NCBI RefSeq assembly: GCF_014195325.1
Contig: NZ_JACIBK010000005.1
Span: 248,001-312,000 of the forward strand
DNA: 64,000 bases
Source: Rhizobium sp. BK650
GTDB lineage: Bacteria > Pseudomonadota > Alphaproteobacteria > Rhizobiales > Rhizobiaceae
Direction: 5' to 3'
Shown: piece by piece, positions 1-64,000 of the stretch
Layout: every line of letters begins with the position of its first letter
Position numbering within the stretch: position 1 is the first letter of the stretch
Position numbers and translations under genes: made by a program
Notes under the pieces: generated by a model
Database searches by the model: none
What the model saw: only the letters and a program-made list of their open reading frames with translations
Told to the model about the DNA's origin: nothing

Positions 1-1318
1 GGCCTATGATCGGCTGACGCCGCATCTCAATGAAGAACTCGGCATCCATTTCATCCATCAGGACAGGCTGCTGGTACCGACTTTCACCGTCGGTGAGGCC
101 CTGTTCCTCGGCCGCGAAACCCGGTTTGCGAAAACGCCGTTCCTCGATCGCCGGGCGATGCAGAAGCGTGCAAGCGACCTCCTTGCCAACTATTTTGGGA
201 TCAATCTGCCGAAGCACGCCCTTATCGGCGAACTCTCGACCGCCGAAAGGCAGCTCGTCCAGATCACCCGGGCATTGCTCCACCAGCCGAAAGTCCTCGT
301 CTTCGATGAGCCGACCGCGGCTCTGGTCCGGCGCGAGGCGGAAACTCTCTTCCGCCTGATACGTCGCCTGCGGGACGAAGGTGTCACCATCATCTACATC
401 TCGCATTATCTCAACGAGATCGAGGAACTCTGCGATCACGTCACCGTGCTGCGCAACGGCCGGGATGTGGCGTCGCTGCCGATTGGTGAAACCTCAGCCA
501 AGGCAATCGCCCACCTGATGATCGAGCGTGACATCGCCGAAATGTTCCCCAAGCGCCAGGTCGATCTCGGCGAAGCGATCCTGAACATCCGCGGGCTTTC
601 AGCGCCCAACCGGTTTGACGATGTCAGTTTCAGCCTGCGGCGTGGCGAGGTGCTCGGCATCACCGGTCTGCTCGGCTCCGGCGCCAAAGACCTTATCCGC
701 ACCCTCTTCGGACTGGATCAGGCTGCCAGTGGCGCGATTGAGATCGAGGGACGAGCAGCCCGGCCCGGCAACCCCGCAAATGCGGTCGACCGCGGGCTTG
801 CACTTATTCCGGAGGATCGCCGCGGACACGGTGTCGGCCTTGATCTTGACGTGACCGAGAACGTCACGCTCCCGAGCCTTGCCCGTTACAGCCGTTTCGG
901 TTTCCTCAAACGCAGGCGTGAGCGCTCCGATACCGAGGACCTGATCAAACGCCTGCAGATCAAGACGGCCGGGCGTGATGCGCTCGTCCGCACGCTCTCG
1001 GGCGGAAATCAACAGAAGGTGGCAATCGCCAAGTGGCTGGGCCGTCAGTCGGAAATCTACCTGCTGGATGAGCCAACCGTCGGCGTTGATATCGGCTCGA
1101 AGGTCGAGATCTATGCGCTGATCGGCGAAATAGCCGCGCGTGGAGCGGGTGTTATCGTCCTCTCCTCCGATCTGCCGGAGCTCGTCGGCATCACGGACAG
1201 GATTCTGGTATTTTTCCGCGGCCGGCTGATCCGAGAGCTCGTTTCCTCGAAAACCACAACAGATGAAGTCCTGTCGATCTCGACCGGCGCTTCGGAAGGA
1301 CTGCGCCATGTCGGCTGA
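1..1318 (+). CDS. Sugar ABC transporter ATP-binding protein, RbsA-like (5' end missing)
   Basis: The reading frame is open from base 2, so the gene starts before the window; about 438 codons are visible. It carries the end of a first ATPase domain (signature LSTAERQ near visible residue 78, Walker B VLVFDEPTAAL near 99) and a whole second domain with a degenerate Walker A (GLLGSGAKD, no GKS/T), signature LSGGNQQKV and Walker B YLLDEPTVGVD. Two fused ATPase domains with an imperfect second P-loop are typical of RbsA/MglA/XylG proteins, which power ribose- or galactose-type sugar import from the cytoplasmic face. Its last 11 bases overlap the next permease gene, so the two are probably translationally coupled. 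The substrate cannot be read from the sequence. Confidence 0.93.
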   Translation, partial: AYDRLTPHLNEELGIHFIHQDRLLVPTFTVGEALFLGRETRFAKTPFLDRRAMQKRASDLLANYFGINLPKHALIGELSTAERQLVQITRALLHQPKVLVFDEPTAALVRREAETLFRLIRRLRDEGVTIIYISHYLNEIEELCDHVTVLRNGRDVASLPIGETSAKAIAHLMIERDIAEMFPKRQVDLGEAILNIRGLSAPNRFDDVSFSLRRGEVLGITGLLGSGAKDLIRTLFGLDQAASGAIEIEGRAARPGNPANAVDRGLALIPEDRRGHGVGLDLDVTENVTLPSLARYSRFGFLKRRRERSDTEDLIKRLQIKTAGRDALVRTLSGGNQQKVAIAKWLGRQSEIYLLDEPTVGVDIGSKVEIYALIGEIAARGAGVIVLSSDLPELVGITDRILVFFRGRLIRELVSSKTTTDEVLSISTGASEGLRHVG

Positions 1319-2327
1319 CGTTGATTTCGCGCCTCTTCCCCCCGCCTCCTCGGATCCTCTGCCGCAAACGAAGAGCGCAGCGGCAGTCGCGCTACTGCGC
1401 TTTGGCTCCCTGCTTGCTTTCGCGGCCATTTTGGTCGTGTTCTCGCTCACGGCGCCTTATTTCCTGTCGGTCGGCAATATCGGCAATGTTCTCGGCCAGT
1501 CGGCCATCTCGGGTGTATTGGCGATCGGCCTGACGGTCGTGCTCATCGCCGGTGGATCGAATGTCGTCGCCGGCGGCATAGATCTGTCTCTGGCTGCCAA
1601 TATGGGCCTGAGTGCTGCAGCCTATGCCACGCTCATCCAGCTCGGCTATAGCGACGCGACAGCGGCGGCTGCAGCATTGCTGACCGGCCTTGCGATCGGT
1701 GCCGTCAACGCTGTCGCCGTGGTGCTCGCGGGGATCGTGCCGCTGCTTGCTACGCTTGCCGTCATGAATGTGGTCGCCGGCCTGGAACTGGTCCTGACGC
1801 AAAATACGGTCGTACCAGCCTCCACCGATTTTCTGACGGCTGTTTCAGCCTCCGATCGTTTTGGCATTCCCACTCTCGCCTATATACTGATCGGCTTTAC
1901 GGCAGCTGCCAGCGCGATCGTGCAATATACGCCGGTCGGGCTCAGGCTCTATGCCGTCGGTGAGTTTCCCGACGCGGCCCGCGCTGCCGGCCTGCCGCTC
2001 AAGCGACTGCTTGCCAGCGCCTTCATCGCCAGCGGCCTTTGCGGCGGTTTTGCCGGGATCCTCTCGGTCTCCTATCTGAGCGGCAGCACGACCGGCTCGG
2101 GCGAAGCACTCCTGCCGGTCGTCGTCATAGCGTTGCTCGGCTCGGTTTTTTCGCGGCGACTGGTTCCGACCGTTCCAGGGACGCTGATATCGGCGCTGTT
2201 CGTCGGCTTTCTCACCAACGGCTTCCAGCTCCTGAACCTGCCGAGCACGCTCGTCAGCGGCGTGCAGGGCCTCCTCATTCTGATCGTCGTATCGGCCACG
2301 ACATTGCTGCGCAAGCGGGAGATCTGA
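1308..2327 (+). CDS. Sugar ABC transporter permease, RbsC-like (first of two)
   Basis: A 339-residue inner membrane protein with about eight to ten hydrophobic segments and the family hallmark GGIDLS at residues 89-94. The ATG at 1308, overlapping the upstream ATPase gene, was chosen over the in-frame ATG at 1263, which would lie deep inside that gene. It should form the membrane channel together with the next gene product. RbsC-type systems usually use a homodimer; two different permease genes in a row suggest a heterodimer, as in AI-2/LsrCD or some rhizobial sugar importers. The binding protein gene is not in view and probably lies upstream of the window. Confidence 0.92.
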   Translation: MSADVDFAPLPPASSDPLPQTKSAAAVALLRFGSLLAFAAILVVFSLTAPYFLSVGNIGNVLGQSAISGVLAIGLTVVLIAGGSNVVAGGIDLSLAANMGLSAAAYATLIQLGYSDATAAAAALLTGLAIGAVNAVAVVLAGIVPLLATLAVMNVVAGLELVLTQNTVVPASTDFLTAVSASDRFGIPTLAYILIGFTAAASAIVQYTPVGLRLYAVGEFPDAARAAGLPLKRLLASAFIASGLCGGFAGILSVSYLSGSTTGSGEALLPVVVIALLGSVFSRRLVPTVPGTLISALFVGFLTNGFQLLNLPSTLVSGVQGLLILIVVSATTLLRKREI

Positions 2328-2328
2328 C

Positions 2329-3306
2329 ATGTCCGCCTCGAGTTCAGCCGAACGTTCGTTTGCCGGGTTCGCACGCTTTGGACTGATCATAGCGCTCATC
2401 GTGGTTTTCTCTGTCTTCTCCATCCTGGCGCCGACATTCCTGACAGCGGGGAACCTGCAAAGCATTCTCGTCAACAATTTCACGCTGCTTGCCATCGTCT
2501 CGATCGCCATGACCTTCGCGGTTTCCGCAGGCGGCATCGATCTTTCAGTCGGCACAGCCGTCGATTTTGCAAGCTTTGCCTTCGTCTCCCTCGTGCTGGC
2601 AGGCCAGCCGGTGTCGCTCGCGCTGATAGGCGGGCTCGCGGCCGGTGCGCTGGTCGGCGCCTTCAACGCTTTTCTCGTGTCGGTAATCGGCGTCGCACCG
2701 TTCCTGGCAACACTCGGCACCCTGTTTATCGGCCGAAGCGTCCAGCAATTGCTGACCAATGGCGGCAACCCGGTTTATCTTCCGCCCTCGGGCGTACCGG
2801 AGGCCTTTCGCTTTCTCGGTCATGGCACGATTGCCAACGTGCCGGTGCCGCTGGTGATCGCCGCCATCGTCATCGCGGGCGCAACCGCAGTCTTCGCCTG
2901 GACCCGGTTCGGGCGCGTAGTGGTCTCGATCGGCATCCAGCCGAGCGTCGTGCGCTATTCCGGCGTTGGCCTCGGCGCGCCTGTTGCCGCCACCTTCATT
3001 CTCGCCGGGGTGATTGCCGCGATTGCCGGTCTCATCCTGACGGCGACGGTGACCGTCTACATCCCCTCCTCCGGCAATGCGTTCCTGCTGAACGCAATCG
3101 GCGCAACCTTCATCGGCACCACGCTGTCACGGCTCGGTCGGCCGAATGTGCTTGGCACTGTTGTCGGCGTGCTGCTGCTTAGCATTGTTGCCAACGGCCT
3201 GTTGCTGACAGGCCTGAACTTTTACTGGCAACAGGTCGGCACCGGCACGCTCATCTTCGCCGTCCTCGCCTTCAGCTTCATCAACAGGAAAACCGTCGGC
3301 GCTTGA
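2329..3306 (+). CDS. Sugar ABC transporter permease, RbsC-like (second of two)
   Basis: A 325-residue polytopic membrane protein starting one base after the previous stop codon. GGIDLS is at residues 68-73, the same place in the fold as in its neighbour, and hydrophobic segments cover most of the length. It is clearly a paralogue of the preceding permease. The downstream monooxygenase begins 32 bases after its stop with no visible terminator between, so the transporter and the enzyme are probably on one transcript. This links the imported compound to the flavin enzyme by inference only. Confidence 0.92.
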   Translation: MSASSSAERSFAGFARFGLIIALIVVFSVFSILAPTFLTAGNLQSILVNNFTLLAIVSIAMTFAVSAGGIDLSVGTAVDFASFAFVSLVLAGQPVSLALIGGLAAGALVGAFNAFLVSVIGVAPFLATLGTLFIGRSVQQLLTNGGNPVYLPPSGVPEAFRFLGHGTIANVPVPLVIAAIVIAGATAVFAWTRFGRVVVSIGIQPSVVRYSGVGLGAPVAATFILAGVIAAIAGLILTATVTVYIPSSGNAFLLNAIGATFIGTTLSRLGRPNVLGTVVGVLLLSIVANGLLLTGLNFYWQQVGTGTLIFAVLAFSFINRKTVGA

Positions 3307-3338
3307 ACCGCACTCGCCGACAACGCAGGAAGAATGAC

Positions 3339-4739
3339 ATGACCCGTGAAATCAGGCTTAACGCCTTCGATATGAATTGCGTCGGACATCAGTCGCCGGG
3401 GCTATGGCGGCATCCGCGCGACAAATCCTGGACGTACAAGGATCTGGATTACTGGGTGCATCTGGCAAAGACGTTGGAGCGCGGCAAGTTCGACGGTCTC
3501 TTCATCGCCGACGTGCTCGGCGTCTACGACGTGCTGAACGGCAATGTCGATGCAGCGCTTCGCCATTCGGCGCAGGTGCCGGTCAATGATCCGCTGCAGT
3601 TGATCCCAACCATGGCCTATGAGACCGAACATCTTGGCTTCGGGCTGACAGCCTCGCTCTCCTTCGAACACCCTTATACTTTTGCCCGGCGCATCTCGAC
3701 GCTCGACCACCTGACTAAGGGGCGCGTCGGCTGGAACATCGTCACCTCCTATCTCAACAGCGGCGCGCTCAATATCGGCCAGGCCGCGCAGACCAACCAC
3801 GACGACCGCTACGACCTCGCCGACGAATATCTCGAGGTCTGCTACAAGCTCTGGGAGGGAAGCTGGGAGGACGATGCCGTCGTGCGCGACCGCGAAAGCG
3901 GCATCTTCACCCATCCAGATAAGGTCCATCCGATCAATCATTCCGGCAAATATTTCACCGTTCCCGGCATTCACTTGAGCGAGCCCTCGCCGCAGCGCAC
4001 CCCGGTGCTCTATCAGGCAGGCGCCTCCAGCCGCGGCAAGGATTTTGCCGGCGCACATGCCGAATGCATCTTCGTCGCAGCCCCCTCCAAGGCGGTATTG
4101 AAGCGCTATGTCGCCAATGTCCGTCAGGCGGCCGAGCGGCTCGGTCGCAATCCGCGCGAAATCCTCGCCTTCAACCTGCAGACCGTCGTCCTCGGCGAGA
4201 CCGATGCCGAGGCGCAGCGCAAGTTCAACGAATATCGCCGATACGCTTCCTTCGAGGGTGCGCTGACGCTGATATCAGGCTGGACCGGTATCGATTTCGG
4301 CCAGTTCGGCCCGGACGAGGTTCTGCGCCACCGCTATACGAATGCCGTGCAATCGGCTGTCGAAACCTTCACCACCATCGATCCGGATAAGGAATGGACC
4401 GTGCGGGAAATGGCCGATTGGGTGGGCGTCGGCGGTTTCGGCCCTGTTTTCGTCGGCTCGCCGTCGACAGTCGCCGATCTGATGCAGGAATGGGTCGAGG
4501 ATACCGATGTCGACGGTTTCAACCTTGCCTATGCGGTCACACCCGAGAGCTTCGAAGACACCGTCGACCTGCTGGTACCGGAACTGCAGAAGCGCGGCGT
4601 CTACAAGACCGAATACCGGCAGGGTACGCTACGCGAAAAGCTTGGTGGCGCGGGACCGCGGCTGGTTGCACCGCATCCGGGAGCGTCCTATCGCAACCTC
4701 GGCATTGACGCGCCGCGGCTCGTTGTCGGCAGCCGCTGA
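3339..4739 (+). CDS. FMN-dependent monooxygenase, NtaA/SnaA/DszA family
   Basis: A 466-residue cytoplasmic protein of the bacterial-luciferase-like superfamily, nearest to the NtaA (nitrilotriacetate), SnaA and DszA (dibenzothiophene sulfone) monooxygenases. These use reduced FMN from a separate reductase plus O2 to break C-N or C-S bonds. Family-typical segments are NAFDMNCVGH at the N-terminus, STLDHLTKGRVGWNIVTS, an internal YEGSW-like stretch (LWEGSWEDDAV) and PQRTPVLYQAGAS. The ATG at 3339 is preceded by AGGA and fits the start of homologues; the longer frame from 3303 begins before the previous stop. It sits between a sugar-type and a peptide-type importer. A clear paralogue lies at 52115-53476. 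The substrate is unknown. Confidence 0.93.
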   Translation: MTREIRLNAFDMNCVGHQSPGLWRHPRDKSWTYKDLDYWVHLAKTLERGKFDGLFIADVLGVYDVLNGNVDAALRHSAQVPVNDPLQLIPTMAYETEHLGFGLTASLSFEHPYTFARRISTLDHLTKGRVGWNIVTSYLNSGALNIGQAAQTNHDDRYDLADEYLEVCYKLWEGSWEDDAVVRDRESGIFTHPDKVHPINHSGKYFTVPGIHLSEPSPQRTPVLYQAGASSRGKDFAGAHAECIFVAAPSKAVLKRYVANVRQAAERLGRNPREILAFNLQTVVLGETDAEAQRKFNEYRRYASFEGALTLISGWTGIDFGQFGPDEVLRHRYTNAVQSAVETFTTIDPDKEWTVREMADWVGVGGFGPVFVGSPSTVADLMQEWVEDTDVDGFNLAYAVTPESFEDTVDLLVPELQKRGVYKTEYRQGTLREKLGGAGPRLVAPHPGASYRNLGIDAPRLVVGSR

Positions 4740-4862
4740 AAAATAATGGCTGGGTGACAAAAAATGTCTCGCCTGGCCAGCCTGTTCGAATTTAATTCCT
4801 GTCACAATTAACGTTTCAACTCAAATATAGATCGTTGAATTTCTTGGTTATCAGGAGGGGGC
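4740..4862 (+). promoter_or_regulatory. Intergenic region before the Dpp-type operon, strong ribosome site
   Basis: This 123-base gap is more AT-rich than its surroundings (for example TCAAATATAGATCGTTGAAT near 4820) and ends in AGGAGGGGGC directly before the ATG at 4863. It is the only sizeable gap in the 10-kb gene series, so an internal promoter for the binding protein gene is likely. No clear -35/-10 pair or operator was recognised. Confidence 0.35.
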
Positions 4863-6473
4863 ATGACTATTGCAGGTATCTCTCGGCGCGGCCTGCTGAA
4901 GGGCACGGCGCTGCTTCTCGCAACGACGGCCTCGTCGCGGATTGTGCTGGCGCAGGACGCACCAGCCGGCGGGCGCCTGATTGTTGCAGCTGATTCCGAG
5001 CCGAAGAACCTCAATCCCGCCATCGTTGCCTCGAACGGCGTCTTCTTCATCGCGAGCAAAGTGATAGAGCCACTCGCGGAGGCCTCGTACGAAGGCTCTG
5101 ATGGTCTGGCGCCACGTCTTGCCACGTCCTGGGAAGGCTCGGCCGACGGGCTCTCCGTCACGTTCAAGCTGCGCGACAACGCCACCTGGCATGACGGCAA
5201 GCCATTCACCTCGGCCGACGTCGCCTTCTCGGCCCTCAACGTCTGGAAACCGCTCCAGAACCTCGGCCGCCTGGTCTTCGCCAATCTGCAGGCGGTCGAC
5301 ACGCCCGACGACCACACGGCGATCTTTCGCTTCTCGAAGCCAACACCCTTCCAACTCATCCGAAATGCGCTTCCGGCTTGCACCAGCGTCGTTCCCAAGC
5401 ATATTTTTGAAGGCAGCGATATTGCCAAGAATCCGGCCAATAACGCGCTGGTCGGCACTGGCCCCTTCAAGTTCGCCGAATACAAGCCCGGCGAATATTA
5501 CCGGCTGACGCGTAACGAGAATTACTGGCAGAAGGGCGAGCCTAAGCTGAACGAAATTGTCTACCGCGTGCTGCCTGATCGTGAATCGGCGGGTGCTGCG
5601 CTCGAAGCCGAGGAAATCCATCTCGCCGCCTTCTCAGCCGTACCGCTTGCCGATCTCGACCGCATCTCCAAGGTTGACGGTATCAAGGTGATCTCCAAGG
5701 GTTATGAGGCGCTCACCTATCAGCTCGTCATCGAGATCAATCATCGCCGCAAAGAACTGTCCGATCTTCGGGTCCGTCAGGCGATTGCCCATGCGATCGA
5801 TAAGAAGTTCGTCGTCGACACGATCTTCCTCGGCTATGCGACGGAATCCACCGGCCCTGTTCCTAAGAATTCGAAAGAATTCTACACGGCCGATGTCGCC
5901 AACTATAATTTCGACGTGAAGGCGGCAAACGAGCTGCTGGACCAAGGCGGCTATACCAAGGGGCCCGACGGCAATCGGTTCCAGCTCAAGCTGCGACCGG
6001 CACCCTATTTCAACGAGACGCGGCAGTTCGGCGATTATCTGCGCCAGGCGCTCGCAGCCGTCGGCATCGATGCGGTCATTGTCAATGCCGATGCGGCTGC
6101 CCATCAGAAGGCCGTCTATACCGACCACGACTTCGATATTGCAGTCGGTCCGCCGGTCTTCCGTGGCGATCCAGCCATCTCGACCACCATTCTCGTCCAG
6201 TCCGGAACGCCTGACGGCGTGCCCTTCTCTAACCAGGGCGGCTACGTCAGCGCCGAACTCGACAAGATCATCGCACAGGCAGCAGTGACCGTGGATAGCG
6301 CCGCGCGCACCGACCTCTATTACAAGTTCCAGCAGCTTGTGGTGGCCGAACTGCCTTTGATCAATGTCGCCGAATGGGGCTTCATCACGGTTGCCCGTGA
6401 TACAGTGCTGAACGTATCCGACAATCCGCGCTGGGCGGTTTCGAACTGGAGCGATACCGCGCTGCAATTGTGA
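4863..6473 (+). CDS. ABC transporter substrate-binding protein, family 5 (DppA/NikA-like)
   Basis: A 536-residue periplasmic binding protein of the SBP_bac_5 family, which binds peptides, nickel chelates or other small organic ligands. The N-terminus has a twin-arginine-like stretch (SRRGLLKG, residues 7-14) followed by a hydrophobic run and a likely cleavage site near residue 30. The family block appears as PRLATSWEGSADGLSVTFKL and the following WHDGKPFTSADV. Length is normal for the family. A strong Shine-Dalgarno (AGGAGGGGG) fixes the start. The four genes after it supply the permeases and ATPases of the same importer. Confidence 0.93.
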   Translation: MTIAGISRRGLLKGTALLLATTASSRIVLAQDAPAGGRLIVAADSEPKNLNPAIVASNGVFFIASKVIEPLAEASYEGSDGLAPRLATSWEGSADGLSVTFKLRDNATWHDGKPFTSADVAFSALNVWKPLQNLGRLVFANLQAVDTPDDHTAIFRFSKPTPFQLIRNALPACTSVVPKHIFEGSDIAKNPANNALVGTGPFKFAEYKPGEYYRLTRNENYWQKGEPKLNEIVYRVLPDRESAGAALEAEEIHLAAFSAVPLADLDRISKVDGIKVISKGYEALTYQLVIEINHRRKELSDLRVRQAIAHAIDKKFVVDTIFLGYATESTGPVPKNSKEFYTADVANYNFDVKAANELLDQGGYTKGPDGNRFQLKLRPAPYFNETRQFGDYLRQALAAVGIDAVIVNADAAAHQKAVYTDHDFDIAVGPPVFRGDPAISTTILVQSGTPDGVPFSNQGGYVSAELDKIIAQAAVTVDSAARTDLYYKFQQLVVAELPLINVAEWGFITVARDTVLNVSDNPRWAVSNWSDTALQL

Positions 6474-7501
6474 TAGGGTCGACGCGCAATTGCTGCAGGG
6501 GCCTCGTCGGCGTGAAACGTACACTTCTCCTCCTGAGACGCAGGATCATCACCAGCATTCCGGTGCTGCTGATCGTCGTGATCTTCAGTTTTTTCCTGCT
6601 GGAATCCGCCTCCGGCGACGCGGCCGATGCCTATCTCGGTTCAATCGGTGGCGGTGATGCGGCACTGATCAAGTCACTGCGGGAGAGCTACGGGCTCGAC
6701 CAGTCGGTCTTTGCCCGCCTCTGGCTCTACCTCTCCTCACTCGGTCGCCTCGACCTCGGCTGGTCGGTGGCCTTCAATCGTCCGGTGCGCGATCTGATTG
6801 CCGAGAGGCTTCCCAACACGCTTCTCTTGATGGGAAGTGCGGCAGCACTTTCCTTCGGGCTCGGTTCGTCGCTCGGCATTCTCGCCGGCGCGAAGCCGCG
6901 AAGCCTTCGGGACCGTTTTCTGTCGATCGGCTCCCTGATCGTCTATGCCATCCCAAGCTTCTGGCTGGGGCTCGTGCTCAGCATCCTTTTTTCGGTCAAG
7001 CTGCGCTGGCTGCCGATCGCGGGCATCGAGACCATCGCCTCCGGCAAGTCAGGCCTGTCACGCACGCTCGATATTGCACAGCATCTGGCCCTGCCGGTCG
7101 GCACTCTCGCCTGCATCTATCTGGCGCTGTTTCTGCGTGTCATGCGCGCCGGCATGGCGCAAGCCTGGAAGCTTGATTTCGTCCTGTTTGCGAGATCGAA
7201 GGGCCTGTCGCGCAGCCGCATCGTACTTCGGCATGTGGCGCGCAATGCGCTACTGCCGCTCGTCACCATGCTCGGCCTGCAGGCCGCCGCGATGCTTGGC
7301 GGTAGCGTGGTTATCGAAAGCGTCTTTGCCATTCCGGGATTTGGCCGGCTGGCGCAGGAGGCGGTCAACGGTCGCGACGCGCCGCTCCTGATGGGCATCA
7401 TCCTTACCAGCGCCATCTTAGTCATCTGCGTGAATTTCCTCGTCGATCTCGTCTACGCTGCCCTTGATCCACGCATCGGCGCATCGGAGGGCCGTGTATG
7501 A
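6470..7501 (+). CDS. ABC transporter permease, DppB/NikB-like
   Basis: A membrane protein of up to 343 residues with about six transmembrane segments and the cytoplasmic coupling stretch ARSKGLSRSRIVLRHVARNA near residue 240. It is the first permease of the Dpp/Nik-type importer. Two starts are possible: a GTG at 6470 that overlaps the previous stop (GTGA), or a GTG at 6512, which has AGGGG about ten bases upstream and gives a more usual N-terminus (VKRTLLLL). The second looks slightly better, but the first allows coupling. Its end overlaps the next gene by four bases (ATGA). Confidence 0.92.
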   Translation: MIGSTRNCCRGLVGVKRTLLLLRRRIITSIPVLLIVVIFSFFLLESASGDAADAYLGSIGGGDAALIKSLRESYGLDQSVFARLWLYLSSLGRLDLGWSVAFNRPVRDLIAERLPNTLLLMGSAAALSFGLGSSLGILAGAKPRSLRDRFLSIGSLIVYAIPSFWLGLVLSILFSVKLRWLPIAGIETIASGKSGLSRTLDIAQHLALPVGTLACIYLALFLRVMRAGMAQAWKLDFVLFARSKGLSRSRIVLRHVARNALLPLVTMLGLQAAAMLGGSVVIESVFAIPGFGRLAQEAVNGRDAPLLMGIILTSAILVICVNFLVDLVYAALDPRIGASEGRV

Positions 7502-8328
7502 CCCTGCTGCGCCGTCTCCTCACAACCCCGGAAGGTTCGATTGGGCTTATCATCCTTGCAGCCCTTCTTGCCACCGGTTTGCTGGCGCCGGTTCTTTCGC
7601 CGGGAGATCCGCTGCGGATTGCCGGGCGGGCGATGCTGATGCCGTTTACCGATGCGGACCTGCCACTCGGCACCGACAGGCTCGGGCGGGATGTGCTTGC
7701 CGGCCTGCTCTATGGTGCGCGGACGTCGTTGGCTGTCGGCATTGCTGCAGCTTTCTCCGCAATGGTGCTTGGGCTTGTTGTCGGCATGGCTGCCGGTTTT
7801 GCGGGCGGCATCATCGACGAAGCTCTGATGCGCATCGTCGATGCTTTCCAGATCGTCCCGGGCTTTCTGCTGGCGCTCGCCTTTGTCAGCATTATCGGAG
7901 TATCGGTACCCGTCATCGTCTTTGCCATTGCGCTCGGAGCCTGGGCTGATCCCGCGCGGCTGACGCGGGCGCAGGTCCTGTCCATCCGCGAACGGGATTA
8001 TGTGGCTTCCGCACGCGTGATCGGCATGCATCCGGCCGAGATCGCCTTTAAGGAAATCCTTCCAAATGCCCTGCCGCCCGTGCTGGCGCTATCGGCCACA
8101 ATCGTTGCCGGCGCAATCCTCACGGAAGCAGCACTATCCTTCCTCGGTCTCGGCAATCCCAATCTCGCCACCTGGGGCTCGATGATCGCCGAAGGCCGCA
8201 GCGTGCTGCGCTCGGCCGCCTATCTCTCCGTACTCCCCGGTCTGGCCTTGGCCATCACCGTGCTTGGCGTTCACCTTTTCAGCGAAGGACTGACCAAGGC
8301 GCTCGATGGCAACGGAGGCGTGCGGTGA
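7498..8328 (+). CDS. ABC transporter permease, DppC/NikC-like
   Basis: A 276-residue membrane protein with six hydrophobic segments, the N-terminal family feature GTDRLGRDVLAGLLYGARTS and a coupling loop around SARVIGMHPAEIAFKEILPN. It pairs with the preceding DppB-like protein to form the transport channel. The ATG overlaps the previous stop (ATGA), and its own stop overlaps the GTG of the following ATPase, so the four genes are tightly coupled. Confidence 0.93.
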   Translation: MTLLRRLLTTPEGSIGLIILAALLATGLLAPVLSPGDPLRIAGRAMLMPFTDADLPLGTDRLGRDVLAGLLYGARTSLAVGIAAAFSAMVLGLVVGMAAGFAGGIIDEALMRIVDAFQIVPGFLLALAFVSIIGVSVPVIVFAIALGAWADPARLTRAQVLSIRERDYVASARVIGMHPAEIAFKEILPNALPPVLALSATIVAGAILTEAALSFLGLGNPNLATWGSMIAEGRSVLRSAAYLSVLPGLALAITVLGVHLFSEGLTKALDGNGGVR

Positions 8329-9107
8329 CCGCTCTCTTCTGCAGCATCAAGGGGCTTTCGGTCCGTTATGGGTGGGAAACAGCGCTAGATTCCATCGACC
8401 TCGATCTCATCGTGGGCGAGAGGGTGGCAATCATCGGCGAAAGCGGATCCGGCAAAAGTACGCTTGCCCGGGCGCTCGCTGGCCTTCTACCGGAGGAGGC
8501 AAGGATCGAAGGCAAGATAAGCTGGCCGGCGCTTGGCCATGCTCCGGCTCCCGGCCGTGATTTCGGTTTCGTTTTTCAGGACCCCGGCACCAGCTTCAAT
8601 CCAGTGCTGACGATCGGCGAGCAGGTCGCGGAGGGCCCCCGCCAACACCTGGGCCTCGGCTGGCGACAGGCCTTTGCCCGCGCTGAGGAACTGCTGGAGC
8701 GCGTAGGCTTACCACAGCCGAAAAACCTCATGCACGCCTTCCCGCACCAGCTCTCAGGTGGCCAGCGGCAGCGCGTGGCGATTGCGGCAGCGATTGCGGC
8801 CAGACCCGCCCTGCTCATCGCCGATGAGGCAACCAGTGCGCTCGATGTCGTGGTTCAGGCCGAGATCGTCGGACTTCTCGACAGCCTAGTGCGCGAGGAA
8901 GGCATGACGCTGCTCTTCATTACCCATGATATCGCGCTCGCCTCCGGCTTCGTCGATCGCCTCGCCGTCTTCCGCAGCGGAAAGTTGGTCGAAGCCGGCG
9001 CCGTTCACTCGGTGCTATCATCGCCAGCCAATAGCTATACCGCCGCCCTGATCGCCAGCCATCGCGATCTCTCCACGCCACCAATGATTACCGGGAGGGC
9101 GTCATGA
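8325..9107 (+). CDS. ABC transporter ATP-binding protein, DppD/NikD-like
   Basis: A 260-residue ATPase with Walker A GESGSGKST at residues 38-46, Q-loop VFQDPGTS, signature LSGGQRQRV at 143-151 and Walker B LLIADE at 163-168. Translation starts at a GTG overlapping the upstream stop. At 260 residues it lacks the long C-terminal extension of true DppD/OppD proteins (about 320-330) and is closer in size to NikD. This favours a small chelate or non-peptide ligand, but that is inference only. Confidence 0.92.
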   Translation: MTALFCSIKGLSVRYGWETALDSIDLDLIVGERVAIIGESGSGKSTLARALAGLLPEEARIEGKISWPALGHAPAPGRDFGFVFQDPGTSFNPVLTIGEQVAEGPRQHLGLGWRQAFARAEELLERVGLPQPKNLMHAFPHQLSGGQRQRVAIAAAIAARPALLIADEATSALDVVVQAEIVGLLDSLVREEGMTLLFITHDIALASGFVDRLAVFRSGKLVEAGAVHSVLSSPANSYTAALIASHRDLSTPPMITGRAS

Positions 9108-9883
9108 CCGAGCTCCTGACGGTAGATACATTGTCCAAGGCCTACTCCGGCTCCGGGCGGCAGGTCACGGCTCTCGACAGTGTTTCCCTGACAATCGCAG
9201 CCGGCGAAACCTTGGGCTTGGTTGGAGCGTCGGGCAGCGGAAAATCGACACTGTCGCGCGCCCTTCTACGTCTGCTTGAGCCTGATTCCGGCTCCATCCG
9301 TTTCGAAGGGCAAGACTGGTTGGCACTTCACGGAGCCGAGCTGCGGCGCAAGCGCGCGCGCATGCAAATGGTGTTTCAGGATCCACTCGCCGCCTTCAAC
9401 CCTCTTGCCTCGGTCGCCTCAGTTCTCGACGACCCGCTGCGGATCCACGCCATTGCTGTGCGAAAGCAGCGGCCAGCCGAAATTGCCACCCTGCTGGAAC
9501 GCGTCGGTCTTCCCTCTGCCTTCGCCTCCCGACCCGTCCGCACGTTATCTGGAGGCCAAAGACAGCGCGTCGCCATTGCCCGCGCCATCGCGACACGGCC
9601 TTCACTGCTGGTATTGGACGAAGCCGTTTCGGCACTCGACGTGACGGTTCGAGGCCGCATTCTCGAATTGCTCATCAAGTTGCAGCGCGAGCGCGGCCTT
9701 GCCTATCTCTTCATATCGCATGACCTCGCGGTGGTACGCGCAATTTCGCATCGCATCGCGGTCATGGATGCCGGTCGCATCGTCGAGGATGGGCCGTCGG
9801 CGGATGTCGTCAATGCGCCGCGATCAGATGCGGCGCGCCGGCTCATCGCGGCTGTGCCGCGGCTTGTAACCGAACCCGTTTGA
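9104..9883 (+). CDS. ABC transporter ATP-binding protein, DppF/NikE-like
   Basis: A 259-residue ATPase with Walker [10 protein letters not shown] at residues 41-49, Q-loop [11 protein letters not shown], signature LSGGQRQRV and Walker [13 protein letters not shown]. It overlaps the preceding ATPase gene by four bases and completes the five-gene importer. Like its partner it is NikE-sized. The aminotransferase gene starts 11 bases after its stop. Confidence 0.92.
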
Positions 9884-9894
9884 AGGAGCTGCCC

Positions 9895-10989
9895 ATGACC
9901 GAAGTCGCCTGGAATCCGCTCTATGGTGTCCCAGTCTATCCGGCAGAACGCTACGCCAGTCTCGCCCACCGCATCGGCAGGCTCCTGCGCACGGATAACG
10001 ACGTTCTGCTGGTGCAGGCGGAGGCCGTAGTGGCGCTCGAGGCCGTTGCGACCAGCCTTGCACGACCAGGCCTTTCGGCGCTGAACGTGGTCACGAGCCC
10101 CTATGGCAGCTGGTTTGGACAATGGTTGCGGCGCGGTGGCGCCAACGTCATCGATATTGTCGCTCAGCCAGGCCGGCCGATCGAGGCCGTGGCGGTCGCC
10201 GTCGCGTTGGATGCCAATCCCAATGTCCGCGCGCTGGCGCTCGTCCATGCGGAATCGGCAAGCGGTATTCTCAATCCGCTGCCCGAGATCATTGCTCTCG
10301 CAAAGGCGCGCGGCATTGTCACGATAGTCGACGCCGTTGCCTCCGTCGGCGGCCATCCGCTCGAAGTCGATGCGCTGGGCATCGACATCGCCGTGATCGG
10401 CCCACAGAAAGCGCTCGGCGGACCGGCCGGCGTTTCCGCTCTGTCAGTCGGCCAGAATGCCTGGGAGCTGATCCTCCATGACGATGCTCCCCATAATTCC
10501 ATCCTGGCGCTGGCTGATCTGAAGACCTGGGCGGATGCCGGTCGCGACGCCTTGCCGGGAACGCCGGCGCCGCTGGAACTTTTTGCGCTGGAAGCTGCCC
10601 TCGACCGCGTCGAGGCAGAAGGCCTCGGACAGGTCCTCGCTCGCCATGAGAAAGCCGCTTTTGCAAGTCGGGCCGGCCTTACAGCGCTGGGCGCTAATCT
10701 TTGGGTGCCGGCCGAGCAGGGATCGAACCTTGTGACGACGGTGTCCCTACCGTCGGGAATGGAAGCCACGCCTATCATTGGCTTTGCAGCAAGGCTGGGC
10801 GTCGAATTCACACCCGGTGTGGGGACAGGTTCATCTCATCTCGTGCGTATCAACCACACAGGTGCGCGGGCGACCTTCCAAGCCGTGCTCGCAAATATCG
10901 TGGCCTATGGCGCTGCACTTCGCCAAGCCGGTCTCCCGGCCGATATAGGCACCGCATCGGAAGCGGTCGCGAATGCGTACAGCGACTGA
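9895..10989 (+). CDS. Class V aminotransferase (alanine/serine-glyoxylate aminotransferase-like)
   Basis: A 364-residue PLP enzyme of fold type I. The Schiff-base lysine is probably Lys172 in the motif GPQKALGGPAG; Asp146 (TIVDAVAS) should hold the pyridine nitrogen, and HAESASG at 118-124 matches the substrate/PLP loop. Class V members of this branch transfer amino groups from alanine, serine or pyridoxamine to glyoxylate or pyruvate, or act as lyases. An AAGGAG site fixes the ATG at 9895. As the last gene of the operon it may process the amine released from the imported compound. The exact reaction is unknown. Confidence 0.88.
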   Translation: MTEVAWNPLYGVPVYPAERYASLAHRIGRLLRTDNDVLLVQAEAVVALEAVATSLARPGLSALNVVTSPYGSWFGQWLRRGGANVIDIVAQPGRPIEAVAVAVALDANPNVRALALVHAESASGILNPLPEIIALAKARGIVTIVDAVASVGGHPLEVDALGIDIAVIGPQKALGGPAGVSALSVGQNAWELILHDDAPHNSILALADLKTWADAGRDALPGTPAPLELFALEAALDRVEAEGLGQVLARHEKAAFASRAGLTALGANLWVPAEQGSNLVTTVSLPSGMEATPIIGFAARLGVEFTPGVGTGSSHLVRINHTGARATFQAVLANIVAYGAALRQAGLPADIGTASEAVANAYSD

Positions 10990-10992
10990 CCG

Positions 10993-11160
10993 TCAATACC
11001 AGGAGAGCGGGGTGGGCTGCCAGAAGAAGAGTTCTTCCTCGCGCAGGCTGCGCAAGCGGCTTTCAGCGTCTGCCACCGTGGCGGCGGTGGGTATCTCGAA
11101 AGCTCGTTGCGCGTCGCCTCGGAAAAGCTTCGCAAGGAATGTTCTGAATGCCGTAAACAT
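10993..11160 (-). CDS. Small basic protein of unknown function (55 aa)
   Basis: A short gene whose ATG at 11160 follows a perfect Shine-Dalgarno (AGGAGGTG, five bases before the start), which is the main reason to believe it. The product begins with an amphipathic or hydrophobic helix (MFTAFRTFLAKLFRG) and ends with a charged helix and FFWQPTPLSWY. Small proteins of this build, often DUF-named, are common in rhizobia, but I do not recognise a family here. It converges with the aminotransferase gene, the stops being three bases apart. Function unknown. Confidence 0.6.
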   Translation of the reverse strand: MFTAFRTFLAKLFRGDAQRAFEIPTAATVADAESRLRSLREEELFFWQPTPLSWY

Positions 11161-11395
11161 ACGCCACCTCCTAGAGAACCTCGGTGGTGATCTTCGCATG
11201 GTTCTGCCGGTCGCGATACATTGTCTACAAAACTACTATTCTAATTTCCTGACCTGCCCGGCATGATGATACCCCGGCGGGAATAGCTGATGAAAAAGCG
11301 CTCTTCTTATGGAGGCGCCAATCTATCGCCGGCCCCTTGAGAATCGAGGCTTTCCGATGCACGAAGGCACCGAAGACGATGACGAGGAAGACGAA

Positions 11396-12250
11396 ATGGC
11401 TGATGCGAGAGGGCTTCGGATAGAGTTTGAGGGTCATCCGACCCTACTGAAATGGCACCGTCTGCGTCGACGCATGGCCGACCCGCTATTTTCGGCTGAG
11501 GTGATGGCGGAAGGCTTCAGGGCTGGCGCCTCGATGGAACTCGACCTTCGGGTCCGCGCCGACGGCGGTTTTGTCGTGCTGCATGACAAGGAGCTGGAAG
11601 GCGAGACGTCCGGACACGGCATAATTGCAGAAAAGAGCCTTTCGGATCTGCGCGACCTGCGCATGAAGGAGGGCAATCGTCCCCTGCTTACCAGCGAAGA
11701 TCTGGCCGCGATGCTGCAATCAGCCCATCCGAATGCGCTGCTGCAGTTCGACATGAAGGATGATTACGGTGTGATCGGCGAAAAAGGGATTGCCCATCTC
11801 GCTGAACACCTGCAGCAAATTTCCGCCTCCGTCATCGTCAGTGGCGCAAGCCTGGAGCTGATCCTGGCCGTCAAGGAGAAGCTGCCGCATCTGCGGCGCG
11901 GCATCGACCCCACCGACAAGCTCGACGATATCTGTAGGGCTGGGGACTGGAATGCGGCCGAAAAGGAGTTGCTGGCCGATCTGCGCGGTCCGACCGAACC
12001 GGAAACCATCTATCTCAACTGGCAGATGTTGCTCGATGCTGCCAAGGCAGACCTCGATATGATCGCGCTGTGCCACAGCGAGGGCAAGCGGGTCGATGCC
12101 TGGACCTTCACGCTGAAGGACCCCGATAGCGGTTTTACCGATGCCGAATGGGGAAATTTCTCAGCTCTGATGGCGTTGAAGCCCGATCAAGTCACCACGG
12201 ATGAAGCCCCGGCCACCGAGCGGGCATGGTTGAAGCGTATGGCGAGCTGA
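11396..12250 (+). CDS. Glycerophosphodiester phosphodiesterase-family protein (divergent)
   Basis: A 284-residue protein with the metal and catalytic pattern of GDPD enzymes: His21-Arg22, Glu48 and Asp50 (MELDL), and His63-Asp64 (VVLHDKEL). The HRG-x-ENT signature is altered (HRLRRRM, no ENT), so this is a divergent member. The start at 11396 is preceded by GAGGA seven bases away; an upstream in-frame ATG at 11309 would add an acidic tail (EDDDEEDE) that looks like translated leader. It ends exactly where the convergent IMPase-family gene ends, and a canonical GDPD lies at 14063-14830 on the other strand, so both probably belong to one phosphodiester pathway. Confidence 0.82.
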   Translation: MADARGLRIEFEGHPTLLKWHRLRRRMADPLFSAEVMAEGFRAGASMELDLRVRADGGFVVLHDKELEGETSGHGIIAEKSLSDLRDLRMKEGNRPLLTSEDLAAMLQSAHPNALLQFDMKDDYGVIGEKGIAHLAEHLQQISASVIVSGASLELILAVKEKLPHLRRGIDPTDKLDDICRAGDWNAAEKELLADLRGPTEPETIYLNWQMLLDAAKADLDMIALCHSEGKRVDAWTFTLKDPDSGFTDAEWGNFSALMALKPDQVTTDEAPATERAWLKRMAS

Positions 12251-13066
12251 TCAGCCTGCCAAACCCTCGAATTCGATAAGGAAGGCGAATTCCTCGGCAA
12301 GGCCCGGTGAGTGAGCGATGATGGGGCCGCCATCTTCGAGCAGCGTGTCGACAGGCGGGATGGTGACCTTGGCACCCGCCTCGGCGGCGATCAGGGCGCC
12401 GGCCAGCATATCCCAGGCGTTAAGATGCCGCTCGTAGAAGAGGTCGGAAACGCCTTCGGCCACACGGACGAGATCGATTGCCGCTGCCCCCATGCGGCGA
12501 TAATCCATGCCGCGTTCGTATAATCGCTTCGACAGTGCCGCATAGTCGTCAAAACTCGTCTTGCGCGAATGGCCGAGAATGACGATCGCATTTGCGGGAT
12601 CGGTCGTTGGAGCGGCCTGAATCGGCTGGCTCTCCTTAAATGCACCATTGCCGCGGATTGCGGAAAAGACCTGATCGTTGGCCGCGTCATAGACCACGCC
12701 GATCTCCACCTTGCCATCGACGACGAAGGCGATGGAGACGCCCCAGTGGCGAAAGCCCCTGATGTAATTTGTCGTTCCGTCGATGGGATCGACGACCCAG
12801 GTACCGGCGGAGCCGGACCGCCCGCCGGTTTCCTCGCCCATAAACGTATCATCAGGAAAGCGCGCCAGCAGCCCTTCTCGGATTGCCTGTTCTGCCCGCC
12901 TATCCGCGACGGTGACGAAGTCCTGCAATCCCTTGTTTTCGACGTGCAGGGTGCCTGCGTTTCCTTCACGCCTGAAGCGTGCGGCTTCGCGTCCAACCTG
13001 GCGGGCCACGTCGATTGCGACCACCGCCCGTGCGGTCAGGGCAGAGGCATCGAATACGGAATTCAT
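12251..13066 (-). CDS. Inositol monophosphatase-family phosphatase
   Basis: A 271-residue Mg-dependent sugar phosphatase. It shows the family metal site FVTVADRR (50-57), GEE (77-79), VVDPIDGTTNY (91-101) and a C-terminal LNAWDMLAG. The family hydrolyses inositol-1-phosphate, and some members act on fructose-1,6-bisphosphate, histidinol phosphate or PAP. Its ATG shares one base with the stop of the upstream LacI gene (TGATG), placing it last in a seven-gene operon. Next to a GDPD and an importer, dephosphorylation of an inositol phosphate or sugar phosphate released from a diester is the simplest role. Confidence 0.9.
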   Translation of the reverse strand: MNSVFDASALTARAVVAIDVARQVGREAARFRREGNAGTLHVENKGLQDFVTVADRRAEQAIREGLLARFPDDTFMGEETGGRSGSAGTWVVDPIDGTTNYIRGFRHWGVSIAFVVDGKVEIGVVYDAANDQVFSAIRGNGAFKESQPIQAAPTTDPANAIVILGHSRKTSFDDYAALSKRLYERGMDYRRMGAAAIDLVRVAEGVSDLFYERHLNAWDMLAGALIAAEAGAKVTIPPVDTLLEDGGPIIAHSPGLAEEFAFLIEFEGLAG

Positions 13067-14073
13067 CAAGCAGTCCTTCTCTTAATCAGCGTCACAGGGG
13101 TGAATTCCACGCGGGCCGTCATCTCCGGCTTGGCCATCCTGGTCATCAGCAGATCGGCCGTTTGTTCGGCCTGTAGGTCGCAGGGCTGGCGGATGGTGGT
13201 GAGGTCGTAGGCCGCCCAGCCTGCCTGGGGAATGTCGTCATGGCCGATGATGCGCAACGGCGCCTGATCCTCACGACCAAGCCGCTGCATGATGCGGTCG
13301 ATCACCCCGCAGGCCATATAGTCGTTGGCGCAGAAAAGACCGTCGATACCCCGCGAAACAAGGTCGGCGGCCGAATCATAGCCGTTGCGATAATCGTTGA
13401 TCTTCACCTCGATCATGCGCGGCTCGATGTCCAGCTCTCGGCAAGCCGCCATGAAGGCCTCACTGCGCCGCCTTGCAGTAAAGGAAATAGCGGGTGCCGC
13501 CATGACCGCCGGCGCCTTGGCGCCGTTTTCGATCAGATGCGTGGCGGCGAGATGGCCGGCCATGCGATCGTCGGAAATGATGCGATCGACGAATGGGATA
13601 TCGTTGCCCTTGTTGATCAGTACGATCGGCACGCCTTCGGCCGCGCATTGCTCGCAGATTTCCGTCGGCGGTGCGTCCGAGGTGACGATGACGCCGGAGA
13701 CGGCGTAATGCAGCAACTGACCGATGACCGTCGACGTGTCGGCTTCCTTCGAGGTCGGCAGCAGGATCGGACGGAAATTACGGGCAATCAGCACCCGCGC
13801 CAGATGCTCGATCTGCAGCGTACGGAACGGGTTGTCGAGACCGGCGGCGACAAGGCCGACGAGATCGGAGCGCTTGTTGGTGAGGCTGCGGGCGAGATAA
13901 TTCACCCGATAGCCGAGCTCCGTGGCAGCCTGATAGACTTTTTCGCGCGTCTTGGGGGAAACGCTGGCATCCGGCGTGAAGGCGCGCGAAACGGCGGCGC
14001 GTGAGACACCCGCTACGCGCGCCACGTCGAAGGACGTGACCTTTCTTGGTCCCTTGTTTTCCTTATCTGCCAT
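13066..14073 (-). CDS. LacI-family transcriptional regulator (local regulator of the phosphodiester operon)
   Basis: A 335-residue repressor with an N-terminal helix-turn-helix (VTSFDVARVAGVSRAAVSRAF, about 12-32) and a periplasmic-binding-protein-like ligand domain. The ATG at 14073 overlaps the end of the upstream GDPD gene; a GTG at 14082 is a possible alternative. Being inside the operon suggests autoregulation. Members sense sugars, nucleosides or sugar derivatives, so a ligand derived from the imported diester is plausible. A candidate operator with a central CG lies at 19574-19589 upstream of the first gene. Confidence 0.92.
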   Translation of the reverse strand: MADKENKGPRKVTSFDVARVAGVSRAAVSRAFTPDASVSPKTREKVYQAATELGYRVNYLARSLTNKRSDLVGLVAAGLDNPFRTLQIEHLARVLIARNFRPILLPTSKEADTSTVIGQLLHYAVSGVIVTSDAPPTEICEQCAAEGVPIVLINKGNDIPFVDRIISDDRMAGHLAATHLIENGAKAPAVMAAPAISFTARRRSEAFMAACRELDIEPRMIEVKINDYRNGYDSAADLVSRGIDGLFCANDYMACGVIDRIMQRLGREDQAPLRIIGHDDIPQAGWAAYDLTTIRQPCDLQAEQTADLLMTRMAKPEMTARVEFTPVTLIKRRTA

Positions 14074-14830
14074 GTCTTTCACCCCAAACGGCCGGGCGCA
14101 TCAGGTCTGGTAGATCGGTGCAGATACCGAGCACCGGAAGCTTCATGATGTCGGAAAGGATCGCCGGCCGTTCCTCGTGCCACAGCACGATCTCACGGCC
14201 TTCGCGGAAAGCCCGCTGCATCAGCTCTTCGCTTACGAGATCCTGCGGCCGTTCACCGGCCCGCTCCCAGCAGAGATGCAGGATATCGGCGCCCGCCTCG
14301 TCACCCGCCGCATGCGGATCATGTCCGACGCGGACCAGGACTGAGAGCGGGTAGTCGCAGCCGGCATCGCGCAGTTCGCGCACTTGCGCGGTATCGAAAG
14401 AACCGAGGCAGGCAAAGCGCTGGTTCTTTTCATTCAAGTGCTTCCAGCACAGAAGGCCCGTACCCGCCGCCTTCAGCTCGATATAGAGGCCTGTTTTGGT
14501 CCGCCGGCCGAGCGCAGCGACCGCTTCGAAGGTCGGAACATCGACGCCTTCAAGGACAGCAAGCTCGGCCGCCGTCATCTCGGAAATACGGCGGTTGATG
14601 CCGAAGACGCGCTCAAGATGATCGTCGTGGGAGACGACGACCACGCCGTCCTTGGTGAGCTGCGTATCGAGCTCCCACATTTCGGCGCCGAGCTCGGCGG
14701 CACGCTCAAAGGCGTCGAGTGTGTTTTCCCGCTCATGGCCACTGGCGCCGCGATGACCGATGCAGAAGGGCAGCGTTCCCTTGTTTGAAGGCCAACGATA
14801 GCGTTCGAAGAAAGATGAGAAATCACGCAT
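14063..14830 (-). CDS. Glycerophosphodiester phosphodiesterase (canonical)
   Basis: A 255-residue GDPD with the full signature: HRG at 26-28, ENT at 35-37, ELD at 53-55 and SHDDHL at 67-72. It hydrolyses glycerophosphodiesters to glycerol-3-phosphate and the free alcohol. No signal peptide is visible, so it should act in the cytoplasm on imported substrate. It starts three bases after the ATPase gene and overlaps the LacI gene start. The UgpB/A/E/C-Q arrangement of E. coli is the closest known logic; here a LacI gene and an IMPase-family gene are added. Confidence 0.94.
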   Translation of the reverse strand: MRDFSSFFERYRWPSNKGTLPFCIGHRGASGHERENTLDAFERAAELGAEMWELDTQLTKDGVVVVSHDDHLERVFGINRRISEMTAAELAVLEGVDVPTFEAVAALGRRTKTGLYIELKAAGTGLLCWKHLNEKNQRFACLGSFDTAQVRELRDAGCDYPLSVLVRVGHDPHAAGDEAGADILHLCWERAGERPQDLVSEELMQRAFREGREIVLWHEERPAILSDIMKLPVLGICTDLPDLMRPAVWGERHGR

Positions 14831-14833
14831 CGC

Positions 14834-15883
14834 TCAAAGCCTCCGGCCCTCTTCGTCAAAGACGAACACGCCCTTGCTGTCGATTGCCCACTTCACCTCG
14901 TCGCCGATGGCAATGTCGTTACGGACCGGCTGGATGGAACGCAGCAGCGAGCCGCCTTTGAGCTGCACGTCATAGAGGTTCTCTCGGCCCTGTGTTTCGG
15001 CGAAGGTGACCTTGCCGGCGACGGCAACGTCACCGGCGGGATTGAAATGTTCGGGACGCACGCCAAGCGTCAGCTTGGTGCCCTCGGCAGCCTCCACCGA
15101 TACCGGAACACGAATTTCGCTTTCGGGCATGGCAAAAGCGCCGTCCTTCATCACACCACGCAGGAAAGTGATCGGCGGATTTCCGAGGAAGCCGGCGACG
15201 AAAGAGGTCCGCGGGTCATTATACATCTCGGCCGGTGTGGCGATCTGCACGATCTCGCCATCCTTCATGATGGCGATGCGGTCGCACATGCTCATTGCCT
15301 CCACCTGATCGTGGGTCACGAGAATGGCAGTAATACCGGTCTCGCGCTGGATGCGGCGGATTTCCGAGCGCATTTCCAGGCGCAGCTTGGCGTCGAGATT
15401 GGCGAGCGGCTCGTCGAGCAGCAGCACGTCCGGCTTGCGGATCAGCGCGCGCGCCAGCGCCACACGTTGTTGCTGGCCGCCGGAGAGTTGAGCGGGCTTG
15501 CGGTCCATCAGCTTGCCGATCTGGACAAGGGCTGCGATGCGGTCGACCTCCTTACGGATCTCGGCTGCAACGACGCCCTTCACCTTCAAGGGAAAGCCGA
15601 TATTTTCGGCAACCGTCATGTGCGGATAGAGCGCATAGGACTGGAAGACGACGCCGACATTGCGGGACTGGCTCGGCAGATCGGTGACGTCGCGATCGCC
15701 GAAAAGGATGCGTCCTCCCGTCGGCCGGTGAATGCCGCAGACTGCAAAGAGCGTCGTCGATTTGCCGCAGCCCGATGGGCCGAGCAGCGCCAGCATCTCG
15801 CCGCTGCCGACTTCGAGTTGCATGTTCTCAATGACCTTGGTGGAGCCGAAGCTTTTCGAAAAATTGTCGAGGAGGATCCGCAT
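14834..15883 (-). CDS. ABC transporter ATP-binding protein, UgpC/MalK-like
   Basis: A 349-residue ATPase with Walker A GPSGCGKST at 35-43, signature LSGGQQQRV, Walker B LLLDEPLANLD and a C-terminal TOBE/regulatory part from about 240. The ATG at 15883 shares a base with the upstream permease stop (TGATG) and has GGAGGA just upstream. A longer open frame continues upstream to 16558 but only runs through the permease gene in another frame. It energises the importer encoded by the three genes before it. Confidence 0.94.
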   Translation of the reverse strand: MRILLDNFSKSFGSTKVIENMQLEVGSGEMLALLGPSGCGKSTTLFAVCGIHRPTGGRILFGDRDVTDLPSQSRNVGVVFQSYALYPHMTVAENIGFPLKVKGVVAAEIRKEVDRIAALVQIGKLMDRKPAQLSGGQQQRVALARALIRKPDVLLLDEPLANLDAKLRLEMRSEIRRIQRETGITAILVTHDQVEAMSMCDRIAIMKDGEIVQIATPAEMYNDPRTSFVAGFLGNPPITFLRGVMKDGAFAMPESEIRVPVSVEAAEGTKLTLGVRPEHFNPAGDVAVAGKVTFAETQGRENLYDVQLKGGSLLRSIQPVRNDIAIGDEVKWAIDSKGVFVFDEEGRRL

Positions 15884-16725
15884 CAGCCTTTGCTCCCGCC
15901 GCCGTAAATATTCATGAGGTATTTGTTGAAGAGTGCGTAAGCGATCAGAACTGGAACGAAGTAAAAAATGCCGACCGCCTTGAACATGTTGAAATCGTAA
16001 TTGTTGTCGTCGGCGAGAAAGCCCGCGAGATACACCGAAAGCACCTGCACTTCGTTGCCGGGCGCCAGCACCTGCGGCAGGATGAATTCGCCCCAGCCGG
16101 AGAGGAAGGAAAACAGGCCGAGTGCCATGATGCCAGGTTGGACCTGGGGCAACACCAGGCTGCGCCAGACACGAAAACGCGAGGCGCCGTCGACGACGCC
16201 GGCCATTTCGATTTCCCAGGGCACGGTGTCGTAGAAGCCCTTCATCAGCCAGATGCCAAGCGGCAGGTCGATCGCGGCCTTCACCAGGATGACGCCGATC
16301 AGTGAATTGTAGAGGCCGATCATCTGCAGCACGATGAAGATGGCGATGATCAGCGTTACCGACGGGAAGGCGTGGAGCACCATGACGCCGGCAAGGAAGA
16401 AGCCGCGCGCCGGCACGTTGAGCCGCGACAGCACGTAGCCTGCCATTGATGAAACGACGAGCACGAGACTGGTGGTACAGGCGGAAAAGAGCAGCGTATT
16501 CAGCGTTACCTGCCAGATGCTGGCCTTGCCCGCCGTCGTCTGCCATAAGAAGCGCCAATGATCGAGCGTGAAGCCGGAGGGCAGCAGCGCATCCGCTTGC
16601 TTGACCGTCACCGTGTCGAGGAAGAGGTAGACATACATCAGGAGCAGCGGCAGGCTGACGATAGTCAGTGCCGATATGACGGGCCAGCTGCGATAATTTG
16701 CCGATGGCTGCGATTGTTCGGCCAT
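15883..16725 (-). CDS. ABC transporter permease, UgpE/MalG-like
   Basis: A 280-residue inner membrane protein with six hydrophobic segments and the EAA coupling loop seen as EMAGVVDGASRFRVWRSLVLP. It is the second permease of a carbohydrate-type (CUT1) importer. The ATG at 16725 lies just after the previous stop (TGACCATG), so the two permeases are coupled. Length is normal. Confidence 0.93.
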   Translation of the reverse strand: MAEQSQPSANYRSWPVISALTIVSLPLLLMYVYLFLDTVTVKQADALLPSGFTLDHWRFLWQTTAGKASIWQVTLNTLLFSACTTSLVLVVSSMAGYVLSRLNVPARGFFLAGVMVLHAFPSVTLIIAIFIVLQMIGLYNSLIGVILVKAAIDLPLGIWLMKGFYDTVPWEIEMAGVVDGASRFRVWRSLVLPQVQPGIMALGLFSFLSGWGEFILPQVLAPGNEVQVLSVYLAGFLADDNNYDFNMFKAVGIFYFVPVLIAYALFNKYLMNIYGGGSKG

Positions 16726-16727
16726 GG

Positions 16728-18029
16728 TCAATCCTCGATCAGTGGCTTGGCGACAAGCGTGCCGTAGTTGAAGACGCGCAAATAAAGAAGCGACAGCGTC
16801 ACGCCGATGACGACCAGCACCAGCGCCATGGCCGCGCCCAGCCCGTATTCAAGATTGCCGGCATAATTCCGGAGCGCGGTGTGATAGGCGGCAAGCGCCC
16901 ACACCTCGGTCGAGTTGCCCGGCCCGCCATTGGTGGCAAGCAGGATTTCGTTGAAGGAAGCGAGCAGCGACAGCGTCTGGTAGCAGGTGACGAAGAGGAT
17001 CGGCCAGCGCATCTGCGGCAGGATGATGTAGCGGATCTGCTGCCAGCGCGACGCGCCGTCGACTTCGCTTGCATAAAACTGGCTCTTGGGAATGGCCTTC
17101 ATTGCCGAAGCGAAGACCAGCATGCCCATCGAGGCGCCGATGAAGCCATTGATCAGCACGACGAAGAACCAGGCATGATAGGCCGTGTCCAGCAGATAGT
17201 TCTTCGGGGGATAGCCGAACTTACCCATCAGCGCCGAGATGAAGCCGGTATCCCAGGCGAGCCATTTCCACATCATCACGTAGATGACGACCGGGGTGAT
17301 GCGCGGCAGCAGCCAGATGCCGCGGAAGATCGAGGCCGGCCTTGGCGGCATGTAATGCGTCCAGATCGCCAGCAGCAGTGCATAGCCGACGTTGAAGAGC
17401 GTCAAGACCAGTGCGACGTAGAGCGCTGTGTTCAAGAGCACATGCGCCATATCGGGCGAGCTCGCCAGGCGTGAGAAATTGTCGCTCGTCCAGGTCCAAC
17501 CGGTATAAGTGGCCTTGGCGACGGTTTCCTTTTGCTCCGGCGTCAGCTTCAGCCCCAGGCTATCCAGTGCTGAAAAGAGCTGTTGCTTGCTGTCGAAACG
17601 CGTGTTGAGGACGGAGCGGTTGAATTGTTCGGAAATCTGCTTGACGTCGCGCGTCGAAGGTCGCTCGGCAAGATCCTTTATCATGCGCTCGGCCTCGCGG
17701 CGTGTCGGGAAGACCTCACCGGCATGTTTGGCGCGCAATTCCTGGGCGATGCCGGGCGCAAGGCCGAGGCCTTCCACGGCCTTGAGGCCCGCCTCGTCGA
17801 TCGCATAGCGCGGCTCGGCTATTTCGGCGGCGATATCTGGCATCGCCGATTTTAGTGTGATCAGCGAATTGGGGGCGATCTGGTAGACACCGCCGGAAAT
17901 GCCGGTGGCGGTTGACATACTGGTCATCGAGAAGACCGCCGTCAGAACGACCGGCAGCAGGAAGAATAGGATGATCATGATCGCCGCAGGCGCGATCATC
18001 ACCAGTCCGAGCGTTCTGGACGATTTCAT
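16728..18029 (-). CDS. ABC transporter permease, UgpA/MalF-like, with a long periplasmic insertion
   Basis: A 433-residue permease, while typical UgpA/CUT1 permeases have about 290-320. After the first membrane helix (about 8-33) it has roughly 140 extra hydrophilic residues (about 34-175) before the second helix (starting near LLNTALYVALVL), an arrangement that recalls the P2 loop of MalF. The EAA loop appears as ASEVDGASRWQQIRYIILPQ near the C-terminus. GAGGAG seven bases before the ATG at 18029 fixes the start. The insertion probably faces the periplasm and may contact the binding protein. Confidence 0.92.
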   Translation of the reverse strand: MKSSRTLGLVMIAPAAIMIILFFLLPVVLTAVFSMTSMSTATGISGGVYQIAPNSLITLKSAMPDIAAEIAEPRYAIDEAGLKAVEGLGLAPGIAQELRAKHAGEVFPTRREAERMIKDLAERPSTRDVKQISEQFNRSVLNTRFDSKQQLFSALDSLGLKLTPEQKETVAKATYTGWTWTSDNFSRLASSPDMAHVLLNTALYVALVLTLFNVGYALLLAIWTHYMPPRPASIFRGIWLLPRITPVVIYVMMWKWLAWDTGFISALMGKFGYPPKNYLLDTAYHAWFFVVLINGFIGASMGMLVFASAMKAIPKSQFYASEVDGASRWQQIRYIILPQMRWPILFVTCYQTLSLLASFNEILLATNGGPGNSTEVWALAAYHTALRNYAGNLEYGLGAAMALVLVVIGVTLSLLYLRVFNYGTLVAKPLIED

Positions 18030-18092
18030 GGACGGCTCCTCGCGGGATCGACCGAGCGGCGGGATTGCCACCGCCCGGAAGAGTGCTCGCCC

Positions 18093-19439
18093 TTAGCGGA
18101 TGACGATCTTATCGCCGAGCGTGCTCTTCAGCTCGCTCTCGGCGTCGCCGATGGCGGCATCGACGGTCTTGTCGCCGGTCCAGGATGCCTGGAGATTCTT
18201 CCACATGATGTTCCAATATTTGCCGAAATCGGAATTGTTCGGCATGGCATTGGCGTGCGGCAGCAGGCGCTCGGTAGCTTCGCGGGTCCAGCGGTCGGCC
18301 GAATAGAAATCGACTTCCGATTCCGCTTCGGAAATGCCGAGATGAGCCGACTTGACCGCATGCAGCGCGTTGGTGCGCGGCTCGGATGCGATCGTGATCA
18401 GCTGTGCGGCGATATCGGTATCTTCCTTGTCGTGACCTGCAGTCAGGAGGTAGACGAGCGGGTGGGTCAGCGTGTTGGCCTTGCCGCCTTCGCCGGCCGG
18501 GATCAGGGTGAAGATCACATTGCCGAAGAAGTCCTTGAGACCTTCCTGGTTGACGAGACGGGCATAATGCCAGGTGCCGGCGTCCCAGATGCCAGCCTTG
18601 CCGGTGGCGACTTCCTTCCACCACTGATCGCCCGGCATGCCGATGTGGTTCTTCTTCGTGACGCCTGCCTTAACGGCGTCGGCAAAGAACTGATAGGTTC
18701 GGGTCATGGCGGCCTTGTCAAAAACAAGCTTGCCGTTTTCTTCCATCGTGCCGCCGAACGAGGTGTAGAACTGCCAGTAGTCGGGGCCATTGCTGGCGCG
18801 TGGATAGAAGCCGTAACCGGGCTGAACGAGACCCTTGTCCTGCATCTTCTTGGCGTCTTCGAGCAGGTTCTTCATAGTGTATTTGCCGTCCTGGACGCTC
18901 TGCGGCAGCGCATCGAGATCGGCGTCGCTGTAGCCGATTGCCTTCATGTACGGCTTCCAGAAGAACATCGGGCGGGATTCGGCGTCCTGCGGAATGCCGT
19001 AGACGGCGCCATTGTAGGAGGCGATCTTCAGCAGGTTCTCATAGATGCCGTTGAGCGGCCAGGCATCGAGATCGACGTAATCCTCGATCGGAACGATGAG
19101 GCCTGCCTGTGACCACGGCGCGATGTCTTCATGGCCGCTAACGACGATGTTAGGGGCGGTCTTGGCTTCAGCGGCAAGGGTGAGCGCCTGCTTGAAGTCG
19201 TCCCAACCGGAATAGGCCTTCTTCTCGACGGTGATTTTCAGGTCCTCGCCCTTGAGGGCGGCTTGGCGCTGCAGCTGCTGGGCTGCGATCTCGATGGCGT
19301 CCAGGCGGTAGACGTCGTTCGGACCGGTGCCGCCGGCCCAGACGCTGATGGTGATGTCCTTGGCGAATGCGAATACGGAGGTCGAGGCCAGGATGGTGGC
19401 CGCGATAGTGAGGGATTTCAACGTCGGCAAAATGGTCAT
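18093..19439 (-). CDS. Extracellular solute-binding protein, family 1 (CUT1 type)
   Basis: A 448-residue periplasmic binding protein with a clear Sec signal (MTILPTLKSLTIAATIL then a cut after AFA near residue 26). The mature part starts KDITISVWAGGTGPNDVYR, typical of family 1 carbohydrate or glycerophosphodiester binding proteins such as UgpB. It is the first gene of a seven-gene minus-strand operon. The ATG at 19439 has GGGAG upstream. Ligand by context: a glycerophosphodiester or related sugar phosphodiester (inference). Confidence 0.92.
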   Translation of the reverse strand: MTILPTLKSLTIAATILASTSVFAFAKDITISVWAGGTGPNDVYRLDAIEIAAQQLQRQAALKGEDLKITVEKKAYSGWDDFKQALTLAAEAKTAPNIVVSGHEDIAPWSQAGLIVPIEDYVDLDAWPLNGIYENLLKIASYNGAVYGIPQDAESRPMFFWKPYMKAIGYSDADLDALPQSVQDGKYTMKNLLEDAKKMQDKGLVQPGYGFYPRASNGPDYWQFYTSFGGTMEENGKLVFDKAAMTRTYQFFADAVKAGVTKKNHIGMPGDQWWKEVATGKAGIWDAGTWHYARLVNQEGLKDFFGNVIFTLIPAGEGGKANTLTHPLVYLLTAGHDKEDTDIAAQLITIASEPRTNALHAVKSAHLGISEAESEVDFYSADRWTREATERLLPHANAMPNNSDFGKYWNIMWKNLQASWTGDKTVDAAIGDAESELKSTLGDKIVIR

Positions 19440-19573
19440 CTTCTTCGTCTCCCTAGAAGAACAGTGTGAAGCCTCTTGACGGGTCAGCACTGTGGCTTGA
19501 CGGCCGTTGCGAAAGCCCACGAAAACGTGACGATGTCCGCTCTATGGGTTGAACATAACGGCCGAATGACAAA

Positions 19574-19589
19574 TTGAGCACGTGTGCAA
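19574..19589. promoter_or_regulatory. Candidate LacI-type operator upstream of the phosphodiester operon
   Basis: The 16-base element TTGAGCACGTGTGCAA is an imperfect palindrome around CACGTG, with outer TTG/CAA and a central CG as in many LacI-family operators. It lies 135 bases before the start of the binding protein gene, whose operon encodes a LacI regulator. No promoter hexamers were assigned with confidence. The link is inference. Confidence 0.35.
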
Positions 19590-19864
19590 AATTATTATGA
19601 CGATGTTCTGGGCAGGGTCAATTGCTGATGAAAGATGCAGATTTCAGCGAGTGTCCCAAATTTTGCGAAAATGACACAGCTTAAAAGCAGAAGTATTGTC
19701 CTATTGAATGACGACCTGGCTCTCCGTGGCGGAAGTCGATGCCGATCCGCGGATTCGCAATCTCAGGCGACAAGTCCGCGTTTTCCGGAGAAGCTCCCAA
19801 CGACCACATAGGGCTTGAGCTTGGAGTTCACGCCATTGAAAGCTTGTACGCTCGCCAACCGCGA

Positions 19865-20179
19865 CTATGGCGACTGCGATTGTCGCGCCGATGCTAAGAG
19901 CAACGTTGTGTCTGCGATCGTGCGTGACCGATGATGCTCAGTGCACGTAGGTGCCAGCGTCACTTCGGTTGTCGGTCGGGCTTGGAGGTTGGCCTCGGTC
20001 GGTATGTCAGCGTTTCTGCGCAGCACAAATACTGGGGCAATAGCCTCCTTTGGGGATCGCCTTATCAGCCGCGTATTGTAGATCCCGACAAAGGCTGCGG
20101 TGCTAGCCAGAAGGAGCACAGGCGCGAGGGATGTCTCAATCACGCTGGCGTAATCGACAATGATTGGCGGTGTGTCCAT
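19865..20179 (-). CDS. Doubtful small membrane protein (possible gene remnant)
   Basis: A 104-codon frame starting at an ATG at 20179. Residues about 12-30 form one hydrophobic segment (SLAPVLLLASTAAFVGIYNT) that vaguely recalls the first helix of DUF2721 proteins, but the rest is not recognisable. The ribosome site is weak. It may be a small one-helix protein or a decayed piece of one. Confidence 0.25.
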   Translation of the reverse strand: MDTPPIIVDYASVIETSLAPVLLLASTAAFVGIYNTRLIRRSPKEAIAPVFVLRRNADIPTEANLQARPTTEVTLAPTCTEHHRSRTIADTTLLLASARQSQSP

Positions 20180-20528
20180 CTCTCGCTTCCGGCGTAAGGA
20201 CCCTATGCGCCATTCAGCACGAGGATAATGCGGCGAGCGCCTTCCAATCGACAATTCGCGTCTGGCGGGGACATAGCAGCCCCGGACGCTGCGACGGAAG
20301 TTCCTGCGTTCATCCGCGGTCCATGGCACACCTCGACGGCAGCATACCGGGTTCGACCGTGCGGGCCTATTAGGGTTCTCCCTTAGGTGTTCTTACGGAG
20401 GACTTGGCGCTATTGTAGGCCACCCCAAACGGTCTGCGGATCGCAAACGAGGGAGCGGCGTTAAATGTTGCCGGGGCGACGGCTGAACCCACACAAGAAC
20501 TTCGAGAGGCCAAACGCGGGAGAGAAGC

Positions 20529-21533
20529 TTGCATCGGTTGCTTCGGCTGGCACTTTGGAGCGTACTGGCGTTCCTCCTCACCCTGGCCTCAGCATGGGCG
20601 ACACTCGCATTGTGGTATCGCCTTCCCGCCCCCGAGTTCGTCAGGTTCATCGTAGCCGGGCTCTTCGCGCTTCTAGGCCTCTCGAGCATCGGCGCGATTT
20701 GCACGCGTTGGCGCTTCAAAGCGGTCGTCGGGTTCGTCGCGATCCTCCTAGCAGTCGTGATCTGGTGGAACACGATTGAGCCTCCGAGAAATGGACCATG
20801 GGCCGCCGACGTAGCGCGGCAGGTCACGGGAACCTTCGACGGAGATGTGCTCACACTGACCAACGTTAGAGCCTTTGCGTGGTCTAGTGGCACCGAAGCC
20901 AAGCAGCAGTGGATTACGCGGAGCTATGATATGAGTAAGCTCCGGACACTCGACTTGTTCATGTCCTACTGGGCTGGACCGGAAATCGGGCATGTGATCT
21001 TCAGTTTCGGGTTCGACAACGGCGAGCAACTTGCGTGGTCAGTGGAGGTTCGCCGTTCCGAAGAAGGTGCATTCTCGCCTCTCGCGGATCTGTTCAAGAG
21101 CAACCCGCTGGTCATCGTCGCCGCCGAAGAGAAGGATGTGGTCGGCGTCCGATCCAACTTTCGCGGCGAAGACGTGCAGGTCTACCGCCTCAATGCTTCT
21201 CCGGATCAGGCGCGCGCTTTGCTTCGGGAGTATGTGACAGACGCGAATGCGCTCGCCGAGACCCCGCAGTTTTATAATTCGCTGACCAGCAACTGCACCA
21301 CGACCGTCCTCAGGATGATGCGCGTGGTCGGTTCCGCCGCCCCCTTAGACTGGCGGTTGATCATCAACGGCTACCTGCCTGACTACGCGTACGACCAAGG
21401 TGCATTGAATACGTCAGTACCACTGGAAGTGCTCAAAACAGCCTCCCATATCGCCGAACGTGCGCGTCGCGACGGTCTTTCGCCGGACTTTTCGAAGGAA
21501 ATCAGAGTAGGCGTTCCGTCGGCGGTTCCCTAG
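20529..21533 (+). CDS. DUF4105 membrane protein (Lnb-type lipoprotein N-acyltransferase family)
   Basis: A 334-residue protein with about three N-terminal membrane helices (5-28, 38-58, 65-81) and a soluble domain outside. The domain has the DUF4105 marks: His155 in IGHVIFSFGF and Cys256 in NSLTSNCTTTV. DUF4105 includes Lnb, which moves an acyl chain within bacterial lipoproteins using a Cys/His centre; other members are uncharacterised. Translation probably starts at the TTG at 20529, which has GGGAG in front; no ATG fits this frame. It stands alone in an accessory stretch. Whether it acts on lipoproteins here is unproven. Confidence 0.82.
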   Translation: MHRLLRLALWSVLAFLLTLASAWATLALWYRLPAPEFVRFIVAGLFALLGLSSIGAICTRWRFKAVVGFVAILLAVVIWWNTIEPPRNGPWAADVARQVTGTFDGDVLTLTNVRAFAWSSGTEAKQQWITRSYDMSKLRTLDLFMSYWAGPEIGHVIFSFGFDNGEQLAWSVEVRRSEEGAFSPLADLFKSNPLVIVAAEEKDVVGVRSNFRGEDVQVYRLNASPDQARALLREYVTDANALAETPQFYNSLTSNCTTTVLRMMRVVGSAAPLDWRLIINGYLPDYAYDQGALNTSVPLEVLKTASHIAERARRDGLSPDFSKEIRVGVPSAVP

Positions 21534-21552
21534 CAACCCCGAGCGACTATGA

Positions 21553-21690
21553 TCAGCTCGATTTAGCGGCATTCATGCGGGCCAGGTGGAAGGCGACCTC
21601 GGTGCTGAAGAACAGGATCCTGCGCACGCCGTCATCGGTGGCGATGCGATCAACCTCGCGGAGCCAGTCACGTGCCTGTTCCCGACACTC
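21553..21690 (-). pseudogene. C-terminal fragment of an unrecognised protein
   Basis: About 45 codons ending in a TGA at 21553-21555 read like a real protein tail (REQARDWLREVDRIATDD, then FFSTEVAFHLARMNAAKSS). The upstream part is cut off by unrelated remnants on the other strand. No start codon or ribosome site is visible. The family is not recognised. Confidence 0.3.
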
Positions 21691-21698
21691 CCTGGGAC

Positions 21699-21782
21699 AT
21701 CATCAGTGCGAGCGTTCTCTACGATCTGTCGCCGGCTCTCGGCGTCTCCATGGAAGACTTTTTCAAGGGTGCCGAAGGCCGC
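21699..21782 (+). pseudogene. Remnant of an XRE-type helix-turn-helix regulator
   Basis: About 28 codons encode ISASVLYDLSPALGVSMEDF and FKGAEG. This is the typical end of an XRE DNA-binding domain (compare ASRLQKIADVLRISPAFFFE in the intact XRE gene at 58684-59139). No N-terminal helix-turn-helix precedes it in frame, so the gene is broken. Confidence 0.45.
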
Positions 21783-21900
21783 CGAGCGCGAAGCTTTCGA
21801 AGATGCCGGAATAATTGGCTCGGCGGTCGCGAAGCCAGTGGGTTATTTCGCATATGAAAAGGGACTAACCGCACCCAATACCACGTTGCCGTCCATATTC
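21775..21900 (+). pseudogene. Remnant of a Nudix hydrolase
   Basis: In a different frame from the XRE remnant that precedes it, about 42 codons read KAAEREAFEDAGIIG followed by KPVGYFAYEKGL. This is most of a Nudix box (the REx2Ex2G part) and the strand after it. The GX5E start of the box is missing and the frame turns into unrelated residues, so only a fragment remains. Nudix enzymes hydrolyse nucleoside diphosphate derivatives. Confidence 0.5.
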
Positions 21901-22133
21901 TTTCGGGAAGAGGTCTTGCGGCTCGGTGTCCCGAAAGCGAAGTTCGGGAGCGGCTTTGCATTCCGTTGCCGGATGCAGTCCACATCGTTGCCAGACCGGA
22001 GGTCCGCGTGATCCTCGCGTCGCTTGCAGGCAGCGATGGTTGAGGCATCGACGTTAACCAGCGCTTTACGGCAGCTGAGAAACCGTCCGTGAGAGCGCCA
22101 CGCAACCGGCACACGGACGAGTGAATGAGAGCT
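21901..22133. other. Spacer after the Nudix remnant
   Basis: No convincing gene. The sequence joins the Nudix remnant to the convergent toxin gene and contains no recognisable domain. Confidence 0.4.
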
Positions 22134-22469
22134 TCATTCAAATAGTTCGGCGTGTGTACCGATGGCGACGAACACGACCAGATTTTTCGTTTCCTCGATC
22201 GTGTAGATGAGCAGAAAATCGCCACCGATGTGACATTCCCGATGGTCTTTCCAATCGCCTGTCAACTCATGATCCTTCAGCTCAGCCGGCAGAGGTCCAT
22301 CGTTATCGACGATTAAGCCTACGACTTTCTTCAGTGCGACCGTGTCATATCGACCGGACCTGGAAAAGCGTTCCCAGTCTTTTCGAAATTCTTTGGTATG
22401 ACTTGATTGCCGTGGCAGCGATGCCCGCTTACTGGAAGCGGACTTCGCTCGTTTCTTGTCACTTGACAA
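22134..22469 (-). CDS. YafQ-family mRNA interferase toxin (RelE superfamily)
   Basis: The frame encodes about 111 residues if it starts at the TTG at 22469, which overlaps the antitoxin stop; an ATG further upstream at 22502 is also possible. The C-terminal 75 residues match YafQ: LKDHELTGDWKDHRECHI, GGDFLLIYTIEE and VAIGTHAELF. They keep the histidine and aspartate residues that YafQ uses to cut mRNA on the ribosome. The upstream partner is a DinJ-like antitoxin. The N-terminus (lysine- and serine-rich) is longer than usual, so the start is uncertain. The toxin appears intact. Confidence 0.85.
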   Translation of the reverse strand: MSSDKKRAKSASSKRASLPRQSSHTKEFRKDWERFSRSGRYDTVALKKVVGLIVDNDGPLPAELKDHELTGDWKDHRECHIGGDFLLIYTIEETKNLVVFVAIGTHAELFE

Positions 22470-22740
22470 CCTTGCGTCCCTCAAGTGATTCAAACAGTTC
22501 ATCAGCAGTCTCAAAATGCCTGCCGTGACCCGCTTTTATGGCCCGAGCTTCCTCCATCGCGGCGATAGTTTTGGCGTTGGGGCGTGTCAATTCGACAGGA
22601 AGTGCCTTATCTCGGGCGATCCTCGTCAATACAATACGGATGATGTCCGAGGTGGTCAGTCCGAGGCTGTCGAGTACCAAGGCAGCGCTATCCTTCACAG
22701 AAGGTTCAATGCGGGCGCGCACGTATGCGTTTGCAGCCAT
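22459..22740 (-). CDS. DinJ/RelB-type antitoxin
   Basis: A 93-residue protein with an N-terminal ribbon-helix-helix region (NAYVRARIEPSVKDSAALVL then SLGLTTSDIIRIVLTRIARD), as in DinJ. The C-terminal part (about 60-93) should wrap the toxin. AAGGAG eight bases before the ATG at 22740 fixes the start. It overlaps the toxin gene and is first in the pair, as expected for a type II system. DinJ-type antitoxins usually repress their own promoter. Confidence 0.87.
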   Translation of the reverse strand: MAANAYVRARIEPSVKDSAALVLDSLGLTTSDIIRIVLTRIARDKALPVELTRPNAKTIAAMEEARAIKAGHGRHFETADELFESLEGRKVVK

Positions 22741-22925
22741 CTTTTGGTCTCCTTTATCAAGTCCCATCCTTATGTAGCCCAATTGAGCAACATTTTCAAG
22801 TTCGGTCTTCTATCCGATTTTGCTATGACATTGGACCGCACACTCTTCCGTTAATCATCCGATTTTTCTTCAACCGACTGCTGCAGACCCTGACTACCGG
22901 TCTGTCGTCCTCTTCGAGGCTCCCG

Positions 22926-23440
22926 GACAGCGCGCGATCCTATGACCTCGTTTGGCTCCTTCATCTGGTCGGCGATGCCCATCAACCGCTCCACGCACCG
23001 CGCGGTTTTCAAAGGCCCACAATGCACGGAGACCAAGGCGGCAACCTTGAAGATGTCATCAGTTCGAAGGGGTCAAGTCGAAGCTGCACGCCTATTGGGA
23101 CAGCTTGTTCGGTGGCCATTCAACGCCTTATGGCGCGATCTTCGATGGCCTGACCAATTCCGATACAAGGCTCCCGAAACCAGACGCGGCCCTTGCCGGG
23201 GAGACCGATCCGGCAAAATGGCTCGATGAGAGCCAGAAGCTTGCCATTGAATTCGCGTATGGCGAACCCGTGAAGCCCGGAACCGCACCCTATCAGCTAG
23301 AGCGGAAATATGAGACCGACGCGATGACGACCGCCCGGAAGCAGGCGGCGCTCGCCGCTGTGAGATTGGCGAACCTGATCACGACCGCTCTCAAGTCACA
23401 TGGTACACAAAAAGGCCCGCAGGGGGGCGGCCAATCTTGA
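22926..23440 (+). pseudogene. S1/P1-family nuclease, frameshifted remnant
   Basis: Two frames carry pieces of one S1/P1 nuclease. Bases 22926-23045 read LVWLLHLVGDAHQPLHA and then HGDQGGN, with the zinc-site pattern HxxGDxHQPLH. From about 23060 the next frame reads KSKLHAYWDSLFGG and runs to a stop at 23440 with an ordinary C-terminus (KWLDESQKLAIEFAYG). The frame changes between 23045 and 23060, and the N-terminal part with the first tryptophan/histidine ligands is missing. The enzyme, normally a secreted Zn nuclease for single-stranded nucleic acid, is therefore broken. Confidence 0.7.
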
Positions 23441-23654
23441 ACTGGGAGGACTTCTGTAAGGGACCTCGGCAGCGCCATTGTCGGCGAAAGTCGGAGCAAA
23501 ATGGCCGAAGCCAGCGAAGATCCCGGCGCAGTGAATCTCGCTTTTCGGGCGCTCTACCATGGCGGATCCCAGCTGGAGCTAGCGCTCGTGAGAATCGCTC
23601 ATGAGCCGGGAAAGGCATAGGGACGCTCGATTGGCTGTAGCGTGAGTTACGGAA
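23441..23654 (+). other. Short unrecognised coding fragment and spacer
   Basis: A frame from an ATG at 23501 to a TAG near 23620 encodes about 39 residues (MAEASEDPGAVNLAFRALYH and so on). It reads like protein but has no ribosome site or known domain. It is probably another remnant. Confidence 0.25.
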
Positions 23655-24014
23655 TTGCGAGCCTCCAATCCGATGTCGATGGATTATAGGCCTATGATCA
23701 AACACGGCCTGCTCGAGCGGATCGGTAAAACGATGGAGGCTCCGCTACACAGCAGCGACAGCGTGTCTGTTTCCGAAATCGAAAATCTGAAGGCGGAAGT
23801 GCGGAAGCAGGCGACCTCGCGAAAGCCCGGAATGATTTCGACCAACCGGGCTACCGCGATGATCGGGTTGTCTCGGGTGCACGTGTTGCAGATGGTTTTC
23901 GTCGGCGAGTTCACCAATGTGAGCTTCGATGACTCAGGCGGCTACGGGATATTTCGCAGCGTCGTTACGGACTCCTGCGAATTAAACAGTATCGCCGCAC
24001 GCCATCCGCTATAA
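23655..24014 (+). pseudogene. Excisionase/antitoxin-like HTH remnant, copy 1
   Basis: A 119-codon frame whose middle part (about bases 23838-23945) reads ISTNRATAMIGLSRVHVLQM then FVGEFTNVSF. This resembles the helix-turn-helix of excisionase-type antitoxins that pair with PIN toxins. The tail after SFDDSGGYG is not typical and no toxin follows, so the gene is probably degraded. A diverged second copy of this segment is at about 26585-26760. Confidence 0.4.
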
Positions 24015-24321
24015 TCAGGCATGCAGCCTCCGCCGCTAGACGTATTTGAAATTGGCCTAAGTCCCCCACGATCCATTCTCAGCTGAGGCCGAAGCTGGGA
24101 CTGCCCTGGCCCCTTGAGAATCCCAATTCTTGCCGTGCGTGTTTTAAACCGACCAGCCGCTCCCGCCCCGATAAAGCGATAGCCCTATATACCGCCGGTC
24201 TACTCGAGAACTCCACATCTTCATCATATTGCCGATGATTGCTAGCCGCTCCTCATCGCCCAGCTCTCGCTCGACTCTCAGGTCATTATCAAATGGGTAC
24301 GTGCGCTGACCGCTTGTTGAT
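24015..24321. other. Spacer without a supported gene
   Basis: About 300 bases downstream of the DUF3618 gene. A minus-strand frame (24389 to 24144) overlaps the end of that gene but has no good start or ribosome site, and its tail (LSLYRGGSGWSV) is not recognised. Confidence 0.4.
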
Positions 24322-25314
24322 CTAGCTGGGAGCGTTCTTGCTTTTAAACTCGTCGATCTCTTCGCTGATGCGATCCTTTGCGGCATCATGAATGTCCGCA
24401 GTCACCGAGACCACCTTGTCGACCAGGTCGGAAGCGACCTCTTTGCCGCGATCCACAGAGTCGCTTATTTTCGACGCGGCTTTAGCCTTGGCAGCATCGG
24501 CCGCTTCGCCGAGAACGTCATCTTCCCGTTGCGAATGAGGAAGCGCCGCACCGATGGCCGCACCCGCTGCGAAGGCAAGAGCGCCACTGACGAACGGCTG
24601 ATCGCGAAAATGGGACACGATGGCGTCATTCAACCGGCTCGACTGCTCCTTGAGTACCATTCCGGTTGATGCTGCTGAACTGGAAAGGGAACTCGCGGCC
24701 TCGCCGATCGTCTGTGCAGAACTTGCTACCGTCCCCTTGACATCATCCCACGTTTCGGAGGCCCAGCCAAGCGAGGCGTCAAGCATCGATCCGGCCTCAT
24801 CGCGGATCGCAGAAATCCGCTCACCTGCGGCATCCGAAAAGCCGCGATAGGCTTTCCCGGTTGAATCGATAAAATCACCTGCGCGCCGCCCCGTTTCATC
24901 TGTAAGCGCTCTGAACCGCTCGCCAGCTTCATCGGTGAAATGACTATAGCGCACACCGCCACTTTCTTCAGGCGGGCCGATCCGCGTGATGGCGCCACGG
25001 GCAGGATAGAGCGGCAGCATATTCTTGCCGTCGCGTGCCGCAGTTTGTTCCGACGGCGCTCCCTGTTTGGCGACGAGCCATGCCAGGCTGACGCCCATCA
25101 GCGCGACGGGTAAGGGATTGTCTTTGACCGCCCTTCCGAGATTACTGAGATAGTCTGCACCACCGGTGCGCTTGGCATAGGCGATGAGTTCATCCACGAG
25201 CTGTCCGGGCGACATACGCTCCTGAATCGCGTCGATGCGAGCTTCGATCCTCTCACGATCACTGTCGATCTCGTGCTGCAGTTCGGCCGATGATTTTTGC
25301 GAAGAATGTGGCAT
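24322..25314 (-). CDS. DUF3618-domain protein with 11-residue amphipathic repeats
   Basis: A 330-residue protein. The N-terminus (about 8-50) matches DUF3618 (ELQHEIDSDRERIEARIDAI), followed by a hydrophobic stretch at 67-83 (DNPLPVALMGVSLAWLVA). Residues 126-191 form about six tandem 11-mers of the type [F/L]TDEAGERFRA, which should make an amphipathic helix like those of LEA proteins or apolipoproteins. A glycine/alanine-rich hydrophobic hairpin follows near 250-265 (SGALAFAAGAAIGAALP), then a charged helix. The ATG overlaps the previous stop (TGATG). It is the third gene of a stress cluster. It probably binds membranes; the exact role is unknown. Confidence 0.85.
   Translation of the reverse strand: MPHSSQKSSAELQHEIDSDRERIEARIDAIQERMSPGQLVDELIAYAKRTGGADYLSNLGRAVKDNPLPVALMGVSLAWLVAKQGAPSEQTAARDGKNMLPLYPARGAITRIGPPEESGGVRYSHFTDEAGERFRALTDETGRRAGDFIDSTGKAYRGFSDAAGERISAIRDEAGSMLDASLGWASETWDDVKGTVASSAQTIGEAASSLSSSAASTGMVLKEQSSRLNDAIVSHFRDQPFVSGALAFAAGAAIGAALPHSQREDDVLGEAADAAKAKAASKISDSVDRGKEVASDLVDKVVSVTADIHDAAKDRISEEIDEFKSKNAPS
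24742..24939 (-). repeat. Tandem 11-codon repeats inside the DUF3618-type gene
   Basis: Six consecutive 33-base units encode FTDEAGERFRA, LTDETGRRAGD, FIDSTGKAYRG, FSDAAGERISA, IRDEAGSMLDA and SLGWASETWDD. The first five share a pattern of hydrophobic, polar, Asp, x, Ala/Thr, Gly. The DNA of the units has diverged, so this is an old protein-level repeat. Confidence 0.75.
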
Positions 25315-25730
25315 CACACTTTCTCCTTGAGGATGGCGGAATCGCGCCGAAGCGATGCGGTGGTCCGGTCAAGCTTCAGTTGGGTGCCCCGCAGCGCAGA
25401 AATACCCCTCGAAATAAGCAGCCAGGCGATTGCCGCGATGATAAGGCCGATGATGACGGCCGCCACGGCGTTTGCGGTGATTTCGCTCATGCCATTGCGC
25501 GTCAAAACCGCCGCCAAGCCACTGACCAGGGCACTGAGAAGTATCCCGACAGCGCCTATGGCAAGTACGAGACCCACCATCAAAACCTCCACGCCGCTCA
25601 AGGCTTTGCTCAGTTTTTCGGAGGCTTCCGTTTTTGCAAGATCGATCTCCTTGCGAAATAGTCCGGTCAGGTCAGAAAGAAGGCCGCCTATTAGTTCGGA
25701 CAAGTGTGTGTTTTCAGCCAGCTTAGCCAT
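25314..25730 (-). CDS. Phage-holin-family-like (DUF1469/holin-X type) membrane protein
   Basis: A 138-residue protein with an amphipathic N-terminus (SELIGGLLSDLTGLFRKEID), two adjacent membrane helices (about 48-75 and 85-108) and a charged C-terminal helix. This is the layout of the DUF1469 or actinobacterial holin-X family, small membrane proteins found next to DUF3618 genes. Despite the family name, no phage function is implied here. It overlaps the upstream gene by eight bases and the downstream one by three, so all three are one transcript. Confidence 0.85.
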   Translation of the reverse strand: MAKLAENTHLSELIGGLLSDLTGLFRKEIDLAKTEASEKLSKALSGVEVLMVGLVLAIGAVGILLSALVSGLAAVLTRNGMSEITANAVAAVIIGLIIAAIAWLLISRGISALRGTQLKLDRTTASLRRDSAILKEKV

Positions 25731-26259
25731 TGAGATTTCCTCCGGAATTGATCGCCGTCTTCGTCTTGGGTCGCTTGGCCGAGGCGGTCAAAAACCGGCT
25801 TGCCACGAGGCCGGCTAAAGCTGCCGCTCCCAAAAAGGCGACAGGTTCCCGGCGACTGAAATCTTCCGCCATGCCTGCGATTTCGCCGAGATCTCGTCCT
25901 TCCAAATCCTTGGCGATCGCGTGAATCTCTTGACCGATCCGCTTGGTAAGTTGCCCGATGTCACGTTGATCGCTGCCTTCCAGTTCACCGCCTACCTTTT
26001 CCAGGGCGGTCGCAAGACCGCTGATCTGTCGTGCTAGGAAATTTTTCTGTCCGGCGATCGTCTCCTCGACCCCGTCCATGACGGTCGCCGAGCCTTTTGC
26101 GATTTCGTCGCGTGCCTGCATGAGATCTTCGGATACCTTTTCTGTGAGACGATCGAACGTTGGCGAGGTGTGTGCAGGCCCGGCCGCAACGTCTCGCCCT
26201 AACGACGCACGCGCGGTATTTGATGGATCTTGAGGAGCGTTCGAGACATCTTCCGGCAT
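25723..26259 (-). CDS. Stress-cluster protein with coiled-coil and one membrane segment
   Basis: A 178-residue protein. A long charged helical region (about 40-135) precedes a short hydrophobic stretch (EPVAFLGAAALAGLVASRFL, near 139-158) and a basic tail. Proteins of this build in rhizobia are often labelled nutrient-deprivation-induced, from memory and not verified. GGAGG six bases before the ATG at 26259 fixes the start. It is the first gene of the cluster and lies about 35 bases downstream of the expected start of an EcfG-type promoter. Function unknown; a membrane-linked role under stress is likely. Confidence 0.8.
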   Translation of the reverse strand: MPEDVSNAPQDPSNTARASLGRDVAAGPAHTSPTFDRLTEKVSEDLMQARDEIAKGSATVMDGVEETIAGQKNFLARQISGLATALEKVGGELEGSDQRDIGQLTKRIGQEIHAIAKDLEGRDLGEIAGMAEDFSRREPVAFLGAAALAGLVASRFLTASAKRPKTKTAINSGGNLNG

Positions 26260-26300
26260 GGCTTCCTCCCATATTAGATGATTGTCTTTGGATTTGACCA

Positions 26301-26325
26301 AACCTCGATTGGGCGGGAAAGTTCC
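26301..26325 (-). promoter_or_regulatory. EcfG/RpoE2-type general stress response promoter
   Basis: On the minus strand the sequence is GGAAC, 17 bases, GTT. This is the consensus of the alphaproteobacterial general stress sigma factor EcfG (GGAAC, 16-17 bases, GTT). GGAAC is at 26325-26321 and GTT at 26303-26301. The predicted start of transcription is near 26293, about 35 bases before the ATG of the three-gene stress cluster. Spacing, orientation and position all fit. Confidence 0.75.
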
Positions 26326-27126
26326 GACTTTCCGGCTGTTTCTCTGGTCCCGCGCATTCGGCGGGCATTGGCGACTTAGGACGTGGTGAGATTGCTGTGC
26401 ATTCGGACAGCGCGGCCCTCGCCAGGCAATCAACAAGATCGGGGACTTGCTGGCTTGGAGAGAGTTAGGCGCGGCTTGAAAGTATCGCAGCAGGCTGATG
26501 TGGAAGACGATGTGGCCGACGGGCGGGCCGAGGTTCAGGATGATGGTGGTGCCGTCGTCTCGGCGGTATCAAGAACGATAAGATCCAGCGGGCTATCGCA
26601 ATGATCGGGATGTCACGGGTGCGCGTGCGCCATGTGGTTTTGGACGGCAAGTTCACCAATCTGGGCTGCGATGCCTCACTTCTCAACAGGCTGCTTTTCA
26701 CATCCGCGAACCGTTCGCTTCCAGAAAACGCGGCAATCAATGCCCAAAGTATAGTGGTTTAAGTCAGGGTTGGCCGGATCCTACAAAAGACCTCACTGGT
26801 TCGTGCTGGGAACAGCAATCACAGAGATTCGGGATTAAGGCTCGAACGGGTACCCTTGCCTCCGTTTTCCCAATCAGCTAATAGTAGCGCAGGAACCAAT
26901 CAGAAACGGAGGCGTGCAATGACAGATATTTCTTCATCCAACGCCTCTTTGGCATAGGCTCTCCGAAGCTTCCTACGCTCGATTATATCCGAGACCTTCC
27001 AAGCTTCACCATCCAGAGATGGCACATCGTTTCACGCGTAGCGTCTGGGCAGGCAACACCCGCGCATGCTGCTGCGTATTCTCAGCTTGAAAGAAGGGCG
27101 GTCCGCAATTCCGGCCGCGAAGGTTC
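26326..27126. other. Degraded spacer with a second HTH remnant
   Basis: About 800 bases with no intact gene. The only recognisable piece is the excisionase-like remnant at about 26585-26760. A good ribosome site (GGAGG) stands before an ATG at 26919, but that frame stops after about 12 codons. The rest is unrecognised. Confidence 0.45.
26585..26760 (+). pseudogene. Excisionase/antitoxin-like HTH remnant, copy 2
   Basis: The frame reads IQRAIAMIGMSRVRVRHVVL then DGKFTNLGCDAS and ends in a TAA at about 26759. It aligns with copy 1 near 23850 (AMIGLSRVHV, GEFTNVSFDDS) at the protein and partly the DNA level. No N-terminal part is present, so this is a fragment. Confidence 0.45.
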
Positions 27127-27309
27127 ATGACCAATCGAAACGCCGGCGAGAGCTTGTCGGCATCTGTGAGCGAGCTCTGCTCGCGATTCAGCTTACGAGA
27201 AATCCTCGTCGCAACCATTATTGCCCAGTGGCAGCGTCGTCGCGCATTGAATAGCGGCTACGCCTACCCGTCATGGCTGCGCCGCGACCTCGCTTTGTCC
27301 GATGACTAA
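27127..27309 (+). CDS. Small DUF1127-like protein (60 aa)
   Basis: A 60-residue frame with AAGG a few bases before the ATG. The C-terminal half reads IIAQWQRRRALNSGYAYPSW then LRRDLALSDD. The W-x-x-RR and LRxDxxL pattern recalls DUF1127 proteins, small arginine-rich factors that are abundant in rhizobia and tied to stress or RNA metabolism. The match is partial, so the gene could also be a remnant. Confidence 0.45.
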   Translation: MTNRNAGESLSASVSELCSRFSLREILVATIIAQWQRRRALNSGYAYPSWLRRDLALSDD

Positions 27310-27342
27310 ATCGGTTCCGTTGCCGGTGTCGCCGGGAACATC

Positions 27343-27377
27343 GGTCGAGATGGTTTCCAGAGGAAATCATCTCGACC
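27343..27377. repeat. Long inverted repeat between convergent genes
   Basis: A stem of 16 bases with one G-T type mismatch and a three-base loop: GGTCGAGATGGTTTCC, AGA, GGAAATCATCTCGACC. It lies between the ends of the small DUF1127-like gene and the isomerase-like gene. There is no T-run on either side, so it is more likely an RNA 3' end processing or stability hairpin than a classical terminator. Confidence 0.6.
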
Positions 27378-27404
27378 AGTCCGCTGGCATCAGAACCATG
27401 CTAA

Positions 27405-28232
27405 TCAAATCGCGGCCCAGAGATTGCGAAGCATCTCCTGTAACTGCAGGGCCTCCCCCCATCGATCAGTGCTGTCACTGCCGTCACGAGTGCTAATTGC
27501 GTAGGGTCTTGGCCCCAGCTCACAGGTGAAGACCAGTTCGGCGTCCGACGCGGCACGAGCACGCCAATCACGCATGCCGTAGTCCCACCATTGAAGGAAG
27601 AGCTCGACCCACGGCCGATGCTGCGGAAAAGAGATTTCGATCTGCACCTGTTCGCACGACGCGACCCTGCCGTGAAAGGCATGCGCATTTCGGAGAATGC
27701 GATGGATCATCGCGTGAGTTTCGTCATCGACGGGGTAGGCAAACTCGCGCGCGACCGTGAAGTGCGAGAGATCGGCGAGCAACGGCAGGTTCGGCCGTTG
27801 CTCCAGCAGATCGAGCGTAAAGAACAGATCCGTGGTCATCCGGTTGCGATGGGTTTCGATCAGAACCGAAATGCCGGCGGCGGCGGCAAGCTGCATCCAA
27901 CCATCCAGGATCGGCAGGCATTCCTCGACGCGGCGCAGACGGATATCGGGCTGCAGACAGATATGGCTGACTGGATATTCGGCGGCGAGTTCGAGCGTCA
28001 GGTGCAAGTCCTCGACTGTCTGGGGGAAACAGACACCTTCAACCCTCAATCCGGTGCCCTGGATCGCATCGTTCAGCCTGACGACATCGGCGCGGCTCGT
28101 ATAGTGGGCACTGATGCCGTCGAAGCCGGCCTCCAGGATCATCGACACGTTCTCATCGAGGCTGCGCTCGTACCCGTCAGGATGCCGACGCTCCATGGCC
28201 CAGAGCGATTGGAAGATCATGAGCTTCTGCAT
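27405..28232 (-). CDS. Sugar phosphate isomerase/epimerase-like TIM-barrel protein
   Basis: A 275-residue protein of the xylose-isomerase-like TIM-barrel (AP endonuclease 2) family, which holds sugar and inositol isomerases, epimerases and dehydratases such as IolE and MocC. Likely metal-site segments are VLIETHRNRM (near 135-144), LADLSHFT (near 163-170) and AFHGRVAS. The ATG shares a base with the stop of the mocF-like gene, so it is in that operon. By context it may process an inositol-like product of the Moc oxygenase, but the reaction is not determined. Confidence 0.82.
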   Translation of the reverse strand: MQKLMIFQSLWAMERRHPDGYERSLDENVSMILEAGFDGISAHYTSRADVVRLNDAIQGTGLRVEGVCFPQTVEDLHLTLELAAEYPVSHICLQPDIRLRRVEECLPILDGWMQLAAAAGISVLIETHRNRMTTDLFFTLDLLEQRPNLPLLADLSHFTVAREFAYPVDDETHAMIHRILRNAHAFHGRVASCEQVQIEISFPQHRPWVELFLQWWDYGMRDWRARAASDAELVFTCELGPRPYAISTRDGSDSTDRWGEALQLQEMLRNLWAAI

Positions 28233-29437
28233 CAGGCCGCCCGCACGCTTTTCAAAAGCGCCTTGAGGTTCAGGTTGGCGTCGGCGAGCGCGGCTGGATC
28301 AGGCCGGACGCCTGCAGCGATCAGCATCTCGGAAAGCTTGATATCCTTGGCGAGCGCATTGCCGAAACCAAGACCGGCTGCGGCAACGAGACGTCCTCCG
28401 TCCAGATAGAATTCAAGCTCACCATCGTCATATCGCCGGACCACGCTTTGATGCTCCGGCTGCGGTAGCCCCGCCACCTGGAGGCCGAGATCGTACTGAT
28501 CAGACCAGAACCAGGGGATGGCGGCGAAAGCCTCCGGAGAGCCGATCATATTGCGTGCCGCAGTTTCGGCTTGAGTTCTGGCATTCCGCCAGCTTTCGAA
28601 CCGGATGTGACCGCCACCAGGCTGACTTACTGCCGCGCAGTCACCTGCCGCGAAGATATCGGCCGCGCTGGTGCGCAAATGTGTGTCCGTGAGAATGCCA
28701 TTGCCCGTTGCCAGTGCGGCGTCTTGCGCCAAGGTGATCTCCGGCATCACACCGATAGCGCTGACGACGACTTGCGCTCGAACTATATTGCCATCCGTCA
28801 GAAGAACGCCGTCGTCGTTGATGGCGCTAACGCCCCGGTCCAGATGGAAATCGACGCCTTCGGCGATATGCCTGGCATGGAGCTTCGCGGCAAAGCGCGG
28901 CGGAACAGCGCGGCCCAACGGTTTGGGCGCGGCCTCAATGACGCTGACCGCGACGCCCTTTCCGCGCAGAACGGATGCGAGTTCCATACCAATCAGGCCG
29001 CCGCCGATAATGGCAGCGCTCCGGCCTGGCCCGACACTGGCAAATAATGCCTGTGCATCGGCATGCGTGCGTAAATCAAGCGCACGTTCGGCTCCGGGAC
29101 AGCCGAGCTTTCTGGGGCGCGCGCCAGTGGCAAGCACCAGCTTTTCAAAGGGCAGGAGGCGACCGTCAGTCAAAAGGACAGTACGAGCATCAACGTCCAG
29201 TTTCGACGCAGACACTCCTTTGATGTAATCGATGCCGGCAGCCCTCAGCACATCTTCTGCACAGATCAGCTTCATCTGCACGGTACCGTTCATCGGCTTC
29301 GACAGTGGCGGGCGTTCATAGGGCAGGTGCGGCTCGGCGCCTACCAGGGTTACGGAGCCGGAATATCCGGTCTCCCTCAAGGCGAAAGCAGCGCGTGTTC
29401 CGCATTCCCCTGCACCGACGATGACAATGCCGCTCAT
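28232..29437 (-). CDS. mocF: Ferredoxin reductase, MocF-like
   Basis: A 401-residue FAD/NAD(P)H oxidoreductase. The N-terminal dinucleotide site is VGAGECG (7-13), a second NAD-type glycine motif is IGGGLIGMELASVL, and the late FAD motif is FAAGDCA. A C-terminal reductase domain follows. This is the layout of oxygenase-linked ferredoxin reductases. The neighbouring Rieske ferredoxin and membrane oxygenase match the mocDEF set known from rhizopine (3-O-methyl-scyllo-inosamine) breakdown in rhizobia. GGAG before the ATG at 29437 fixes the start. Confidence 0.82.
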   Translation of the reverse strand: MSGIVIVGAGECGTRAAFALRETGYSGSVTLVGAEPHLPYERPPLSKPMNGTVQMKLICAEDVLRAAGIDYIKGVSASKLDVDARTVLLTDGRLLPFEKLVLATGARPRKLGCPGAERALDLRTHADAQALFASVGPGRSAAIIGGGLIGMELASVLRGKGVAVSVIEAAPKPLGRAVPPRFAAKLHARHIAEGVDFHLDRGVSAINDDGVLLTDGNIVRAQVVVSAIGVMPEITLAQDAALATGNGILTDTHLRTSAADIFAAGDCAAVSQPGGGHIRFESWRNARTQAETAARNMIGSPEAFAAIPWFWSDQYDLGLQVAGLPQPEHQSVVRRYDDGELEFYLDGGRLVAAAGLGFGNALAKDIKLSEMLIAAGVRPDPAALADANLNLKALLKSVRAA

Positions 29438-29495
29438 GAGGTTCTCCATGGAAAAAGGCACCGGCGTTCGAGAAGATGCCGGCCAGGTCGGATCA

Positions 29496-29807
29496 TCAGT
29501 CGAGCGCCACGCGCACTACCCCGTCGATCACTTCGGTCGGATAGGTTTTTAGGTTCTCGCAGGCAGGAAGCCGCAGGGCCTCACCGGTGCGGTAGTCGAA
29601 GGCGCCGGAATGCTTGGGACATTCCACTTCGAAATCCATGACCAGGCCTTCTGCGAGATGGATTGCTTCGTGAGTGCAGAGACCGGCGGTGCAATAGACG
29701 CTATCGTCAGGTCCGCGGTAGATGGCATAGGTGCGGCTGCCGTGATCGAAACGAATGGCGCCTTCCTGTTCGATATCCTCGAGTTTGCAGGCGGTGGTCC
29801 AGGTCAT
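29496..29807 (-). CDS. mocE: Rieske [2Fe-2S] ferredoxin, MocE-like
   Basis: A 103-residue Rieske ferredoxin with cluster ligands Cys44 and His46 (LCTHEA) and Cys63 and His66 (CPKHSG). It should carry electrons from the MocF-like reductase to the MocD-like oxygenase. The ATG overlaps the mocD stop (ATGA). Its size and neighbours fit MocE. Confidence 0.88.
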   Translation of the reverse strand: MTWTTACKLEDIEQEGAIRFDHGSRTYAIYRGPDDSVYCTAGLCTHEAIHLAEGLVMDFEVECPKHSGAFDYRTGEALRLPACENLKTYPTEVIDGVVRVALD

Positions 29808-30838
29808 TCGGCTGCTCCCTTGAGTCCTGAGCCGGCTTTTCGGGCTGCGAGTTTTTCCTTACGGCGGCGGTAGCGCTCCTGCATGCGAACCTCGCCTTCA
29901 GGCGAGCCGTCGTGCCAGGTGCCGAACCATCGATCCAACGGGATCAACGCATCGCCGTAGTTCACCTCGAAATATTTGTGGTGCAGGTAGTGCGCATAAG
30001 CATGGCTATCGAGCAACTTGTCTCCGCCGATCGCGACCTTGTCGAAGCCGACGTGTCCAGGAATGGCGCCGAAGCCGGCATAGTGGAGCTGATAAAGCAT
30101 CAAGACCGGGTTGGATGGCAGGATCAGGTGGTAGAAAGCCGTTCCGAGGTAGAGCAGATGCTCGACCGGATGCATCGACAACGACGACCAGGGTGACGGA
30201 TTGACCGAGTTGTGATGGACCGAGTGCACCCATTTGTAGAGGAACGGCGTGTGGATGAGGCGGTGGATACAGAAGAAATGGAACTCATGGATGATCGGCA
30301 CGATCAGCGCGACGATGGCAAGCGTCCAGGGGTGTTCGGCAAAGCTCAGCCACGGCGCGTAACCATTGGCATAGGACCATAGCACCACCGCCTCGATCGC
30401 CGTCCAGATCACCACGCCTGAGAGGAAAGTGCGCAGCATATTGTCGAGGTTCTGACTTTCGAACCAGAACGCCTTATTCTTCTGTTCGGCGGGGAATTTT
30501 CCGTTGTATTTGAAGCGGTTCTCTTGCCGCTTCAGCACATAGAGATGCACCTCGAAGGCTCCGTAAAAGAGCAGGACGCAGATTGCGTTTACGGCATAGA
30601 GCCAGACAATCCAGCCGAAGCCGAAGGTACGCATCGTCTCGACCGATGGAATGACCCACGCCCAATAGGCGACGGCAGACGCAGCAAAGATCGCATTCCA
30701 GGGAAAGAAATAATGCGGCAACCATTTCAGGATGGCCATCAGCCGCGGCGGGAAGGCAAAGAGCGGCGCTGTCTCGACGGGCTTGTTGGGCGCCCAGTCG
30801 CCGCGCTTGTTGCGCGTGCCGAATGTCAGATCGTCCAT
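29804..30838 (-). CDS. mocD: Membrane-bound di-iron oxygenase, MocD-like (fatty acid hydroxylase superfamily)
   Basis: A 344-residue protein with several membrane helices and the histidine boxes of membrane di-iron hydroxylases: HEFHFFCIH, HSVHHNS and AYAHYLHH. MocD is described as the oxygenase that removes the methyl group of rhizopine (3-O-methyl-scyllo-inosamine) with MocE and MocF; the same superfamily includes sterol and fatty acid hydroxylases. A GGAG site precedes the ATG at 30838. The set mocDEF is complete, but other moc genes (mocB, the mocC/mocA/mocR cluster) are not obvious next to it. Rhizopine use is therefore inferred, not shown. Confidence 0.82.
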   Translation of the reverse strand: MDDLTFGTRNKRGDWAPNKPVETAPLFAFPPRLMAILKWLPHYFFPWNAIFAASAVAYWAWVIPSVETMRTFGFGWIVWLYAVNAICVLLFYGAFEVHLYVLKRQENRFKYNGKFPAEQKNKAFWFESQNLDNMLRTFLSGVVIWTAIEAVVLWSYANGYAPWLSFAEHPWTLAIVALIVPIIHEFHFFCIHRLIHTPFLYKWVHSVHHNSVNPSPWSSLSMHPVEHLLYLGTAFYHLILPSNPVLMLYQLHYAGFGAIPGHVGFDKVAIGGDKLLDSHAYAHYLHHKYFEVNYGDALIPLDRWFGTWHDGSPEGEVRMQERYRRRKEKLAARKAGSGLKGAAE

Positions 30839-30935
30839 TTCACTCTCCTCACGGCGACGCGGGCGTTTCCGCATCGCATACTTTGGAAAGAGAGCGGTGG
30901 CGCGCTTGATCCGGTGTCGCTCCTCTTGGCGCTGC

Positions 30936-30971
30936 GGCTCTCCTCCTTAGTTTGAAATTAACAGGAGAGCC
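30936..30971. repeat. 9-bp inverted repeat between the LacI gene and mocD
   Basis: GGCTCTCCT at 30936-30944 and AGGAGAGCC at 30963-30971 form a perfect inverted repeat with an 18-base AT-rich spacer. It lies upstream of mocD and downstream of the LacI gene. There is no T-run on the minus strand, so it may be an operator or leader hairpin. A second short inverted repeat (TTGATC, six bases, GATCAA) lies at 30992-31009. Confidence 0.4.
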
Positions 30972-31005
30972 TTGCGGCCGCGAAAGCATTCTTGATCAAA
31001 TTAGA

Positions 31006-32007
31006 TCAAAGTCCTTCCTTGGTGATCGTGATGAAACGAATGGGCGCCCGATCCGGCTCGAGATCGGTCAGACCAATGCGACGCAAGACGAGATCGAGCG
31101 ATCGACGAGCCTGCGCTTCCGGCGCCTGATCGAGCACGACATCCATGACATCGTCCTGCAGGGCTTTGCGGGTGTAATCCGTGAGTTCGTGGCCGACGAA
31201 GAAGATATTTCGTTCGCGCGCGTGACGACGCAGCACATCGATCAGTGCGGAATTGGCGCCGCCGGCATTGTAGAGCCCCGCGAGTTCAGGATAGGTCTTC
31301 AAGGCCGAGAGCAAGAGCTCGGCGCTGAAGTGCTCCTCATCAAGGCCAAACCCCAGCCATTGAAAGCTCGTGGTGCCCGGATGCTCCAGAAAGTAATCGG
31401 AAAATCCACGGATGCGATCGCGATGCACCTGATAGATCGGATGACAGATAGCGACGACAGGTCCTTGCCTGCGGGCCATGCGGCTGATGAACAGCGCGGC
31501 GGTCCGTCCGGCGGCATAGTTGTCGATGCCGACGAATTCGCCCGAACGGTCGGATGCACGGGTAACAACGTGCACCACCGGCAATCCCTGCGCGGCGACC
31601 TTTTCGACGGCCTCCTGGATCACTGCACTGCTTGGTACTGCCAGGATCAACCCGGCGCGTGGCAGATCGGTCGACAGGATACGGCGGGCAACCTCCTCCG
31701 GCTTCATCTCCTCGGTAAAGCTGCGATGGACAACGATCAGCGGATCGAGGGTCGCCGCGATCCGCTCGAATGCCTTTGAGAGCCGTTGATAAAAGCTCGT
31801 CTCGGGACGAACCATCAGCACCTCGATACGCAGCAGGCCGCGATGGGCGTCCGGAAGTATGCGTGGGTAATTCAGGCTGCGCGCGGCGATGACGACCTTT
31901 GCGACCAGTTCGGGACGAACCCCACCGCGACCATTGAGGACACGCTCCACGGTTGCGGTTCCCACGCCCGCCTGCCGGGCGATATCCCGATAGTTCGGCT
32001 TGCTCAC
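31006..32007 (-). CDS. LacI-family transcriptional regulator next to mocDEF
   Basis: A 333-residue regulator. The helix-turn-helix is NYRDIARQAGVGTATVERVL (residues 5-24) and the rest is a sugar-binding-protein-like domain. The GTG at 32007 has GGAGG seven bases upstream and gives the usual family N-terminus. It lies directly upstream of mocD on the same strand with a 167-base gap. It probably controls mocDEF in response to an inositol-like ligand (inference). The classical rhizopine regulator MocR is a GntR protein, so this locus is wired differently. Confidence 0.9.
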   Translation of the reverse strand: MSKPNYRDIARQAGVGTATVERVLNGRGGVRPELVAKVVIAARSLNYPRILPDAHRGLLRIEVLMVRPETSFYQRLSKAFERIAATLDPLIVVHRSFTEEMKPEEVARRILSTDLPRAGLILAVPSSAVIQEAVEKVAAQGLPVVHVVTRASDRSGEFVGIDNYAAGRTAALFISRMARRQGPVVAICHPIYQVHRDRIRGFSDYFLEHPGTTSFQWLGFGLDEEHFSAELLLSALKTYPELAGLYNAGGANSALIDVLRRHARERNIFFVGHELTDYTRKALQDDVMDVVLDQAPEAQARRSLDLVLRRIGLTDLEPDRAPIRFITITKEGL

Positions 32008-32249
32008 TGTCCGTCCTCCATGGGCCAAAGCTGGATCGCGAATTTTTGCAGCAATATCTATGAGTTAGATGCCAGGAGCAATCCGAATTGCCTTTTAGAG
32101 CGCACAGAAATGCTTCTTCAGGAACTAAGCGATTGAACTTTCTGAAATCTAAATATTAAGTTGGGCGGCAAGTACATGAATCACATGTCGCATCATCATG
32201 CGGCCCCAGATCAGCTGTTCCTCCAAGACTATCAAAAGTAGCCCATCCC

Positions 32250-32708
32250 ATGAGCCTTGAATCCGTCCGCGCCTTTTTCGCCGCTAATGCTCCCGATATT
32301 GCCATCATCGAAACAGCGGGAAGTTCCTCGACCGTCACACTTGCGGCCGAAGCGCATGGTGTCGAGCCGGCGCAAATCGCTAAGACCATCTGCCTGAGGG
32401 TTGGCGAGCGCACGATGTTGATTGTGGCGAGCGGCACTGCGCGTCTCGACAACAGAAAGTTCAAGGCTAGCTTTGGGGGCAAGGGGCGCATGCTCGATGC
32501 CGAGGAGGTATTGGCGGTGACGAGCCACCCGGTCGGTGGGGTCTGCCCCTTCGGTCTGCCGGCGCCGCTGCCGATCTATTGCGACGTGTCGCTGAAGCGG
32601 TTCGACGAGGTCGTGCCGGCCGCCGGCTCGACCAATTCGGCGGTGCGCATCCCGACCGATCGACTGGCGCAAATCACCCGGGCTGAATGGGTGGACGTCT
32701 GTCAGTAG
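32250..32708 (+). CDS. YbaK/ProX-type aminoacyl-tRNA deacylase
   Basis: A 152-residue protein of the YbaK/EbsC family, which removes wrongly attached amino acids from tRNA (for example Ala or Cys from tRNA-Pro). Typical segments are AKTICLRVGERTMLIVASG, a region with Lys-rich DNRKFKASFGGKGRML and GGVCPFGLP. It has its own upstream gap of about 240 bases and is probably a single gene. Confidence 0.88.
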   Translation: MSLESVRAFFAANAPDIAIIETAGSSSTVTLAAEAHGVEPAQIAKTICLRVGERTMLIVASGTARLDNRKFKASFGGKGRMLDAEEVLAVTSHPVGGVCPFGLPAPLPIYCDVSLKRFDEVVPAAGSTNSAVRIPTDRLAQITRAEWVDVCQ

Positions 32709-32787
32709 CAGAGCAAAACTTCACAGCGCAGAAAGAATACCTATATAAGTCCCGACATGCCAGCCAGCGCATGAAGGAGATTAAGGA

Positions 32788-33801
32788 ATGCCCAGTGCCT
32801 TTTCGCGTTTTGCCAGGATCGCGGCAATTGCCGTCCTTGCGGGCGCTACCGTCTTTGCCACGATCAGCGATGCCGATGCGCGCCGCGCCGGCGGCTTCGG
32901 CGGTTTCGGGAGCCGTGGCACTCGCACCTTCAGCGCGCCTCCGGTGACGCAGACTGCGCCCGCTCCGGCTGCGCCGATCGAGAGGTCGATGACGCCTCGC
33001 CCGCAGACGACCACGCCCTATAGCACGCAACAGCCGGGCTATGCCGCGCAGCGACCTGGCCTCTTTGGCGGCTTCGGCCGTTCCATGATCGGCGGCCTGA
33101 TCGCCGGCGGCCTCTTCGGCATGCTGCTTGGCCATGGTTTCGGTGGCGGCTTCGGCTTCCTCGGCATGTTGCTGCAGATCGCGCTGATCTTCGGCGCGAT
33201 CACGCTTGCGATGCGCTTCTTCGCCAATCGCCGCCAGCCGTCTTACGGCGCAGGCAGCCAAAGCTATGGCGGGCCGCAGCCCTATAACATGTCGCCGGCC
33301 AATGGCGGATCGTCCTTCCATATACCAGCGATCGGTTCGGGCTCCAGAAGCCAACAGCAGCGCAATGCGCGCCCGGGGGACGAGATCGGCCTTACCCAGG
33401 CGGACCTCGATCAATTCGAGGAGTTGCTAACGAGAGTTCAGACCGCTTATGGCGCGGAAGATTACGGCGCGCTGCGCCGCCTGACGACACCAGAAGCCAT
33501 GTCCTACCTTGCCGAAGAACTTGGCGAGAACGCCACCAATGGCGTCCGCAACCAGGTTTCCGACGTCAAGCTGCTGCAGGGTGATATTGCCGAGGCCTGG
33601 CGTGAGAACGGTCAGGAATATGCGACACTTGCAATGCGCTATTCCTCGATCGACGCCATGGTCGAACGCAATACCGGCCGCGTCGTCTCGGGCGACGACC
33701 GCCGCCCGAGCGAAAGCACCGAGGTCTGGACCTTCGTGCGCAAGCCAGGCGCTGACTGGAAGCTTGCCGCCATCCAGGCTACAGGCCAGCGCGCCGCTTA
33801 A
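32788..33801 (+). CDS. Tim44-like domain protein with signal peptide
   Basis: A 337-residue protein. A signal or anchor (FARIAAIAVLAGATVFAT, about 8-25) leads into a glycine/phenylalanine-rich linker (RRAGGFGGFGSRG) and a proline/threonine-rich part, then a hydrophobic block (about 100-147), and finally a Tim44-like domain from about 200 (LTQADLDQFEELLTRVQTAY). Such proteins are common in Alphaproteobacteria. The mitochondrial Tim44 homologue tethers Hsp70 at the inner membrane, but the bacterial role is not established. Its end overlaps the convergent dehydrogenase gene by four bases. Confidence 0.87.
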   Translation: MPSAFSRFARIAAIAVLAGATVFATISDADARRAGGFGGFGSRGTRTFSAPPVTQTAPAPAAPIERSMTPRPQTTTPYSTQQPGYAAQRPGLFGGFGRSMIGGLIAGGLFGMLLGHGFGGGFGFLGMLLQIALIFGAITLAMRFFANRRQPSYGAGSQSYGGPQPYNMSPANGGSSFHIPAIGSGSRSQQQRNARPGDEIGLTQADLDQFEELLTRVQTAYGAEDYGALRRLTTPEAMSYLAEELGENATNGVRNQVSDVKLLQGDIAEAWRENGQEYATLAMRYSSIDAMVERNTGRVVSGDDRRPSESTEVWTFVRKPGADWKLAAIQATGQRAA

Positions 33802-34826
33802 TTCACCGATACGGGCTTGGAGCGCATACGGGACACCGTTTCGCGCTCCGCTCGCTTGCAGCGCATCGGCGGCAAACCGCGATCCATCAGATCCATATCC
33901 TCGAGCACCATGTCGCCCATTTTCTTGAAGGCGACATCGAGCGCGCCGGCGCGATGGGCCGAGCGGATGAAACCCTTGAGACGGCGGACCGGGTGATCCG
34001 GCGCCAGCGGCTCCTCAGGATAGACGTCGCTTGCTGCAACGATATGGCCGGAAGCGACCGCAGCCATCAACGCATCGAAATCGACGACATCTGCTCGGCT
34101 GAGCAGGATGAAGGCTGCACCCTTGCGCATGCTCGCGAAGGCATCCGCGCCAAGGAAGCCCCGGTTTTCGCTGGTCACGGAAGCGACGACGAAGACGAAA
34201 TCGCTCTGCGTTAACACCTCCTTCAGGCTCGCCGGCTCGACGCCGTTTTCCTCCAGGATCGAACGTGGCATCCAGGGATCGAACACCCTGATCCTGGCCT
34301 TGAAGCCAGAGAGGACCCGCCGCAGCGCTTTGCCGAGATCGCCGAAACCGACGATGCCGATCTCGGAACCCGATATCAGCCGCGCGCTGGCATTGCCCTC
34401 ACCACCCCAAAGCTCATGACCCGTCCGGAAAGCCACGTCGGCATCGATGATGCCGCGCGCGAGGCTGAGCGCAAAGCCGAGGCCGATCTCCGCCACCGGT
34501 TCGGCAAAAACTTGCCCGGTCGTCACCACATGGATGCCGCGCTGAAAGAGGATCTCGTAGGGCATATTGTTGAGGAGATTGCTCTCGACATTGAGGATCG
34601 CACGCAGTTGCGACATCCGACCAAGTGTTTGCGCCGAAAGCGGTGGTTGGCCAATGACGTAGCGTACCTTGCCGAGAGTGTCATCGCCAAGGCCAGCAAT
34701 GTTTTCGGGATCGGCCTCGACGATTTCATATCTCGCGTGGAGTTCTCCGCGCGCCTTGTCGCTGAAGATCAGATCGAGCGTGCGCGGCTCCGGCGCGCTG
34801 ATCGCGAGCGGCCTTTCGGTATCCAT
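33798..34826 (-). CDS. D-2-hydroxyacid dehydrogenase family protein
   Basis: A 342-residue NAD-dependent dehydrogenase. The Rossmann motif is GIVGFGDLG, and the catalytic set appears as Arg in LLSRADVVD, Glu in YPEEPLAPDHP and His in SAHRAGAL. The family reduces 2-keto acids or oxidises D-2-hydroxyacids such as glycerate, lactate or phosphoglycerate; the substrate cannot be told. AGGAGG in front of the ATG at 34826 fixes the start. It is transcribed alone. Confidence 0.9.
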   Translation of the reverse strand: MDTERPLAISAPEPRTLDLIFSDKARGELHARYEIVEADPENIAGLGDDTLGKVRYVIGQPPLSAQTLGRMSQLRAILNVESNLLNNMPYEILFQRGIHVVTTGQVFAEPVAEIGLGFALSLARGIIDADVAFRTGHELWGGEGNASARLISGSEIGIVGFGDLGKALRRVLSGFKARIRVFDPWMPRSILEENGVEPASLKEVLTQSDFVFVVASVTSENRGFLGADAFASMRKGAAFILLSRADVVDFDALMAAVASGHIVAASDVYPEEPLAPDHPVRRLKGFIRSAHRAGALDVAFKKMGDMVLEDMDLMDRGLPPMRCKRAERETVSRMRSKPVSVN

Positions 34827-35074
34827 TATCGGCTCCTCCTTAAGACGCGTCAGCCTGCGCCTCCGCAATATGATTGATAGTCCGGTTCGACGGCACTTGT
34901 GAAGCCGCCTTTCAAATAGGCAATTGCCCACGATATAAGCTTCTGAAATCCCTGACTATTCGGCCGCTTTTCATTGACCGGCAGATCGCTCTGGACTAGC
35001 TTATTCACGCGCCTTGTAACCCAGCCTGAAGGGTCGGCGGCCGCAGGATCAAAATACTCAGAGGGAGTTCGACA

Positions 35075-35674
35075 ATGAAATCAGTCTTCAAGAGCGGAGC
35101 TCTTGCGCTTGCCGCCGCAGCGCTCCCGGCAGCCGCCTACGCCCATCCAGGTGTTGGCGAAGCGGCCGGCCTTGTCCATGGTTTCAGCCACCCGATTTCC
35201 GGCCTTGATCATATCCTCGCCATGGTGATGGTCGGCGTTCTCGCTTCCCAGCTTGGCGGCCGGGCCGTCTGGGCTTTGCCGGCCACTTTCGTGCTCGTTA
35301 TGATCCTTGGCGGCTCGCTTGGCATGGCCGGCATCAATGTGCCGTTCGTTGAAACAGGCATCGCACTTTCCGTCATCGTTCTGGGCACCTTCATTGCGCT
35401 GAACATCCGCGCCTCTACCGCTGCCGCAATTGGCATTGTCGGCCTTTTTGCGATCTTCCACGGCCATGCGCACGGCGTGGAAATGCCTGAAAATGCCGGG
35501 GGTGCTGCCTATGCTGCAGGTTTCACGATCGCCACCGCCTTGCTGCACATGACCGGCCTCGGCCTCGGCTTCTTGATTGCCCGCTTCGGCGAGCGCCAGG
35601 GCGCCTTCATGGTTCGCACAGCGGGCGGTGTTGCCGCCGTTGCCGGCATCGGCATCATTGCCGGCCTCATCTGA
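35075..35674 (+). CDS. HupE/UreJ-family metal permease
   Basis: A 199-residue membrane protein with a signal peptide (residues 1-22, ending AYA) and about six helices. The mature protein starts HPGVGEA, and the family His motifs HPISGLDHILAM and FHGHAHG are present. HupE/UreJ proteins bring in nickel for hydrogenase or urease; some carry cobalt. No hydrogenase or urease gene is in this window, so it may feed a distant enzyme. GAGGGAG precedes the ATG. Confidence 0.9.
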   Translation: MKSVFKSGALALAAAALPAAAYAHPGVGEAAGLVHGFSHPISGLDHILAMVMVGVLASQLGGRAVWALPATFVLVMILGGSLGMAGINVPFVETGIALSVIVLGTFIALNIRASTAAAIGIVGLFAIFHGHAHGVEMPENAGGAAYAAGFTIATALLHMTGLGLGFLIARFGERQGAFMVRTAGGVAAVAGIGIIAGLI

Positions 35675-35711
35675 GGCGCGGCCTCGCGCCGCAATTTATT
35701 CAGTCCCGAAC

Positions 35712-35748
35712 GCCCGGCCGACTTCGTCTGCCGGGCATTTTATTTTTT
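35712..35748 (+). terminator. Rho-independent terminator after hupE-like gene
   Basis: GCCCGGC at 35712-35718 pairs with GCCGGGC at 35730-35736, followed by a T-rich run (ATTTTATTTTTT). It lies 38 bases after the HupE-type stop codon and ends that transcript. Confidence 0.88.
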
Positions 35749-35755
35749 ACCAAAC

Positions 35756-35769
35756 TTGACTCAGATCAA
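35756..35769. promoter_or_regulatory. FixK/FNR-type box upstream of the regulator-cyd operon
   Basis: The sequence TTGACTCAGATCAA matches TTGA-N6-TCAA, the anaerobox bound by FNR/FixK/FnrN proteins. It lies 155 bases before the regulator gene that opens the cyd operon. A box centred near -41.5 would start transcription near 35804. Low-oxygen activation of cytochrome bd genes fits this placement. Confidence 0.6.
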
Positions 35770-35880
35770 TTCCAGACGCCCGACATCCGTCTAGTAGAGA
35801 GGCGGCTCAGTCGAAACATGCATCCAAATTGCCGCAGCCTCGCCTGCGCAATTGCCGCATAAACACGAATGTCTGTATAG

Positions 35881-35904
35881 TGATTTCAGAAATTTCTGAA
35901 ATCA
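35881..35904. promoter_or_regulatory. 24-bp perfect palindrome, probable operator of the GbsR/MarR-type regulator
   Basis: TGATTTCAGAAA followed directly by TTTCTGAAATCA is a perfect 24-base palindrome, 20 bases before the ATG of the regulator gene. TGTCTG (35870-35875) and CAGACA (35905-35910) form a wider imperfect frame around it. A dimeric winged-helix repressor controlling its own operon is the simplest reading. Confidence 0.7.
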
Positions 35905-35924
35905 CAGACACAACGGAAATAACA

Positions 35925-36500
35925 ATGAATCTCCCGCCTCTCGTTCAGTCCTTCGTCCTGCACTTCGGCGAAATGGGTTCCCGCTGGGGCATCAACCGGA
36001 CGGTCGGCCAGATCTACGCCCTGCTCTATGTCTCGCCTTCACCCCTTTGCGCTGAGGAGATCGTCGATGCGCTCGGCATATCGCGCTCGAACGTTTCCAT
36101 GAGCCTTCGCGAGCTGCAGGCCTGGAACCTCGTGCTTCTGCGCCATAAGCCCGATGACCGGCGCGACTTCTTCACCACACCCGATGATGTCTGGACGATC
36201 CTCAGGACACTTGCCGAAGAGCGCAAGAAGCGCGAGGTCGATCCGACACTGTCGATGCTGCGTGAGATCCTCATGCAGCGCCCGGCAAGCGAAGCCGAAC
36301 GCCATGCGCAGCAGCGTATGAGCGAGATGCATACGCTCATCGAGCAGCTGACGCATTGGTACGAGGACGTAAAACAACTTGAAACAGAAAGACTTGCAAC
36401 GTTACTCTCGCTCGGCGCGAAAGTGAGCAAATTTCTGGAGACCAAAGACAGGGTCGTTTCGCTTGGTCGCCGCCGTTCCAATACAGCGAACAAGAGCTAG
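35925..36500 (+). CDS. GbsR/MarR-type transcriptional regulator of the cyd operon
   Basis: A 191-residue winged-helix regulator. The DNA-binding part is LCAEEIVDALGISRSNVSMS then LRELQAWNLV (about 45-75), with the wing RHKPDDRRDFFTT. The C-terminal half is helical and should dimerise. The ATG at 35925 follows a 24-base palindrome, its probable operator. The cydD gene starts four bases after its stop, so it is the first gene of a cyd operon and likely controls it. The signal it senses is unknown. Confidence 0.88.
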   Translation: MNLPPLVQSFVLHFGEMGSRWGINRTVGQIYALLYVSPSPLCAEEIVDALGISRSNVSMSLRELQAWNLVLLRHKPDDRRDFFTTPDDVWTILRTLAEERKKREVDPTLSMLREILMQRPASEAERHAQQRMSEMHTLIEQLTHWYEDVKQLETERLATLLSLGAKVSKFLETKDRVVSLGRRRSNTANKS

Positions 36501-36504
36501 AGCC

Positions 36505-38211
36505 ATGACCCGTGCTTTCTTCGACGCGAGAGACCAGCAAGTGGTCGAGATGCCGGATCGGAAAGCCACGGCACGCAAGATGTCCAAGACTCGAAACCGT
36601 CTGCGAAGCGCCGCGATGCTACAAGCCTTTGCTGCCGCGTTCTGGATTCCCCAGGCAGGCCTGCTTGCCTGGTCCGTCGGCCGGCTCGCCGATGGTGGAA
36701 GCCCTGCCGATCTCCTTTGGCCGGCGGTCTTTATCCTGTTGTTCGGCATCGTCAAGAGCAGTCTCGATGCGGCGGGCGGACGCCTTGCCTTTTGCGCGGC
36801 ACGTACCGAGCTCAGCGAGAAACGCGCCACCGCCATCCGGCTGCTTGCCCGCCTTTCGCCTGTCGAGGCCGGCCGCCCTGCTTCCGGCGAGGCTGCCAGC
36901 GTGCTCGGGGAACAGGCCGAAATGATCGTGCCCTATCTCGCTCGTTTCCGGCCGGCGCGGATGAAGGCGAGCTTCGTGCCGCTCGTCACCCTCGCCTGCA
37001 TTTTTCCGATCTCCTGGTTCGCGGCGCTCCTGCTGCTTTCTGCAGCGCCGCTCATTCCGATCTTCATGGCGCTGATTGGCTTTCGCGCGCAGGCCGCAAG
37101 CGAAAAGCAGCTTATAGCAACCGGCAGCCTCAACGCTTTCCTGCTGGACCGCCTGCGCGGTCTTGCAACGATCCGCTCTCTCGATGCGGTCGATGCCACA
37201 GCGCTGAGGCTTCGGGTAGAAGCAGAATCACTGCGCCTGCGCACCATGTCAGTGCTGAAGATTGCGTTCCTGTCGTCTGCCGTACTCGAACTCTTTTCGG
37301 CGCTCGGCGTGGCGATGACCGCCGTCTATGTCGGCTTCACCCTGCTCGGCGAGATCCGCTTTGGCACCTGGTCGGGCAGCCTTGACCTTTCGCAGGGCCT
37401 GTTCGTCCTGCTGTTGGCACCCGCCTTTTTCGAGCCGCTGCGTGAACTCTCCGCCGTCTGGCATGACCGCGCCTCGGGCGAGGCCGCGCTCAAGGCGCTG
37501 AATGTGCTGGCTGCGAAAGGCATGACGCTTCCCGAACGGGAAAAGACAGAAGCTTTTGCCGCGAACGAGCCCCTCGCTGTTCGCCTGGAAAACATCAGCT
37601 TTCGTTACCATTCGGATCATCCGCCAATCATTGACGGCTTCAATCTCGACATCGCCGGCGGCGAGCACGTGGCATTGCTTGGCGCCAGCGGTACCGGCAA
37701 ATCAACCTTGTTGTCACTGATTGCTGGTCTCGCACCCTGCGATGAAGGCCGGGTTTTGATTGACGGCGCAGCGGCAGATCGCAGCAAATTGGGCTGGATC
37801 GGCCAAAGGCCGCATATTTTCTCGGGTACCGTTGTCGGCAATATTGCGCTCGGTCGAGCCGGTATCACGGAGACGGAAATCTCTAAGGCGCTCGAACTCG
37901 CCAAGCTTGGCAATGTCGCGAAAGCCTATGGACATCGCCCCCTTGGAGAGGGCGGAATCGGTTTCTCAGGAGGTGAGGCGTTGCGCCTTGCAATCGCGCG
38001 GGCTGCCTGCGACCGCGAGATCCGCATCATCCTTGCCGATGAGCCGACCGCCCATCTCGATGCCGAGACCGCTTTCGAGATCACCGAGAGCCTGCTTGCT
38101 CTCGCGGAGGGCCGCACGCTGATTGTCGCAACACACGACCCGCTGCTCGCCGCACGGATGAACCGCACCATTCGCCTCGGTGCCGAACGTCTTCTGGAGG
38201 CTGCTGAGTAA
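36505..38211 (+). CDS. cydD: Thiol reductant ABC exporter subunit CydD
   Basis: A 568-residue half-transporter: six membrane helices (to about residue 320) and an ATPase domain with Walker A GASGTGKST, signature FSGGEALRLAIARA and Walker B ILADEPTAHLD. CydDC exports glutathione or cysteine to the periplasm and binds haem, and is needed to assemble cytochrome bd. The ATG at 36505 was chosen as the first start after the regulator stop; the ribosome site is weak, so it may be coupled. The following cydC overlaps by one base (TAATG). Confidence 0.94.
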   Translation: MTRAFFDARDQQVVEMPDRKATARKMSKTRNRLRSAAMLQAFAAAFWIPQAGLLAWSVGRLADGGSPADLLWPAVFILLFGIVKSSLDAAGGRLAFCAARTELSEKRATAIRLLARLSPVEAGRPASGEAASVLGEQAEMIVPYLARFRPARMKASFVPLVTLACIFPISWFAALLLLSAAPLIPIFMALIGFRAQAASEKQLIATGSLNAFLLDRLRGLATIRSLDAVDATALRLRVEAESLRLRTMSVLKIAFLSSAVLELFSALGVAMTAVYVGFTLLGEIRFGTWSGSLDLSQGLFVLLLAPAFFEPLRELSAVWHDRASGEAALKALNVLAAKGMTLPEREKTEAFAANEPLAVRLENISFRYHSDHPPIIDGFNLDIAGGEHVALLGASGTGKSTLLSLIAGLAPCDEGRVLIDGAAADRSKLGWIGQRPHIFSGTVVGNIALGRAGITETEISKALELAKLGNVAKAYGHRPLGEGGIGFSGGEALRLAIARAACDREIRIILADEPTAHLDAETAFEITESLLALAEGRTLIVATHDPLLAARMNRTIRLGAERLLEAAE

Positions 38212-39902
38212 TGATCTCCTTCCGCAAAGATATCAAGCCGATCCTGCACCTGTTCATGCAAACGCGCCGTAGGGAATTGTTGCTCGGCGCAGCATTGTCG
38301 GCGGCGACCGTCATGGCCGGCATTGCCCTTCTCGGCCTGTCGGGCTGGTTCATCACGGCAACCGCGCTGGCGGGCCTTTCCGCAGCGACCGTAGCCGCCT
38401 TTGACGTCTTTGCGCCATCGGCCGGCATCCGTTTCCTTGCGCTTCTGCGCACCGCTGCGCGCTATGGCGAAAGACTGGCGACCCACAATGCGGCGCTCGC
38501 CGTGCTCGCCGCACTTCGCGAGCGCCTGTTCCGCGGCTGGGCCTTGCCCGGTGCGGCGCGTACACTTCGCAATCGGCCGGCTCGGCTGCTTTTCCGGCTA
38601 ACGGCCGATGTCGACGCGCTGGATTCACTTTATCTTCGCATTCTTGTGCCAGCAGCCGTAGCAGTTGGCACGGCACTTGTTGTCAGCGTGACACTTGGCT
38701 TGATGCATCCGCTGTTCGGCCTGCTCTTTGGCCTTTGCCTCCTTCTGGTAGGACTTGGTCTGCCGCTCGTCGCCAGCCGCCTGGCGCTGAACGAGGCGCG
38801 CCGCCGCGCCTACGGCATCGAAACCATCCGGTCGCGGACCATCGATCTCGTTGCCGGCCAAACCGATCTCTTGATGGCCAACCGCCTTGACGCGCAACAG
38901 CAGGCAATCGCCGTTGCGGATATCTATACCGCAAGGGCCGACAATCGGTTGAATCGGATTGAGACCGGAGTGACCTTCAGCTTCGGCCTCTTTTCCACCG
39001 CCATGCTGGTCGCGGCATTGCTGACATCGGCGAGGCTGATGCAGGCCGGCTTGATCACCGCACCCGTTGCCGCGCTCGCTGTGCTCGTCGTCTTTGCCGC
39101 AACGGAGCCCTTTGCCGCATTGCGCCGTGGCTCGATGGAATTCGGCAGGACGATGCTGGCAGCCAGACGCATCGGTCCACGCCTTTCGCCCGTTGAAGCC
39201 GATTTCGCTCCAAAGGCCCCGGCTCATGAACTTGCCTTCGCACTTCAGAATGTCACTGTCGCTCATGACGGGGCGGCACTGCCGGCATTGCAGGACGTGA
39301 CGCTCGAACTTCGCCGCGGCGAGCGCATTGCCGTCATCGGCAGCAGTGGCGCCGGCAAATCAACGCTGCTTTCCCTGCTTTCTGGAGAATTGCCGCCCGC
39401 CGACGGCATGGTAGCGTCGCTGGACGCAACTTCGCTCACGCAGCGCACCGAGCTTTTCCAGGATACGCTGCGCGGCAACCTGATGCTTGCCGCGCCCGAT
39501 GCCGATGACGATCGTCTGCACGATGCGCTCGCCGCCGCCGGCTTGCTTGCCGATGTTAAGGCACTGCCAGCAGGTCTTAATACGCGGCTCGGCGAAGGCG
39601 GCATGGGGCTTTCAGGCGGCCAATCGCGGCGGCTGGCGCTAGCGCGCCTCTTCCTGCGCGATACGCCGATCTGGCTGCTCGACGAGCCAACCGAGGGGCT
39701 TGATGGCGACACGGCGCGGGACGTGCTTCATCGCCTCGCGCTGAGAGCCAAGGGCCGCGCACTTGTCATTGCCACGCATATTCGCCGTGAAGCGGCACTC
39801 GCAGACGGCATCGCCGTCATCGCGGACGGCCGCATTAAAGAAATTTCGCGCCGTGGAGAGGCGGCGTTCGAAAAGGCGCTCGATCGGCTTCGGCCGGATT
39901 GA
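38211..39902 (+). CDS. cydC: Thiol reductant ABC exporter subunit CydC
   Basis: A 563-residue half-transporter, the partner of CydD. It has six membrane helices, Walker A GSSGAGKST, signature LSGGQSRRLALARL and Walker B LLDEPTEGLD. The ATG overlaps the cydD stop. The gene order cydD, cydC, cydA, cydB, cydX is one operon. Confidence 0.94.
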   Translation: MISFRKDIKPILHLFMQTRRRELLLGAALSAATVMAGIALLGLSGWFITATALAGLSAATVAAFDVFAPSAGIRFLALLRTAARYGERLATHNAALAVLAALRERLFRGWALPGAARTLRNRPARLLFRLTADVDALDSLYLRILVPAAVAVGTALVVSVTLGLMHPLFGLLFGLCLLLVGLGLPLVASRLALNEARRRAYGIETIRSRTIDLVAGQTDLLMANRLDAQQQAIAVADIYTARADNRLNRIETGVTFSFGLFSTAMLVAALLTSARLMQAGLITAPVAALAVLVVFAATEPFAALRRGSMEFGRTMLAARRIGPRLSPVEADFAPKAPAHELAFALQNVTVAHDGAALPALQDVTLELRRGERIAVIGSSGAGKSTLLSLLSGELPPADGMVASLDATSLTQRTELFQDTLRGNLMLAAPDADDDRLHDALAAAGLLADVKALPAGLNTRLGEGGMGLSGGQSRRLALARLFLRDTPIWLLDEPTEGLDGDTARDVLHRLALRAKGRALVIATHIRREAALADGIAVIADGRIKEISRRGEAAFEKALDRLRPD

Positions 39903-39978
39903 GCAATAGGCATGCCCCGCTTGGCCGGCCGGCCATGCGGAAACTCTTGATACCGCGTGGGACCGTGGGAGAAAGACA

Positions 39979-41559
39979 ATGGAATTAGACATCGTTGCGC
40001 TATCGCGCTTCCAATTCGCGCTGACTGCGCTTTATCACTTCCTGTTCGTGCCCTTGACACTCGGCCTTTCCGTGCTGCTCGCCATCATGGAGACGACCTA
40101 TGTCATGACCGGCCGCCAGATCTGGCGGCAAATGACGAAATTCTGGGGCACGCTCTTCGGCATCAACTTCGTGCTGGGCGTCGCAACCGGCATTGTCATG
40201 GAATTCCAGTTCGGCATGAACTGGAGCTATTACAGCTATTATGTCGGAGATATCTTCGGCGCGCCGCTCGCCATCGAGGGCTTGATGGCCTTCTTTCTCG
40301 AAGCGACTTTCGTCGGTCTTTTCTTTTTCGGTTGGGACAGGCTGTCGAAGGTCGGCCACCTCATCGCCACCTGGGCCGTCGCGCTCGGCTCCAATTTCTC
40401 GGCACTCTGGATTCTGGTCGCCAACGGCTGGATGCAAAACCCCGTCGGTTCGGCGCTCAATCCGCAGACGATGCGCATGGAGATAACAAGCTTCTTTGAC
40501 GTTGTCTTCAATCCGGTCGCCCAGGCGAAGTTCGTCCATACGGTTTCGGCCGGCTATGTCTGCGCCTCGATCTTCGTGCTCGGCGTTTCGGCCTGGTACA
40601 TGCTGAAGGGCAGGCACATCGAGCTCGCCAAGCGCTCGATGACGGTCGCGGCATCCTTCGGTCTCGCCTCGGCTCTGTCGGTAGTCGTGCTCGGTGACGA
40701 GAGCGGTTATCTCACCACCGAGAACCAGAAGATGAAGCTCGCCGCGATCGAAGCCATGTGGGAGACGGAACCGGCCCCGGCTGCCTTCACTGCCTTTGGC
40801 TTTCCGGACCAGCAAGCACGCGAGACGCATTTCGCCGTGCGTATTCCCTGGGTCATGGGCCTCATCGGTACACGTTCGCTGACGACGGAAATTCCCGGCA
40901 TCGACCAGTTGGAACAGCAGGCTGAAACTCGGATCCGCGACGGGATCAAGGCCTATGACGCGCTGATGCAGATCCGCTCCGCACCGGCCGTGGATCAGGT
41001 CGCCGAGCAGGTCCGTACGTCGTTCGAGGACCTCGGCCACGACCTTGGTTATGCCCTGCTCCTGAAGCGCTATATCGACGATCCGAGGCAGGCGACCGGC
41101 GAACAGATCGCCCAGGCCGCGCGTGACACAATCCCGCATGTACCGACGCTCTTCTGGTCGTTCCGAATCATGGTCGGTCTCGGTATGTTGTTCATTGTCC
41201 TGACGGCAACCTTCTTCTGGCTGTCGGCCCGCCGGCATCTGGATAGATATCCGCTATTGCTGCGCATCGCAGTCTTCGCCATCCCGCTACCCTGGATTGC
41301 CATCGAGGCCGGCTGGGTGGTCGCCGAGATCGGCCGTCAGCCCTGGGTAATCGAAGGGGTGCTGCCGACGGCAGTCGCCGTTTCCAACCACGGCGCCTCA
41401 GCCGTGCTGCTCACCATCATCGGCTTTGCCGCGCTCTATACGACGCTGATCATCATCGAGATGAGCCTGATGCTCAAGGCGATCCACCAAGGGCCGGAAC
41501 CCGACCATGAGCAGGAAGCTGAGCTCATTTCCGAAACCCTCGTTCCCGCCGCGGAGTGA
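39979..41559 (+). CDS. cydA: Cytochrome bd ubiquinol oxidase subunit I
   Basis: A 526-residue membrane protein, the usual length for long-Q-loop proteobacterial CydA. His20 (ALYHFLF) matches the haem b595 ligand of E. coli CydA, and GRQPWVIEGVLPTA is the conserved GRQPW motif. The large loop at about 245-390 should bind quinol. The oxidase reduces O2 to water with high affinity and also resists nitric oxide and sulfide. GGGAG about nine bases before the ATG gives a good start; a GGCCGGCC-rich short gap separates it from cydC. Confidence 0.97.
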   Translation: MELDIVALSRFQFALTALYHFLFVPLTLGLSVLLAIMETTYVMTGRQIWRQMTKFWGTLFGINFVLGVATGIVMEFQFGMNWSYYSYYVGDIFGAPLAIEGLMAFFLEATFVGLFFFGWDRLSKVGHLIATWAVALGSNFSALWILVANGWMQNPVGSALNPQTMRMEITSFFDVVFNPVAQAKFVHTVSAGYVCASIFVLGVSAWYMLKGRHIELAKRSMTVAASFGLASALSVVVLGDESGYLTTENQKMKLAAIEAMWETEPAPAAFTAFGFPDQQARETHFAVRIPWVMGLIGTRSLTTEIPGIDQLEQQAETRIRDGIKAYDALMQIRSAPAVDQVAEQVRTSFEDLGHDLGYALLLKRYIDDPRQATGEQIAQAARDTIPHVPTLFWSFRIMVGLGMLFIVLTATFFWLSARRHLDRYPLLLRIAVFAIPLPWIAIEAGWVVAEIGRQPWVIEGVLPTAVAVSNHGASAVLLTIIGFAALYTTLIIIEMSLMLKAIHQGPEPDHEQEAELISETLVPAAE

Positions 41560-41565
41560 CCTGTC

Positions 41566-42723
41566 ATGATCCTTCACGAACTCATCGACTATGAAACCCT
41601 GCGCATCATCTGGTGGGTGTTGCTCGGCGTACTGTTGATCGCCTTCGCCACCACAGATGGTTTCGACCTCGGCGTCGGAGCGCTGCTACCCTTCGTCGCC
41701 AAGAGCGATGCGGAGCGCCGTGTCGCCATCAACACGATCGGCGCTACCTGGGAAGGCAATCAGGTCTGGCTCATACTCGCCGGTGGCGCCATCTTCGCCG
41801 CCTGGCCGCCGCTCTATGCGGTTTCCTTCTCGGGCTTCTATCTGGCGATGTTTGCGATCCTTTTCGCACTCATCCTGCGCCCTGTTGGATTCAAGTACCG
41901 CTCAAAGCGCGACAGCGCCCGTTGGAGAGCCGGCTGGGACTGGGCGCTCTTCGTTGGCGGCTTCGTTCCCTCACTGATCTTCGGCGTTGCCGTCGGCAAT
42001 GTGCTGGAGGGTGTTCCCTTCCGCTTCGGCGACGACATGCGGATCTTCTATGACGGCTCGTTCTTCGCGCTGCTGAACCCCTATGCCCTGCTCTGCGGCC
42101 TGTTATCCGTTGCAATGCTCATCATGCATGGCAGCGCCTGGCTGGTGCTGAAGGCAACGGGACAGGTTGCCGAGCGCGCACGCCGCTTTGGCAGCATCGC
42201 GGCCCTTGCCGTCATCGTGCTGTTTGCGCTCGGCGGAGTGTTCCTGTGGATGGGCGTGGTTGGCGGCTTCCGCATCACCAGCGATATCAGCCCGAGCGGC
42301 CCGTCGAACCCGCTATTGAAGACGGTAGCGCTGGAAACCGGTGGATGGCTTGCCAATTACCGTGCCCATCCCTGGATGATCATCGCTCCCGCCCTCGGCT
42401 TCCTGGGCGCGACGGCTACGCTCCTCGCCATGCAGACCCGTCGCGAGATCGCGGCCCTCCTCTTCAGCGATCTCTCGATCACAGGGATTATCTCGACGGT
42501 GGGTCTGTCGATGTTCCCATTCATCCTGCCCTCTTCACTCGATCCGAGGTCGAGCCTGACGGTCTGGGACGCGTCATCGAGCCACCTGACACTGTTCATC
42601 ATGCTGGTGGCCACGCTCGTCTTCCTGCCGATCATCTTTTTCTATACCGCCTGGGTCTACAAGGTCTTGTGGGGCAAGGTGGATGAGAAGAGCGTCACAG
42701 ACAAGAACAGTCACGCCTATTGA
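41566..42723 (+). CDS. cydB: Cytochrome bd ubiquinol oxidase subunit II
   Basis: A 385-residue membrane protein with about eight helices. The N-terminal family block [20 protein letters not shown] then [10 protein letters not shown] is typical of CydB, and WEGNQVWLI is conserved. It starts six bases after the cydA stop. It forms the oxidase with CydA and CydX. Confidence 0.96.
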
Positions 42724-42735
42724 GGGGACAAAACG

Positions 42736-42858
42736 ATGTGGTATTTCGCATGGATTCTCGGCCTGCCGCTGGCAGCCGCCTTCGCCGTTCTCAACGCCAT
42801 GTGGTACGAGCTGGTGGATGACGAGGCCAAGAAAAAGGCGTCGGGCGAGCGCCGATAA
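42736..42858 (+). CDS. cydX: Cytochrome bd oxidase small subunit CydX
   Basis: A 40-residue protein starting MWYFAWILGLPLAAAFAVLN, followed by AMWYELVDDEAKKK. The MWYFAWILG start and a single membrane helix with a charged tail are the CydX/YbgT hallmark. It starts 12 bases after cydB behind AGGGGACAAAACG and is followed by a terminator. CydX stabilises the haem centre of the oxidase. Confidence 0.95.
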   Translation: MWYFAWILGLPLAAAFAVLNAMWYELVDDEAKKKASGERR

Positions 42859-42865
42859 ATGTCTG

Positions 42866-42898
42866 AGGGCGCGGCTTGTACCGCGCCCTTTCTCTTTC
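42866..42898 (+). terminator. Rho-independent terminator of the cyd operon
   Basis: AGGGCGCGG (42866-42874) pairs with CCGCGCCCT (42881-42889) around a six-base loop and is followed by TTTCTCTTT. It begins seven bases after the cydX stop. Confidence 0.88.
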
Positions 42899-42918
42899 GT
42901 CTCATCGCCGCCGATTTT

Positions 42919-43329
42919 TCAGCCAAGGCGGCTTTGCGACCGCTCTGCGAGTTCAACGATGATGCCGTCTGGATCTCGGACAAAGGCGATCCTGTTCAGC
43001 ATCTCGGAATGGACGGCAAAGCGTGGCCGTTCTTTGATTTCAACGCCCACAGCTTCAAGTCGTGCAAAGATTTCCCCGACGTTCTCAAAATGGAAGGTGA
43101 TGTGCTTGACGCCGGCGGTTCCATCGGGAACATCGACCGCTCTTGCGGCACCACCGAGCGGCGCGAAAAGCTCCAACATTCCGCCGCCGGCATCGAGGAA
43201 AGCGACCTGCATGCCGTCAGGCATCTGCTTGCGCAGCTGCAGTTTCAGCCCGAGCAGACCGCAATAGAATTCGATCGCGCGGTCCATATTGCTGACTGTC
43301 ATGCCGATATGTTCGAACGATTTCAGCAC
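42919..43329 (-). CDS. Glyoxalase/VOC-family protein
   Basis: A 136-residue protein with the beta-alpha-beta-beta-beta repeats of the vicinal oxygen chelate fold: FEHIGMTVSNMDRAIEFYCG at the start, VKHITFHFENVGEIFARLEA in the middle and FVRDPDGIIVELAE at the end. Family members are metal enzymes (lyases, epimerases, dioxygenases) or binding proteins. The GTG at 43329 lies eight bases after the stop of the upstream dehydrogenase and is the most likely start. It is last in a three-gene minus-strand operon. The substrate is unknown. Confidence 0.85.
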   Translation of the reverse strand: MLKSFEHIGMTVSNMDRAIEFYCGLLGLKLQLRKQMPDGMQVAFLDAGGGMLELFAPLGGAARAVDVPDGTAGVKHITFHFENVGEIFARLEAVGVEIKERPRFAVHSEMLNRIAFVRDPDGIIVELAERSQSRLG

Positions 43330-43336
43330 TTTCGTC

Positions 43337-44434
43337 TCACGCGCTGGCGGCAGACCGTCGAGCTTCTTCCGGAAGCCAGGAGGCATAGAGCGAATGATCG
43401 GCGGTGATCGGCATCGGCGTCGGCCGGCCGGTTCGTTGCGAATGATAGGCAGCGGTTACCAGCTCCAGCGAATTGCGGGCGTCCTGCAGGGTCACCGGCG
43501 GATCCCGGTCCTCGATAATCGCTCGGTGAAAGAGCTCGAATTGACGCGTATAGCCGTCTTCCTTGACCTCGTAGCCGGCAAGTGCGGCATCGACGTGGGC
43601 CTGATGTTCTTCGGTTCCGGCGATGAAAGTCCAGGGATCGCGGCCCATCGTATAGGGCTCCAGAATGCTTTCAGCGACCAGATTGCTGAAACAGAAGCGC
43701 AGCCTGGAAATCTCCTTGCGGGAACCGAGCGTCATCGAAAGCGTGGCGAGCGAGCCATTCTTCATCTTCACCGACAGCGAAGCGGTGTCTTCGACCTCGA
43801 TCGGGTTGACCAGTGTGGCGCCATAGGAAAACACCTCGGCGCAAGGGCCGTGCACATAGTTCAGCATGTCATGAGCATGAATCGCGTGGCCGAGCAGACC
43901 GCCCCCGAGCTCGGTCGCCCATTTGCCGCGCCAGGGTACGGCATAATAATCCGAACCGCGCCACCAGTGCGTTTCGATGGTTGTCAGAAACGGCTTACCG
44001 GCAAGGCCGCGTTCGATCAACAGCTTCAGTTTCTGCAGGCCGGTGCCATAGCGATACTGAAAGATCGGCATCAGCTTGCGCCCGTTCGAGCGCGCAAGGA
44101 TCTTTTCCATCTCGTCGACCTCGGCAATCGAACCGAAGAGCGGCTTTTCGCAGATTACATGCTTGCCACTCTCGATCGCCTTCTTGCAGAGCTCGAAATG
44201 CGAGCTCGGCGGCGTGGCGATATCGATGATGTCGAGATCGTCGCGGGCAAAGAGCGAATTTGTGTCCTGCGTATATTCGGGGATCTTGTGCTCCTCGCAG
44301 AGCGGCTGGCCACGATCCGCATCGAGAGAGCAGAGAACGGGAACCTCGAAGAGATCGCTGTTCCAACGAAAACCTATCAGATGCCGTTCGGCAATGCCTG
44401 CGCCGAGAACGCCGACGCGCAGTTTCCGTGTCAT
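43337..44434 (-). CDS. Gfo/Idh/MocA-family oxidoreductase (second of two)
   Basis: A 365-residue NAD(P)-dependent dehydrogenase. The Rossmann motif is GVLGAGIAERH (8-18), IATPPSSHFE follows, and the catalytic lysine is in VICEKPLFGS. The family oxidises sugars, inositols and related polyols. It lies ten bases downstream of another family member. Together with the VOC protein and the divergent FAH-type gene it suggests a sugar or sugar-acid breakdown route. Confidence 0.92.
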   Translation of the reverse strand: MTRKLRVGVLGAGIAERHLIGFRWNSDLFEVPVLCSLDADRGQPLCEEHKIPEYTQDTNSLFARDDLDIIDIATPPSSHFELCKKAIESGKHVICEKPLFGSIAEVDEMEKILARSNGRKLMPIFQYRYGTGLQKLKLLIERGLAGKPFLTTIETHWWRGSDYYAVPWRGKWATELGGGLLGHAIHAHDMLNYVHGPCAEVFSYGATLVNPIEVEDTASLSVKMKNGSLATLSMTLGSRKEISRLRFCFSNLVAESILEPYTMGRDPWTFIAGTEEHQAHVDAALAGYEVKEDGYTRQFELFHRAIIEDRDPPVTLQDARNSLELVTAAYHSQRTGRPTPMPITADHSLYASWLPEEARRSAASA

Positions 44435-44445
44435 GATGTTTTCCT

Positions 44446-45456
44446 TCAGCGGGTACCGATGCGGGCGGCCTTCGTTTGCGCTTCGAGCGACAGGCGGCAG
44501 ACCTCGTAGACGTGGTTCTGAGTCATCGCAGTTTCACTGCGGTCGCGCACGTCGGCGGCAAAGGCGTCGAAATAATCGAGCGTCTCGCTGCTGCAGTCGA
44601 TATGCGTCATCTCCTTGCCGTTGACGAGGAAGAGATGATCCTTGCCCGGCCGGCCGGCGATATCGATATATTTGCGCAGCTCGATGTAGCCCTCGGTACC
44701 GAGGATGGTCAGGCGTCCGTCGCCCCATGTCGGCAGCGCCTCCGGCGTGAACCAGTCGACGCGGATATAACCTGTTGCCTTCTCGGAACGCAGCAGCACT
44801 TCACCGAAATCCTGGAAGGCAGGCTTTTCCGGCATGCCGAAATTGCCGACCGAGCTTGCGACCACCTCGCCCGTCGTCGAGCCGGTGTAGAACAGGAACT
44901 GATCGACCTGATGCGAGGCGATATCGACGATGATGCCGCCGAAGGCTTCCGGGTCGAAGAACCAGTCCGGCCGTGTCGGCAATTGCAGGCGGTGCGGCCC
45001 CATGCCGAGCGTCTGGATGACCTTGCCGATCGCGCCTTCCTTGATGAGCTTGCCGGCTTTGACGGCAGAGCGAACGCAATGGCGCTCGGAAAAGCAGATG
45101 GAGAAGATCTTGCCGGTCTCGGCAACGGTATGCTTGACCTCTTCAAGCTGGGCGAAAGTCGTCACACCCGGCTTGTCGGTCATGACATCTTTGCCAGCCT
45201 TCATGGCGCGGATGGCAAGGCCTGCGCGGTCGCGCGGAATAGCGGCAATGCAGATGACGTCGATCGAGGGATCGGCGAAAATCTTTTCCCGGTCGATCTG
45301 CGGCGCATCCGGATAAGTCTTCTCGAACATCTCACGGATCGCAGGTACCGTGGTCTGCGGGCAGTAGCCGACGAATTCGGCGCCTGCCGCCAGCAGCCCC
45401 TTCACATGATCGAACGTGTGCCCATGGTCGATCCCGACGACGGCAAATCTCAGCAT
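44446..45456 (-). CDS. Gfo/Idh/MocA-family oxidoreductase (first of two)
   Basis: A 336-residue dehydrogenase-like protein. The N-terminus MLRFAVVGIDHGHTFDHVKG has an altered glycine motif (GIDHGH), which may change the cofactor use. CIAAIPRDRAG and the lysine motif MTDKPGVTT are in the family positions. The ATG at 45456 was chosen because it starts the beta strand of the fold; the upstream frame has only leader-like residues. It is first in a three-gene operon, downstream of a 367-base divergent promoter region. Confidence 0.88.
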   Translation of the reverse strand: MLRFAVVGIDHGHTFDHVKGLLAAGAEFVGYCPQTTVPAIREMFEKTYPDAPQIDREKIFADPSIDVICIAAIPRDRAGLAIRAMKAGKDVMTDKPGVTTFAQLEEVKHTVAETGKIFSICFSERHCVRSAVKAGKLIKEGAIGKVIQTLGMGPHRLQLPTRPDWFFDPEAFGGIIVDIASHQVDQFLFYTGSTTGEVVASSVGNFGMPEKPAFQDFGEVLLRSEKATGYIRVDWFTPEALPTWGDGRLTILGTEGYIELRKYIDIAGRPGKDHLFLVNGKEMTHIDCSSETLDYFDAFAADVRDRSETAMTQNHVYEVCRLSLEAQTKAARIGTR

Positions 45457-45824
45457 TGCACTATTGTCCTCTCGGGGAAAATTCGAAGGTCGGCATTGCC
45501 GACCCTCCTCCATGGTGCAAAACAGATAACGAAAGAGAGGTCCTGTCAAGGCGAGATCGATGGCAAAAGAGCTTTGCCATACTGGTAAATATATGAAACA
45601 GAAAGGTTATTTTGTATCTAAATAGTTATAAGTTATGAGAAAATGCCGCTTTAGCATTCCGTTGCTTCAGCTCGGTACAACGCGAGCACGAGCCGCTTTC
45701 CACCTGTCGAGACTTGCCCTTGTTAGATGAATGTGCTCGATTTCTGGGAGCCGTCAGGTAGGAGGACGGCAGCCATCCCTTTCTGCACGAGCGCTCCCCG
45801 CTCCGCCATTGACGGAAGATCACC
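45457..45824. promoter_or_regulatory. Divergent promoter region of the MocA-type and FAH-type genes
   Basis: A 368-base gap between genes that point away from each other. It contains the palindrome at 45560-45580 and an AT-rich part (about 45580-45645, with TTATTTTGTATCTAAATAGT) typical of promoter DNA. No regulator gene is next to it. Frames reading through it are not convincing. Confidence 0.5.
45560..45580. promoter_or_regulatory. Candidate operator palindrome
   Basis: ATGGCAAA, five bases (AGAGC), TTTGCCAT is a perfect inverted repeat with 8-base arms. It lies about 105 bases before the dehydrogenase start and 245 before the FAH-type start. It could be a site for a GntR, LacI or IclR regulator encoded elsewhere. 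Confidence 0.45.
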
Positions 45825-46985
45825 ATGTCCCAATCCCCTCTCGATGCTGCCGCTGCGGGCGGCCTGTTTGTCGGTCGCGTCTGGAACCCGGAAGTCTCCG
45901 GTCCGAGCATCGTGACGCTGCGCAATGGCGCCCTCATCGACATCACCTCTTCGGCGGCACCGACCCTAAGCGCGCTGCTCGAGCGTGCCGATGCGGCGCA
46001 ATTTGTCCGAGCCGCAAGCGGCAAGTCGCTCGGTACGCTGGTGGAGATCGCAGCAAATAGCACTGGCAAGCCGGATGCGAGCAAAACCTATCTTCTCGCC
46101 CCTGCCGATCTGCAGGCGATCAAGGCCTGCGGCGTGACCTTTGCCCAATCGATGATCGAGCGCGTCATCGAGGAAAAAGCAGCCGGTAATCCCGACCGTG
46201 CCGCCGCTATTCGCGAACGCGTCAGCATCCTGATCGGCGGCAGTCTGACCAATATCAAGGCCGGGTCGCCCGAGGCCGGCACGGTCAAGCAGGCGCTGAT
46301 CGAGGAAGGAATCTGGTCGCAATATCTTGAGGTCGGCATCGGCCCGGATGCAGAGGTTTTCACCAAGTCGCCGGTTCTCTCATCCGTCGGCTGGGGCTCG
46401 GATGTTGGCCTTCACCCGATCTCAACCTGGAACAATCCGGAGCCGGAGATCGTGCTGGCGGTCAACAGCCGCGGCGAGATCAAGGGTGCAACACTCGGCA
46501 ATGACGTGAACTTGCGCGATGTCGAGGGACGTTCGGCGCTACTGCTTGGCAAGGCTAAGGACAACAATGCCTCGTGCTCCATCGGCCCCTTCATCCGCCT
46601 GTTCGACGCGACCTACGGTCTCGACGATGTGCGCAGGGCCGAGCTCGACCTTAAGGTCACTGGCGAAGATGGCTTCGTGCTGCACGGCAAGAGCTCCATG
46701 TCGCAGATCAGCCGCGACCCGACCGATCTCGTCAGGCAGACGGTCGGCGCCCATCACCAGTATCCGGATGGATTCATGCTATTTCTCGGCACGCTCTTTG
46801 CGCCAACACAGGATCGCGATGCCAAGAACCAGGGCTTTACCCACAAGATCGGCGATGTCGTGGAAATCTCCTCAGCCGGCCTCGGCGCGCTGGTCAATAC
46901 GGTCCGGCTTTCAACCGAATGCCCGCCCTGGACCTTCGGGATCTCGGCGCTGATGAGCAACCTTGCCAAGCGCGGATTGCTTTAA
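45825..46985 (+). CDS. Fumarylacetoacetate hydrolase-family protein, AraD1-like
   Basis: A 386-residue protein with the FAH fold in its C-terminal half: GIGPDAEVFTKSPVLSSVGW, EPEIVLAVNSRGEIKGATLG with the metal-binding glutamates, and NDVNLRDVEGR. The long N-terminus matches AraD1-type 2-keto-3-deoxy sugar acid dehydratases more than the short FAH hydrolases. If so it dehydrates a 2-keto-3-deoxypentonate, which would fit the divergent sugar dehydrogenases. Its stop and the convergent mutase stop are next to each other. Confidence 0.82.
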   Translation: MSQSPLDAAAAGGLFVGRVWNPEVSGPSIVTLRNGALIDITSSAAPTLSALLERADAAQFVRAASGKSLGTLVEIAANSTGKPDASKTYLLAPADLQAIKACGVTFAQSMIERVIEEKAAGNPDRAAAIRERVSILIGGSLTNIKAGSPEAGTVKQALIEEGIWSQYLEVGIGPDAEVFTKSPVLSSVGWGSDVGLHPISTWNNPEPEIVLAVNSRGEIKGATLGNDVNLRDVEGRSALLLGKAKDNNASCSIGPFIRLFDATYGLDDVRRAELDLKVTGEDGFVLHGKSSMSQISRDPTDLVRQTVGAHHQYPDGFMLFLGTLFAPTQDRDAKNQGFTHKIGDVVEISSAGLGALVNTVRLSTECPPWTFGISALMSNLAKRGLL

Positions 46986-46986
46986 G

Positions 46987-49122
46987 CTACTGGTTTCGCC
47001 TGATGCCCTGCAGGAGGTCGAGGACGGAGTTTGCGGCCTCCAATACGTTGGTTCCCGGGCCAAAGACGGCGGCAACACCGTGTTCGTGCAGGAACTCGTA
47101 GTCCTGCCGGGGGATGACGCCACCACAGACGACGATAATATCGCCACCGCCCTGCTCTTTCAGCCGATCTATCAACTGCGGCAACAGTGTGCGATGACCA
47201 GCCGCCAGCGACGAGACGCCAACCACGTTCACCCTCTCGCTGAGCGCCATGCTGGCCGCCTCTTCGGGCGTCTGGAACAAAGGGCCGGTGAGAACGTCAA
47301 AGCCGACATCGCCGAAGGCCGATGCGATCACCTTGGCGCCGCGATCGTGTCCGTCCTGGCCGAGCTTGGCGACCATGATCTTCGGCTTGCGGCCCATAGC
47401 CTCGGTCACATCCGCCATGCGACCCCTCAAAACGTCGAGCTCGGGCTCGTCCTCATATGCGCTTCCGTAAATACCGCGGATAACCTTGGGTGTGGCCAAA
47501 TGATCGCCGAAGACTTCGCGCATCGCATCGGAGATTTCACCGACGGTAGCGCGAACACGGGCCGCTTCGACGGCAGCGGCGAGCAAGTTGCCATTGCCGC
47601 TGCGGGCAACGGCAGAAAGCGCCGCAAGCGCCTCCCTAACCTTCACGATATCGCGACGGCGCTTGGTCTCCTCGATCCGGCGGATCTGCGCGGCGCGAAC
47701 CGCGCTGTTGTCAATCTCGAGAATCTCGATCGGCTGCTCGGCCTCCAGCCGGTACTTGTTGACGCCGACGATGATTTCCTCGCCCTTGTCGACGGCAGCC
47801 TGACGGCGAGCGGCAGCCTCCTCGATAAGCCGCTTCGGCAGGCCTTCGTTAACGGCTTTCGTCATGCCACCGAGCGCCTCAACCTCCTCGATCAATGCCC
47901 AGGCCTTGTCGGCCAGTTCCTTCGTCAGGCTCTCCACATAGTAAGAGCCAGCGAGCGGATCGACGACCTTGGTGACACCCGTCTCGTGCTGCAGGATGAG
48001 CTGGGTGTTGCGGGCGATGCGGGCTGAAAATTCCGTCGGCAAGGCGATCGCCTCGTCGAAGGAATTGGTATGCAGCGATTGTGTGCCGCCGAGCACGGCC
48101 GACATCGCCTCGAAGGCGGTGCGGATGATGTTGTTATAGGGATCCTGTTCCTGCAGGGAGACGCCCGATGTCTGGCAATGGGTTCGCAGCATCAGCGAGG
48201 AGGCCTTCTTCGGCTGGAATTCCTCCATGATGCGGGTCCAGAGCAAGCGCGCGGCGCGGAGCTTGGCCGCTTCCATGAAGAAGTTCATGCCGATCGCAAA
48301 GAAAAAAGAAAGCCGGCCGGCGAAATCATCGACGTTCAGGCCCTTGGCGATTGCCGCACGCACATATTCGCGCCCATCGGCCAGCGTGAAGGCAAGTTCC
48401 TGGACAAGCGTCGCACCGGCCTCCTGCATGTGGTAGCCGGAGATCGAGATCGAATTGAATTTCGGCATCTCCTTTGCCGTATATTCGATGATATCGGCAA
48501 CGATGCGCATCGAGGGCTCGGGCGGGTAGATATAGGTGTTGCGGACCATGAACTCCTTGAGGATGTCGTTCTGGATGGTCCCCGAAAGCTCCGCCTTCGA
48601 AACACCCTGCTCCTCACCGGCGACAATGAAACTCGCCAGAATCGGGATCACGGCGCCGTTCATCGTCATGGAGACGGACATGTCCTGCAGCGGAATGCCG
48701 TCGAAGAGGATCTTCATGTCCTCGACACTGTCGATCGCGACACCCGCCTTACCGACATCGCCGACGACCCGCGGATGGTCGCTGTCGTAGCCGCGGTGGG
48801 TTGCAAGGTCGAAGGCGACGGAAAGACCCTTTTGGCCGGCGGCGAGATTACGCCGATAGAAGGCGTTGGATTCCTCGGCGGTCGAGAAGCCCGCATATTG
48901 TCGGATCGTCCAGGGCCGACCGGCATACATGGTGGCGCGCGGACCACGGGTGAAGGGTGCAAATCCAGGCCAGCCGTCGACATCGACGCCATTAAGATCG
49001 GCTGCCGTATAGAGCGGTTTGACGTCGATACCTTCTGGCGTGTGCCAGGTCAGCGTTTCCGGCGCCGCACGCAGCTCCTTTTCTGCCAGTGCCTCCCAGT
49101 CCGACAGCGTCTTCTTCGTCAT
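46987..49122 (-). CDS. bhbA: Methylmalonyl-CoA mutase
   Basis: A 711-residue adenosylcobalamin enzyme that turns (R)-methylmalonyl-CoA into succinyl-CoA. The N-terminal substrate domain has [20 protein letters not shown] and [18 protein letters not shown]; the C-terminal B12 domain has the base-on motif [13 protein letters not shown] near 590. This is the single-chain type. The ATG at 49122 has GGAGG five bases upstream; the ATG at 49137 lacks a ribosome site. It works downstream of the branched-chain dehydrogenase at the window end, in valine/isoleucine and propionate use. No MeaB chaperone gene is seen nearby. Confidence 0.97.
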
Positions 49123-49222
49123 ATCATCCTCCGGCATTGTCCGCGAACCACGCTATCACCTCGCGGTTACGCAGCGCGATAGAGCCTTAGGATAATTTGA
49201 TCGGTGAGGCGATGATAGGCCT

Positions 49223-50053
49223 TCAACGATGAGCAGCCCAGGGCACGACGAGCCGCTCGATCAATCGCGCCAGCAGTTCCAGCAGGAAAGCGATCGCGGC
49301 AATGACAATGATGCCGCCGATGACGATATCCGTCACCAGGAACTGCGCCGCCGACTGAATCATGAAGCCGAGGCCCTGGCTTGCGGCCACTAATTCGGCT
49401 GCAACGAGCGTTGACCACCCGGCGCCGAGTGCGATCCGCGTGCCCGTCAGGATCGACGGAATGGCGCCTGGAAGGATGACATGCAGCAGTACCTGCAGCC
49501 GGCTTGCGCCGAAGGCGCGGGCGGCGTTGACGAAATCGGCCGGTGCGGATTTGACCCCCGATGCAGTCGACAGGATGATCGGCGGCAGCATGGCGAGCGA
49601 TATAACCGTAACCTTCGAGGCCTCTCCAATTCCAACCCAGATGATGATCAGGGGCAGATAGGCAAGTGGGGGCAAAGGACGCAAGAATTCGACGATCGGA
49701 TCGAGCGTTCCCTTGCCGATGCGGCTCGTGGCAATCGCAAGACCGGCGGGCACGCCAATGAGAAGCGACACAGCAAGGGCTGCAAAGATACGCAGCAGGC
49801 TTGCCAGGGTGTGCTCGGCAAGCGTGGAATCGACAAAGCCATTGACTGCCACATTGGCAAGCGATTTTGCGACAACAAGCGGCGACGGCAGGAAAACCGG
49901 CGAGACGGCGCCATAGGCTGAAGCAAGGCTCCAGCCGGCGATGACAATGGCAATCGTCGCAAGCGAGATCAGCAGCGTGCCGCGGCCTTTCGATCGCCAT
50001 TCTGGCTGTTGCTCCGATACTGCAGTCGCCAGTGTTTCGGCTTCGACGCTCAT
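49223..50053 (-). CDS. tauC: Taurine ABC transporter permease, TauC-like
   Basis: A 276-residue membrane protein with about six helices and the coupling loop FVNAARAFGASRLQVLLHVI then LPGAIPS. It belongs to the nitrate/sulfonate/taurine permease family. The ATG overlaps the tauB stop by four bases. With TauA and TauB it imports taurine or related sulfonates. Confidence 0.9.
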   Translation of the reverse strand: MSVEAETLATAVSEQQPEWRSKGRGTLLISLATIAIVIAGWSLASAYGAVSPVFLPSPLVVAKSLANVAVNGFVDSTLAEHTLASLLRIFAALAVSLLIGVPAGLAIATSRIGKGTLDPIVEFLRPLPPLAYLPLIIIWVGIGEASKVTVISLAMLPPIILSTASGVKSAPADFVNAARAFGASRLQVLLHVILPGAIPSILTGTRIALGAGWSTLVAAELVAASQGLGFMIQSAAQFLVTDIVIGGIIVIAAIAFLLELLARLIERLVVPWAAHR

Positions 50054-50844
50054 GCGGCAATCTCCTCTTCATCCGCGTGGATGAGCGCCGTCAACTCATC
50101 ATGCAGGCTCTTGAAGGTTGAGAGCGCCTTGATGTCTTTCACGCTTTCGCCGCCGAGAAGCGCCCTGCCGAACTCGGTTCTGATGTCGGCCACCACGCGA
50201 CCGGGATTGGGCGCCAGCACGACGACGCGCGTGGCCAGCAACAGGGCCTCGTCGAGGCTGTGGGTGATTAGCAATGCGCCCGTTTTGCTTTCGACCCAGA
50301 CATCGAGCAGAAATTTCTGCATACGGCTGCGGGTCAGCGCATCGAGCGCGCCGAGCGGCTCGTCGAGCAGAAGGAAACGCGGACCGGAGGCAAGGGCACG
50401 GGCGATACCGACACGCTGACGCATGCCGCCGGAAAGCTCCCAGATATTCTTATGGGCTGAACCATCGAGGCCGACCTTGGCAAGCAGCGCCTCTGCACGA
50501 CGCTGTCTTTCGGCCCTGGCAACCTTCCGGAGCTTCAGAGGGAAGGCAACGTTCCCGGCAGCTGTCAGCCAGGGATAGAGCGCGTCGTCCTGAAAGACGA
50601 CGGCGCGGTCCGCGCCCGGGCCGTCGACTTCCCGTCCGTCGACCAGCACACGGCCTTCGCTGGGCTCAGTGAAACCTGCAGCGAGATTGAGAAGGCTGGT
50701 CTTGCCGGAGCCCGAACGGCCGATGACGACGACGAATTCGTCCGAGGCGATATGCAGGTTGATGTTATCGAGCACCCGCCTTTTGCGACGGCTGCCCGCC
50801 TCGACGTAATCGAGCGATAGGGATTGCAGAGAAAGTATGCTCAT
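50050..50844 (-). CDS. tauB: Taurine ABC transporter ATP-binding protein, TauB-like
   Basis: A 264-residue ATPase with Walker A GRSGSGKTS, signature LSGGMRQRVGIARAL and Walker B FLLLDEPLGALD. The ATG at 50844 is the first one giving the usual start (SILSLQSLSLDY); the longer frame reads back into the hairpin region. A terminator-like hairpin lies between tauA and this gene. Confidence 0.92.
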   Translation of the reverse strand: MSILSLQSLSLDYVEAGSRRKRRVLDNINLHIASDEFVVVIGRSGSGKTSLLNLAAGFTEPSEGRVLVDGREVDGPGADRAVVFQDDALYPWLTAAGNVAFPLKLRKVARAERQRRAEALLAKVGLDGSAHKNIWELSGGMRQRVGIARALASGPRFLLLDEPLGALDALTRSRMQKFLLDVWVESKTGALLITHSLDEALLLATRVVVLAPNPGRVVADIRTEFGRALLGGESVKDIKALSTFKSLHDELTALIHADEEEIAA

Positions 50845-50860
50845 GAGCGTCGCCTGTTTG

Positions 50861-50888
50861 AAAACCGGCGCAGCCGAAGCTGCGCCGG
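50861..50888 (-). terminator. Terminator-like hairpin between tauA and tauB
   Basis: On the minus strand CCGGCGCAGC, loop TTCG, GCTGCGCCGG, then TTTT. The 10-base perfect stem with a UUCG tetraloop is very stable. It lies 14 bases after the tauA stop and 17 before tauB. It probably makes partial termination or protects the tauA mRNA, so that more binding protein than ATPase is made. Confidence 0.75.
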
Positions 50889-50902
50889 GACCCTTGGGAG
50901 GA

Positions 50903-51907
50903 TCAGAGACCTGCTTTGGCGGCTTCCTTGACAAAGCGGTCGGAAACATAGGGACTGTAGTCCTTCAGAACGGAGGGGATCTTACCCTGCTCCAGAAGGA
51001 AGGCGGAGGTTTCGGCAACTGCCTTTGTCGTACCGCCGCCGAGAAGCTCGCCGCTTGCCTGCTCCTTCAGGCTCGGGAAGGTGTAGCCCTTGAGAAGAGC
51101 TGGCACTTCGTCGACTTTGGCGCCTGTCAGCTTGGCGATCTTCTCAGCTTCCGGCGAGGTCGCGTTCCAGCTATCCGGATTGGCGAGATAGGAGGCGTAA
51201 GCCGCACCCGTCACCTTCACGAAGCCGGTGACGACTTCCGGATGGGCTTCGGCAAATTTCTTGCTGACGATCCAGGCGTCGAAAGTCGGGCCGCCCCACT
51301 TGGCGACGTCGGCGGACGTCGCCAACACGCTGCCGCTCTTCTTGAGCTGCGCCAGGACCGGATCCCAGACGTAGGCGCCGTCGATATCACCACGCTCCCA
51401 GGCAGCGGCAATTTCCGGCGGGCGCAGGTTGAGGATCTGCACCGACTTCGGATCGACCTTCCAATGTTTCAGCGCCGTCAGCAGGCTATAATGCGCGGTC
51501 GAGACGAAGGGGGTCGCGATCTTCTTGCCCTTCAGATCCTCCGGCTTGGCGATATTCTTGACAGCAAGCGCTTCGGCATCGCTGATCAGGCCGACCACAT
51601 AGATCGTCTCGATCGGCAGTTCGCGACTGGCGGCAGCGGCAAGCGGCGACGAGCCGACATAGCCGATATCGATGGAACCGGAAGCGATGGCAGCGATGAC
51701 ATCGGCACCGCTGTCGAATTTCTGCCAATGGATCTTGGCACCGGTTTCCTTCTCATAGGTCCCATCAGCCTGTGGCACGCGCGACGGCTCGACGATCGGC
51801 TGGTAGCCGATATTGAGGGTGAGATCGGCAGCGTGGGCAGCATAGGTGGTGAAGGTGAGGACAGCGGCGGCTGCCGTGCCCAACAGGTTGCGTCGGTTGA
51901 TTTTCAT
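50903..51907 (-). CDS. tauA: Taurine ABC transporter substrate-binding protein TauA
   Basis: A 334-residue periplasmic protein with a signal peptide (KINRRNLLGTAAAAVLTF, cut after AHA near 26). Segments such as KFDSGADVIAAIASGSIDIG, VSTAHYSLLTALKHWKVDP and AAWERGDIDGAYVWDPV match E. coli TauA closely. It binds taurine or similar aliphatic sulfonates. No tauD dioxygenase gene is seen here; the gene across the promoter region is an FMN-type monooxygenase. Confidence 0.93.
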   Translation of the reverse strand: MKINRRNLLGTAAAAVLTFTTYAAHAADLTLNIGYQPIVEPSRVPQADGTYEKETGAKIHWQKFDSGADVIAAIASGSIDIGYVGSSPLAAAASRELPIETIYVVGLISDAEALAVKNIAKPEDLKGKKIATPFVSTAHYSLLTALKHWKVDPKSVQILNLRPPEIAAAWERGDIDGAYVWDPVLAQLKKSGSVLATSADVAKWGGPTFDAWIVSKKFAEAHPEVVTGFVKVTGAAYASYLANPDSWNATSPEAEKIAKLTGAKVDEVPALLKGYTFPSLKEQASGELLGGGTTKAVAETSAFLLEQGKIPSVLKDYSPYVSDRFVKEAAKAGL

Positions 51908-52114
51908 ATCCCTCTCCCGCAATGTTCAACATCATTCCGCCTCGGGAATGTTGGTAGATCATTGTGAAATTCATAGATTTTATAGAGATAGAAAATTTCC
52001 GGAATCGGGCATGAGGGATAAATTGCTTCTAATTTGTGCGGAAGAAGCGGTGGTTTCCCGATTCACCCGACGATTCCAGCAAACGAACGGCAAAAATTTT
52101 CAGGACAGTATCGG
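51908..52114. promoter_or_regulatory. Divergent promoter region between tauABC and the second monooxygenase
   Basis: A 207-base AT-rich gap (for example CATAGATTTTATAGAGATAG near 51972) between genes pointing away from each other. Shared control by a sulfur-starvation regulator of the CysB/Cbl type would make sense, but I could not assign a binding site. Confidence 0.45.
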
Positions 52115-53476
52115 ATGAAGAAAATGCAGATCTACGCCTTCGACATGAACTGCGTCGGTCACATAAACCATGGCATGTGGACGCATCCGCGCGATCGCTC
52201 GGTCAATTATACCGACCTTGATTACTGGGCGGAATTTGCGCGCACCGCCGAACGCGGAAAATTGGACGGCATATTTCTTGCCGATATTGTCGGCGTATAC
52301 GATGTCTATAAGAATAGCCCGGCCCCGGTCGTCGAGACGGGCGCGCAGATCCCTGTCAATGATCCGCTGATGCCGATTTCGGCCATGGCTTTCGTTACGA
52401 AGCATCTCGGCTTTGGTGTCACTGTCAATACGACCTTCGAACCTCCGTTCCTGCTGGCGCGGCGCATGTCGACACTCGATCATTTGACCAAGGGACGCAT
52501 CGGCTGGAATGTCGTGACCGGCTATCTCGACAGTGCCGCCCGCAGCATGGGCTTCGACAAGCTGCCGGAACATGATGTGCGTTATGATGCCGCCGAGGAA
52601 TATCTTGAGATCCTCTACAAGCTCTGGGAGGGAAGCTGGGACGACGACGCAGTGCTGCGCGACAGGGAGCGGGGCATCTTTGCCGATGCGAAGAAGGTGC
52701 GTGCCGTCAGCCACAACGGCCGATTTTACCAGATGGAGGGCATCCATCTTGCCGAACCCTCGCCGCAGCGCACGCCGCTGCTCTTCCAGGCCGGCGCATC
52801 CGCGCGCGGGCAGGATTTTGCCGCCCGCCATGCCGAATGCGTCTTCATTGCCGGGCCGACGCCACAATCGGCGCGCCCGACCGTCGATGCGCTTCGCGCC
52901 AAAACCCAGGCAAATGGCCGCGGCGCTGACGCGATCAAGATCCTGAGCCTGATCACCGTTGTTGTCGCAGAAACCGAAGCCCGGGCACACGAGAAGCTTG
53001 AGGACTATCGCCGGCATGCAAGTGTCGAGGCCTCGCTCGCCCATTATTCCGCCTCCGTCGGCGTCGACTTTTCGAAATATGGGCTTGATGATGTAATCGA
53101 TCAGAGCTCGACCAACGCCAATCAGTCGGCACTGGCGGCGATCACCACGCAGGCGGCAAAGCCGCTCACCAAGCGGCAGATCATCGATCAGATGGTGCTC
53201 GGCAGCCGCATGAAGCCGATTATCGGCTCACCGGAACAGGTCACCGATACTCTGCAGTGCTGGATCGAAGAGGGTGGCATTGACGGCTTCAATCTGGCGC
53301 GCACCGTGGCGCCAGAAAGCCTCAACGACTTTATCGATCTCGTCGTGCCGGTGCTCCAAGAACGCGGTCTGTTCAAGGCCGATTATGCGGAAGGACCGCT
53401 GCGCCGGAAATTGTTCGGCGGCAACGGCCTGCTACCCGCCAGCCATCCCGCCGCGCAGTTCAGATCTCAGCGATGA
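52115..53476 (+). CDS. FMN-dependent monooxygenase, NtaA/SnaA/DszA family (second copy)
   Basis: A 453-residue paralogue of the enzyme at 3339-4739. The matching segments include YAFDMNCVGH, WTHPRDRSVNYTDLDYWAEF, STLDHLTKGRIGWNVVTGYL, LWEGSWDDDAV and PSPQRTPLLFQAGASARGQD. It should use FMNH2 and O2 to cut a C-S or C-N bond. It shares a divergent promoter with tauABC, and an FMN reductase gene lies 3 kb away, which points to desulfonation or sulfur release. The ATG at 52115 was chosen by comparison with the paralogue. Confidence 0.93.
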   Translation: MKKMQIYAFDMNCVGHINHGMWTHPRDRSVNYTDLDYWAEFARTAERGKLDGIFLADIVGVYDVYKNSPAPVVETGAQIPVNDPLMPISAMAFVTKHLGFGVTVNTTFEPPFLLARRMSTLDHLTKGRIGWNVVTGYLDSAARSMGFDKLPEHDVRYDAAEEYLEILYKLWEGSWDDDAVLRDRERGIFADAKKVRAVSHNGRFYQMEGIHLAEPSPQRTPLLFQAGASARGQDFAARHAECVFIAGPTPQSARPTVDALRAKTQANGRGADAIKILSLITVVVAETEARAHEKLEDYRRHASVEASLAHYSASVGVDFSKYGLDDVIDQSSTNANQSALAAITTQAAKPLTKRQIIDQMVLGSRMKPIIGSPEQVTDTLQCWIEEGGIDGFNLARTVAPESLNDFIDLVVPVLQERGLFKADYAEGPLRRKLFGGNGLLPASHPAAQFRSQR

Positions 53477-54120
53477 TCCACGCGGGCGACCAGCCGGTCG
53501 CCCAACCACTGGATGCCGCAGACCAGGACGATGAGCACAACCACGACCGCGATCATCACATTGGTCTCGAAACGCTGATAGCCATAACGGATGGCAAGGT
53601 CACCGAGACCGCCGGCACCGATTGCGCCGGCCATGGCGGATGCGCCGATCAGCGTTACCAGCGTAACGGTGAAGCCGGCGACGATGCCTGGCAGTGCCTC
53701 AGGAACCAGAACCTCGCGGATGATCGTCCAACGATTTCCGCCCATGGCGCGGACCGCATCGATCAGGCCACGATCGACCTCGCGCAGGGAGACTTCGGCG
53801 ATACGCGCATAATAGGGCGTGGCGGCGATGGCAAGCGGGACGATGGCTGCCCAGGTGCCGATCGCCGTGCCGACGATCAATCGCGTCAGCGGGATCAACG
53901 CCACCAGAAGAATGATGAACGGCACCGAGCGAAAGCCGTTGATGACAGAGCCGAGGATGCGGTTGATCCAAGAATTTTCGGCAATGCCGCCCCGGTTCGT
54001 CAGCACCAATGCCAGTCCAAGCGGCAAGCCGGCAACAAGCGAGATGACGCCGGAGGCCGCCGTCATCAGCACCGTCTCCCATAGAGAGCGCAACAGCAGA
54101 TTAATCATGATCGGTGTCAT
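53467..54120 (-). CDS. metI: Methionine ABC transporter permease MetI
   Basis: A 217-residue membrane protein with five to six helices, the size of E. coli MetI. Conserved segments are SVPFIILLVALIPLTRLIVG, ATPYYARIAE and RAMGGNRWTIIREVLVPEAL. Start candidates are ATGs at 54120 and 54108; the first gives the expected length and overlaps metN by about 20 bases. Its end overlaps the convergent monooxygenase gene by ten bases. Confidence 0.93.
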   Translation of the reverse strand: MTPIMINLLLRSLWETVLMTAASGVISLVAGLPLGLALVLTNRGGIAENSWINRILGSVINGFRSVPFIILLVALIPLTRLIVGTAIGTWAAIVPLAIAATPYYARIAEVSLREVDRGLIDAVRAMGGNRWTIIREVLVPEALPGIVAGFTVTLVTLIGASAMAGAIGAGGLGDLAIRYGYQRFETNVMIAVVVVLIVLVCGIQWLGDRLVARVDHR

Positions 54121-55183
54121 AACCAAGCACCTCCACCCGGGCGGACCGGGCCTTTAGAAATTGTTCGACCTTTGCGGCAAGGGTCGCATCGCGTGCCGGA
54201 ACGGCAATGAAGAACCGCGCCACCGGCTGGTTCTGGATATGATCGATGCCGCCATGCACCAGCCGGAAGGAGTGTGGCAGTGCAGCCGACAGATCGGCAA
54301 AGAGTGCGCCCTGCGCCTGCGGACCGGAAAGATCGACGCTGAGGATCGCTTCCGTACCGCCGGCCTGTGACAGGCGCGCGGCAATATGCTCTGGCAACTG
54401 CGGACGGATGCCGCCGAGAAGGCTCTTGGTGATCGTCGCCTGCGGATTACCGAAGACCGACCACACCTGGCCCTCTTCGACGATACGGCCTGCATCGATG
54501 ACCGCGACGCGATCGGCTATGCCGCGCACCACTTCCATTTCGTGAGTGATCAGCAGGATCGTCAGCCCGAGCTTACGATTAATGTCCTTCAGAAGAGCAA
54601 GGATCGAGCGGGTGGTTTCCGGATCAAGCGCCGATGTCGCTTCGTCGGAGAGCAGCAGAGCCGGGCGGGCGGCAAGCGCGCGGGCAATCCCGACACGCTG
54701 CTTCTGACCGCCTGAGAGTGACGACGGGTAGGCTTTGGCCTTGTCGGAAAGGCCGACAAGTTCCAAGAGCTCATGCGCCCGCTTCAACCGCTCGGCCTTG
54801 GCGACCCCTTCGATTTTCAACGGCAGTGCAACATTCTCTTCGACGGTCTTGGCCGACAGAAGATTGAAATGCTGGAAAATCATCCCGATACGACGACGCA
54901 ACGGCTGGAGATCCTGTTCGGCAAGTCCGACGATGTTGCGGCCCTCTATGACGATCTCGCCGCTATCGGCACGCTCCAGACCGTTCAGGCAGCGGATCAG
55001 CGTCGATTTGCCGGCGCCGCTGCGGCCGATAATGCCGAGGATTTCACCTTTCTTCACACTCAGTGAAATGCCGTCGAGCGCGGGTGTGGCGCCGAACCTT
55101 CGCCTGACATTCGTCAGCCGCACCACCTCTTCGGCGTCTGCGGGTCGCGTCTTGATCCCCGAAGCAGAGACAATTGAATTCAT
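54101..55183 (-). CDS. metN: Methionine ABC transporter ATP-binding protein MetN
   Basis: A 360-residue ATPase with Walker A GRSGAGKST, signature LSGGQKQRVGIARAL, Walker B LLSDEATSALD and a C-terminal NIL-type domain (about 280-355) that in MetN binds methionine and slows transport. It works with MetI and MetQ. Confidence 0.94.
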   Translation of the reverse strand: MNSIVSASGIKTRPADAEEVVRLTNVRRRFGATPALDGISLSVKKGEILGIIGRSGAGKSTLIRCLNGLERADSGEIVIEGRNIVGLAEQDLQPLRRRIGMIFQHFNLLSAKTVEENVALPLKIEGVAKAERLKRAHELLELVGLSDKAKAYPSSLSGGQKQRVGIARALAARPALLLSDEATSALDPETTRSILALLKDINRKLGLTILLITHEMEVVRGIADRVAVIDAGRIVEEGQVWSVFGNPQATITKSLLGGIRPQLPEHIAARLSQAGGTEAILSVDLSGPQAQGALFADLSAALPHSFRLVHGGIDHIQNQPVARFFIAVPARDATLAAKVEQFLKARSARVEVLGYDTDHD

Positions 55184-55207
55184 GCTCGTTCCTTCACAAA
55201 CGCTGAA

Positions 55208-55235
55208 GGCGGCCCCGGCAAAGGCCCGGACCGCC
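55208..55235 (-). other. Stem-loop between metQ and metN
   Basis: On the minus strand GGCGG-T-CCGG and CCGG-GG-CCGCC form an interrupted stem. It lies between the metQ stop and metN start and lacks a good T-run. It may set the ratio of binding protein to ATPase, like the hairpin after tauA. Confidence 0.4.
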
Positions 55236-55267
55236 TCATTTTTCGCGCCCCGTAGAGCGCGTCTAAA

Positions 55268-56104
55268 TCAATATGCGCTAAGGCCGGTGCCCTTGTAGAC
55301 CTTATCGAACGCGGCCTTTACCGTATCGTTCTGATAGGAGGATACCAGGGTCTTCACCCAGTCGGCATTCTTGTTCTCTTCTTTCACCGCAATGAAGTTG
55401 CGATAGGGGTTGTCGGCGATCGGCTCCTGCGCGATGCGTTCTGCCGGCGAGAGACCGCTCTTCAGCGCCCAGTCGGTGTTGACGACGCCGGCGTCGAGGT
55501 CATCGATCGAGCGGCCGACGATTCCGGCATCCAGCTCCTTGATCTCGATATTTTTCGGGTTTGCGGCGACATCGGCAATCGTTGCAAGAATACCTGTGCC
55601 GTCCTTAAGCTTAATCAAGCCCTCGTTCTGCAGAACGCGAAGGGCGCGGCCTTCGTTGGACGGATCGTTGGGCACACCGATCACCGCGCCCTCAGGCAGC
55701 TCGGCGACAGACTTGTGCTTCTTGCTGTAAAGGCCAATCGGCCATACGCCGGTATAGCCGACCCGGACGATGTGGTAACCGTTCTGCTTGATCTGGTTGT
55801 CGAGATAAGGCTGGTGCTGGAAGGCATTGGCGTCGATTTCGCCGCGCTCCAGCGCTTCGTTCGGCTGAGTATAGTCGTTGAAGGTGACCGTCTCAATCTT
55901 GAGGCCCTTCTTGGCAGCTTCGCTGGCCACGACCCGCCACACATCCTCGTCCTCGCCGCTCATGATGCCGACCTTGATCGACTTGTCTTCTGCAAAGGAG
56001 GGAGCAGGCGCGGCAAAGGCGAGGAGTGCGGCCGCAGAGGCGGCAACAGCGAGAGCCGCACGGCGCGAGAGAGAAATTGTGCTGAGATTGTTGTTCTTGG
56101 TCAT
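55268..56104 (-). CDS. metQ: Methionine-binding protein MetQ/NlpA family
   Basis: A 278-residue periplasmic binding protein. The signal has two arginines (SLSRRAALAVAASAAALLAF) and no lipobox cysteine, so unlike E. coli MetQ it is probably soluble or Tat-exported. Family segments are VKVGIMSGEDEDVW-like at the start, EIDANAFQHQPYLDN and VGVPNDPSNEGRALRVLQNE. The ATG at 56104 is the start of the signal. Methionine or methionine-derivative uptake is expected. Confidence 0.92.
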   Translation of the reverse strand: MTKNNNLSTISLSRRAALAVAASAAALLAFAAPAPSFAEDKSIKVGIMSGEDEDVWRVVASEAAKKGLKIETVTFNDYTQPNEALERGEIDANAFQHQPYLDNQIKQNGYHIVRVGYTGVWPIGLYSKKHKSVAELPEGAVIGVPNDPSNEGRALRVLQNEGLIKLKDGTGILATIADVAANPKNIEIKELDAGIVGRSIDDLDAGVVNTDWALKSGLSPAERIAQEPIADNPYRNFIAVKEENKNADWVKTLVSSYQNDTVKAAFDKVYKGTGLSAY

Positions 56105-56295
56105 TTTATATCCCGTCTGACTGAATGAGGCCGAGCGCCCCGAGCAGGCGGATAATTGCAAATGCGCTCATTGCGAGCGAAGCACGAACGTCCGATGTCC
56201 TGCCAGCGCCAGAAAAACTCTTGCCGCCTCGCCGATGTCGGCAGGATAAATTTCTATCAAATTTATGGATTAATGTCAGCGTAAAACAACCCTCA

Positions 56296-56321
56296 AACGA
56301 AAACGGCGCCCAATGGGCGCC
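56296..56321 (-). terminator. Rho-independent terminator after the FMN reductase gene
   Basis: On the minus strand GGCGCCC, ATT, GGGCGCC, then GTTTTCGTTT. It lies 26 bases after the reductase stop and separates it from the metQ promoter region. Confidence 0.82.
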
Positions 56322-56346
56322 GCGGTGATCGGTTGCGGGATCACAT

Positions 56347-56907
56347 TCATTCCGCGGCAATCAGAGCAGGACTGATGGCCGGAAAGAAAGCGGAAAGCTC
56401 GGTGATGACTTCTCCGATGCGCTTCGAAAGCTGTTCGGAGGAAACGCGATAGTCGGTGAAATCGCGGTCGGAGGCATAGACGGCCGTCGGCAGCGTGTGG
56501 GCCATGAAGAAACCGAACAGCGGACGCAATTGGTGCTCCACCATCAGCGCATGACGATCGCCGCCGCCGGTCGCAGTGATGACGATCGGCTTGGCCCGCA
56601 GCTCATGCGGGTCGATAAGATCGATCAGATGCTTGAAGAGGCCCGGATAGCTGCCTTTGAAGGTCGGCGCGCCAATGACGAGGATGTCGGCGTTTGCGAT
56701 ATCTGCGATAATTTCCCGAGCGCGGTTGTCGAGGTCGTCGCGACGCAGCGCCTGACCAAGTGACGGTCCGACATCCGCCAGATCATAGATCGTGTTGTCG
56801 AAACCATATTTTTCGGCGGCGAGGCCGGCGATGTTCTCGACCAGCGCAAAGGTTTTCGAGGGACGATTGAAGCTGCCGGCAAGACCGATCAGTTTGGGTG
56901 CAGACAT
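56347..56907 (-). CDS. NAD(P)H-dependent FMN reductase (SsuE/MsuE-like)
   Basis: A 186-residue flavodoxin-fold reductase. The N-terminal phosphate loop is LAGSFNRPSKTF (about 7-18) and the family block is ILVIGAPTFKGSYPGLFKHL. Such proteins give FMNH2 to two-component monooxygenases. This makes it the probable partner of the NtaA/DszA-type enzymes at 52115 and perhaps 3339. AAGGAA precedes the ATG at 56907. Confidence 0.9.
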   Translation of the reverse strand: MSAPKLIGLAGSFNRPSKTFALVENIAGLAAEKYGFDNTIYDLADVGPSLGQALRRDDLDNRAREIIADIANADILVIGAPTFKGSYPGLFKHLIDLIDPHELRAKPIVITATGGGDRHALMVEHQLRPLFGFFMAHTLPTAVYASDRDFTDYRVSSEQLSKRIGEVITELSAFFPAISPALIAAE

Positions 56908-57067
56908 ATGAATTCCTTCCACTATCGCGCCGTCAACGGCTCCATCATAAAGCGGATATTATCCATCAAAATAGTAGATTAAAGAAATGACTATTCGTCT
57001 TCGCCGGAGGCCGGAGAAAAAATGTTCATTCGGATGCAAGGTTGCGCCGCAAGCTTGCCCGGATTCC

Positions 57068-57101
57068 AAAGAGGCACCGAACGGCTTTTCGGTGCCTCTT
57101 T
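57068..57101 (-). terminator. Bidirectional terminator downstream of the Fsr-type gene
   Basis: AAAGAGGCACCGAA at 57068-57081 pairs with TTCGGTGCCTCTTT at 57088-57101 around a six-base loop. The A/T ends give a U-tract on either strand. It lies 14 bases after the minus-strand exporter stop. Confidence 0.88.
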
Positions 57102-57114
57102 CAGAGCACAAAAC

Positions 57115-58317
57115 TTAAACCGCTCGATGTTTTGGGATGCGCGGCAGAAAGATGGTGAACAAGCCGAGCAACGGCAAGTAAGAGCAGATACGATATACAA
57201 AGGCGATGCCGTGGGTGTCAGCAAACTCGCCAAGGAAGGCCGCACCGAGACCGCCTGCACCGAAGGCGAAGCCGAAGAAGACGCCGGCAATCAGGCCGAC
57301 GCGCCCCGGCACCAGCTCCTGCGCGAAGACGACGATGGCGGAGAAGGCCGATGCGAAAACCAGGCCGATGACGACACTCAGCACGCCCGTCCAGAAGAGA
57401 TTGGCATAGGGCAGCAGCAGTGCGAAGGGGATGACGCCGAGGATCGAGAACCAGATGACGAACCGGGCACCGAAACGATCGCCGATAGGTCCGCCGAGGA
57501 AGGTGCCGGCAGCAACGGATCCCATGAACAGGAAGAGCATGAGCTGCGCCTGCTGCACATCGAGCTGGAAGCGATCGATGACATAGAAAGTGAAATAGCT
57601 CGACACGCTTGCCATGTAGACGTTTTTCGTTGCAGTCAGCAGCACGAGAATGAGCAGAGCCCAGACCACCCTGCTTTGCGACAGCGGCAGCGTGCGGCTC
57701 GGCGCCGGCTTGCTGGCATTTTTGCGGCGGTGGCTCATGTACCATGTCCCGACCCAGCTCAGGACCAGCATGCCGATCATAGCGATGCCTGAGAGCCAGG
57801 AGACGCTGTGTTGACCGTTCGGCAATACGACGAAGGCCGCAAGCAGCGGACCGATCGCCTGGCCAGCATTACCGCCTACCTGGAAGAAGGACTGCGCAAA
57901 ACCGTGGCGACCGCCGGAAGCAAGACGCGCGACGCGCGAGGATTCCGGATGAAAGACGGCCGAGCCGAAGCCAATGAGGCTTGCAGCAACCAGGAGCAGC
58001 TCGAAGCTGCCGGCATTGCCAAGCAGGATCAGTCCGCAGAACGTGCTGGCCATACCGACCGGCAACGAATAGGGCATCGGCCACCGGTCGGTGACGATAC
58101 CGACAAGCGGCTGGAGCAGCGAGGCCGTAACCTGGAAGGTCATGGTGAGAAGGCCGATCTGTACGAAGTCGAGGTTGTAATTTGCCTTGAAGAGCGGATA
58201 GAGCGAGGCAAGCAGCGACTGCATGATATCATTGAGCATATGGCAGAAGCTGACTGCCACCAGGATGGACATTGCGGTCTTTTCGAAGCGGGGGGCGCTC
58301 TCGGCAACGGATGCCAT
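57115..58317 (-). CDS. MFS transporter, fosmidomycin-resistance (Fsr) type
   Basis: A 400-residue membrane protein with twelve expected helices. The N-terminus VAVSFCHMLNDIMQSLLASL then YPLFKANYNL and the motif GIVTDRWPMPYSL match the Fsr branch of the major facilitator family. E. coli Fsr exports fosmidomycin; other members carry different drugs or metabolites. GAGGAAG precedes the ATG. Its link to the neighbouring sulfur genes is not clear. Confidence 0.9.
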   Translation of the reverse strand: MASVAESAPRFEKTAMSILVAVSFCHMLNDIMQSLLASLYPLFKANYNLDFVQIGLLTMTFQVTASLLQPLVGIVTDRWPMPYSLPVGMASTFCGLILLGNAGSFELLLVAASLIGFGSAVFHPESSRVARLASGGRHGFAQSFFQVGGNAGQAIGPLLAAFVVLPNGQHSVSWLSGIAMIGMLVLSWVGTWYMSHRRKNASKPAPSRTLPLSQSRVVWALLILVLLTATKNVYMASVSSYFTFYVIDRFQLDVQQAQLMLFLFMGSVAAGTFLGGPIGDRFGARFVIWFSILGVIPFALLLPYANLFWTGVLSVVIGLVFASAFSAIVVFAQELVPGRVGLIAGVFFGFAFGAGGLGAAFLGEFADTHGIAFVYRICSYLPLLGLFTIFLPRIPKHRAV

Positions 58318-58683
58318 GGATCTTCCTCCTGCGCGGCCTGAACCACATCGGGCCGTCGTCGGTTTTGTGTGGGCTGTTATTGAGGCGATCGGGGCTTGGG
58401 AAGAGAATTGTCAGCAGCGGTCGCTGAACAAGCATTTATCGTATGAGGAGAAACGATTACAGCCCAGTTTTAAACGGAGCGGTACGCATCACCGCGATTT
58501 ATGCTTCCGATTTGGCATTTTGGCAGGTCACGCCACTCGCGCTCTTATGATCGCTTCGGGTGAAATGCTGCGCTATGCTGCAGTTCTCAGATCGCTAATA
58601 TGCTATAAGACGAATCGTGGAAAAGCATTAAGATGCCGTCTATACGTCATCGGACTGAAAGCGAAAGAGACAGAAGGTAAGAC
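58318..58683. other. Intergenic region between the Fsr-type and XRE genes
   Basis: A 366-base gap between divergent genes, holding both promoters. No convincing operator, small gene or RNA was seen. The AT-rich part at about 58590-58625 (ATCGCTAATATGCTATAAG) is the best candidate for the XRE promoter. Confidence 0.4.
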
Positions 58684-59139
58684 ATGAACGTCAAAACACC
58701 GAACGCGATTGATACCTATGTCGGCATGCGCATGCGCAAACGCAGGCAGCTTCTCGGCATGAGCCAGGAGCGGCTTGCCGAACAAATCGGTGTTACCTTC
58801 CAGCAGGTCCAGAAATACGAAAAGGGAATCAATCGCATCGGCGCAAGCCGTCTGCAGAAGATTGCCGACGTGCTGCGCATCTCACCGGCCTTCTTTTTCG
58901 AACAGGATGGGCCGGAGGCAGCGAGCTTTGCCGGCCTCGATCTTTCAGCCCCCGTTGATCCGGTCGCGGAATTTCTGCGATCGAAAGAGGGCCTCGTCCT
59001 CAACAGAGCCTTTGCGAAGATCGAGGACCAACGCATCCGCGAGACGATAATTTCGCTCGTCAAGGCGATGGCGCAGGCCGAAAGCAGCGATATTCCATTA
59101 GACCTGACAAGGGTGGAACCAGCCCCCCACACAGAGTGA
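58684..59139 (+). CDS. XRE-family transcriptional regulator
   Basis: A 151-residue protein with an N-terminal Cro/CI-type helix-turn-helix (MSQERLAEQIGVTFQQVQKY then EKGINRIGASRLQKIADVL, about 24-63) and a C-terminal helical region with GLVLNRAFAKIEDQRIRETI. This build is shared by the rhizobial PraR/PhrR-type regulators, which control symbiosis, biofilm and stress genes. Its own target is not known. AAGGTAAG lies before the ATG. Confidence 0.9.
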   Translation: MNVKTPNAIDTYVGMRMRKRRQLLGMSQERLAEQIGVTFQQVQKYEKGINRIGASRLQKIADVLRISPAFFFEQDGPEAASFAGLDLSAPVDPVAEFLRSKEGLVLNRAFAKIEDQRIRETIISLVKAMAQAESSDIPLDLTRVEPAPHTE

Positions 59140-59225
59140 GCGAGCCGCACTGAGGATGGGTTCGCTAGCGAGAAAGCGGCTGCCGCGTCATCCCAAGGTG
59201 GCAACGAGACAATATGCATGCAAGC

Positions 59226-60623
59226 TTAAATGTGCAATGCGTTGCCCAGGGCCTTGAGTGCCGCTTCCATAACCGCTTCGCTGCGGGTTGGGTGAGCGTG
59301 GATCGTGCCGGCAACATCTTCCAGCCGAGCACCCATTTCGATGGCAAGCGCAAAGGCGGCCGAAAGCTCGGACACACCCGCACCCACCGCCTGCAGGCCG
59401 AGAACGAGATTGGTATCGGCGCGCGCCACCACCCGCACAAACCCCTCCTCCGAAAGCATCGTCATCGCGCGTCCGTTGGCGCTGAAGGGAAATTGGCCCG
59501 TCCTGATGTCGTAGCCCTGCGCACGTGCCTCCGCCGGCGAGAGGCCGGCGCTGACAATTTCCGGATCGGTGAAGCAGATCGCTGGAATGCAGCGCTTGTC
59601 CCAGGCGCGTTTCTTGCCCGCAATGATTTCAGCGACCATCTCCCCTTGGGCGATCGCCCGATGCGCCAGCATCGGCTCGCCGGTGACGTCACCGATGGCG
59701 TAGACGCCGCGCATGGAGGTGCGACAACGATCGTCGATTCTGAGATAGGGACCGGCCCGATCGAGATCGAGCTCCTCGAGACCTGATCCGGCCGTTCTCG
59801 GACGGCGGCCCACGGTGACAAGAATGCGATCTGCAGCAAGTGTCTGCTGCCGGCCATCGGCCGTTTCTATCGATAACTCATCACCTCCATCGGAAAGGCC
59901 GAGCGCCTTAGCTCCGGTCAGCACACGGATGCCGCGCTCGCTCAATTTGCGTGTGACGGGCCGCACCAGGTCGGCATCATATTGCGGCAGCACCTGCTGC
60001 ATCGCTTCGAGCAAAGTTACCTGCGATCCCATCTTCGCAAAAGCGGTGCCGAGCTCCAGCCCGATATAACCGCCGCCGACGACCATAAGGTTTTTCGGCA
60101 CCTCTGCCAACGACAGCGCCTCGGTCGAGGAAATGACGCGGCCGCCAAAAGGCAGGTTCGGGAGCTCCACAGGGTGGGAACCTGTCGCAATCACCACCGT
60201 CTCGGCGCGGATGATCTGCTGGCCGGTCTCCGTTTCCACTTCCACGGTCTTGCCGTCCCGGAAGTGCGCGCGACCGTGCACGATCTTGACCCGCGCCCTT
60301 TGCAGCAGGCCGGAGACACCGCTGGTTAGCCGGCCGACGATGCCATCCTTCCAAGCGACTGTGCGGGCAAGGTCGATGGAGGCGCCTTCAACACGAATCC
60401 CCATCGGGTTCTTGCCGGCCAGCATCCTTTGGGCAGCATCGAATTCCTCCGCCGCATGGATCAGTGCCTTGGAGGGAATGCAGCCGACCGTCAGGCAGGT
60501 GCCGCCGGGCTTGCCGGCCTCGACGATGACGGTATCGATACCGAGCTGACCGGCACGGACGGCGCAGACATAACCACCCGGGCCGGCGCCAATGACGAGG
60601 AGCTTGCAGACAATCTCTTTCAT
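59226..60623 (-). CDS. lpdV: Dihydrolipoyl dehydrogenase of the branched-chain complex (E3)
   Basis: A 465-residue flavoprotein. It has the FAD site IGAGPGGYV (11-19), the redox cysteines Cys43 and Cys48 (GTCLTVGC), a central NAD site VGGGYIGLELG and the C-terminal His-Glu pair in AHPTRSEAV. It re-oxidises dihydrolipoamide on E2 and makes NADH. It starts three bases after the E2 stop and is the last gene of the operon. Confidence 0.96.
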   Translation of the reverse strand: MKEIVCKLLVIGAGPGGYVCAVRAGQLGIDTVIVEAGKPGGTCLTVGCIPSKALIHAAEEFDAAQRMLAGKNPMGIRVEGASIDLARTVAWKDGIVGRLTSGVSGLLQRARVKIVHGRAHFRDGKTVEVETETGQQIIRAETVVIATGSHPVELPNLPFGGRVISSTEALSLAEVPKNLMVVGGGYIGLELGTAFAKMGSQVTLLEAMQQVLPQYDADLVRPVTRKLSERGIRVLTGAKALGLSDGGDELSIETADGRQQTLAADRILVTVGRRPRTAGSGLEELDLDRAGPYLRIDDRCRTSMRGVYAIGDVTGEPMLAHRAIAQGEMVAEIIAGKKRAWDKRCIPAICFTDPEIVSAGLSPAEARAQGYDIRTGQFPFSANGRAMTMLSEEGFVRVVARADTNLVLGLQAVGAGVSELSAAFALAIEMGARLEDVAGTIHAHPTRSEAVMEAALKALGNALHI

Positions 60624-60626
60624 GGC

Positions 60627-61868
60627 TCAGCCTTCGATGAAAATGAGCGCCGGCGTTTCGAGGAGCGTGCGGATACGTTGCACGAAGGTCGCCGCATCCC
60701 AGCCGTCGATGATGCGGTGATCGAAGCTGGAGGAGAGGTTCATCATCTTGCGCGGCACGAATTGCGTGCCGTCCCAGACCGGCCGCGTGGCGATCTTGTT
60801 GACGCCGATGATCGCCACTTCCGGGTGATTGATGACGGGCGTCGAGACGATGCCGCCGAGCGCCCCGAGCGAGCTGATGGTGATCGTCGAACCTGATAGT
60901 TCGTCACGCGTTGCCGTGCCCGAGCGTGCGGAATCGGCCAACCGGTTCATTTCAATGGCGCAGTCGAAGATGCCACGTGCTTCGGCATGCCGCACGACGG
61001 GTACCGTCAGGCCGGCCGGGGTCTGAGTTGCAATGCCGATATGCACGGCGCTGTAACGCGTGACGATGCCGGCATCGTCGTCAAATGTGGCGTTGACATT
61101 GGGCTGTTCGAAGATCGCCTTGACCAGAGCCCGCATCAGAAAGGGCAGGACCGTCAGCTTGGGATGATCGGGCTTGCGGTCGGCATTCATAGTGGCGCGC
61201 AGTTCCTCAAGCGCCGTCATATCCACCTCCTCCACATAGGTGATGTGGGGAATACGGGACGTGGCAACCACCATTTTCTCAGCGATGCGGCGGCGAAGGC
61301 CGGTGAGCTTGATCTCTTCGGTTGCCGTCTTCTTGGCCGGCCCGGTTCGTGCCGAAACGACGGCTGTACCCTGGTTCAGCAACTGTTCCACATCCTCACG
61401 CAGGATCCGTCCGGCCGGGCCCGTGCCCTGTACCTGACGCAGATCCACGCCGCTCTCACGCGCAAAGAGGCGGACGGACGGCGCTGCAAGCGGCTTTTGG
61501 AGAGGTGAGGTTGGGGGCGGGGTTGCGGACGCCGGGACCTTAGGTGCAGGTTCGGGTGCCTCCACTTTCTTCAGCTCGGCGGGCAGAGGCTGGGAAATCG
61601 CCGCAGGCTCGGTTGCATCGACCTCTCCCGATGTTTCGATGCGCACAAGCGGCGCCTTGACCGCGATGCGCTCACCGATCTCCCCAGCAAGCCAGGTCAC
61701 GGTGCCGCTGACGGGTGACGGGATTTCCACAGTGGCCTTGTCGGTCATGACCGCGGCGATCACCATGTCCTCGCGCACCGGATCGCCGGTCTTAACATGC
61801 CATTCCACGAGTTCGGCCTCGGCGACACCTTCGCCGACGTCGGGCATCTTGATGGTGAATTCGCCCAT
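60627..61868 (-). CDS. bkdB: Branched-chain 2-oxoacid dehydrogenase E2 (dihydrolipoamide acyltransferase)
   Basis: A 413-residue protein: lipoyl domain with the lipoylated Lys44 (MTDKATVE), a proline/alanine-rich linker, an E3/E1-binding domain ([20 protein letters not shown], about 130-165) and the acyltransferase core ending in the catalytic [11 protein letters not shown]. The core passes the branched acyl group to CoA. The ATG at 61868 is two bases after the E1-beta stop. Confidence 0.94.
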
Positions 61869-61870
61869 CC

Positions 61871-62884
61871 TCAGGCCTCCATCACTTCGACTAGCGCCCG
61901 CCCGACGCGGCCGGGTCCAGGGAAGTAATCCCACTCCTGCGCATGCGGATAGGGCGTGTCCCAGCCGGCAACGCGCACGACAGGGGCTTCGAGCTGATAG
62001 AAGCAATGTTCCTGCACCAGCGACACGACCTCGGCGCCGAAGCCCGAAGTCAGCGTAGCTTCGTGGACGACGACGCAGCGCCCGGTCTTGGCGACGGATT
62101 TGACGATCGTATCGAGATCCAGCGGCAGGAGGCTTCTGAGATCGATCACTTCCGCATCGATGCCGGCATCCTCGGCGGCAGCAAGCGCCACATGCACCAT
62201 GGTGCCATAGGCGATGACGGTCACGGCCGAGCCAACGCGCCGCATGTCAGCCTTGCCGATCGGGATCGTATAATGTCCTTCCGGCACGTCGCCGAGATCA
62301 TGCTTCGACCACGGCGTCACCGGCCGTTCGTGATGGCCGTCAAAGGGGCCGTTATAAAGCCGTTTCGGCTCCAGGAACATGACGGGATCGGGATCCTCGA
62401 TCGCAGCGATCAGCAGGCCTTTGGCGTCATAGGGGTTGGAGGGAACGACCACTTTCAGGCCGCAGACATGGGTGAAAAGCGCCTCGGGGCTCTGGCTATG
62501 CGTCTGGCCGCCGAAAATGCCGCCGCCGGTCGGCATGCGCACGACGATCGGGCAGGTGAAGTCGCCATTGGAGCGATAACGGATGCGCGCCGCTTCCTGT
62601 GTCAGCTGGTCGTATGCCGGATACATGTAATCGGCAAACTGGATTTCGACGCAGGGCTTCAGCCCATAGGCCGCCATGCCGATTGCCGTACCGACAATGC
62701 CGGATTCGCTGATCGGCGTATCGAAGCAGCGCGTCTTGCCGTATTTTGCTTGCAGACCCTGCGTGCAGCGGAAGACGCCACCGAAATACCCGACATCCTC
62801 ACCGAAGACCACGACATTGTCGTCGCGCGCCATCGAAACGTCCATGGCACTGCGCACCGCTTCGATCATCGTCATCCGGGCCAT
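61871..62884 (-). CDS. bkdA2: Branched-chain 2-oxoacid dehydrogenase E1 beta subunit
   Basis: A 337-residue protein with the family N-terminus [20 protein letters not shown] and [20 protein letters not shown]. The thiamine-side segments GVFRCT and [14 protein letters not shown] are in place. It pairs with E1 alpha to decarboxylate the keto acids of valine, leucine and isoleucine. The start lies one base after the E1 alpha stop. Confidence 0.95.
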
Positions 62885-62885
62885 A

Positions 62886-64000
<1,115 letters not shown>

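Follow-up and report, generated by a model that had tools for sequence, protein, structure and literature searches.

The closest described relatives of the operon studied here are mocDEF clusters. A LacI gene of the FixV type and a PF01261 gene beside mocDEF were published for rhizobia in 2013 (PMC3538637), and the available excerpt of a 2016 paper on Pseudomonas syringae gives mocDEF followed by a xylose-isomerase gene (PMC5132102). A LacI and TIM-barrel layout alone is already known beside real mocDEF and is not new. According to the available excerpt of PMC3617469, alkylglycerol monooxygenase is an eight-histidine enzyme with the fatty-acid-hydroxylase motif that is able to cleave ethers. 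Two complete moc loci, in Rhizobium indicum (L028) and Phyllobacterium zundukense (L029), served as the reference for mocDEF standing with mocA, mocB and mocR; these true moc loci also carry PanB and purU genes.

The window is the whole stretch analysed, 64,000 nucleotides of Rhizobium sp. BK650 (contig NZ_JACIBK010000005.1, positions 248,001 to 312,000). At 27405-32007 it carries a minus-strand operon of five genes, with the following features:

31006..32007, minus strand: LacI-family regulator, GTG start (PF00356 41 bits and PF13407 65 bits, both over cut-offs)
30992..31009, no strand: candidate LacI operator TTGATCTAATTTGATCAA (read on the minus strand), a palindrome across the lacI stop codon
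29804..30838, minus strand: integral-membrane di-iron oxygenase in the place of MocD (PF04116, 71.7 bits against a Pfam cut-off of 31; ATG at 30838)
29496..29807, minus strand: MocE-family Rieske [2Fe-2S] ferredoxin (TIGR02377, 179.5 bits against a cut-off of 136.15)
29438..29495, no strand: spacer of 58 bases between the ferredoxin and reductase genes (sequence compared with L018)
28232..29437, minus strand: MocF-type FAD ferredoxin reductase (PF07992 223 bits, PF14759 74 bits)
27405..28232, minus strand: TIM-barrel protein (PF01261 20.8 bits, under the cut-off of 31.1, and hence only "xylose-isomerase-like")

Profile searches bore out the five-gene set of LacI, membrane oxygenase, Rieske ferredoxin, FAD reductase and TIM-barrel-like protein proposed by the sequence-only reading. 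The overlaps of 1-4 bases that it reported occur at two of the three junctions behind the oxygenase gene (4 bases between oxygenase and ferredoxin, 1 base between reductase and TIM-barrel gene) and not between ferredoxin and reductase, where the spacer lies. The gap from lacI to the oxygenase gene is 167 bases. The gene order was found again in many genomes in the comparison of related loci, and this repetition rules out a chance neighbourhood.

Like the two complete moc loci, the operon joins a ferredoxin, an FAD reductase and a membrane oxygenase; a MocB-like binding protein and a PanB-like C1 gene are also shared, though in relatives of the window. Unlike them, it has a PF04116 oxygenase for the PF00487 one, a LacI regulator with its own palindrome, no MocR or moc-box, and its own TIM family. 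The FixV/Msi119-associated mocDEF layout (PMC3538637), which is present on contig C13 of the same genome (L014), likewise combines LacI and a PF01261-type protein with D-E-F, but it has a real MocD, and its LacI and TIM genes diverge from mocDEF; the LacI of C13 is only 28% identical to that of the window, and the TIM proteins have no significant similarity. The mocDEF-xylA2 order of P. syringae, likened here by the gene order published in the available part of PMC5132102, has a xylose-isomerase gene directly behind D-E-F and shows no mocCABR.

The claim of a complete mocDEF set proved wrong for D. The oxygenase belongs to PF04116 (fatty acid hydroxylase / sterol desaturase), MocD belongs to PF00487, and BLASTP found no usable similarity between the window protein and a true MocD (31 residues, E 0.07). 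The real mocDEF lies on contig C13, where MocD (PF00487), MocE, MocF and PanB genes were found and MocD is 82-83% identical to that of the two complete moc loci. All eight histidines of the oxygenase motif (HxxxH, HxxHH, HxxHH) were invariant in alignments of 13 and of 24 members. The AlphaFold model was weak (mean pLDDT 69); none of the 31 rows of a Foldseek search of it against the PDB had an E below 0.001, and the oxygenase profile had no match among PDB sequences at E up to 1. The gene is unevenly distributed: of 398 genomes from the phylum, 19 have it (the own genome counted), all within the class of the window. It is present in Sinorhizobium meliloti 1021 and in Rhodobacterales. DNA matches were obtained in 108 of 120 genomes of the same genus, a tally that includes short single-gene matches and hence is no count of operons. 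The exchange of MocD for a PF04116 enzyme found no description in the literature searched, nor did a search return anything pairing a sterol desaturase with MocE. The operon is annotated as sterol desaturase plus MocE ferredoxin.

The ferredoxin passed the MocE-family model and was 57-58% identical to MocE of L028 and L014, and the reductase, of MocF type by its domains, shared 46-47% identity with those of L014 and L028 in alignments of 406-408 residues. The TIM-barrel protein was 55-64% identical to TIM proteins of the L021, L024 and L025 clusters; neither IolE nor the FixV-side TIM matched it significantly, and PDB sequences gave nothing useful. Judged by sequence, it belongs to a family that accompanies the PF04116 oxygenase. 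Residues E126, D154, H187 and E238, which we take by analogy to be a possible metal site, were invariant in 13 members.

The LacI protein has the LacI/GalR architecture, a helix-turn-helix (PF00356) and a periplasmic-binding, sugar-binding-like domain (PF13407), and in 53 of 55 close loci a LacI gene stands no more than 6 kb from the oxygenase gene. The candidate operator is conserved in a 49-row intergenic alignment; TTGATCNNATNNGATCAA occurs at up to 2 mismatches in 77/93 related loci, and the palindrome at up to 1 mismatch in one place of the own 6.4-Mb genome (backward control, 0). For the paired moc-box, the best total mismatch at the window was 9, the same as in random stretches (300 from the window scored 6-12, 266 of them 8-10). 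C13 also gave 9, and values of 2 and 1 were found before mocD of L028 and L029, respectively, and 4 before mocB of L028. Control by a LacI regulator, of another type than MocR as the sequence-only reading had proposed, thus appears probable because the palindrome across the lacI stop codon is conserved and the moc-box pair is missing.

Overall, 93 related loci were compared, with a close group (n = 55) and a middle group (n = 31); the tree held 57 of 86 collected rows, with 55 scored. Of the 55 close loci, 41 have a binding-protein gene at most 6 kb from the oxygenase gene, and the clade of the window is without it. In most close relatives this gene occupies the position of the 58-base spacer, which by eye matches the stretch of L018 from the binding-protein stop codon to the reductase. 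In relatives this protein shares 54% identity with the MocB of each of the two complete moc loci, and in four further clusters from genomes of the same genus (L181-L184) the oxygenase is paired with a MocB relative of 55-56%. The best PDB match of the L018 protein was 4yo7 (E 7e-54), and a model of the L033 protein matched the same entry with Z 34.1 and 42% identity, the next rows being tied within 1. We take 4yo7 to be a structure with myo-inositol bound and use it as a lead only. Out of mocA, mocB and mocR, close relatives have the MocB relative only; around the window oxygenase, none of the three references had a match among the neighbours shown within 7.5 kb. A plain mocDEF operon was rejected on the oxygenase family, the missing moc-box and the lack of linked mocA, mocB and mocR.

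Genes for C1 disposal were counted within 6 kb at identities of at least 40% for PanB-like proteins and at least 50% for glutathione-dependent formaldehyde dehydrogenase (GSH-FDH). Matches under these limits, such as GSH-FDH-like proteins of 25-28% in L057 and L073, and matches covering <60% of the reference, including the GSH-FDH of L072 cut by a contig end, were left out. A PanB-like gene was found in 28/93 loci and GSH-FDH in 5/93, with neither farther than 6 kb in the same 93 loci; the whole own genome, as a comparison for this linkage, has two PanB-family genes and one close GSH-FDH. Together, 33/93 loci have one or the other, but only 4/55 in the close group; within 6 kb, the remaining 51 have no C1 gene of either kind, and the window has none. 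PanB-like proteins may work on ring-fission keto acids rather than on C1 units. Inositol genes stand beside few distant relatives only: L020 holds iolD, iolE and Gfo/Idh/MocA genes, and L027 holds iolG. Both oxygenases, PF04116 and PF00487, occur together in 5/93 loci: L020, L021 and L087, and further apart in L063 and L064. In L021 a divergent LacI gene precedes the unbroken series PF04116, PF00487, E, F, TIM and Idh. Because none of the 31 middle-group loci has a MocF-type reductase within 6 kb, the electron chain of that group is not the whole MocDEF set.

We read the operon as probably encoding an O-demethylase that acts under LacI control on a methylated cyclitol (of the pinitol, ononitol or rhizopine kind), as MocDEF does but through a non-orthologous oxygenase, at a probability of roughly 0.55. 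An O-methyl inositol or similar ether, the substrate proposed from the letters of the DNA, would still be the best reading because relatives have as neighbours genes for a MocB-like binding protein and for C1 disposal, and some genes of inositol catabolism. The C1 genes indicate demethylation and no particular substrate, and the domains of the binding protein and of LacI suit sugars generally, as would be expected if the methyl group came from an O-methyl sugar, a methyl glycoside or an N-methyl compatible solute. The distant clusters L023 and L025 adjoin ectoine genes, so substrates may differ between clusters. Even so, such a non-inositol compound seems unlikely to us, given that the binding protein is much closer to MocB than to its counterparts in the L020 and L027 clusters (24-26% or no significant match, in one comparison) and that inositol genes occur in L020, L021 (Gfo/Idh/MocA) and L027.

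The family and the integral membrane character of the oxygenase would also fit hydroxylation or desaturation of a membrane lipid (fatty acid, hopanoid or ornithine lipid), with the sugar-type genes as passengers. The PF04116 substrates known to us are lipids, and the available excerpt of PMC3617469 describes the motif family with lipid substrates. Alkylglycerol monooxygenase provides the precedent for ether cleavage, being a membrane enzyme with eight histidines and a presumed di-iron centre, but it depends on tetrahydrobiopterin, acts on a lipid and has no ferredoxin-reductase operon. We rank a lipid enzyme low, as improbable, because of the neighbouring genes: a LacI with a sugar-binding-like domain, the MocB-like protein, the TIM family accompanying the oxygenase and, in some loci, Gfo/Idh/MocA, PanB-like and GSH-FDH genes. 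By Pfam, 0/4 of the other operon genes are lipid-related, and the patchy presence in the phylum also speaks against it. A second proper demethylase of rhizopine (3-O-methyl-scyllo-inosamine) would account for the MocE/MocF homology and the MocB-like binding protein; it is very doubtful in view of the absence of MocR, MocA and MocB relatives near the window oxygenase and of the moc-box score there against those of the true moc loci. Moreover, the oxygenase gene occurs in S. meliloti 1021, which is not known to use rhizopine, and in Rhodobacterales, which are not known to nodulate.

If the operon is an O-demethylase for a methylated cyclitol, most close relatives would take up the substrate by the operon-encoded MocB-like periplasmic protein, and the clade of the window by another importer, for instance the MocB-like ABC system on contig C27. 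With the ligand present, the LacI repressor would leave the palindrome where the lacI gene ends, and the downstream genes would then be read; both the binding to this site and the sign of control are predicted. As judged from the protein families, electrons would pass from NADH through the FAD reductase and the Rieske ferredoxin to the di-iron centre of the PF04116 oxygenase. Hydroxylation of the O-methyl carbon would give a hemiacetal, which would yield formaldehyde and the free cyclitol. Formaldehyde could enter the glutathione-dependent dehydrogenase or methylene-tetrahydrofolate, a route suggested by the GSH-FDH and PanB-like genes that adjoin the operon in relatives, and the TIM-barrel protein with inositol dehydrogenases would pass the ring into inositol breakdown. 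More tentatively, a PF04116 enzyme may have been recruited as O-demethylase of soluble methyl inositols on the MocDEF electron chain. The clusters with two oxygenases might then demethylate di-O-methyl inositols twice or divide isomers between them, and the operon might belong to a family of cyclitol demethylases that differ in the position they act on.

Methyl inositols are plentiful around legumes. Among the compounds that PMC5789663 lists for Mimosa root exudate, pinitol has the highest concentration (145 uM in the induction medium), and PMC8730688 reports that Lotus nodules accumulate pinitol and ononitol. Rhizopine aside, no bacterial enzyme demethylating methyl inositols was found described in the literature searched. 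The operon, recurrent in rhizobia, is a direct candidate for this activity, with both an operator and formaldehyde as a product predicted. Such loci should not be labelled mocDEF or lipid enzymes in annotation. If the reading is true, such demethylases would let rhizobia and other alphaproteobacteria use pinitol, ononitol and related compounds of exudates and nodules as food.

The operon lies on the minus strand of the window and comprises five genes:

32007-31006, minus strand, LacI regulator
30838-29804, minus strand, membrane oxygenase of family PF04116
29807-29496, minus strand, Rieske ferredoxin (MocE family, above the curated cut-off)
29437-28232, minus strand, FAD reductase
28232-27405, minus strand, TIM-barrel-like protein (Pfam score of 20.8 bits, below the cut-off of 31.1)

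All five genes expected by the sequence-only reading were present, but the oxygenase was not MocD. The overlaps of 1-4 bases held for oxygenase/ferredoxin (4 bases) and reductase/TIM gene (1 base) but not for ferredoxin and reductase, which are separated by 58 bases; the gap between lacI and the oxygenase gene is 167 bases. Genes for YbaK-like, Tim44-domain, and hydroxyacid dehydrogenase proteins lie upstream of lacI (32250-34931), and their order relative to the operon was kept in the related loci L030-L038 and L076. Eight of the ten loci have a CUT1-type binding-protein gene behind the operon, the exceptions being L036, where the contig ends, and L076; in the window none was found in that place.

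The window oxygenase belongs to PF04116 (fatty acid hydroxylase/sterol desaturase), whereas MocD of the rhizopine demethylase set belongs to PF00487 (fatty acid desaturase). The eight motif histidines of the PF04116 oxygenase were invariant in alignments of 13 and of 24 members. Two complete moc loci, found via the plasmid collection in Rhizobium indicum (L028) and Phyllobacterium zundukense (L029), served as references, with the order Gfo/Idh/MocA, sugar-binding protein, PLP-aminotransferase-type regulator, PF00487-type oxygenase, MocE, reductase, PanB-like, and purU. We read the names mocA, mocB, mocR, and mocD in them from annotation, gene order, and the moc-boxes; moc gene order and the moc-box pair are described in PMC10107442. 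The published pair upstream of mocD was recovered with 2 mismatches in L028 and 1 in L029; its best match in the window region had 9, similar to random stretches.

The real MocD relative of this genome, a PF00487 oxygenase with 83% and 82% identity to MocD of the two complete loci, was located on contig C13, followed by MocE, reductase, and PanB, with a divergent LacI-TIM pair. The two oxygenases shared no usable similarity, whereas the ferredoxins were 58% and the reductases 46% identical. The cell therefore has, in the window operon, a parallel system with another oxygenase family beside MocE/MocF-type partners, and the description "complete mocDEF set" had to be abandoned: the operon probably resembles MocDEF in function but is not MocDEF. 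Within the compared C13 locus (L014, C13:70000-89000), the true mocD-E-F-PanB set with its divergent FixV-type LacI and TIM-barrel genes occupies positions 6017-11714. No moc-box pair was found at this mocDEF, so it is probably not under MocR control.

The gene layout, presented earlier as striking, is already known: PMC3538637 describes rhizobial LacI (FixV) homologues that adjoin mocDEF and have a PF01261 gene behind them, and suggests that an inositol derivative is sensed; PMC5132102 describes mocDEF followed by a xylose-isomerase gene in P. syringae. In the open-licence literature searched, no description was found of the oxygenase-family swap, the candidate operator, or the tandem-oxygenase clusters.

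Relatives were collected by tblastn against plasmids (122 records) and by a named-genome scan, which gave at least 593 pattern matches; at least 570 of these were relatives, and the 80 best were retained. Neighbours were classified in 93 loci (the window, 12 plasmid loci, and 80 genome loci), with references drawn from the compared loci themselves. By oxygenase identity to the window, 55 loci were close (≥79%), 31 middle (60-79%), and 7 below; the resulting counts are not independent, as loci were chosen by similarity, many are near-copies, and some contigs end within the cluster. Up to 6 kb from the oxygenase, loci of the close group had MocE in 55/55, LacI in 53/55, reductase in 50/55, the TIM family in 46/55, and a MocB-like binding protein in 41/55. 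In the middle group, which consists mainly of Mesorhizobium and Rhodobacterales, the usual order was LacI-PanB-oxygenase-binding protein-ferredoxin (PanB 25/31, binding protein 22/31, ferredoxin 19/31, reductase 0/31 within 6 kb). In a phylum sample, 19 of 398 genomes, our own included, had a relative at E 1e-20, all from the same class.

An alignment of the LacI-oxygenase intergenic regions from close relatives (49 rows) revealed a strongly conserved dyad, present in the window as TTGATCTAATTTGATCAA at 30992-31009, where it overlaps the stop codon of lacI; its right arm is non-coding. In 77 of the 93 loci, and in none of the seven most distant, the palindrome TTGATCNNATNNGATCAA (≤2 mismatches) occurred no more than 1.3 kb upstream of the oxygenase gene; 4 other sites were present in 1.85 Mb (96 loci scanned, three without this oxygenase). 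Allowing ≤1 mismatch, the own genome contains it at a single place, against 0 for the backward control. Loci with LacI types below about 50% identity mostly lacked it, with exceptions both ways, such as L066, which has the palindrome at 1 mismatch. This pattern fits a dedicated local LacI regulator, with the palindrome as its candidate operator. In the Mesorhizobium type the palindrome lies behind lacI and before PanB, so PanB would fall in the same unit as the oxygenase genes.

Genes for C1 disposal were detected within 6 kb in 33 of the 93 loci (PanB-like, 40% identity limit, in 28; GSH-dependent formaldehyde dehydrogenase, 50% limit, in 5), and none beyond 6 kb in these loci at these limits. 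Only 4/55 of the close group had one, the window none. Across the 6.4 Mb of the own genome, the PanB family is represented by two genes, one of which follows the C13 mocDEF, and GSH-dependent formaldehyde dehydrogenase by a single close match (90%, contig C3). Among ten further clusters picked from same-genus and phylum-sample matches, PanB was present in L185, L186, and L190, the dehydrogenase in L182, and neither in six; a MocB relative of 55-56% occurred in four (L181-L184). L185 and L186 are different PF04116 clusters of one genome (G189), each with its own LacI, ABC transporter, and PanB-like gene.

In most close relatives, a periplasmic binding-protein gene lies between the ferredoxin and reductase genes; its product shares 54% identity with the MocB proteins of L028 and L029. 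In the window, the place of this gene is taken by the 58-base spacer, which by eye matches the stretch behind the binding-protein gene of the related locus L018, starting at its stop codon. In the oxygenase tree, a supported clade without this gene (SH-aLRT 96) united the window with Rhizobium mesosinicum (L030) and Rhizobium sp. BK418 (L076). The trait changed at least eight times on this quick tree, which is blind to gain versus loss; loss in the window clade is favoured because the nearest sister rows have the gene. Contig C27 of the own genome (L149, 8943 bases) encodes an ABC ATPase and permease together with a MocB relative (74% identity to MocB), a system that could act as a substitute importer for the window operon; a gene sulfatase-like by eye is also present.

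Several features favour an inositol-type substrate: the MocB relationship; inositol genes in L020 (iolD, iolE, and Gfo/Idh/MocA genes next to the two oxygenases), L021 (Gfo/Idh/MocA genes), and L027 (iolG); and loci with both oxygenases, PF04116 and PF00487, which are close together in L020 (9100-12172), L021 (494-7875), and L087 and lie 8.6 kb from each other in L063 and L064. In L021, both belong to a single row of genes that also includes ferredoxin, reductase, TIM, and Gfo/Idh/MocA genes. An iolD relative is present in the own genome, with 51% identity to the iolD of L020. A precedent for ether cleavage is alkylglycerol monooxygenase, which has the fatty acid hydroxylase motif (PMC3617469). 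PMC5789663 reports a pSym gene of the sterol desaturase/fatty acid hydroxylase superfamily, <40% identical to others, that Mimosa root exudate induces in three rhizobia with a nod-like timing. Since two distant PF04116 clusters adjoin ectoine genes, for catabolism in L023 (1-3021) and transport in L025 (1980-5023), the substrates of the wider family may include several methylated solutes.
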